Source: an uncultured Mycoplasmataceae bacterium | GTDB taxonomy: Bacteria > Bacillota_I > Bacilli_A > Mycoplasmatales > Hepatoplasmataceae | Length of the DNA: 37,620 nt | Direction: 5' to 3' | Assembly: GCA_947313745.1 (NCBI GenBank) | Contig: CAMZNG010000020.1 | Location: 1 to 37,620, forward strand | Shown here: one piece after another, positions 1-37,620 of the stretch | How the letters are laid out: each line of letters starts with the position of its first letter | Position numbering within the stretch: position 1 is the stretch's first letter | Made by a program: the position numbers and the translations under genes | The notes under the pieces: generated by a model | What the model saw: only the letters and a program-made list of their open reading frames with translations | What the model was told of the DNA's origin: nothing | Database searches by the model: none

Positions 1-1
1 A

Positions 2-394
2 TCATTAAAGAATGCTCAAGACTTTAGTTATGTTAATGGTTCTCTTGGAACAATAATAAAACTAAATGAAAACTCTGTGACTGTACAATTTGATAATGGA
101 GTAAGAACAATAATAACCAAGGAAAAATGAGAGAGTATAAATCTTGATGGTGAAGTAATTTCAACTTTTGAACAAATACCCTTAAAACTTGCTTATGCAT
201 TAACAATACATAAATCTCAAGGAATGTCAATTGATAGTTTAACTATTGATTGTTCAAATATATTTGAAGAAGGTCAATTTTATGTCGCAATATCTAGAGC
301 AACAAATAGTGAAAAATTAAAACTTCTTGGCTTTGAAAGAAAACATATAAACTCAAATAAAAAGGCTATTAGTTTTTATAAAAGCTTTATTTAA
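2..394 (+). CDS. PIF1-like DNA helicase, C-terminal part (5' end outside window)
   Basis: The frame is open from the window edge to TAA and gives 130 residues, with one in-frame TGA (Trp, near 128). It matches the C-terminal end of superfamily 1B helicases of the PIF1/RecD type. A small beta-rich segment (VNGSLGTI ... VQFDNG) is followed by motif V (AYALTIHKSQGMSID) and motif VI (GQFYVAISRA), which contribute to ATP binding and DNA translocation. Such enzymes unwind DNA 5' to 3' and resolve forks or structured DNA. The Walker motifs must lie upstream of the window. The stop overlaps by 8 bp the stop of the convergent nadV gene, with no obvious terminator between them. The superfamily assignment is firm; PIF1 rather than another RecD-like subfamily is a judgement from the last 100 residues. 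Confidence 0.8.
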
Positions 395-1805
395 TTAGAT
401 TGTCTTTTGAGTTAAACTCTTCTATTGATATATTATCTTTAAGGATTATTTTATCATTATCCATAAATAAACCAACTAATCCTTTGTGTGATTTTTTGTT
501 AGGATTTGTAATTGGATCTTTTTCCATTGACATTCTCTTTCCATCAATAACTATACTCGTTGCTTTAAATACAAATCCAAAAGTATCTCTATTATTATTT
601 TGATAAAGCGTTGCCCCTAACCCAAAGACAATATTTTCTGTTGAATATCCTAAATTCTCGATTCCTTTGAGCAAGTCTTGAATAGTATCGAAATTCATTG
701 AATCTCCATATATAAGTCCAACCTTATTATTTATAACTTTATATCCTTTTGAATTTATTGTTGATCCAAAATGCTTATCAAGCAATCTTAAAACACCTTG
801 TTTTTCAAGTTTGTTTTTTGATTTTTTATTTCCACAAACAATTTTCAACGGATCTCCTGAATCAGGTCTTATTACTAATTTACCATCCCTATTTTCAATT
901 TCTTTCTTTAAAGATGGAATAATTGAATCTAACACATTCCATAGATCCCATGTGTCTGAAACTATTGATAATAATCCTTTGGGATATGATTCAATTAATT
1001 TTTTATAAGCATCTTTTTCCTTTTCTTTTCCAAAGGACATCATAACAGAATGTTCAGTGGCTGGAACCGATGTCCCCAGTCTCCCAAAATGCTTCTCAAA
1101 CTCAACTATTGAAGTTAGTGTTGATGATCCCTGGAAATTAGCCAAATGACCTATCCCACTTAGCAATCCTGATTCACTACCTGACATACCCCTATAAGAA
1201 AAGTCTGTTCCTTGATAAAATGAAAAATCTTTATTGTCAGAAGTTTTTTCTAATCATTCATCAAAAATTTTTTTAAGATTATATGAAATCGTTGCAGAGG
1301 TAACAAGCGGTCAGACACAAGTTAATAAATATGATTCTATATAGTTTGTCATTCAAAAAAATTTTTGATCATTATTATAGATATTAATTATTGGAAATCC
1401 TATTGGTACTATAGTCCCATCATCAACTACCTTTATTTCTAAAGGTAGTTTCTTATTTTCTCAAAGATCATAAAATCTTTTAATATTGTATGAATCAAAA
1501 TTATGATATTTTATATTGAATTTCTCAAACTTTTCTAATACATCAGTCACTTCTTTTTTTGTTAAAGAAAAAAATATATCTCATTCATTTATAATTTTTT
1601 TCTTTATATAATTAAGTCCAAATACATAAATGTTATCCTTTATGTATTTATGATTTGATTTTCTTGTAGATAAATTTGAATAAATAAATTCTGTTTTATT
1701 TGGATATTGGTCTGCATGAACTAATTTATATCCATCAGTTTTTATCAAAATATCAAATGCTAATTCTTTTTTTGTTTTCATTTTCCTTATATATTGATTA
1801 TACAT
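387..1805 (-). CDS. nadV: Nicotinamide phosphoribosyltransferase (NAMPT/NadV type)
   Basis: The 472-residue product should make nicotinamide mononucleotide from nicotinamide and PRPP, the first step of NAD salvage. Family motifs appear in order: ILIKTDGYKLVHADQYP near the N terminus, TDFSYRGMSGSESG (NAMPT has DFGxRGVSS), VPATEHSVM, VIRPDSGDPL, GLIYGDSMN and DPITNPNKKSHKG. The EHS and RPDSG motifs fit NAMPT better than the nicotinate enzyme PncB. Several Trp residues are TGA codons. The start is uncertain: the first ATG (1805) has no Shine-Dalgarno, while Met9 (1781) has AAGGA very close upstream. The gene lies 18 nt downstream of mutM on the same strand and is probably co-transcribed with it. 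Using nicotinamide directly would let the cell skip the deamidase step. Confidence 0.88.
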
Positions 1806-1823
1806 TATATAAATTAATGCAAA

Positions 1824-2648
1824 TTATTTTGATTGACAATTTTCACAAAAAAATGTTCCTCTTCCACCAACGACTATTTTTGTTATTGTTGAATTACAAT
1901 CATAGCATTTCTCACCTTTTCTTTGATGAACCTTTAGATTTGATTGGTTTGTTCCTTTGACCCCCAATTGTGAAGTGAAACTTTTTATTGTAGTGCCTTT
2001 ATTTTTTATTGCAATATTAAAAATATTAATTGAGTTTTTTACAATTTCATTTACATCTTTTTTTGTTATATTAACCCCTTTTTTCTCAGGATGAATTTTT
2101 GTTGAAAATAACACTTCATCTACATAAATGTTTCCTAATCCAGAGATTATTGTTTGATCTAATAAAATAGTTTTAATATTGACATTCTTTTTCTTTATTT
2201 TTTTAAAGAGTAAATCAATGTCAATGTCAAATGGTTCGTTTGCAATTTTTGATAAAATGTCATTTTCTTCATAAGTGATGTCATTTGAAAATAAATCAAT
2301 TGTTGCAAACCTTCTAAAATCATTAAAAATAATTATGTTATTATTGGTTTCGATCTTTAAAATCATATGTTTATCATTCAAGTCAATTTGATCGTTGATT
2401 TTATATACATAAAATCTTCCTTCCATTCTTAAGTGAATAATAAGATAATTATTTGTAAACTTTATAATTAGATGTTTGGCTTTTCTATCAATTGATATTA
2501 TCTCTTGGTTAATCAAGACTTCTAAATCGCTTTTAGAAGAGTTTCTTAAATTCTTTAAATATTGTAATTTAATATTTTTTACTTTATCATTTATGATTTT
2601 ATTTTCTAGTGATCTTCTAACTGTTTCAACTTCGGGCAATTCTGGCAT
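1824..2648 (-). CDS. mutM: Formamidopyrimidine-DNA glycosylase (Fpg/MutM)
   Basis: This 274-residue bifunctional glycosylase/AP lyase removes 8-oxoguanine and formamidopyrimidines in base excision repair. The start is chosen at the ATG giving MPELPEVETVRRSL, because Pro2 is the catalytic nucleophile and Glu3 is also catalytic. A longer frame upstream would bury that proline. TAGGAGA lies 5 nt before the chosen ATG. Lys in the KAKHLII segment corresponds to the conserved beta-turn lysine. The C terminus carries the zinc finger, with Cys pairs CYDC and CENC spaced 16 residues apart, and the GGRGTFFC segment typical of Fpg. Family length is about 270-280, so it is complete. It contains no UGA codon. 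nadV follows 18 nt downstream. Confidence 0.96.
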   Translation of the reverse strand: MPELPEVETVRRSLENKIINDKVKNIKLQYLKNLRNSSKSDLEVLINQEIISIDRKAKHLIIKFTNNYLIIHLRMEGRFYVYKINDQIDLNDKHMILKIETNNNIIIFNDFRRFATIDLFSNDITYEENDILSKIANEPFDIDIDLLFKKIKKKNVNIKTILLDQTIISGLGNIYVDEVLFSTKIHPEKKGVNITKKDVNEIVKNSINIFNIAIKNKGTTIKSFTSQLGVKGTNQSNLKVHQRKGEKCYDCNSTITKIVVGGRGTFFCENCQSK

Positions 2649-2728
2649 AATATCTCCTAATAAAATGATACATAAAAAAACAAATACCCATATGAGCATT
2701 TGCCTTATTAATTATATTAATTTAATAA

Positions 2729-2878
2729 TTATTCAACTAATTCAAGTTTACCTTGGTGAATCATTGCTTTCATATATGAATTATGAGTGTCTTCGATTAC
2801 TTCACCTGGTTGATATTCTTTATTTCTTCATTCCATAGTTTTAAGAACTTTGAATTGAAATTTTTGATTGTTATCCAT
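2729..2878 (-). CDS. 49-residue protein of unknown function, phage-like small protein
   Basis: A short frame starts at ATG (MDNNQKFQFKVLKTMEW) with AAGGAT upstream and contains one in-frame TGA (Trp17). The pattern FKVLKTxxxxxxxYxPGEVIE...KAMIHQGKLE resembles many small phage and plasmid proteins that begin with a KVLKxF strand, have a YxxGDxxE turn and end in a short helix with GxIE. No function is known to me. It sits between the ArdC-like metallopeptidase and mutM with about 80 nt of free sequence on each side, unlike the tightly packed neighbours. A -10-like element and a small hairpin precede it, so it may have its own promoter. That it is coding is inferred from the frame, the ribosome site and the Trp TGA. 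Confidence 0.6.
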
Positions 2879-2891
2879 TTTTATCCTTTAT

Positions 2892-2938
2892 GTAATTGGT
2901 TGCCATATTCAAAAAGGTAACCTAAATTAATTATATAT
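2892..2938 (-). promoter_or_regulatory. Putative promoter and leader hairpin of the 49-residue gene
   Basis: On the minus strand a TATATATAATTAAT stretch (about 2927-2940) could supply a -10 element. Just after it, GGTTACC (2916-2922) can pair with GGCAACC (2898-2904) as a 7-bp stem with one G-T wobble and an 11-nt loop. The Shine-Dalgarno AAGGAT follows before the ATG at 2878. There is no T-run directly after the stem, so a leader structure is more likely than a terminator. The assignment is weak because the region is extremely AT-rich. Confidence 0.3.
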
Positions 2939-2956
2939 ATAAAAAAAGGAAAAACA

Positions 2957-3556
2957 CTAATTAAAACCACTATTTTTTAAAATTATTTTTGATATGAATT
3001 CATAAGAGTTATTTATTTGTTTTCACATCTCAATAATTTTTTTATCAGAGAATTTTGCATTTTTGATTCACCTTTCAATATATTCTTCTTGTTTCCACTT
3101 GTAATTTGAAGGTAAATCTCTTGCTTTTATACCTCCAACAAAAGAGTATAGCAATGATTGAGCAACTGTTTCTGCCACATATTCCTTTTGTGGAGTAGAT
3201 AGTTTTATCTTGTTTAACTCTTGATTGTTATGGTTATTTACTAAGTGGGTTAATTCATGAAAGTAAACATGAACTTGATTTATAAAGTTTATGTCTTTTC
3301 TTATTTTTAAATTCCTAGATAATATTTTTATTTCTCCTAAACTAGTTCTAATCTTCTTTTGAGTAAGTGCTCCCTCTCTAGAGTTTCCTCTTCTTTCAAA
3401 TTTGAACTGCGTATTAAAAAAATCTAATATTTCTAATGTGTGAGGAAGCAAACTTGTTTCAAAGGATTCATAATCATTTAAATAGTTAAAGTATATTTCC
3501 TTTGTAGAAATATATTTTTTGTATCTATCCAAAAGAATTCTTGTTCTATTTTCCAT
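2957..3556 (-). CDS. ArdC-like zinc metallopeptidase domain protein
   Basis: The frame gives 199 residues with two in-frame TGA (Trp) codons near the C terminus. A zincin motif, FHELTHLVNN (HExxH), is followed about 30 residues later by KEYVAETVAQSLL, whose Glu would be the third zinc ligand. Further on come YIERWIKN and a helix ending NNSYEFI. This order (HELxH, then YxxEExVAE, then YIxxWL, then a final I-rich helix) is that of the C-terminal metallopeptidase domain of ArdC-type antirestriction proteins from plasmids and phages. The N-terminal ssDNA-binding ArdC domain is absent; instead there are about 100 unrecognised residues. The gene starts 7 nt after rsgA. Its role is unknown; it could be a domesticated mobile-element protease. 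An ImmA/IrrE-type protease is the main alternative. Confidence 0.6.
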
Positions 3557-3563
3557 TTTTGTT

Positions 3564-4427
3564 TTAATCTAATTCCTCTAATAATTTTTTATAGTTAATC
3601 ATTGTTCTTTCAGAATATGTTTGTTTTTTTATATTGCATCCTTTTTCATTGCTATGTTGACAATTATTAAATTTACAATTATTTGCAAATTGTTCAAAAT
3701 TGAAAAAATTTCAACATATTAAGCTCTTATCTAATTCTTTTATGTCTAATGATGAAAAACCTGGTGTATCAACAATATATGAGTTAGGGAAAATTTCAAA
3801 GGCTTCTGAATGTCTTGTTGTATGTTTTCCTCTTCCTAAAACCTTAGATATTTCACCTGTTTTTAAATTAAATTTATCATTTAAAAAATTCAATAAAGTT
3901 GATTTCCCCACTCCTGTTTGCCCAGTGATGATTGATAATTTATCTTTTGTTCAATTTTTAAGATTAACCATCTCTTCTTTTTCTAGTGATTTTCCATAAG
4001 TAATAATCACCTTAAAATTAGCATCTTTATACTCATCAATTATTTTCTTATGATCTTTTGAAATTCCTAAATCTCCTTTTGTAAAAATTAATATAGGCTT
4101 AATACTTCTTGATTGAAATATAGTTATCAACTTATCTAAATAATAATCATTTAAATTCGGTTCAGTGATTGAAGTAACAAGTATTACATTATCGACATTT
4201 GATATGTTAGGTCTTTGAAATTCATTTTTTCTTTCAAATAATTTTGTTATTGTATTTAATTCTTCTCTTCCGGTTTTATTCTCATTAACTTGAATTTCAA
4301 CAATATCTCCAACAATTATTTTAATATTAGATTTTCTAAAAATACCTAAAGGTTTAGCATTAAAAGTATCATTTTTAACTAATACTCTATAATTTCCTCC
4401 TGATGAATAAATTACTCTGCCTATCAT
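3564..4427 (-). CDS. rsgA: Ribosome small-subunit-dependent GTPase RsgA
   Basis: This 287-residue protein acts late in 30S ribosomal subunit maturation, hydrolysing GTP on the ribosome. It begins with an OB-fold ([17 protein letters not shown]). The GTPase is circularly permuted, as in the YlqF/YawG group: G4 (FTKGD) comes first, then G1 (GQTGVGKST), then G3 (DTPGFSS). The C terminus has the zinc site, with C, C, H and C in the segment [15 protein letters not shown]. Two Trp codons are TGA, which split the apparent frame. It lies downstream of the kinase and phosphatase genes, a neighbourhood also found in other mollicutes and firmicutes, where RsgA is a known substrate of PrkC-type kinases. 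Length and all motifs are complete. Confidence 0.95.
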
Positions 4428-4475
4428 ATCTTAATTATATATAATTAATACTTTCATATCGAATAAGAGTTTCTA

Positions 4476-5492
4476 TTAATGGTGTATGACTAAAAATATT
4501 GTCCCAGCAATTAATGCTAATAATACTATTGAACTAATTATTGTTAATATTATTATTTGTTTTTTCATTGATTTTTCTGAGTGTTCTTCACTCTCATCTT
4601 CATAGTATCCTTGCATTTCAGATATAGGTTTTCCACTATTAAGTGAGTTTAAATCTTTTAAAACATCTTCTGTTGTTTGATATCTATCACTTGGTTCTCT
4701 TTCAATCATCTTCATAACAAGATGATTTAATTCTTGCGATATAGTTGCATCAATATCTTTTGGACTAACAACAGGTTTATATACAATTTTTGATGCTAAA
4801 TCATTATTTCTTTCAGAAGCATTTTCAATTTCTCTATTTTCCTTAAAAGGTTTTATACCAGTAAGAAGTTGATAAAATAAAATTCCTAATGAATATATAT
4901 CTGTTTTTTCATTAGCTTTTTTGTGAGTGTCTAGAATTATTTCAGGTGCAAGATAAGAAATTGTTCCAATCACTGACCCTTGCCTTGTAAGGTTTTGATC
5001 TTCATCGAATTGAATGATTCCAAAATCAAGTAATTTTACATTATCATCTACTGTTATATGAATATTATCTGTTTTTATATCTCTGTGGTAAACTTTGTGA
5101 GAATGCACTTCATTTAAAGCAGATAATATTTGTTTAATATACTTTAATGATTGTTCTCTACTAATATAATCTTTTTTATCGATTTTTTCTTTTAATGTTT
5201 TACCTTCAACATATTCCATTACTATTATATTAATATCATCTACTTTTATATATTCATAAAAATCAACAATATTTTTATGTTTTAAATTTGAAAGGACTTT
5301 TGCTTCCATATAAAATCTTTTCTTATAATTAGACATTGTTTGATTAGGGTTAGAAGTTTTCAAAGCAACATTTCTTTCTTTTTTCTTATCATATGCAAGG
5401 AATACTTTCCCAGCTCCTCCTTCACCAATTAACTTCTTAATTTCATATCTATCATTTATTACTTCATTTTCTAAGTTATCTCATTTAATCAT
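4476..5492 (-). CDS. prkC: Membrane-anchored Hanks-type serine/threonine protein kinase
   Basis: The 338-residue product starts at ATG 5492 (MIKWDNLENEV; Trp4 is TGA), with AAAGGA inside the end of the phosphatase gene. It shows the glycine loop GEGGAG (23-28), catalytic Lys45 in NVALK, the HRDIKTDN catalytic loop (136-143) and DFG (156-158), so it should be active. A single transmembrane helix occupies about 311-336 at the very C terminus. The extracellular PASTA repeats of firmicute PrkC/StkP are missing, so it cannot sense muropeptides that way, which fits a cell without a wall. The phosphatase lies 3 nt upstream and is its natural antagonist. Substrates are not shown by the sequence; in mycoplasmas such kinases act on cytadherence and housekeeping proteins. 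Confidence 0.93.
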
Positions 5493-5495
5493 ATT

Positions 5496-6260
5496 CTATT
5501 TTCCTTTTTGTTTTTTTTCTTTATTTTTTTTATAGTTAATCAAAATAAATGTCATATTATCATTTGAATTATTATTATATGCTTTTTCAATTATTGCATC
5601 AACTTTTTCTTCCATAGTTTTAGAATTTGATTTAATTATTTTCATAAGTGAAATATCAGATATATAATTATGTACTCCATCAGTTGACATAAGTATATAT
5701 CCATTATCGCTAACTAATTTAGTTAAAAAGAAATCTGCATTAGTATTTTTATTTGGTCCTAAAGATGAAGTAAGCATATTTGATTGTCCTTTATAATGAG
5801 CAAATCTGGGGTCTATTTCTGCTAAAGTTGCTAAGTTATGATCTATTGTTATTTTATTAATATCTTTTTTAATAAATGACTGAGTTCTAGAATCTCCAAT
5901 ATTAATAGTAAATAATGAATCTTTCGAAAAGATATTCATATTAAGTGTTGTTCCCATATCATTATATTCTGGAAACTCAACACCTATTCTTTTAAGGTCT
6001 TTTTGAAAGACTCTTATTTTTGTTAATAAAAACACTTTTGCTTCTTCACTACTGTAATTATTAAAATTGACTTCAATCAATTCTTTCTTAATCATTTTAA
6101 CAACAGCCTTCGATGCCATCTCTCCACCTTTATGTCCACCCATTCCATCTGCAATTATTGCAATTAAGTTTCCAAAATTATTAACAAAAATTAAAAAACT
6201 ATCCTCGTTTTTTGGTCTTCTTCCTTTTTCGGTTGATCCATAATAATCTAATTTGTACAT
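5496..6260 (-). CDS. prpC: PP2C-family protein phosphatase
   Basis: The 254-residue metal-dependent Ser/Thr phosphatase of the PPM/PP2C type should reverse the action of the kinase encoded immediately downstream. Visible metal-binding motifs are RPKNEDS (Asp20), ADGMGGH (Asp38-Gly39), a GDSR segment in the middle, and MSTDGVHNYIS followed by NDNMTFI. The N terminus MYKLDYYGSTEKGRRPKNED is typical of PrpC/Stp1. No membrane segment is visible, so it is cytoplasmic. The gene starts directly after the gmk stop and the kinase starts 3 nt after its own stop, implying translational coupling of the pair. Confidence 0.94.
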   Translation of the reverse strand: MYKLDYYGSTEKGRRPKNEDSFLIFVNNFGNLIAIIADGMGGHKGGEMASKAVVKMIKKELIEVNFNNYSSEEAKVFLLTKIRVFQKDLKRIGVEFPEYNDMGTTLNMNIFSKDSLFTINIGDSRTQSFIKKDINKITIDHNLATLAEIDPRFAHYKGQSNMLTSSLGPNKNTNADFFLTKLVSDNGYILMSTDGVHNYISDISLMKIIKSNSKTMEEKVDAIIEKAYNNNSNDNMTFILINYKKNKEKKQKGK

Positions 6261-6830
6261 TTATATCTCTTTACTAATTATATCTTTTATTTTGCTCACA
6301 GTGTCATTAACATTATTATTTATTACATTATACTTAAACACTTCTTTATTGTTAGCAAACTTAATTTCTTCCTTTGCTCTTTTAACTCTTTGTTCAATTT
6401 CCTCTTTTGATTCTGTGCCTCTTAAAATTAATCTTTCTTCCAATTCTTTAATTGAAGGTGGAGAAAGAAATATTGTTATTGCATCAGTCATTTTTTGAAT
6501 TGCTTGTTTAACCCCTAAAATTTCTATTTCAAGAAAAACATTTTTTCCTTTTTCTAACATTTTGTTTACAGAATCTATGGGTGTTCCATAATAATTATCA
6601 ACATATTCTGCTCATTCTAAAAATTTATTTTCCATAATTCATTTTTCAAATTTTGGTTTAGTTAAAAAATAATAGTTTTTCCCTTCAATTTCATTTTCTC
6701 TTTTTTCTCTTGTGGTAGCAGAAACTGAAAAATGAAAGTTAAATTTTGGATCATTTATAAGTTCTTTACCCACAGTTCCTTTTCCTGAACCTGATGGTCC
6801 ACAAAAAATTACTAATTTACCCCTTTTCAT
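6261..6830 (-). CDS. gmk: Guanylate kinase
   Basis: The 189-residue enzyme phosphorylates GMP/dGMP to GDP/dGDP with ATP, needed for guanine nucleotide salvage. The P-loop GPSGSGKGT lies at 11-19, followed by [21 protein letters not shown], the GMP-binding region, and [18 protein letters not shown] codons encode Trp in the [10 protein letters not shown] stretch and split the apparent frame in two. The C-terminal half includes the ILGVKQAI and [15 protein letters not shown] segments typical of GMK. The start overlaps the stop of coaD by 4 bp (ATGA) and the stop abuts the phosphatase start. Length is as expected. Confidence 0.95.
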
Positions 6831-7300
6831 AAAATCTCTACATCCTTTCTAATGCATTCAGGAACCATATCATCAATACTTTTATTTTCGATTAATAAAT
6901 CTCTTATTTTTGTTGATGAGGAATCTTTATCCAAGACAACAACATAATGGAAAATTAATTCATCATTTATATCAAGATATTTTTCAGCAAGGTTTTCCTC
7001 ATACTTTGTTAAGTTTTTTGTTTTTAATCCTCTAACAATAACATTGATTCCCATCTCTTTTGCTATTGTGGGAGTTAATTTCCCTGGTTCTTGAATAAGT
7101 ACATTAATATTTTTTAAGCCCAAATCTTCAATAACTTTTTCAACAATCTTTTTTCTAGTTTTTAAAGTTTGTGTATAAGTTTTACTTTCATTATTTGCAA
7201 TAAGAATTGAAAATTCTTTATACTCACTTGCAGCACATTTGATAATTTCAATGTGTCCGTTATGTATTGGGTTAAATGATCCTGGGAATATTGCTTTCAT
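6827..7300 (-). CDS. coaD: Pantetheine-phosphate adenylyltransferase
   Basis: The 157-residue nucleotidyltransferase should convert 4'-phosphopantetheine and ATP to dephospho-CoA, the penultimate step of CoA synthesis. It has the phosphate-binding motif [12 protein letters not shown] (5-16), with Asn where most CoaD proteins have Asp, then [23 protein letters not shown], matching the CoaD RGL...Y/E region, and SSSTKIRDL near the C terminus. Length is the family norm. The nicotinate-nucleotide enzyme NadD is the alternative, but the length and the RGL motif favour CoaD. It sits 1 nt after rsmD, a common rsmD-coaD pairing in bacteria, and overlaps gmk by 4 bp. Confidence 0.88.
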
Positions 7301-7301
7301 A

Positions 7302-7844
7302 TTATTTTTTACTTATTATAAGTATATCTTTCTCTCCCAAAGTTCTACTATTTTTTATTATAAATTTATCTAAAGATGAAATTTTTGTTCTCCTTGGTTT
7401 TTCAATAACAATAATTCCATCATCTTCAAGAACTTCTTTATTATAAATAAATTCTAATGCTTCATCATAATATTTTTCAGAAATAAATGGAGGATCAAGA
7501 AATATTAGGTTTGGTTTAAAAGAATTATTTTTTAATGCAATTCTAAAATCAACTTTAAAAACTTTAAAGTTATTTTTGTCCAATTCAAAATTATCAATAT
7601 TTTTTTGAATTGCTTTGACTGAATGAATATTATTATCTGATCATGTGACTGCTTTTGCTCCCAAGGACATTGATTCAAAACCTAGTAAACCTGTTCCAGC
7701 AAATAAATCCATAACTTTTGTTTCTGAATTTATTTCAATTAAATTAAAAATTATTGATTTAGCCATAGATTGGGTTGGTCTCATTTTTTCGTTTTTACCT
7801 ATTATAATATTTCTTCTCTTAAATTTCCCAAAATTTATTTTCAT
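7302..7844 (-). CDS. rsmD: 16S rRNA (guanine966-N2)-methyltransferase RsmD
   Basis: The 180-residue SAM-dependent methyltransferase modifies G966 of 16S rRNA on the assembled small subunit. Motifs: RPTQSMAKSIIFNLI near the N terminus (RPTxxxxRExLFNxL in the family), SAM-binding DLFAGTGLLGFESMSLGA, and the catalytic FLDPPF (DPPY/F class). One TGA codes Trp after AKAVT, where the family usually has Val/Phe-Glu. The C terminus IIVIEKPRRTKIS fits the family. coaD follows after 1 nt, which supports the assignment. It is the first gene of the minus-strand block and is divergent from def. Confidence 0.92.
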
Positions 7845-7936
7845 ACTTAATTTTATATATAAATTAATTTATCATTCTTTTTTTAAAAACTTTTAAAAAA
7901 GTATATATAATTTATATATTATAAATTATAAATAAT
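7845..7936. promoter_or_regulatory. Divergent intergenic region between rsmD and def
   Basis: This 92-nt stretch separates the divergent rsmD and def genes and must carry both promoters. It is almost pure A/T, with overlapping TATATAAT-like and TATAAA-like -10 candidates (for example 7905-7912 and 7927-7932) that cannot be told apart by eye. No Shine-Dalgarno precedes the def ATG, so the def transcript may be leaderless. If the TATAAA at 7927-7932 is the -10, transcription would begin at or next to the ATG. Confidence 0.45.
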
Positions 7937-8530
7937 ATGTCAAATAATAAAAAAATTAATACTAAAAAATTAAATAGAATATCATATAGCGACATTATTA
8001 AAGAAGATAATCCAATTTTAAGAGAAGTTTCTAAAGAAGTAATTTGACCTCTTTCGAAAGAAGACTTAACAATTATGAATCAAATGATTGATTATGTTAG
8101 ATCTTCACAAGATGATGAAGAATCAGAAACTAGAGAACTTAGATCAGCATATGGAATAAGTGCAATACAATTAGGACATCCAAAAAAAATGATGTATGTT
8201 AGATTAGAAAACAACCAAGGATTTGGTGCAGAGGAATTTGCATTAATTAACCCAAAAATTGTTAGTCTTTCAGAAAAGAAAGGTGCTTTAGAAGAAGGTG
8301 AAGGTTGTTTATCTGTTGATAGAGATATTGAAGGATTTGTAGTAAGATCATTTTCAGTAAAAATTGTTGCAATTGACCACTTCACAGAAAGAGAAGTTGA
8401 GATTGAAGCATTTGGATTAACTTCAATTGTTTTGCAACATGAAATGGATCACCTTTCAGGAATAATGTTTTTTGATAGAATTAATAAATTGAATCCAAAA
8501 GCAATTGATCCAAAAGTTACAATTATATAG
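7937..8530 (+). CDS. def: Peptide deformylase
   Basis: The 197-residue Fe/Zn hydrolase removes the formyl group from the initiator methionine of new proteins. The three family motifs are present: GISAIQLG at 73-80 (family GxxxAxxQ), EGCLS at 122-126 with metal ligand Cys124, and QHEMDHL at 167-173 with HExxH-type ligands. The start at 7937 is upstream of an in-frame TGA (Trp in VIWPLS) and keeps the conserved DNPILREVSKEV segment; a start at 8075 would lose it. The longer form with an insertion between motif 1 and the N terminus is typical of Gram-positive type 2 deformylases. No ribosome-binding site is visible. RNase J follows 51 nt downstream. Confidence 0.94.
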
Positions 8531-8581
8531 TTATTATTTTATTTATTATTAATCAATATATTTTATATTAAAGGATAAAAG

Positions 8582-10348
8582 ATGAATGAAGAAAACAATT
8601 TAAAAAATAAAAATAAATTTAGTGGTGTACCACCACTATATACCTTTGCTTTAGGTGGACTTGGTGAAGTTGGAAAAAATATGTATATTGTGGAACAAGG
8701 AAACGAAATATGAATAATGGATTCAGGAATTAAGTTTGCTTCGGATAGAGTATCAGTTGAAGGAATAATACCATCATTTGATTACTTAATTAAAAATCAA
8801 AAAAGAATAAAAGGATTGATAATCACTCATGGTCATGAAGATCATATTGGTTCTATCCCCCATTTACTTAATGTTGTTGATATACCAAATATTTATGCAG
8901 GAAAAATAGCTATAGGCCTAATTCTTAATAAGATAAGAGAAAGAGGAGTAAAAAGACCGAAGATTAATGTTATTAATAATAAATATTACATTAAAACATT
9001 AAACTTTGAAATTACATTCTTTAATGTTAATCACTCTATTCCTGATTGTTATGGTGTAGTATTTAAATCAAAACATGGTTTATTAGTTAACACTGGTGAT
9101 TTTAAATTTGATTTAACCCCTGTTGGAACAAAGGCTGACCTTAATAAAATGGCTGAACTTGGACAAAGAGGCGTTGATTTAATGCTATCTGATTCAACAA
9201 ATTCAGGAGTAGAGAAATTCTCTAATTCTGAAATGGATGTTAGAGAAGCTCTTGATGAAATTATAGAAAATACAAAAGGAAGAATTGTTGTTGCAACATT
9301 TGCATCAAATGTTTATAGAGTTAGAGAAATTATTAATGCTGCTGTTAGACACAAAAGAAAAATTGTTGTTAATGGGTACTCAATGGATAAAGTTGTTGAT
9401 ATTGCAAGAAGAATTAAGTATATTAATGTTCCTGAAGATTTATTTATGAATTTAAAAGAACTTAAAAGATATGATGGAAACGATGTTTTAATTATTTCTA
9501 CTGGTACTCAAGGAGAACCAAATGCTGGTATTTCAAAAATGGCAAATGGAAAACATAAAGAAATTAAATTGAGAAAGGGAGATACAATTATATTTGCATC
9601 TTCAGCAATCCCAGGAAATTATGAAGCAGTTGAATCAATAAATAACAAACTAGTTAAATTAGGAATAAATGTTATTAATAATAAATCAGTTCCTTTAATA
9701 CATGCTTCAGGACATGGTGGAAGACAAGAACAATTATTAATGTTTAACTTTATTAGACCAAGATACTTCTTCCCTGTCCACGGTGAAACTGCTATGCAAG
9801 TAAGACATGGTAAGACTGCAGTAAAAACAGGAATAAATAAAAATAATATTTTTATCCTTTCAAATGGTCAAAGACTAAAAATGGAAAATAAAGTAGTTAC
9901 TCTTGCAGGATCAGTTCATGCAGAAAATATATATATTGATGATACAAATCTTAAGGGACAATCATTTAAAGTCATTGAAAACAGAGATAAAATGTCTGAA
10001 CATGGTATTGTTACAATCGCAATCGGAATTAATGCAATGGAAAATAAAATAATCACGAAAGCAAAAGTTGAAATTTTAGGAGTATTCCATAAAAAATCTA
10101 ATATGAATATAATTGAAAAGATTGAAGAATCAATAATTAAAAATATTAATAATTATTATAACTCAGATAATAAAGTGTCTTTCTCTGGAATTAAAGAAAT
10201 AATAATCGAAACAGGAAAAGTAATTATGTTTGAAGAAAGAAGAATCTCCCCTATTATTATTCCTATTGTTTTAAATGATGATAACAATATTGAAAAGAGT
10301 AATTTAAATAAAAGAATGAATGGTAAAAAAACCAAAAATGAAAAATAA
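8582..10348 (+). CDS. rnj: Ribonuclease J
   Basis: The 588-residue metallo-beta-lactamase/beta-CASP nuclease has 5'-3' exo- and endonuclease activity in mRNA decay and rRNA maturation. The start at 8582 has AAGGAT upstream and lies before an in-frame TGA (Trp in NEIWIMDSG). Motifs: FALGGLGEVGKNMY, DSGIKF, the zinc site HGHEDH at 83-88, NTGDFKFD, SDSTN, the beta-CASP segment ISTGTQGEPNAG, HASGHGG and FFPVHGE, followed by the RNase J C-terminal domain. The last 29 bases overlap the first candidate start of trpS. J1 and J2 cannot be separated without alignment. Confidence 0.95.
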
Positions 10349-11342
10349 AAAAGAAAGAATTGTTACAGGAATTACAGCAACTGGGAAATTAACCCTTGGG
10401 AATTACATTGGAGCTATAAAAAATTTAATCGAATATCAAAACTCTAATAATTATGATATCTATATGTTTGTCGCTGATTTACATGCCCTATCATTACCAA
10501 TAGATCCTGATGAATTAAGAAAAAACATTAAGGAACAATTATCGTTATATATTGCTTGTGGAATTGATTATAAGAAAACAAAATTGTTTAAGCAATCAGA
10601 AATCATTGGACATTCAGATATATTCTATTATTTAACAGTAATATCTAATGAAGGTCAATTGAAAAGAATGACACAATATAAAGATAAAGCACAAAAAAAC
10701 GCAAATAAAACAGAGCAAATTCCCCTAGGGTTATTAATGTATCCTATTCTAATGGCTGGAGATATATTAATTTATAATGCTGATGGTGTTATTGTTGGAC
10801 AAGATCAAAAACAACATTTAGAATTAACAAGAGATCTTGCAGAAAGATTACTAAAAAAATATAAGGTTGATATTAAAATACCTAATCCCATAATTGCAAA
10901 AGAAGGTGCAAAAATAATGGCATTGAAAACACCAACAAAAAAAATGTCTAAATCAGATAAAGATATTGGTGAAACTATTTTCTTATTAGATGATGAGGAA
11001 ACAATTAGAAAGAAAATAAAAACTTCATTAACTGATTCAGAAAATAAAGTATATTATGATATAGAAAAAAAACCTGGAGTTTCAAATCTTATTACAATAT
11101 ATTCTTCAATAAAAAATATATCAATTAAAGAAGCATCAGAATCCCTTAAAGATGAGAACTATAAAAACTTTAAAGAAATTATTGCAAACGAAATAATCAA
11201 GTTGCTAAAACCAATTCAAGATAAATACTTTTCCTTAAAAGAAAAAGATATTGATGAAGCAATAAATTATAATAAAAAGGAAATTCAGTCAACTGCTAAT
11301 GAAATGATTGAAAAAATAAAGAAAGGGTTTGGATTAAATTAA
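10320..11342 (+). CDS. trpS: Tryptophanyl-tRNA synthetase (itself free of Trp)
   Basis: This class I synthetase charges tRNA-Trp. Here that includes the UGA-reading tRNA-Trp(UCA) encoded in the same window. The product is 340 residues from 10320, or 334 from Met7 at 10338; the latter gives the family-like start MKNKKERIVTGI and is the likelier one. Motifs: TGKLTLGNYIGA (HIGH-type), VADLHALSLP, the tryptophan/ATP site YPILMAGDILIYNAD, VGQDQKQHLE, and KKMSKS. The frame contains neither UGA nor UGG, so the enzyme has no tryptophan. The start overlaps the end of RNase J, implying coupling, and the HAD gene starts directly after the stop. Confidence 0.96.
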   Translation: MVKKPKMKNKKERIVTGITATGKLTLGNYIGAIKNLIEYQNSNNYDIYMFVADLHALSLPIDPDELRKNIKEQLSLYIACGIDYKKTKLFKQSEIIGHSDIFYYLTVISNEGQLKRMTQYKDKAQKNANKTEQIPLGLLMYPILMAGDILIYNADGVIVGQDQKQHLELTRDLAERLLKKYKVDIKIPNPIIAKEGAKIMALKTPTKKMSKSDKDIGETIFLLDDEETIRKKIKTSLTDSENKVYYDIEKKPGVSNLITIYSSIKNISIKEASESLKDENYKNFKEIIANEIIKLLKPIQDKYFSLKEKDIDEAINYNKKEIQSTANEMIEKIKKGFGLN

Positions 11343-12200
11343 ATGAAAAATGAAAAATGATTAATAACTATTGATTTAGATGGAACTTTTTTAAACACGG
11401 GGAAACCAGGAAAAGCTAACTACTCTTTTAGTGATTACAATGCTAAAATTATTAAAAAAGTTATTTCAAAAGGACATGAGGTTTCAATAATTACTGGAAG
11501 ACCTTGAAGAGATGCTAAAGTAATTTATGAAAAATTAGGACTTAAATCTATTATAGGTAATTATAATGGTGCGCATATACATAACCCTAATAATGAAGAA
11601 TTTGTTGATTTAACTTTCTCTATCAATCAAAACATTTTGAATGATGTATTAAAAGAAAAGGAACTTAGTAAAATGACTAATTCAATCGTTGTTGAAACAC
11701 TAGAAAAAATTTATGTTTCAAAAAGTGGAAGCGAGATGTTTTTAGAAAGAATTAGTGCTTCACAAGTTAATAACTGCGAATGAAAAGTTGGTGAAAGACT
11801 TCCTATGAATCCACAAGCAGTATATATAAGTCTTGATTATAAAAAGCATGACCCTTTCATTGCCTTACAAATATTGAAAAGAAAATATGGAGATTCATTG
11901 TTCTTTAGACTTTGAGACGAAAGAGATAATGGATGAATGTTAATGGAAATAAATCAAAAAGGATCAAATAAAGGAACTGCTTTGAAATATATAGCCTCTT
12001 ATTATAATATTCCTCTTTCAAATACAATTGCATTTGGAGATGGATTAAATGACAAGGAAATGTTAACACAATCTTCAATTGGTGTCGCAATGAAAAATGC
12101 AAAAGGAACTGTAAAAACATATGCAAGTGATACTACAGATTTTACAAATGATGATTCTGGAGTTGGAAAATACTTAAAAGATTTCTTCGATTTAAAATAA
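11343..12200 (+). CDS. Cof-type HAD-superfamily hydrolase
   Basis: The 285-residue protein begins right after the trpS stop. It carries HAD motif I, DLDGT, at 11-15, motif II in SIITGRPW, a conserved Lys near NQKGSNKGTAL, and motif IV, FGDGLNDKEML, near the C terminus. Five or more Trp residues are TGA codons. The type C2B cap between motifs I and III marks the Cof/YidA group, which dephosphorylates sugar phosphates, nucleotides or pyridoxal phosphate. The exact substrate cannot be read from the sequence. Adjacency with trpS recalls the M. genitalium arrangement. A strong terminator follows 7 nt after the stop. Confidence 0.92.
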
Positions 12201-12207
12201 ACAATGT

Positions 12208-12242
12208 AAAAAAACCAATGAGTATATATCATTGGTTTTTTT
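12208..12242. terminator. Bidirectional Rho-independent terminator
   Basis: AAAAAAACCAATGA (12208-12221) pairs with TCATTGGTTTTTTT (12229-12242) around a 7-nt loop. T-runs occur after the stem in both directions. It serves the HAD hydrolase gene ending at 12200 on the plus strand and tyrS ending at 12246 on the minus strand. Confidence 0.9.
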
Positions 12243-12245
12243 ATA

Positions 12246-13490
12246 TTATTTATGTACAATAACCTTATTTTTTTTACCAATATTAATAAAGGCAACATTA
12301 TTTAAAATAAATTGTTCTTTTAATTTTAAGTTTTCATCAATTACTTTTTCACCATTTATTTTTATACATCCATTTTTTAAAAATTCTCTATATTCTCTTC
12401 TAGATTTAACTTTTTCTTCTTCTATTAAGAGATCCATTAGTGAAATGTCCTTATTTTTTATTGATGGGAGCATTTCTAAGGTCTTTTTAAATTTGTTTGG
12501 GATAAGAGTATATTTTTCTTCGAAAAGAAGCTTAGACAGCTCTACACACTCATCAAACTCTTTTTCAGAATGAATAAGTGAAATGAACCTTTTTGAAAGT
12601 TCCTTATTTATTAACTTATCCTTTCTGTTTGCATGACATAGTTTAATAATCCCATCATAATCCTCTTTGCTTATATCAGTTACTTGTCTTAATAGTTTTT
12701 CTGCTAGTTCATCAGAAACATTAAGAAAGTATTGATAAATTTCATAAGGAGATGTTTTTTCTTTGCTTAATCAAATTGGTTTTCCTTGAGTCTTCCCTAT
12801 TTTATTTCCATTTTCATCTGTTAATAAATTTATTGTCATTCCACAAGCATTTGTTTCTGTTCCTTCAAGCTTTCTAATCAAATCAATTCCAGCAACGATG
12901 TTTCCTCATTGATCTGACCCTCCTAATTGTAGTTGAACTTTTTCTTCTCTAAAGAGAGTTAAGAAATCAATTGCTTGAAATAATTGATATGAAAATTCTG
13001 TATATGAAATTCCGTTGCAAATTCTATTTTTAACAGAGTCTTTAGAAAGCATTGTATTGACATTGAAATGCTTTCCATATTTTTGATATAAATCTATGAT
13101 TGACATAGATTCATATATTTTAGTATTATCAATTATTTTTGCATTTTTTATATTTTGTTTTTTTAAAATATTTTTTATTTGAATTGTTATTTTATTAACA
13201 TTTTCTTTTATTGTTTTTTTGTCAACAACTTCCCTCTCAGAGTTTCTTCCTGAAGGATCTCCAATCATTCCAGTAAATCCTCCAATTACAATTACAGGAT
13301 TTAACCCATGGTTGTTAAGTATTTTTGATAAATTTAAACTAAGAAAATGACCTAAGTGTATAGAGTCTGATGTAGGATCAATCCCAATATAAAATTTTCC
13401 TTTTTCTTGAACAACTTTAGATATTGATTCTTTGTTTGTTATATCTTTATATAAACCTCTTCATTCAAGATCATTTAATAATTCTTTCAT
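12246..13490 (-). CDS. tyrS: Tyrosyl-tRNA synthetase
   Basis: The 414-residue class I synthetase attaches Tyr to tRNA-Tyr. The start MKELLNDLEWRGLYKDIT (TGA as Trp10) is typical of TyrRS. Motifs: YIGIDPTSDSIHLGH (HIGH-type HLGH), GGFTGMIGDPSGR, YTEFSYQLFQAIDFL, QLGGSDQWGN, and KIGKTQGKPIWL, the TyrRS counterpart of KMSKS. The C-terminal S4-like RNA-binding domain spans about the last 70 residues (EKVKSRREYREFLKNG). TGA codons split the frame repeatedly. It is the last gene of the block and ends 3 nt before the shared terminator. Confidence 0.95.
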
Positions 13491-13492
13491 TT

Positions 13493-13843
13493 TTATTTAT
13501 CAAGTACTTTCTTGTTGCTTTCTTGTTTTAATAAGTTAGCAGTTATTTTTATCATTGAATCTTCAACAAAAACTATTTTTTCATTAAAATCATCAATTGT
13601 TGATATTTCATCTACAATCTTTGATAATTCATTAATAAATGCATCTACATTTATTTTTATTGCATCCGAATCAAAACCTTCAATCCCGATTACAGTTTCT
13701 ATTAAAAAATCTTTGATTGAATCAATTCATCTCGAAGTTTTTTTAATTAAATCTTCCATTATATCTTCAAATGAATTAAATTTTAAATTTGAAATAATAT
13801 AACCTGTTAATAATCCAGCAATGGTAAACATTAATCCTCTCAT
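13493..13843 (-). CDS. Small membrane-anchored protein, YtxH-like in context
   Basis: This 116-residue product starts MRGLMFTIAGLLTGYIIS with AAGGAAG upstream. The first 19 residues form a short glycine-containing hydrophobic segment that probably anchors it in the membrane. The rest is an acidic, helical cytoplasmic region (FEDIMEDLIKKTSRWIDSI ...) with one TGA-encoded Trp. YtxH proteins share this plan of a hydrophobic start with GLxxGxxxG followed by an amphipathic coiled region. The gene directly follows a DUF948/YtxG-like gene, and ytxG and ytxH are neighbours in Bacillus. Sequence similarity itself is weak, so the family name rests largely on layout. Function is unknown. tyrS follows 2 nt later. 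Confidence 0.6.
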
Positions 13844-13861
13844 AATCTTCCTTTGCTACTC

Positions 13862-14335
13862 TTATTTTTTTACAACTTTTTTCTTTGTTGTTTCTTTCTT
13901 GGTATTTTTTTTAACTGATTTTTTTGTTGCCGATGATTTTGAAGGTTTCTTTTTATCTAAAGCTTCTCTTTCTTCAACACCTGTTTTTATTTTTTCTGTA
14001 ATTGAATATATATAGTTTTTATTTTCTGCTAATAATTTAATCGCAGATTTGAAACCATTTTGTGTAACTGCATCAAGTGATAATAAATAATTTGAAACTT
14101 TATTTACTGTTTCAACAGTAACATTTAATGATTCAGATTTATAAGTTAAATCTTCAATTAAATAGTCAACCTTTTTCAAAACAATGGTTCTTCTTCTTAA
14201 AGAAAAAATTAAATATAGAGTTGCAATTGATAATAGTAATAATAAAATTATTCCAGTAACAACTAAAAAAATCAGAACTGATTCTGGTATTTGATTTGAT
14301 GTTCCTGTTATTTTAATTAAGTTAGTATTGTTCAT
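13862..14335 (-). CDS. DUF948/YtxG-like membrane protein with Lys-rich tail
   Basis: The 157-residue protein starts MNNTNLIKITG, with TAGGAGA (the TAG is the stop of the M42 gene) as ribosome-binding site. One transmembrane helix spans about residues 20-43 (LIFLVVTGIILLLLLSIATL). It is followed by RRRT and a helix of about 60 residues, as in DUF948 proteins such as YtxG. The last 35 residues are almost only Lys, Thr, Ser and Val (KKKPSKSSATKKS ... TTKKKVVKK), like the tails of histone H1-like or ribosomal proteins. The tail could bind nucleic acid or acidic lipid from the cytoplasmic face; this is inference. It is followed by the YtxH-like gene. Confidence 0.65.
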   Translation of the reverse strand: MNNTNLIKITGTSNQIPESVLIFLVVTGIILLLLLSIATLYLIFSLRRRTIVLKKVDYLIEDLTYKSESLNVTVETVNKVSNYLLSLDAVTQNGFKSAIKLLAENKNYIYSITEKIKTGVEEREALDKKKPSKSSATKKSVKKNTKKETTKKKVVKK

Positions 14336-14344
14336 TATTTTCTC

Positions 14345-15406
14345 CTATTTAAATTTTACTATTTTATTGCTATTTAAATCACTTAAAATGAATTCTATTA
14401 ATTTTGTAGTTTCTTCATAATCATTTAAATCAAACACTGTAGAACCAGTGTGTAATGATCTCGCAACTATCCCAAGAGGAATAACTGGTCTTCCTTCTTT
14501 TCAAAGATGGATTACACCTGCATTAGTTCCTCCTTTTGAAAAGTAATCTTGATAATTAATTCTTTTAGATTTAATTATTCTTCTAAGATAATCAACAACA
14601 AATTTAGAATAGATTGTTGATGCATCCTTGTGTCTTAACATTGTTCCTTTACCTAATTTTCCATTTGATTCAAATTCTCCACCAGAAAAATCATTTGCAG
14701 GAGAAATATCTATTACAATTGCTAAATCAGGATTAAATTTATATGTTGATGTTCTTGCTCCTCTTAATCCTACTTCTTCTTGAACAGAAGCTCCAATCAT
14801 AATATCATAATCAAATTCATTCTCTGAAATAAATTTCATTGTATCAACAACCATTGATACTCCTACTCTATTATCTGCAGCCTTTGTTATTACTCTATTG
14901 CCATTTATCTCTGTTTTAGTATCAAAGGTAATTTGATCACCAATCTTTATACCTCACTTTAAAACTTCTTCTTTAGAAGTTGCTCCTATATCTAAAATCA
15001 TTTTGTCAATTGAAGGAGTTCTTCCAATTCCTTTATGAGAATTAGAGTTAGGAAATAAAACCACTCCTGAAAATGATTTCTTATAATCACCACTTCACAC
15101 TCTTAATCTTTGTGAGTTTAATGATTGATTTCAAATCCCTCCTTGTTCCTCAAATGAAATGAAACCATTTTTATCAATGGCCGAAACAAGAAATCCTATT
15201 TCATCCATATGTGAATCAATCATTAATAATTTTGCATTTTTATTTTTAGATTTCTTTATTCCCCAAACCGAACCAATGTTGTCTCTTTCGATTTCGAATC
15301 CATATTTCTTCATTTGTGTTTTTAATATTTCGGAAATAAAATACTCTCTCCCAGAAATTCCTGGAGCTTCTAATAATTTAGTTAACATGTTTTTATTTAT
15401 TTTCAT
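14345..15406 (-). CDS. M42-family metallo-aminopeptidase (glutamyl aminopeptidase type)
   Basis: The 353-residue peptidase should trim amino acids from peptides in the cytosol, giving amino acids to an auxotrophic cell. Motifs of clan MH family M42: LLEAPGISGREYFI at the N terminus, MIDSHMDEIGFL with metal ligand His66 and Asp68, catalytic Glu in GASVQEEVGLRGA, VIDISPANDF, GGTNAGVIHL and IPLGIVARSLHTGS, which holds the last His ligand. Several Trp residues are TGA, splitting the frame. The ATG at 15406 has only a weak AGG upstream, and TATAAA lies 2 nt before it. The stop TAG is part of the Shine-Dalgarno of the next gene. Substrate preference is not visible. Confidence 0.93.
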
Positions 15407-15460
15407 AATTTATACCTAAACATATTATATAATTTTTTAGTATTTAATAAAGGAGAAATT
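15407..15460. promoter_or_regulatory. Divergent promoter region, M42 peptidase / degV
   Basis: For the plus-strand degV gene, TATAAT at 15428-15433 can serve as the -10 element, and a clear AGGAGA Shine-Dalgarno (15451-15456) precedes the ATG at 15461. For the minus-strand peptidase only TATAAA (15409-15414) close to the start is seen. Convincing -35 hexamers are not visible on either strand, which is usual in mollicutes. Confidence 0.5.
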
Positions 15461-16354
15461 ATGGGAAAAATAGGATTAGTTATTGATTCGACTTCTAGCA
15501 TCGATTTAAAAGAAGCAACAAAAAGAGGAATTGGTTATATTCCACTTGTTATTTCAATTGATGGTGTAGATAAAAAAAGTGGGGTCGATATTACAATTGA
15601 TGAACTTTACAAAAGAATGGAAAATAGAGATGTTAAAATATCTACTTCTCTACCATTAGGAGAAGACATTGAAAAAGCATTTGACAATGCATTATTAAAA
15701 TATGAAAAAGTTATATATATAGGTTTAAGTAAAAAGTTTTCAGGAGCACATAATGCTATTGTTAATTTTATAAAACAAGATAAATATGAAGGAAAAGTTT
15801 TTGTATACGATACAAAATGATCTGCTCCTTGAACAGGTTTACATTTAGATGAAATTATTGACTTAACAAAAACAGAGAAAAATGTTGAAGATATATTCAA
15901 GAAACTTGATTTACCTTTACCTTGAATGATTGGATATATGTCTCCAAAGGATACATATTGATTTTATAAAGGCGGAAGAATAACTAGAGTGCAATATTTA
16001 GCTTCTAACTTTTTAAAAGTTTTACCTATATTAACAGTTAAAGATGGAGAAATAGATCAAAAGTCTGTTATCAAAATGAGAACAGTTAAAAAAACAATGA
16101 TAAAAATGTGTGGATTGATGAATGATAAAGTTGATAAACTTAAGGAAATGAAAATCCCCTTTACATTATTATCATTAAAATCTGAAAATGATGAAAATAA
16201 TAAATTAATGATTGAAACAATTATTGAGTTTTTCAAAGTTGAAAAAAAAGATATTATATCATTAGAATTATCAACAGAACAAACGGCTCATCTAGGGCCT
16301 GGATCATTTGGATTATCTCTTTTTGTTCCAATTAAAGGATTGGTGAAAAAATAA
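15461..16354 (+). CDS. DegV family fatty-acid-binding protein (first of a pair)
   Basis: The 297-residue protein has the DegV start MGKIGLVIDSTSSIDL (family DSTSDL). A central segment, VIYIGLSKKFSGAHNAI, matches the LSSGLSGTY region that helps hold the fatty acid, and GRITRVQYLASNFLKVLPILTVKDGEI matches the typical GRIS...LLxIKPIL motif. TGA codes Trp in WSAPW, LPWMIG and YWFYKGG. In firmicutes the homologous FakB proteins present fatty acids to the kinase FakA for phospholipid synthesis. Mollicutes take up host fatty acids, so the same job is likely. AAAGGAGA precedes the ATG. A related gene follows 2 nt after the stop. Confidence 0.92.
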
Positions 16355-16356
16355 TT

Positions 16357-17247
16357 ATGAAAAAAGTATCGTTATTAGTTGACTCCTCAATGGGATTAAC
16401 AAAAAAAGAAGCAAATGAAATAGGTTTAAATTTTGTTCCAATAATAGCAAGTTTAAATGGAAAAGACTATGAATCGGGTATTGATATTGATATGCAATGA
16501 TTAATTGATAACCTAAAGAAAGATAGTGATTTTAAAACTGCTGCTTGTAAGCCTTCTGATCTTATAGAAGCATATAAAAGAGGTTTAAAAGAAAGTGAGC
16601 ATGTTCTTTATGTACCAATATCAAAACATTTATCTTCAACTATTGAAACTGCAAAAATGATTGCAAATGAAGATGAATTTAAAGGTAAGGTTACAGTTTA
16701 TGATTCTGAATTTATCGGACCATGATTATTACAATTTAAAAACTTATTAAAAAATATGATAAGTAAGGATGCTTCGCTAGAAGAATTTAATGAAGTGTTT
16801 GATTCTCAAAAGAATGAAATGATTGGTTGAGTTTGTCCAAAAAACTTAGATAGACTTTATCATTCTGGTAGACTTTCAAGAGCAAAATATCTTTCTGGTT
16901 CCCTATTGAAAATAACACCAATTATTGAAATTAAAAATGGTTCATTAAATAATGGTGAAGTTATTAAGGCTAGATCAAAAGATAAAGCAATTAAAATAAT
17001 TGTTGAAAAAACAATAGAAAGAAAGAAACAACTTGAAGACCTCGGAAAAAATACAAAAGTTGTAGTTGTTACTCTTGGTATTGAAAATGAACTTTATGAT
17101 CAAATGAAGAAAAGTTTTAATGATTATGGAATTAATGAAATATTCTCTCTCTCTCTTCCAACTGAAATTCTTGGACATGTGGGAATTGGTGGAATTGGTG
17201 GGGGATGCATCATCGATATCGGTGAAGAATATAAACCAAAAAAATAA
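16357..17247 (+). CDS. DegV family fatty-acid-binding protein (second of a pair)
   Basis: The 296-residue paralogue of the preceding gene starts MKKVSLLVDSSMGLTKKEA. It has the same layout: VLYVPISKHLSSTIETAKM in the middle, GRLSRAKYLSGSLLKITPIIEIKNG, and the C-terminal TEILGHVGIGGIGGG near where the first copy has TAHLGPGSFG. Trp residues are TGA in MQWLID, GPWLLQ and IGWVCPKN. Tandem DegV copies usually differ in the fatty acid bound (saturated versus unsaturated in FakB1/FakB2); which copy does which cannot be told. A bidirectional terminator follows. Confidence 0.92.
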
Positions 17248-17251
17248 ATAT

Positions 17252-17286
17252 AAAAAATAACAATAAGTAATTATTGTTATTTTTTT
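17252..17286. terminator. Bidirectional Rho-independent terminator
   Basis: AAAAAATAACAATAA (17252-17266) pairs with TTATTGTTATTTTTT (17271-17285) around the loop GTAA. The stem is flanked by A- and T-runs, so it can stop both the degV transcript (plus) and the transcript ending with tRNA-Trp at 17293 (minus). Confidence 0.85.
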
Positions 17287-17292
17287 TATAAA

Positions 17293-17369
17293 TGGCAGGA
17301 GTGACAGGAATCGAACCCGTAACCGATGGTTTTGAAGACCACTGCTCTGCCTAATTGAGCTACACTCCT
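17293..17369 (-). tRNA. trnW: tRNA-Trp (anticodon UCA), reads UGA
   Basis: The minus strand folds as a full cloverleaf. The acceptor AGGAGTG pairs with CACTCCT, with discriminator G and an encoded CCA. The T arm is CGGGTTCGATTCCTG-like, and the anticodon stem GTGGT/ACCAT encloses the loop CTTCAAA, giving anticodon UCA. This is the tRNA that lets mollicutes decode UGA as tryptophan, in line with the many in-frame TGA codons here. It lies 15 nt downstream of acpP, probably at the end of the same transcript. Confidence 0.95.
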
Positions 17370-17384
17370 ATAAATAAATTTAGA

Positions 17385-17606
17385 TTATAACTTTGTTGAA
17401 ACGCTATCGACAATGTCTTTAACTGTTTTTATCTCAAGCAATTTACTATCATCAATAGTAATTTTATATTTCTTTTCAACATCAACCATTAAATCTAATA
17501 AGTCTAGTGAATCTATCCCTAATTCTGATATTTTTGTATCAAGTTTTACATCTATCTTATATTTTGATTTAATGACCTTTTTTACTTCTTCGAATATTTT
17601 TTCCAT
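17385..17606 (-). CDS. acpP: Acyl carrier protein
   Basis: The 73-residue acidic helical protein carries acyl chains on a phosphopantetheine arm. The attachment motif GIDSLDLLDLM is present, with the modified serine at position 33. The surrounding sequence (FEEVKKVIKSKYKID ... KYKITIDDSKLLEIKTVKDIVD) follows the four-helix ACP pattern at the usual length. Mollicutes lack full fatty acid synthesis, so it more likely serves acyl transfer to phospholipids and links to the DegV-based lipid supply in this window. CoaD in the same window helps make the CoA that donates its prosthetic group. The gene starts 2 nt after the preceding stop. Confidence 0.95.
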   Translation of the reverse strand: MEKIFEEVKKVIKSKYKIDVKLDTKISELGIDSLDLLDLMVDVEKKYKITIDDSKLLEIKTVKDIVDSVSTKL

Positions 17607-17608
17607 AA

Positions 17609-17971
17609 TTACATTATACCAATAAAATTATCAATTAATTGAAAGGAATAATTTTTTCTTTGGTTGTTTGCTTTCACTAAAATATCAATATTATTATGAG
17701 AATTCCTTGATGAATAAGTAATATCATCTTTTTTTATCCCTTGTTTTTTTAAAGAGTTTTCAATGTCGTTTTCAAAGGAAAGCATAAATTTTTCTGAATT
17801 AAATTCACCTCTATATCCATTAATAGTTTTATCTAAATTTTCTGTATTTATTACTGGCCAAACGATTTCTTTTTTTCCAATTTTAAAACCACTCAAGAAA
17901 TACATTAATAATGAAATTATTATAGAAATAAGAAATGTAATAATTACAAAAACTTTTGTTTTTTTACTCAT
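17609..17971 (-). CDS. Single-pass membrane protein of unknown function (120 aa)
   Basis: The product begins MSKKTKVFVIITFLISI, with a transmembrane helix at about 7-27 and no lipobox cysteine. About 90 polar residues follow, probably outside the cell or in the membrane-proximal space. I do not recognise a family. AAGGAGATTAATA precedes the ATG, and the start overlaps the end of the 357-residue upstream gene by 8 bp, so the two are translated together and may form a pair. The acyl carrier protein gene follows after 2 nt. It contains only UGG-encoded Trp. Confidence 0.7.
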   Translation of the reverse strand: MSKKTKVFVIITFLISIIISLLMYFLSGFKIGKKEIVWPVINTENLDKTINGYRGEFNSEKFMLSFENDIENSLKKQGIKKDDITYSSRNSHNNIDILVKANNQRKNYSFQLIDNFIGIM

Positions 17972-19037
17972 TATTAATCTCCTTGAAAAAGTATTCTCCT
18001 TCTTTCCCTCTTAAAGGTTTTTTATTTCCTAAGTTAAGTTCAAAATCTATGTTGTATTCTTGATATGTTTTTATATCAATAGAAAAAAATAATTTTCCTT
18101 TGTTATCAAGTTCATCCCAAGGCATAACAATTCCTTCCTCATTAAGATAGTTCTCATTTGTTCCGGCAATTACTTTTTTCTTTTTTTCATCATAATAAAA
18201 TTTATCATTTGTTTCATAAAACGATCTGTCGGAACCTTCTTCTTCATTAAGAGTTAAGTTTATTTTTTGTTTATCAATGTATCCATCAAAATACATAGAT
18301 GCAACTATATTTTTTGGAATTGTTCAATTATAATGGTTAAGATCATCATCGTATTCTAATGACATTACATCATTAATTGTTTTAGGATATTTAAATTGAT
18401 TAACAAACATTTTATTAAAAGTTAATGTTTCAAAAATTACCTCATTATTGTTGATTCCTATTGGACTAACTATTTTTTCTGTGTTAGAATTTTCAAAGTT
18501 TATGTCATAATCAATCTTATTACTAGTGTTTAAATTTATAACTTCAGATAAATCGCTTGAAATATTTTTAGAATCTTTAGAGATAAAACGAATATTTGTA
18601 TTTGATAAACTAACATTATCATCAATATCTAGATGATAAACCATATCATCAGTATCATCATTAGACAAAAAATTAAATGTATCTAATAATTCATCATTAA
18701 CAAAGACTTCTATGGTTTCATCTAATTGACAACTGATTTTTTCATAATCATTTTCCCCTTCTTTTTTAAGATAGAAAAACTTATTATCAATTGTGAAATC
18801 TAAAGATAAATATCCCGTAATAAAATTTCTTTTTGCAGAAATAAGATTAAAATCAATTCTATCTTTGTTGAAGGATGGTAATTTATTGTAAGAAAGAGCT
18901 AAATGAGGGTTTTCAGGATCGTATCAATAATAATATGGTTGTGTATCACCATCTATTAAAACACCCTTTCCTTGATAGGTTGTATCTTTATCTACAACAA
19001 TATCTCCAACATTATTTGCTTCATAATAACTAAAAAT
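17964..19037 (-). CDS. 357-residue acidic protein of unknown function, apparent AUU start
   Basis: The frame is open from a TAA at 19062-19064 down to the stop at 17964 and includes in-frame TGA codons at plausible Trp positions (YYYWY and NHYNW). No ATG, GTG or TTG occurs in the first ~120 codons. A perfect Shine-Dalgarno, AAGGAGG (19044-19050), lies 6 nt before ATT at 19035-19037, which I take as the start. The protein is rich in Asp, Asn, Glu and Tyr, looks beta-rich, and has no signal peptide, membrane segment or lipobox. No family is recognised. It lies 46 nt after proS and overlaps the following membrane protein gene by 8 bp. A lost 5' end cannot be excluded. Confidence 0.65.
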
Positions 19038-19065
19038 AATATACCTCCTTATGAAGGTATATTAT
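19035..19065 (-). promoter_or_regulatory. Hairpin enclosing Shine-Dalgarno and AUU start
   Basis: On the minus strand ATAATATACCT (19055-19065) pairs perfectly with AGGTATATTAT (19036-19046) across the 8-nt loop TCATAAGG. The downstream arm contains the last part of AAGGAGG and two bases of the ATT start; the rest of the ribosome site is in the loop. The structure would limit access of ribosomes to the 357-residue gene. It is followed by TTTTT, so a weak terminator after proS is the alternative, but the stem has only two G-C pairs. Confidence 0.5.
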
Positions 19066-19083
19066 CTTTTAAATCTCTTTTTT

Positions 19084-20499
19084 CTAATATGATCTAGCAA
19101 AAATTGCAATTTGGTTTGTAACTTTATTTGATGAAATTGATTTTCCTTCTTTTTTAGATTTTATTAAACATCTTATTGTTGCGCCAGTACTTTCTTTTAT
19201 TTCTTTTTCTTTTTCTAAATCTTCAGTTCAATATGCAACACCATATTTTCCTTTATTTACAATTTCTTTAATTTGTGAAATTGATGTAAATTCTACTTTC
19301 TTCTCTTCTTTAAGTTTCTTTGCATTCTCATAAATCTTATCATCATGTTTTTTTATCAAATCTTTTATTAAAGAATTATTAACTTCATTTGAGTTATATT
19401 GTATTTTTTCTGAAAAATTCCTTATTGAGATTGTAACATTATTATTTTCAATATCTCTTGGACCAATTTCAATTCTTATAGGAGCACCCTTGAGTTCTCA
19501 TTCTTGAGATTTAAAACCAATACCTTTATTTGAATCGTCAATTTTTACCCTAAAATTTAAATCTTTTGATAATTTTTTTGCAAGTTCAAGAACTCTCTTT
19601 TCTTTATCGGAAAACAAAGTCATAATTACAATTTGAACTGGTGCAATTTTAGAAGGTAATATTAATCCCTTGTCATCTGAATGTGTCATAATAACAGCTC
19701 CTATCAACCTTGTTGAAACACCTCATGATGTTTGGAAAGGATTATATTTTTTATTGTCTTTTCCTTGTACCCTTACATTAAATGCCTTTGTAAATTTATC
19801 TCCAAGATAATGTGAAGTTCCAGATTGCAATGCTTGTCCATCTTTTAAAATAGTTTCAATTGTATATGTATTTTTTGCTCCTGCAAACCTTTCATTAATT
19901 GTTTTCTCACCTGTTATAACAGGAATTAATAATGTATTATTAGCAAAATTCTCATATACTTTTAAAATTTCTTTTGAGAAGTTATGTGCCTCTTTTTCTT
20001 GGGTATGTACAGTATGCCCCTCTTGTCAAAAGAACTCTGAATTTCTTAAAAAGGGTCTTGTGTTATTTTCTCATCTCATAATGTTAACTCATTGATTTAA
20101 CTTCATAGGTAATTGTGAGTATGAGTTTAAATTTTCTTCAAAAAATTTTCCAAATAATGTTTCTGATGTTGGTCTAATAACCAATTCTTCATCCAATTTT
20201 TTTTCACCAATTTTTGTTACTGTAAATATTTCTGGCGCAAAACCTTCTATATGTTCTTTTTCCTTTGTAAGAAATGATTTAGGAAGTAGTAATGGGAATT
20301 GAACTTCCTCAACTTCCAATTTATCAAATTCATTATCAAGTATATTCTTTATATTTTTTCATATTGAAAAACCATGAGGTTTTAAAAACATAGTCCCCTT
20401 TACAGGCCCATATGACATTAGTCCCGATTGTAAAACAAGATCTGAATATCATTTTGTGATATCTTCATTAAATGGTGTTATTTTATTTTTTTTATTCAT
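19084..20499 (-). CDS. proS: Prolyl-tRNA synthetase (short, eukaryote/archaeon-like type)
   Basis: The 471-residue class II synthetase charges tRNA-Pro. It starts MNKKNKITPFNEDITKWYSDL and lacks the editing insertion of the long bacterial ProRS. Motifs: GLMSYGPVKGTMFLKPHGF, VQFPLLLPKSFL, IRPTSET (motif 2 region), [22 protein letters not shown], and RLIGAVIMTHSDDKGLILP. The anticodon-binding domain follows and the protein ends in FARSY, typical of this type, which usually ends in a Tyr. Trp residues are mostly TGA, so the apparent frame is cut into pieces. phoU lies 15 nt upstream; the 357-residue unknown gene follows after 46 nt. Confidence 0.94.
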
Positions 20500-20514
20500 A
20501 ATAATTAAATTTTA

Positions 20515-21162
20515 CTATTTTAATTTTCCAGTTGAAATAAATAATGAAGTTTTTGCAATCTCTTTTATTGCATCCCCCACATAATCAAAAGACTTGATTG
20601 CAACTATAAATATTCTTGTTGCTTCATCTTTTTGTTTTGTTGTTAATTTTATTTTTGATAATTCTATTTTATTATTTAATGATTTAAGTTCTTTTCTATA
20701 AAGAATACTTATAGATTCGTCTTCTTGTGATAGGAAGTATGCTTCTTCAGGGCTCTCTGAAGTCATTAACTTATCAATTAATTTTAATCTTTTAATTATT
20801 TTTTCAGATAATTCAACCACTCATTTATTAGAAAGTTTATACTCAACATTTGACTTTAAGTAATTTGCAATATTTGAAGCATAAGTTGATATATCTTTCA
20901 ATGACTTAATCATCATAATATATGAAATATTTCTTCTTAAATCTTTACCTAAAGGAGAGTATGAAAAGTTCTCAATTACAACGTTAAAGCTATCATCAAT
21001 TAAATGAAATATTTCATCCTTTGCAAGAAAGACTTTTGCTAAATTTGTTTCCTTTTTATCTACTGTAAAATCAATCAAAAAAGAATATTGATTTGATAAT
21101 TTACAAATTATTTGTTTTAAATCTGATTTTAATTTTAATGTATGATCTCTAATTACTGGCAT
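20515..21162 (-). CDS. phoU: Phosphate transport regulator PhoU
   Basis: The 215-residue all-helical protein has the two repeated three-helix bundles of PhoU. The first repeat (IRDHTLKLKSDLKQIICKLSNQYS ... NISYIMMIKSLKDISTYASNIA) ends in a Trp encoded by TGA; the second (KIIKRLKLIDKLM ... IVAIKSFDYVGDAIKEIAK) has the E/D-rich metal-binding pattern in degenerate form. PhoU controls the Pst transporter, in other bacteria together with PhoR, which is not seen here. It starts 8 nt after pstB. Identification rests on repeat pattern and operon position as much as on motifs. Confidence 0.88.
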
Positions 21163-21170
21163 AAATACTC

Positions 21171-22472
21171 CTATCCGAATTTCCCTCTAATATAATTATC
21201 TGTTTTTTCTTCTTTTGGTCTTGTAAAGATTTTCTTAGTTGTTGCATATTCAATAAGTTTCCCCTCATAAAAGAATGCAGTCATATCAGATATTCTTGAC
21301 GCTTGTTGCATTGAATGTGTAACCATTATAATTGTATAATCTTTTTTCAGTTCTAAAATTAAATCTTCAACTTTAGATGCTGCTATTGGGTCAAGAGCAG
21401 AGGTAGGTTCGTCCATTAATAATATTTCTGGAGAATTAGCAATTGCCCTTGCAATACATAATCTTTGTTGTTGTCCCCCTGATAAACTAGTTGCAATTAA
21501 TTTTAGATTATCTTTTACTTGTTCATATAAAGCAACTTTTTTTAGTGATTTAACAACTATTTCTTTAAGTGCTGCATTATTTTTAATACCATTTATCCTT
21601 GGACCATAAGCTACATTATTATATATTGACATAGGAAATGGATTTGGTTGTTGAAAAACCATTCCAATTTTAGTTCTAAGTTCAGGTAAAGTTAATTTAT
21701 CTGTTTGGTCATAAATGTTTTTGTTTGTTAAAATATCTATTTCATTATTTAATAATATTTTACCTTTTGCACTAAATGAAGGAATTTCATCATTGATTCT
21801 ATTAAGTGTTTTTAAGAAAGTTGATTTTCCACATCCAGATGGACCAATTATCGAAATGATTTTATTTCTTGGAAAATCCATACTAACATCAAATAATGAT
21901 TGCTTTTCTCCATAAAATATATCAAGGTTTTTGACTGAAAGAATGATTGAATCATCTAATTCTGGAAATAATTCTTTCCATTCCTTTTTAAGTTCTTTAT
22001 ATTCTTTTTTAAAATTAGAAACAATTTCTTTCTTTGAATCAACTCCTTCTCTCATTGAATCAATTTGTTTTTTTAATGCATCAATTTTCTCATCAATTAA
22101 ATCAAATGATGCATTTTTTGCCTTGTTAAGTTTTTTAAGAATTTTTTTATTGTTTTGTTTTTCTTTGTTCAATTTGAACTTAGCAGAATTTATGTTTGAT
22201 TTTTTTAAATCTCTTGTTTTAAATTCTTTTTTCTTATATCTTTCAAGCTTGGATTTTTCCTTATCAATTAATAAATTTGATTTTTCCAGTTTTTGTTCCA
22301 ACTTCAAAATACCTTCTTCACTAGAACGATCTTTCTCTTTTTCAAGTTTCGCTATACTTAATTTTTTTTCTTTTTGAATATAATAAACTTTATTATAGTC
22401 AATCTCTGCATTTGTTAGTTTTTCATCAATAACTTTTCTTTCTTTATTTATTTCTTTTGCTTCTCTTGCCAT
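21171..22472 (-). CDS. pstB: Phosphate ABC transporter ATPase PstB with long coiled-coil extension
   Basis: The 433-residue protein powers phosphate import. The ATPase domain covers about 178-433: LSVKNLDIFYGEKQSL, Walker A GPSGCGKST (210-218), VFQQPNPFPMSIYNNVAYG (Q-loop, PstB signature), LSGGQQQR, Walker B ILLMDEPTSALD and the H-loop VTHSM, all normal for PstB. Residues 1-175 are extra: Lys/Glu-rich heptad-like sequence predicted as coiled coil (for example ILKLEQKLEKSNLLIDKEK). Ordinary PstB proteins are about 250-270 residues. AAGGAAAGG precedes the ATG, and the start is fixed because no internal start has a better site. pstCA ends 2 nt upstream; phoU follows 8 nt downstream. Confidence 0.95.
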   Translation of the reverse strand: MAREAKEINKERKVIDEKLTNAEIDYNKVYYIQKEKKLSIAKLEKEKDRSSEEGILKLEQKLEKSNLLIDKEKSKLERYKKKEFKTRDLKKSNINSAKFKLNKEKQNNKKILKKLNKAKNASFDLIDEKIDALKKQIDSMREGVDSKKEIVSNFKKEYKELKKEWKELFPELDDSIILSVKNLDIFYGEKQSLFDVSMDFPRNKIISIIGPSGCGKSTFLKTLNRINDEIPSFSAKGKILLNNEIDILTNKNIYDQTDKLTLPELRTKIGMVFQQPNPFPMSIYNNVAYGPRINGIKNNAALKEIVVKSLKKVALYEQVKDNLKLIATSLSGGQQQRLCIARAIANSPEILLMDEPTSALDPIAASKVEDLILELKKDYTIIMVTHSMQQASRISDMTAFFYEGKLIEYATTKKIFTRPKEEKTDNYIRGKFG

Positions 22473-22474
22473 AA

Positions 22475-24589
22475 TTAATATTCCTTTCCTTTTATTTTAT
22501 TTCAAAATATTCCAAAAAATATTGTAACAATAAAAATAATCACTCCTATAATAAATATTAACAAAATGCATGTCAACACACCAATTAACATTAATAATAT
22601 TGCTGCTGATGTTCCAAGTATTCCAATTTTATTCTTTCTAGAAATATAATTTGATAATAAAGATAAAGTTAAAATTATTGATATAATTACCAATCCAATT
22701 GCTGAAACTAACGATCATGGTATTTCTTCTAAGAGTGTTAATCTATACATTTCTGTTGCTAATGTTGTTCCTCCAAATTGAGATCATTCAGATAATGAAC
22801 CTCTCGATGCTGTTCCAAATATCATAACCAATGCTGCAGATTCACCAATAATTCTACCCACAGATAAAACTACTCCAGATATTATTTGTGGCATTGCTTC
22901 TGGGAGTGCAATCCTTATAGAGGAAGTTGTCTTTGTTGATCCCAATGCTAGAGAACCTTTAATCATTTCTGATGGAACTGAGTTAATAGCTTCTTGTGTA
23001 GTTTGAACAACAGTTGGCATCACAATTAAAGTAAGTATGATTGCTCCAGCAAGCGGGGCAAAACCAATTAGAGATGCCATTGGTAAAAATAATACTGCTC
23101 CAACCAATCCAAAAATTAATGATGGTATTCCTGCTAATATGTCAACACCAACATTTAATAATTTACTAAATTTTGTATCCTTTAAAAAGGTTGCAAAATA
23201 TATTCCGGTTCCAACACCTAATGGAAATATTAATAATAATGATAAAACAATTAATAATGATGTTCCAAATATAGCTGATCTTAAACCATTTACTTCAACT
23301 CCATCAATTTCTATTGTTCCTAACGAAGTAATATAATTTCAACTAAGAGATTCTGAACCTTGGATAACTAGAAATAAAATTATTGATGCAAGCAAGATTA
23401 CCCCAACAGATGCCATCCCTCAAGTTAAATAACCCAATTTTTTTGACTTCTTCATTTTATCTTCTATATTTGATTTTTTAATTGTTGTTCTATTTATTAT
23501 TAATTGTTTTCTATATTTATTTTTATAATATGTCTCAACTTCATCATCAACAATTTGTCTATTCATTAATTTAATATGTTTGTTTTGAAGTTTATATTCT
23601 ATATTATCAAACCCCAATTCTTCTATTTGGGTTTTTATTTTATTTTGAATCATTATCTTTTTACTTGCTTTTTTTGATTTTACTTCTGGTTTAAGTTTGT
23701 GTTGAATAATTCTTAATGAAGTAAATACAAATAATATTGTGATAATTAATAACATTCCCATTGCAAACATACTTTCCATTTGAATTGATCCAGGGTCCAT
23801 TTCATTATAACCTTTAAGCATTGTTGAGGTTAATAAACGAATATTCTCTAACAAACCAAATGTTGGACCTCCATAAGGGTCAACAGATATCATTGATACC
23901 GCTGTTGCTTCTCCAATAGCTCTTCCAACCCCAAGAATTACTGCAGTTAAAATCCCTGTTGAAGCAGCTCTTAATGTTATATAAAATGAAGTTTGGTTCC
24001 TTGTTGCTCCCAATGCTAAAGATGAGTGTTCAAGTTTTTTGTCAACAGTATTTATTGATGCTGTTATTATTAGTGTAACTGTTGGCATAATCATAAATGC
24101 AAATGTAATAACAATAGTTAGTAATGTTCCTGAATGAGCACCAAATATAGACATAACTAATCAATCTATTACCCTTGAACCAAATGCACCATATACAACC
24201 GAAGGAATCGCAGCAAGAATTGATAATACAACAAAGAAGATTGTTCTAAATGATTTTGGAGCAACTCTTGTTATAAATAAAGCTGTAAGCGTTGAAACAG
24301 GAACAACAATTAATGTTGCAAGGATTGTTGTTCAAATTGTATTTACCACCATAAACCCTGATGCAAATAACGTTGTCCCGTTAAATGTGTCTCCAAAAAT
24401 TAAACCATCAATATTAAATGAACTTTTTATTCCCTTAATAAAGACAAGAGAAATTATTACCAAAGAAAAAAACATTACCATTGATGACAAAATAAGTAAA
24501 GAAGATTTAAAAATATTATCTGTAATATTTTTTCTTTTTTCAACTTCTTTTCTTGAGATGGTACTTTTTTCTTTAATATGGTTAAGCAT
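22475..24589 (-). CDS. pstCA: Fused phosphate ABC transporter permease PstC-PstA
   Basis: The 704-residue membrane protein joins two permease domains. The first half (about 1-295) has GVGRAIGEATAVSM and HSSLALGATRNQTSF, the PstC-type EAA-loop sequences. The second half (about 390-704) repeats them as SVGRIIGESAALVM and GSLALGSTKTTSSI, as in PstA. Between them lies a ~95-residue Lys-rich cytoplasmic linker (PEVKSKKASKKIM ... DKMKKSKKLGYLT). Each half has about six membrane segments, and the C terminus has extra hydrophobic helices. Trp TGA codons split the frame in at least four places. Fused permeases are known in M. genitalium relatives. The start overlaps the pstS stop by 8 bp. Confidence 0.93.
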
Positions 24590-25736
24590 TTATATCACCC
24601 TCTTTAAAGTTTGTAAAAACATCAGAATAATGGAAATATTCATTTTCAGAATAGACCTTATCTAATAACTCGGAAGTTGTATTTAAAACTACATCAGAAT
24701 TTATTTTCTCATTATTATATATTAGCAAAATAGCATCTTTTACAAACGAAGAATATTCACCCATTGATTTATCTTCTCAATTTCAATTAAGCAACTCATT
24801 ATCAGTTGGCTTTCTTGATTGTAATCCAATATATGGTTTTTGTGTTCCTGGTATTTTTTTCTTAAATGCATCTGCAGAACCAAAGTTAGATTTTTCAAAA
24901 ATTACTTCATATCCTCAATCATTCATTTCATTTCTAAACTCTTTTGACAAAATTGATAAGACTGTTCCAGCAGATGATGATCCAACAACCTCTATTTTTA
25001 AATCATTCTTTGAAGATAAATTAACAGAATCGAAATAACCATCCACTAACTCTTTATTGAACTCTAATGATTTATCACTTTCAGATATTTCAGAATCTTC
25101 TTCCAATATATTAAATGCATTTATTGAGTAAATAGTTCATGAATAAAATAAATATGATACCTTTAATTCATCATCATTTATTTCGGATACTTCATTAGTT
25201 GGATCTATATTTTTTTCTCAATCATATTTTAAAATATTTGCCTCAACAGAATTTTTATCAACTCTAAAAAATTCATTAAAATCTCTTGATGCTCCATATT
25301 CTCCACTAGTAATATTTTCTTTTGAAGGAAGAACATTCTCAAAAGAAGAGAAATTAATATTCTTATTTTTTCCTTCTTTCAAAACTGCATTTCCATCTTC
25401 ATCGAAATTAGCAACAGTCCCAAAGGATACATAACCTAAAGAATCCTTATTTGCATTTACATTATTTATCATTGCATCATTTGTACTTACTTCTCTTGCA
25501 TTTAATTTTGAGGGTGAATAACCAATTGGATCTTCACCTAACATCTTTTCAATAAATACTTCTCTTGTTCCTGAAGAAGCATCTCTATTGAATACAATAA
25601 TAGATCCCTTTGGACGATTATTTATTATCAATGGTAAAAAGATAACCAATGATATTGTTATTACTAATAATAATATTGACAACACTTTCACTCATGTGGA
25701 AGAAAGGAATATTTTTCATTTAGAATGCATTTTCAT
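24582..25736 (-). CDS. pstS: Phosphate-binding protein PstS, membrane-anchored, permuted motif order
   Basis: The 384-residue protein should bind phosphate outside the membrane for the PstCAB transporter encoded next. The start at ATG 25736 (MKMHSKWKIFLSSTW) includes two TGA Trp codons. A membrane helix spans about 19-42. There is no cysteine, hence no lipoprotein anchor. The motif RDASSGTREVF (E. coli PstS has it in the second half) comes first, near residue 50. VVGSSSAGTVLSIL and GSADAFKK ... GLQSRKP, which open E. coli PstS, come after about residue 200. The order is thus permuted, as I recall for streptococcal PstS. The last residues (DAILLIYNN ... YSDVFTNF) complete the fold. Several TGA codons interrupt the frame. 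Confidence 0.85.
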
Positions 25737-25763
25737 TTTCACACAATTTATAACATATAAAAA

Positions 25764-27335
25764 TTATTTTATAGTAAAAATTTTTGTATGTTTACTTTTT
25801 GTTTTCATTGTATTTTTAAAGCTATCGATTGCAATGTTGTGATTTCCTAAATCTGTAATTAATTTATTTTCAAAAAGAATGTACTTTGGTTTAAATAACA
25901 TCATTCTAGATAGGTCTCTTCTATCAAGAGAATCACATCTAAGAATAACATCAAAACCTTTTTCTTTAATGATATTAATTTTTTCTTTTAAATATATATC
26001 ATCAAAATAATTGTCTCTGTCTTCTATTAAAATAAGAAAATTATTATTTCTTTTTATATCATCTATTGCTTCAATAATCTCGTTAATCAATGAAGCATTA
26101 AATGAATAGAACGAATACCTTTTTGTGGTTTTTTTTGAATCGTTATTTACATAATTAATGATTTCTTTAATAATCTTACTTTTATTTTGCCAAGGAAAAA
26201 CTAAAACTTTGTTTGCTAGATCACTATCTATATTTAAAAAATACTCATTGAATGAATGCTTATCATCTTCTTGAATTTTTATTTCTAAAAACTCCATTTC
26301 CGATTTTTTATTTTTAAACTTTGATAAAATATCAGTTGATGTATTTGCAATAATTTTTGCTTCTTCAAATACACTTGAATAAATCGTATCGTTATATTTT
26401 CCTTGATACTTTAATTCAGATATTAATTGTAATTTAATTAAATTAAAATTAAGAGATGCTTGTGTTTTTTTATCATCATAAATAGTTGTAACAAAAGATT
26501 TCTTTATGTCTATTTCTTGCTTAAACTCCTTTGTAGGCATTAATAGGTTTCTAACATATATATTAAATTTCTTCAATGAAGATTGATTTTTTGTTGCTGT
26601 TCCAGGTTTGAATGAAGCAAAAATTGAGAAATCTTGTGAAATATAAGGAACTATTCCTTTTGTTTCTAAAATAGACTTAATTTTATTTGATTCAATAATT
26701 CTTGACTTTCTTGCTTTTTGAGTTGGGAGAATTTTATTTTTGTATGAGATCTTAACGATTACCCAACCTTTTGACTTTAGGGCTTTTATGTCTTTGTATA
26801 ATGAATCAAATATTTTTTCATCACTAACTAATGAAACTTCATTTTTAAATATCTTTATTTCTTTATCTTTAGAGGAAATAAATGTTTCTGACATTTCAAA
26901 ATATAAATTATCAATTTTTTCAGGAGATGAATTGGGAAAAAAAGTTGCATAAGATTTCTTCTCCCCTTCTCTTTCAAATGTAAATAAAATGACATCTTTT
27001 AGTATTGCTATTTTATCAAGAATTACTTTTTCACTTCTACCATTAACAATAAGTTTAAATAATTCTCTTAAATCTTTTGAATCAGGAGTAATTGAAATCA
27101 TATAAATAAAATCATCTAATGAATATACTTCATTTTCAAAATTTGTATCTTTTTTTACAGGGTTCATATAAACCAATTTATTTTTTGTATCTATCCTTAT
27201 TTTTGAATAATGATTTGGCTTTATCTTAATGATGCTTTTTGTTTTTTTTTGTATAATATACAACGGTATAAAAAATAAGAAAACAAACACAACTGATAAT
27301 GATAAAAATATAATAATAATTTTAAGTCCGTTCAT
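25764..27335 (-). CDS. Membrane protein of unknown function, possible degenerate EAL domain
   Basis: The 523-residue protein has one N-terminal transmembrane helix (about 4-28) and a large cytoplasmic part. I recognise no firm family. The end of the protein (LILIEDRD at 434-441, KEKGFDVILRCDSLDRRDL at 457-475, FKPKYILFENKLI at 481-493) has the rhythm of the second half of EAL domains (LxxTE, GxxxxxDDFG, PDxxKID). IKSILETKGIVPYISQDFSI near 219-238 recalls their first strand. The catalytic EAL and DDFG residues are not intact, so cyclic-di-GMP cleavage is unlikely. It lies between pcrA (11 nt) and pstS (27 nt) in a dense block. The function is open. Confidence 0.6.
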   Translation of the reverse strand: MNGLKIIIIFLSLSVVFVFLFFIPLYIIQKKTKSIIKIKPNHYSKIRIDTKNKLVYMNPVKKDTNFENEVYSLDDFIYMISITPDSKDLRELFKLIVNGRSEKVILDKIAILKDVILFTFEREGEKKSYATFFPNSSPEKIDNLYFEMSETFISSKDKEIKIFKNEVSLVSDEKIFDSLYKDIKALKSKGWVIVKISYKNKILPTQKARKSRIIESNKIKSILETKGIVPYISQDFSIFASFKPGTATKNQSSLKKFNIYVRNLLMPTKEFKQEIDIKKSFVTTIYDDKKTQASLNFNLIKLQLISELKYQGKYNDTIYSSVFEEAKIIANTSTDILSKFKNKKSEMEFLEIKIQEDDKHSFNEYFLNIDSDLANKVLVFPWQNKSKIIKEIINYVNNDSKKTTKRYSFYSFNASLINEIIEAIDDIKRNNNFLILIEDRDNYFDDIYLKEKINIIKEKGFDVILRCDSLDRRDLSRMMLFKPKYILFENKLITDLGNHNIAIDSFKNTMKTKSKHTKIFTIK

Positions 27336-27346
27336 TTTAATTCTCC

Positions 27347-29428
27347 TTATTCAATAACTTTATAACTTTTGTGTCCCAATAGAATCTCTTGATTCTTTCC
27401 ATCATTAAATTTAACAGTTATAAACTCACCATCATTATCAATGATTTTTCCTTTGCCAAATAAATTATGATAAACATTATTTCCAATCTTAGATTGACTT
27501 ATTTTCTCATTGAGGTTTTGTTTGAGATTAAGTATTTGGTCAAGACTTTCATTATTATAATTATAAGTGTTTATAGATAATATTTCATCAATAAATCTTG
27601 ATTGTACTATTTCTCTATTATAATTTGTAAATCCATTACTTGTTGTAATAAGAAGATTGTCCATTGCTCTTGTCATTGCAACATATGCAACTCTTCTTTC
27701 TTCTTCAATTTTATTGTTCTCAATTGCTTGGTTTGAAGGAAGATGTCCCTCTGTCATTGAATAAATAAAAACAATAGGAAATTCAGTTCCTTTTGATGCG
27801 TGTGCAGTTATTATGTTTATTTCTCCATTCTCTGTTGTTTTATCAGAAGATGAGGAAAGTATTGATTTATTATGGAATTCAATAATTTTTTCTGTAATAG
27901 ATTTTTTATTTTTAACACAAATAGCAGCATCAATTATTTTTAATGTTTCTTTAATATTTTGTTTTCTATTTGGTTCATCAAATAACCTTTCAATATATTT
28001 AATGTTTTCTAGATATTCTTCCATAACAATTAGTGGTCTTTCTCCGTTTTGAATCGCAGAGATCATTATATTAGTATATCCAATTCATTCTTTAATACTG
28101 GCCATTTGTAAATCAATATTTTCATTCATATACTCTCAAATGGTTTGGTTAGCTTCTGAAGAATTTAATTTTGCCTCTATTATTTTCTTTGGTCCAAATT
28201 TCTTTGGAGGAACATTTATTATATCTAAAAGGTTTGAGTCAGATTGTCTTGCTGCAAATAATAAAAACTTCATTGTTTGCCTTACTTCCGCTCTATCAAA
28301 AAACTTCATTGCACCAATAACTCTATAAGGAATATTTTGGTGATTTAAAGCCGTTTCAATAGGCCTTGTTTTATATGAGGATCTTATTATAATTGCAATA
28401 TCTTGATACTCATAACCATTTCTTATGAATTTATTAATCTTGTTAGTTATTGCAAATGCTTCTTCAAAGTCATTTTCTTTTTCAATAATTTCTATTGAAG
28501 AACCATTTTCTTTGTGGGGTTTTGAGAAGAAGTCACTTACTCTATTTTTATTATTTCTTATTAGGTTATTTGATGCATTAATTATTTCTTCTGTAGATCT
28601 ATAATTAGTATCTAATAATATTGTTTTTGTATCTGGAAATCATTTTGAAAAATTATTAATTAAATCTATGTTTGCTCCCCTTCATGAATATATATTTTGA
28701 TCAGGGTCTCCTACAACAGTGATGTTTGAATCACTATTTGTTATTGCTTTGATTATTTCAAATTGAACATTGTTTGTATCTTGAAATTCATCTATAAATA
28801 CATATTTATATTTATTCTTTCATTTTTCAGCTATTTGACTATTTGAAATAAGTAATTTTTTAACTTCAATTAACAAATCATTAAAATCTAATTGTCCGTT
28901 AGCTTTTTTTTCTTCATTAAATCTTTTTCAGAGTTTTGAAATCATAATATGCGAAGAATTTTTTGATATCTCCATTTCTTTAAGATTTAACTCTTCTCTT
29001 GCAATCTTATCAAATGCATTTATAACTTCTTTTTTTTCTAATAAAGAATCATCATTTTCCTTTAAAAGATTTTTAACTTTATTTCCAACATCTGTCATAT
29101 CTAATATCGAAAAGTCTTTTGTCATTCCGATTTCTTCTGCTTCATTTCTTAAAAAGAAATTACATCATCCATGATAAGTAAAAATATTTTTTGGTTCTCT
29201 ATTTATTATTTCCCTTACTCTTTCTCTAATTTCGTTTGAAGCTTTATTAGTAAAAGTAATTGTTAATATTTCGTCTTGGTTTGCTAGTCCATTTTTTAAT
29301 ATATAGGCAATTTTTGAAACAATAGTTCTTGTTTTCCCTGAACCTGGACCTGCAACAATTCTCAATGGTCCTTTAATATGATTAACTGCTTCTTCTTGTT
29401 TTAAATTAAGATTTATATTTTTAGACAT
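27347..29428 (-). CDS. pcrA: UvrD/PcrA-type DNA helicase
   Basis: The 693-residue superfamily 1A 3'-5' helicase acts in nucleotide excision repair, replication and removal of proteins from DNA. Motifs: Q-motif NLKQEEAVNHIKG, Walker A GPGSGKTRT, TITFTNKASNEIRERV (Ia), VVGDPDQNIYSWRGAN (II/III), NYRST (IV), TAHASKGTEFPIVF (V), and RRVAYVAMTRAM (VI). The C terminus (VYHNLFGKGKIIDND...) is the Tudor-like domain by which PcrA/UvrD binds RNA polymerase. The start is Met at 29428 with AAGGA 11 nt upstream; an in-frame GTG nine bases earlier is too close to that site. It overlaps the RDD gene by 8 bp. Many Trp are TGA. Confidence 0.95.
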
Positions 29429-30146
29429 TTTCTTCACTTTCCTTAATGTTCTTTATACTTGAAATATCTACAATAGCTATTCCTAATTTCTTATCATTAA
29501 TTCCAATATTTTTTGGCGAAGCAATAATTGATATTGAAATGCCTATAAAAATAAATACCTCAATTCTACTAATAATCATCGATATAAAATTTACAATTGA
29601 TTGTCACATATAAACTTTTTTAATCCCATCAACACCATTTGGAAGTACATTAAATAAGAAATCAAATATTCCTTTTTTGTATTCTTCATTTTGCTTTAAA
29701 TAAGAAGCAAATAAATTTTTTGCTTCAATTCCAGAGATTAATTGTAGAACTATCGGTAATATATAAAATATTGAGATTGGCAATTCCCTAATAAGAATTA
29801 CCTTTGAAATATTTTTATTCTCTATGTTTAAAATTTTTATCTTAAGAATTTTCTTCCCAATTGATTGTCCAGGGTTTTTCTTATTTATAATTGGATAAAT
29901 AACCATTGTAAAAATAATTCCAATCATTGCAAGAATCCCACTTAAAAGAAACTCTCAATTTCATGGTTGTGGATATCAATTATCAGTTTGTAAATTAACA
30001 ACAAAATAAATAAATGACATTATTATCGGAATAAAAAGTGCAATAGAAAAATCAAGTATTCTTGCTATAAATCTTTTTATAAAAGAAGCTTTATATATTA
30101 CTTGATCATCATTTATTTTGAAGTTAATTTCATTTTTATTTTCCAT
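29421..30146 (-). CDS. RDD family membrane protein
   Basis: The 241-residue protein begins with a polar stretch, followed by FIKRFIARILDFSIALFIPI, where the Arg and Asp of the RDD motif sit in the first membrane helix. A second helix (GILAMIGIIFTMVIYPII), the loop NKKNPGQSIGKKILKIKI, which is highly typical of RDD proteins, and two more membrane segments follow. RDD proteins are poorly characterised; some have been linked to ion (Na+/H+) transport. Trp residues are TGA in the DNWYPQPWNWEF loop. It lies 4 nt after folD and overlaps pcrA by 8 bp. Confidence 0.85.
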
Positions 30147-30150
30147 AATT

Positions 30151-30981
30151 TTATTTAAGTTTATGACATAGAAGTGTATTTCTTAATAACAGTGCAACAG
30201 TCATTGGACCAGTTCCTCCAACTATTGGTGTAATGTATGATGCTTTTTCAAGCATCATATCATATTCAACATCTCCATGAATACCACTTTCATCTTTTGT
30301 TATCCCTATGTTTATAATAATTACACCTTCTTTAATATGTTCATTTTTAATTAAATGTTTCTTTCCAACTGCGGCTACAAGAATATCGGCTTTCTCAGTG
30401 TGTTCAAAAATATCTTTTGTATTTTCGTTACACATTGTGACTGTTGATTTCTTATTTAGAAATAATTTAGATAATGGCTTTCCACTTATTTCTCCAGTTC
30501 CAACAATTACAACATGTCTTCCTTTTAAATTTAATCTTGCCTCCTTTAGAAGTTCCATTACTCCCAATGCAGTAGGAGGAATTAATTCTGCTCTATCGAT
30601 ATCAAGCAATCCTTTATTTAATGGATGAAAACCATCAACATCTTTTCAAGGTGCAATTGATTGAGATATTAATTCCTTATCAATATTTTCTGGCAAAGGT
30701 AATTGAACCATAATTCCATCAATATTATTATTTATATTCATTTCATTTATTTTTTCGACAATTTTCATTGTTGTAATACCCTCTTTAAATTTAAGATGAG
30801 TAAAAATAAATCCAAGTTCCTTTGCTTTAGAAGATTTATGTTTTATATAAAGTGTAGACTCATTATTGTCGCCAACTTGAATGGCGACTAAATGGGGATG
30901 TGTTCCTAATTTTTGAATTTCTTCTTTTGTCTTTTTATTTATTTTTTCAGATAATGTTGTTCCGTTTAGTATTTTTGCCAT
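30151..30981 (-). CDS. folD: Methylenetetrahydrofolate dehydrogenase/cyclohydrolase FolD
   Basis: The 276-residue bifunctional enzyme interconverts 5,10-methylene- and 10-formyl-tetrahydrofolate, feeding formyl groups to initiator tRNA; peptide deformylase in this window removes them later. The start is ATG 30981 (MAKILNGTTLSEKI), with GGAAA upstream. Motifs: TLYIKHKSSKAKELG with the YxxxK catalytic Lys, DGIMVQLPLP, WKDVDGFHP (Trp is TGA), PPTALGVMELL (family PCTPxG; here the Cys is replaced by Pro), VIVGTGEISGKPL for NADP, and IVGGTGPMTVALLLRNT. It begins 1 nt after the tsaD stop. Confidence 0.94.
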
Positions 30982-30982
30982 T

Positions 30983-31963
30983 TTATATTTCCATTCTTGA
31001 ATTTGCATCCATTTCTAGATTTCCTTCTTTAATTATATCTTCTTGAATTTTTATTGAAGCTAAATATCCAATCATTGCTGCGTTATCTCCTGTGTAATTA
31101 ATTTTTGGAAGATGCAATATTATATTATCAATTGATTTTAGTTCGCTACGTAGTAAAGAATTTGCCGAAACTCCTCCACCAATAATTACATCATCAATCT
31201 TAAATTCGGCCATTGCTTTTTCAACTTTTTTTATTAATTGTCTTATTGCTGATTCTTGAAAGCCTTTCATTAAAGATTCTTTGTTAAAATTTTTTTTTGC
31301 CTTTAATGAAACAAATGATTTTAGTCCAGAATAAGAAAAATCATATTTTTCAAGATTTGTTAAAGGAGATTTTTCAGCTTTCTTTTTTGTCTCATTATAT
31401 ATTTTATCTATTGTTGGACCACCAGGATATTTTAATCCTAATATCTTCGCAACTTTATCATATGCTTCACCTACAGAATCATCTCTAGTTTTTCCTAGTA
31501 AATTAAATTTTCATCCATCTTTTATTAATATTTGAGTATGACCACCAGAGACTATTAATACAATTGCTTTTTTAGGAATGAATTTTGCCTCCATATTTAT
31601 AAAAGGAGAAAATGCATGCGCCTCAATATGATTGATTCCATAAACTGGAATATCAAGAACTAAAGAAAGTGTTTTTGCAATTGTTATTCCTATTTGTAAA
31701 GTGTTAACTAATCCAGGACCAACAGTCACTGCAATTCTATCCATATCTTTCAAGGTCTTCCCGGAATCCTTGATTGCTATTTCAATTAAGTTAAATATAA
31801 ATTTTGAATGAAGTCTACTTGCAACCTCAGGAATAACTCCTCCGAATTTCTCATGGGTTTTTATTTGCGAAAATGTTTTTAAAGAAATTAATTCAATTCC
31901 TTCATGGACAGAAATTGATGTATCATCACATGATGTTTCAATTGCAAGAGTATATTTATTCAT
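30983..31963 (-). CDS. tsaD: tRNA N6-threonylcarbamoyltransferase TsaD
   Basis: The 326-residue Kae1/TsaD enzyme transfers the threonylcarbamoyl group to A37 of ANN-reading tRNAs. It has the ASKHA-fold start YTLAIETSCDDTS, the iron/zinc ligands in NHIEAH (His112, His116), VSGGHTQILI, the glycine-rich PGGPTIDK and YSGLKS segments, IGGGVSANSLLR, and TGDNAAMIGYL with the final Asp ligand. One TGA Trp splits the frame after KDG. Its partners TsaB and TsaE are encoded upstream on the same strand, separated only by asnS. TsaC was not found in the window. Confidence 0.95.
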
Positions 31964-31964
31964 A

Positions 31965-33305
31965 TTAAAAATTTAATTTCCCTGTTGTTCTAGGAAATGC
32001 TGTTACATCCCTAATGTTTTCAACACCAGTTAATAACATAACCATCCTTTCGAAACCAAGTCCATATCCTGTTGATTTAGCATATCCATTTTTTCTTAAA
32101 TTAATATACCATTCTAGTTCTGATAAATCTTGTTTCTTCTCTTTTATTACTTTTGTTAAAATATCAAATCTATCTTCTCTTTGTGAACCACCAATTATTT
32201 CTCCAATTTCTGGAACTATTAAATCATATCCCCTAACAGTTCCATCTTCATTTTTATACATATAAAATGATTTTATTTCTGCAGGATAATCATATATATA
32301 AACTGGCGATTTAAAATGAATACCTGCAAGATATTTTTCATGTTCTGTCGCAAGATCAATTCCAAATTCAATCTTTGAATTTTCAAATTTTGTTCCGCTT
32401 TTTTTTGCTTCTTGAAGAATTTTAATTGCATCTCTATATGAAGTTTTCTTTAGTTTTGAATTAACTATTGATGTTAAATATTCAATTAAATTCTTCTTAT
32501 TGTTTTTTTGTAGAAATTCTAATTCATCTTTATTTTTATCAAGAGTTTTTTTAATTATAAATTTAAGCATTTCTCAACCTGTATCCATCATTTCATTATA
32601 ATCAGTAAAAGATGCTTCAGGCTCAACCATTCAAAATTCTGATGCATGTCTAGTTGTATGAGAGTTTTCTGCTCTAAAAGTTGGTCCAAAAGTATAAACC
32701 TTCTTTAGGGCTTGTGCATAACATTCTGCATGCAGTTGCCCTGAGACTGTCAATGTCGCTTGTTTATCATAAAAGGTTCCATCCTTTACAGAAACTAAAA
32801 ACGACTCTCCTGCTCCTTCTGCATCGTTCCCTGTTATGATTGGTGTATTAATTAAAGAGTATCCTTCATTATTAAAAAACTCATGAATAGCAAAAGATGC
32901 TGTTGATCTTATTTTCATTATTGATTGAAACATTTTTGTCTTGCTTCTTAAATGTGCATTATCTCTTAGGAATTCTAGTCCATGTTCTTTTTTTCCAATT
33001 GGAAAATTTTCCTCGGTTTCATTTTTTTCAATAACTTTATCAACAAGTATCTCAATATCATTTTTTCCATCTTTTAAAATTCCAGAAATAACTATTGATG
33101 AAAATAATGGCAAGCTTGATAGAGTGTTATAAATTTCTTTATTTTCAGCTTTATAAATTAATTGAATTCCGTGAAGGTTAGTTCCATCTGTCAATTCAAT
33201 AAAACCTATATTTTTTGAAGGTCTATTAAATCTAACCCAACCCTCAACTTGAACTTTTTTTTCAATTAATTTCTTCTTATCACTATATATTTTTACTATT
33301 TCCAT
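31965..33305 (-). CDS. asnS: Asparaginyl-tRNA synthetase
   Basis: The 446-residue class IIb synthetase charges tRNA-Asn, so this cell does not depend on the amidotransferase route for Asn-tRNA. An OB-fold anticodon-binding domain opens the protein (KVQVEGWVRFNRPSKNIGFIELTDG), followed by the catalytic core with TVSGQLHAECYA, motif 2 FGPTFRAENSHTTRHASEF, EIIGGSQREDR and motif 3 GYGLGFERMVML. AFPRTTGKLNF at the end is the AsnRS form; AspRS has different residues here. Trp codons include both UGG (in VEGWVR) and UGA. It lies 9 nt after tsaB and 1 nt before tsaD. Confidence 0.95.
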
Positions 33306-33314
33306 GTCTTCTCC

Positions 33315-33860
33315 TTAAAAATTTCTTAAATATTCTATATTTACTTTATCTAAATTATCTAATAATTTAAAACTATTATTCTTTATTTTTTTCATTAATT
33401 TTTCTTTTGTAAAATTGTCATATCCAAAATTAACTTCATCCTTTTTTATTTTTTCAAATTCACTTATTATTTTTACCTTTTTAAAGACTCTTTTCTTATC
33501 TTTAAGATAGAACTTATTTTTACCAAAAGGTATTGCCGTATATCTTTTTTCTTTGTCATCAATTAAGTTAAATGTATTTATTGTATAAATTTTATTTACA
33601 GGATTAACTAGATTAATAGTTCTTACTATATTTAGTGCAACTTTTACTCCGGTAAAAGATCCAGGTCCTATTGTAATCATATATTCGTTTATGTCATTTA
33701 GATTAACTTTATTTTTATCAACAAATTTCTTAATCATTGAAATTGAATTTTTAATCATATCATTGTTAGTATCTTTCATTAAAAAATCAATGATTGAATT
33801 TTCATCATTAACAATCGCTAAAATAAATTTCTTATTTGATGTATCAATAAATAATTTCAT
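33315..33860 (-). CDS. tsaB: t6A synthesis scaffold protein TsaB
   Basis: The 181-residue protein is a shortened paralogue of TsaD that lacks metal ligands and forms the TsaB-TsaD-TsaE complex making t6A37 on tRNA. It starts MKLFIDTSNKKFILAIVND (family LxIDTS) and has the signature MITIGPGSFTGVKVALNIVR. The rest is diverged and short; typical TsaB proteins are about 220-230 residues, so part of the C-terminal region is reduced, as in other mollicutes. It begins 1 nt after tsaE, which supports the assignment. Confidence 0.9.
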   Translation of the reverse strand: MKLFIDTSNKKFILAIVNDENSIIDFLMKDTNNDMIKNSISMIKKFVDKNKVNLNDINEYMITIGPGSFTGVKVALNIVRTINLVNPVNKIYTINTFNLIDDKEKRYTAIPFGKNKFYLKDKKRVFKKVKIISEFEKIKKDEVNFGYDNFTKEKLMKKIKNNSFKLLDNLDKVNIEYLRNF

Positions 33861-33861
33861 T

Positions 33862-34278
33862 TTATTTTAAAATAACTTTAATCTCCCTTTTATCTTCTTT
33901 ATTATTTTTTATATTAATGATTAATGTATTTTTAATTGTTGGGATTTTTTCTCCTCATTCAATTACAACTAAATTATTTTCTAAATCTTCTGTAATGAAT
34001 GATAAAAATTCCTTGGTTCTCATTTTTTTTACTAAAAATAAATCATAATGAATGAGTCCTTTGTATTCGATTTTATATCCAAATGTTGGAGAAGTAATAT
34101 TTTCTTTTATCCCCAATTCATTTGCCATCCCCCTAACAAGAACGGTCTTTCCAACTCCAACATTTCCTCTTAGGTTTATAATATTTACTTCCTTTGGCAA
34201 GGATCTTATAATTCTTTTCCCAAGTTCAAATGTTTCTTCTTCTATAGATGTTACTTCATTAAATAATTCTTTTTTCAT
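33862..34278 (-). CDS. tsaE: t6A synthesis ATPase TsaE
   Basis: The 138-residue ATPase is needed for turnover of the TsaBD complex in t6A tRNA modification. It has Walker A RGNVGVGKT near 37-45, the following TVLVRGMANELGI and ITSPTFGYKIEY segments, HYDLFLVKKM (family HxDLYRL), and LVVIEWGEK (Trp is TGA). The start MKKELFNE at 34278 is used because the open frame upstream runs into tRNA-His. The gene begins 14 nt after the tRNA, so it is probably made from a transcript that also carries the tRNA and has to be processed. Confidence 0.92.
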
Positions 34279-34292
34279 AAAAATAAAAAAAA

Positions 34293-34369
34293 TGGGGCGA
34301 GTGACGGGAATCGAACCCGCGTATAACGATACCACAAACCGTCGTGTTAACCCCTTCACCACACTCGCC
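34293..34369 (-). tRNA. trnH: tRNA-His (anticodon GUG)
   Basis: The minus strand folds as a cloverleaf. GCGAGTG pairs with CACTCGC in the acceptor, with an extra G-1 opposite C73, the identity pair of tRNA-His, and an encoded CCA. The anticodon stem ACGGT/ATCGT encloses TTGTGGT, giving anticodon GUG. A -10 element lies just upstream, and tsaE follows 14 nt downstream. Confidence 0.95.
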
Positions 34370-34386
34370 ATAAATTAACCAAATTA

Positions 34387-34392
34387 ATTATA
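34387..34392 (-). promoter_or_regulatory. Promoter -10 element upstream of tRNA-His
   Basis: The minus strand reads TTGGTATAATTAATTTGG, with a perfect TATAAT at 34392-34387. The tRNA 5' end is 18 nt downstream, which places the start of transcription about 10 nt before the tRNA. No good -35 hexamer is seen. It is the best promoter candidate for the dense minus-strand run below it. Confidence 0.6.
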
Positions 34393-34419
34393 CCAATTTA
34401 TTAAAGTTTAATAAGGTTA

Positions 34420-35643
34420 TTATTTATCAATTTTTGCTTTTTCCTTCTCTTCAATCTCTGTAATTTTAAGTTTTGCTTTCTCAATTTTGTTAGTAGCTTG
34501 ATGTTCTTTTGATTCAAGAATTTCTTTTTCTTTTTTAATTTTTTCAATTATTGTTTCTTTTTTCTCAGTTATTTTTTCAGCTTTTTCTTTTTTATAACTA
34601 TCTTTAATTGCAATAATTTCTATTTTTGCTTCTGTAGTAGTTATTTTTTCATTCTCAGCATCAGTTTTAATTTCAGAGATATTTGCTTTCAATTCCTTAT
34701 CAAGTTTCTTTGCTGTTTGTTTTATTTCTTTTTTAATAAATAATCTCTTAATAAATTCTTTTCTTTTTCTTGATTCTATTTTTGCTAATTTTCTATTTTC
34801 TTCCCTGATAATTTTATTATTTTTATCTAGTTCTGCTTTTTTTCTAAAAGCTATTTGTAAACCATTGATAATAAGAGATGTATAAATTGCAACAAATATT
34901 ATTCCTGTGATTGAAATTATTATAACTAAAATTCTTCCAGAAGATTCAACAGGATAAATATCACCATAACCAATTGTCGTCATTGTTACAAACGTGAATC
35001 AAAAAGCATCAAAGAAAGTTTGTATTTTTTGAGGAGATCCTCCAGATCCTCCAAAAACATCAGGATTAACCAATGCAACATTGTAAACTATAACTGATAA
35101 AAATGAAACAGTAATTATTAAAATAATTGTTAGTGTCATGATCATTTTACCTTGTAATTTTATTGAAAATATCATAAATGAAAATCCATTAATAATTTCT
35201 CCTATATATTTAACTCTTTTCAATCTTAAAATTAAATCTGTTAGTGTAAAGAATTTTAATAGTCTTAATGAATTTCATATTGGTAACATAAGAAAATATG
35301 GAAGTATAGCCAAAATACCTATTAAACCCTCTGCTGAAAATGGGAATCTTATTATGGATATTGCTCCTTTTTTATTCCCTTGGTAAAAACCATTAATTAT
35401 GTTAACAATTCACCTTGCAAAAAAGTCGAAAGCAAAAATAGAAAGAAATATTACATCATTATCATAAATTCACTGCGTAACTTTATTATTATAGTTAATT
35501 GTTGAATCTATTACTTCATATGAACTTAATAATGTAACTAGTGATAAAGCAATCAACAAAAGAAAAAAACAGTCATATATCAACGCCATTAATGGTTCCT
35601 TTGATTTTGAGAAAAATTTTATCTTCTTTTCTTTATCTAACAC
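34420..35643 (-). CDS. Voltage-gated-type potassium channel with coiled-coil tail
   Basis: The 407-residue protein starts at GTG 35643 with GGA 6 nt upstream. Segments S1-S4 occupy about 20-145; S4 has spaced basic residues (LRLLKFFTLTDLILRLKRVK). S5, a pore helix and the K+ selectivity filter TMTTIGYGD (about 220-228) follow, then S6 (ILVIIISITGIIFVAIYTSLI). The last ~125 residues are a very charged Lys/Glu-rich coiled coil (for example KAEKITEKKETIIEKIKKEK) unlike usual ligand-binding RCK domains. Trp TGA codons lie in WFTF, ARWIVN and TQWIYD. K+ channels of this type set membrane potential; gating here is unknown. Confidence 0.9.
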
Positions 35644-35665
35644 TTTATTTCCACTCTTAAATATA

Positions 35666-35671
35666 ATTATA
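35666..35671 (-). promoter_or_regulatory. Promoter -10 element upstream of the K+ channel gene
   Basis: The minus strand carries TATAAT at 35671-35666, 22 nt before the GTG start, with TTTTTA 17 bp upstream as a weak -35. The gap between the P-type ATPase stop (35695) and the channel start (35643) is otherwise empty. Confidence 0.45.
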
Positions 35672-35694
35672 CATTTATTATTTGTTAATAAAAA

Positions 35695-37620
35695 CTATAT
35701 TTTTTTATGTTTTAATTTTTTATAAAATTTTTTCTTTCTTTTTGTTAAAAGAGTTGATGCATTTAACATAGCAATCGTATCATTAAAAACCATTGATATT
35801 GCTCCAACGATTGGAGGAATTATTCCAAGTGCTGCTATTGGAATTGCAATCATATTGTATATAATCGCAATAGTAAACCCTCTATTTATTGTAAATAAAG
35901 TTTTCCTTGAAAGAAAAATTGAATATGGAACTAAAGATAAATCTTCTTTGTTTAAGATTATATCTGCAACATCAATAGCTGCATCTGTTCCTTTACCCAT
36001 TGCAATTCCAAGATCTGATTGTGTTAAGGCAACGGTATCATTAATTCCGTCTCCAACAAAAGCAACTATTTTACCATTTTCTTGAAGTTTTTTTATAATA
36101 TTAGATTTATCACTAGGAGAAACTTCGGAATAAACATTTTCATCGTTTATCCCTAATTGTGAAGCAATATTTAAAGCTGTGTCTCTTTGGTCTCCAGTAA
36201 TCATTACAACGTTAATTTTCATTTTTCTTAAAAGAGATAATGATTCTAAGGCTGATTCTTTTATTTCATCTCTTAACTCAACATATCCATAAATACTTTT
36301 TTTATTAAAAACATATATAATCGCTGATCCATTTTTTCTTTTTAAAATTATTTTTTCATCTTCTTTATGTTTAAAATAATCATTTACAAATGAAAGAGAT
36401 CCAATATATATTTCCTTGTCACTGCTTTTAGCAATCATCCCTTTTCCTAATATTTCTTTAGTTTTAACAGATGGTAACTTTATTTTTGAATCATTATAAT
36501 TATTAACGATTGATATTGCCAATGGGTGATTAGATGTTTTCTCAGCCGAGATAAGGATTGGCAGTATATTTTTTGGCACTGTATTTTCTTGAACAATAAA
36601 TTCTCCTTTTGTTAATGTACCTGTTTTATCAAATGATATTGTATCTATTTTTTTTATTGTTTCAAATATGTTTTTTGAATTAAATAGAATCCCCTCTTTC
36701 TTTGAAGTTGAAGATGCTACTAAAATAGATAGTGGAGTTGTCATTGCAAATGAACAAGGACATGAAATAACAAATACTGTTACTGAGGCAAGAACTGCGC
36801 TTGCCATGCTTTCCGGTGAAGTCCCTCCTAATAAATATGTTAATATAAATGTTAGAGTTGCTATCAACATTACTGAGGGAACTAATATTTTTGCAATTTT
36901 ATCTGCAATTTTTTGTGTCTCTGGTTTTGTTGATGAAGCTTCATATACACCTTCAATTATTTTATTTATAAATGAATCACTAAATAATTTTGATACTCTT
37001 ATCTCGATCACTCCATCAGATGCCACAGTACCTCCAAAGACAGATGATCCATTTTTCTTTGTAATTGGCAATGATTCTCCTGTTAAGGAAGATTCATCAA
37101 TTGTTGTTATTCCTTTTATAACAACTCCATCTATTGGTATTATAGATCCAGGTTTAATTAAAATTACATCACCTATTTTAAGTTCGTTTACTGGTGTAAT
37201 TATTTCCTTACCATTTTTTAATAAGATTGCATCCTTAACTTTTAGTGATTCAAGTGAATTCATATCTTTCGTAACTTTATTTGTTAATCATTCTTCAATA
37301 AATCTACCTAAATATATTAATGATAATATTTCTATACATTCATTGAAAAATAAATGATAATCTTCTAGATTATTGTGATGAGTTATAAATATAACAAGCG
37401 AATAAACGTAAGCGATTGTTCCTGAAAGAAATACAAGTATATCTTCAGATATTTTCTTTTTCGAAATTGAAATAATAGTTGACTTAAAGAATGCTAAATC
37501 TATTAATATAATAATAATTGTTGCAGTTACCAATTGATAAGTTTCATTATCAAAGAAGACATTATTTACAAAGGCACTTATTAATGAAAACAAAGTAAAA
37601 ATCAATGCTAAAACAAGTAT
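35695..37620 (-). CDS. P1B-type heavy-metal-transporting ATPase (5' end outside window)
   Basis: The last 641 residues are visible; the N terminus lies beyond the window edge. Motifs: actuator TGES (DESSLTGESLP), ion-binding CPC in a membrane helix (VISCPCSFAMTTPL), phosphorylation site SFDKTGTLTKG, the P1B-specific HP (SNHPLAIS), MITGDQRDTA and hinge VGDGINDTVAL. The CPC motif plus YN in the following helix (IAIIYNMIAIP) fits Cu+ exporters. The last helix (MVFNDTIAMLNAS) lacks the His of Zn/Cd pumps but also differs from the usual MxxSS of CopA, so metal identity is open. Any N-terminal metal-binding domain is outside the window. Confidence 0.9.

Follow-up and report, generated by a model that had tools for sequence, protein, structure and literature searches.

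An apparent AUU start codon within a terminator-like hairpin downstream of proS in an uncultured Hepatoplasmataceae bacterium

Noncanonical starts and masked initiation regions in other bacteria

IF3 autocontrol of infC acts at an AUU start codon in Escherichia coli and at an AUA in Staphylococcus aureus. The gene described here, designated the AUU gene, likewise appears to carry an IF3-discriminated start behind a Shine-Dalgarno (SD) sequence. In contrast to infC, however, its AUU is not conserved, and since its product is not a translation factor, any effect of IF3 would be regulation in trans rather than feedback. Precedents outside infC are E. coli pcnB (AUU) and S. aureus cvfC1 (AUU) and ccpN (AUA), which are held low by an AUU or AUA codon behind a strong SD (PMC13009471). 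Ribo-Ret mapped the starts of cvfC1 and ccpN, which are also conserved (PMC13009471), whereas the start of the AUU gene is species-specific, is read from the sequence and has its SD inside a hairpin. A noncanonical start also sets protein dosage in Streptomyces sigR, where IF3 represses initiation at GTC (PMC5472188); the codon is a different one, and IF3 repression was tested in sigR, whereas the AUU gene is known from sequence alone.

A terminator and SD masking likewise occur together in the read-through RNA of the Bacillus subtilis vmlR attenuator (PMC9226507). vmlR relies on a pair of distinct hairpins together with an antiterminator and a uORF that acts as sensor; no such elements are seen at the AUU gene, where one hairpin would do both jobs. 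An AUU start whose SD lies in a terminator-like hairpin is a credible arrangement, unusual in its own genome and composed of devices each known from other bacteria.

The AUU gene is located in a 695-kb draft genome (24 contigs, 83% complete), and the window, that is, the whole stretch of DNA that was analysed, is one entire contig of 37,620 bases. The organism, an uncultured, mycoplasma-related gut bacterium, is a member of the Hepatoplasmataceae, a family of mollicutes living in crustacean guts (PMC10928387). Genetic code table 4 (TGA = Trp) was used throughout. Comparisons were made with nine relatives from the family, two of the same genus (G001 and G002) and seven others. Genome-wide statistics come from a sample of the window and ten further stretches, 205 kb in total, and are rough because the gene calls are simple ORF calls. 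A scan of genome contigs with the AUU-gene protein and an exact-pattern search of viral contigs returned no conspecific sequence, nor did proS as a query, which matched nothing beyond Ca. Hepatoplasma crinochetorum Ps and one distant MAG with the label Rickettsiales.

The gene downstream of proS and its start codon

The frame of the AUU gene is open from stop to stop over 17964-19061 on the minus strand, comprising 365 codons after an in-frame TAA (Table 1) and including two TGA codons read as Trp. The first ATG, GTG or TTG in this frame is the TTG at 18668, 123 codons past ATT 19037, in agreement with the approximately 120 codons given in the preliminary description, which had also reported the bounding TAA and the Trp-coding TGA. 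Only one other of 163 non-overlapping ORFs in the 205-kb sample has more codons ahead of its canonical start, and that ORF continues a frame broken by TAA stops; the absence of a canonical start in the AUU gene is therefore unusual. Gene order and strand suggest that the gene is co-transcribed with proS and acpP. Also on the minus strand of the window, ARAGORN calls a tRNA-SeC (tca) at 17293-17369, which is probably tRNA-Trp(UCA), given that TGA encodes Trp.

Table 1. Features of the AUU gene, its initiation region and its neighbors (window coordinates)
Feature	Position	Strand	Basis or remark
Acyl carrier protein (acpP-like)	17385..17606	-	Pfam PF00550, E 8e-13
Small protein, one N-terminal transmembrane segment	17609..17971	-	ORF list; its ATG overlaps the 3′ end of the AUU gene
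AUU gene, 357 aa, TGA = Trp	17964..19037	-	Open frame, no canonical start for 123 codons; orthologues in relatives
First ATG past the hairpin, out of frame, 10-codon ORF only	19022..19024	-	Sequence
3′ arm of the stem, holding GGAGG, AUU and UUUUU end (terminator-like)	19032..19048	-	Fold and terminator scan
AUU, most likely start codon	19035..19037	-	6 nt past AAGGAGG; same context as the ATG of G004
Shine-Dalgarno AAGGAGG	19044..19050	-	Complementary to the CCTCCTT end of the organism's own 16S rRNA
5′ arm of the 17-bp stem	19053..19069	-	Fold and terminator scan
GATAAT, resembling a -10 hexamer, within the 5′ arm (internal promoter, speculative)	19061..19066	-	5/6 to TATAAT
In-frame TAA bounding the open frame	19062..19064	-	ORF analysis
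proS (prolyl-tRNA synthetase)	19084..20499	-	Pfam PF00587, PF03129, PF09180; stop codon 15 nt before the stem

The AUU-gene protein has no match in Pfam, NCBIfam, PDB or phage searches, and an AlphaFold2 model built on a two-row alignment (mean pLDDT 29) was set aside. Protein matches nevertheless identify orthologues in seven of the nine relatives; proS precedes the orthologue in every one, and wherever the contig reaches further (G002, G004, G005, G007, G008 and G009) the orthologue is followed by a small protein with one transmembrane segment. Sixteen columns are invariant over eight sequences, including P-W-D and L-R, and the family residues PWD, LR and YD are kept in the AUU gene. The AUU gene encodes an intact orthologue, in conserved gene order, of a protein specific to the Hepatoplasmataceae. 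G003 has a frame at the same place after proS that is related by position and resemblance only. In G006 this place is occupied by an unrelated 1280-residue membrane protein, permease-like by eye (534-4376, minus strand), which overlaps the end of proS.

The assignment of AUU 19037 as the start codon is well supported. The organism's own 16S rRNA ends in ...GGATCACCTCCTT, and the AAGGAGG of the AUU gene, found where it had first been noted, forms an SD:anti-SD duplex of -12.2 kcal/mol, the strongest among 169 sampled ORFs reaching -11.9, in a genome sample in which only about a third of the genes have a recognizable SD. The spacing of 6 nt falls within the genome's cluster of 4-9 nt. Further AAGGAGG-N-ATT sites elsewhere in the genome are pattern matches only. 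Other near-cognate codons have a weaker SD or none, and TTG 18668 is excluded in practice because homology begins well upstream of it. The G004 orthologue has its ATG at the same place, reading AAGGAGAAATT-ATG-TTT against AAGGAGGTATATT-ATT-TTT here, with LYE and SYYE as the next residues. If translation starts at AUU 19037, the N-terminal peptide would be MFSYYEANNVGDIVVDK.

A parallel is provided by infC, which from alignment appears to start at AUA (eight genomes) or AUU (one, G006) in the nine Hepatoplasmataceae genomes having infC, each time behind an SD and in most without a canonical start nearby. AUU initiation is therefore plausible in this lineage. Two traits, the lack of a usable canonical start and a strong SD at proper spacing, place the AUU gene with the IF3-discriminated-start genes; a noncanonical start kept in orthologues, a third mark of such genes, is absent here, as the relatives use ATG (G001, G002, G003, G004 and G009) or GTG (G005, G007 and G008). 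The AUU itself is found in this genome alone. The three GTG-starting orthologues, all from Hepatoplasma, have no SD, and a weak start thus recurs in the gene family.

Two doubts raised in the preliminary description can be addressed by the same alignment. It had considered a lost 5′ end, which is disfavored because the N-terminus is no shorter than the start-aligned G004, G008, G005 and G007 orthologues allow; those of the same genus, G001 and G002, are about 30 residues longer. It had also reasoned that an in-frame upstream ATG in orthologues would tell against the AUU. Relatives do have an ATG or GTG start that aligns with the AUU, but in the organism itself no such codon lies upstream of the AUU.

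The alternative that survives best, although we regard it as unlikely, is that the codon is truly, or was ancestrally, ATG and that one base was changed by a sequence error or an isolated mutation of the start codon. ATT is known from a single draft genome without a close relative, the aligned starts of relatives are ATG or GTG, and ATG to ATT is a single change. On the other hand, the frame is otherwise intact, the SD outranks all others sampled, as a weak start codon would need, and infC of the family appears to use AUU or AUA. If a single-base error or a recent mutation accounts for 19035, the case for AUU falls away and what is left is an ordinary terminator that overlaps an SD.

Elsewhere in the same genome (contig C1, 8439-11504, minus strand), two in-frame TAA codons, at 10380-10382 and 10917-10919, interrupt the reading frame for a repeat-rich protein that is probably surface-exposed; a pseudogene, repeat misassembly or read-through could explain them.

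The hairpin over the initiation region

The initiation region was described at first as an 11-bp perfect inverted repeat at 19035-19065 folding over the SD and ATT. A perfect core of this length is present at 19036-19065, but that interval covers the core only; the whole stem runs from 19069 to 19032 and has 17 bp, including two G-U pairs, a tetraloop AUAA and a predicted stability of -18.6 kcal/mol (z-score -5.0; none of 200 shuffles as stable). GGAGG and AUU are base-paired in the stem, and the first two A residues of the SD lie in the loop. The predicted fold of the start region showed this one strong structure. Its minimum free energy makes it the most stable of 165 sampled initiation regions (mean -3.9, sd 3.1, sampled minimum -15.0), and the stem ranks second in stability among 76 hairpins built from perfect stems in the genome sample.

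The hairpin is probably the intrinsic terminator of proS, a possibility that had been mentioned as an alternative and is a better reading than a regulatory stem. It starts 15 nt past the proS stop codon and ends in TTTTT, and a terminator scan of 4.2 kb found it as its single site, with 0.7 expected by chance. Most strong intergenic hairpins of the genome adjoin stop codons and have A and T flanks. Both sister species also have a hairpin after the proS stop, AAAAACATCATATAATATGATGTTTTTTT in G001, then a T-run, and AAAACATAATAATATGTTTT plus a T-run in G002. Neither has any sequence in common with the AUU-gene stem; what the species of the genus appear to share is thus where the hairpin sits and not its sequence, a pattern that a terminator would be expected to show. 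Outside the genus, a short stem over the proS stop followed by TTTTTTT can be drawn by eye in G004 and is missing from the computed fold, and G003, G005, G007, G008 and G009 have no hairpin after the proS stop. Against the terminator reading, the scan counts only three G-C pairs in the stem, which also contains most of the T-run, so that the hairpin may terminate poorly. An efficient terminator would also cut off acpP, which calls for high read-through or another promoter.

A slightly less probable alternative than a base change at the start codon is that the stem is a dedicated translational switch, which exists to hide the SD and AUU until opened by a signal such as temperature, a protein or the level of IF3. 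The extreme stability of the initiation region, the full pairing of GGAGG, an IF3-discriminated codon and the recurrence of weak starts in three Hepatoplasma orthologues would all fit. However, no orthologue retains the stem sequence or hides its SD; the SDs of G001 and G004 are open, ahead of the ATG. Both the AUU and the stem arms had been expected to be conserved, and neither is: the spacers of the nine genomes are unrelated and do not align, so that covariation, and with it compensatory pairs, cannot be counted. An Rfam search to E 1 found nothing at the hairpin (a tRNA alone scored above threshold), in the predicted fold the arms pair only with each other, and nothing at the hairpin points to a sensor, a ligand or a conserved switch. 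The suggestion that the AUU and stem set a low or condition-dependent expression accordingly survives in its first half: low expression is likely, and the unconserved arms, the Rfam result and the unrelated sister hairpins speak against a stem dedicated to conditional control.

Proposed mechanism and remaining alternatives

We favor, with some reserve, a reading in which an AUU start with a strong SD lies in a proS terminator that has fused with the initiation region, keeping expression low through masking and IF3. The spacer from the proS stop to the start is 46 nt here, compared with 102 and 61 nt in the sister species, where the SD, if present (G001), is situated well beyond the hairpin. 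These three species suggest that the spacer shrank in the present organism, such that the 3′ arm of the terminator came to double as the SD and start region of the AUU gene. Most proS transcripts would end at the hairpin or shortly beyond. In read-through mRNA, GGAGG and AUU would be paired in the stem and the SD masked; a terminating proS ribosome would hardly reach a stem that begins 15 nt past the proS stop. The unusually strong SD would place AUU 19037 in the P site of those ribosomes that do bind, and these would then initiate at an IF3-discriminated codon. Initiation would thus be limited twice, by masking and by IF3, and the protein is probably made at a low level. In S. aureus, an AUU or AUA start preceded by an extended SD yielded roughly 10% of what AUG gave (PMC13009471). 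Termination, in vivo masking, low expression and IF3 sensitivity are what we infer for the AUU gene from its arrangement.

Initiation elsewhere is improbable. AUU 19040 would have an SD duplex of -10.2, but it is just 3 nt from the SD. The ATG at 19024 lies downstream of the stem, but it is 19 nt from the SD and opens only 10 codons out of frame, and since no homopolymer occurs where a frameshift or indel error would be needed, a frameshift from this codon was rejected. There is a similarly slim chance that two mRNA forms exist, a nearly silent proS read-through and an RNA from an internal promoter starting at about 19054, which would lack the 5′ arm and expose the SD (unpaired in the predicted fold of such an RNA), the same bases then serving as terminator, promoter, SD and AUU start. 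The hexamer in the 5′ arm is of a kind found at 1.5% of positions, common in this AT-rich genome. The palindrome has near-perfect two-fold symmetry across 38 bp, but it is highly improbable that a repressor of the AUU gene uses it as a DNA operator: the only other hit in the genome is the palindrome matching its own complement at 84%, leaving no regulon, and it is not conserved in relatives.

If the AUU start and its fusion with the proS terminator are as proposed, gene finders limited to ATG, GTG and TTG would shorten the protein by about a third or miss it, and the gene would offer a simple test case for IF3 control of a non-translation gene. The case also suggests that AUU and AUA starts outside infC, recently mapped in S. 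aureus, may occur in mollicutes too, and that shrinking intergenic space can leave a single hairpin to mark the end of one gene while forming the initiation region of its neighbor.
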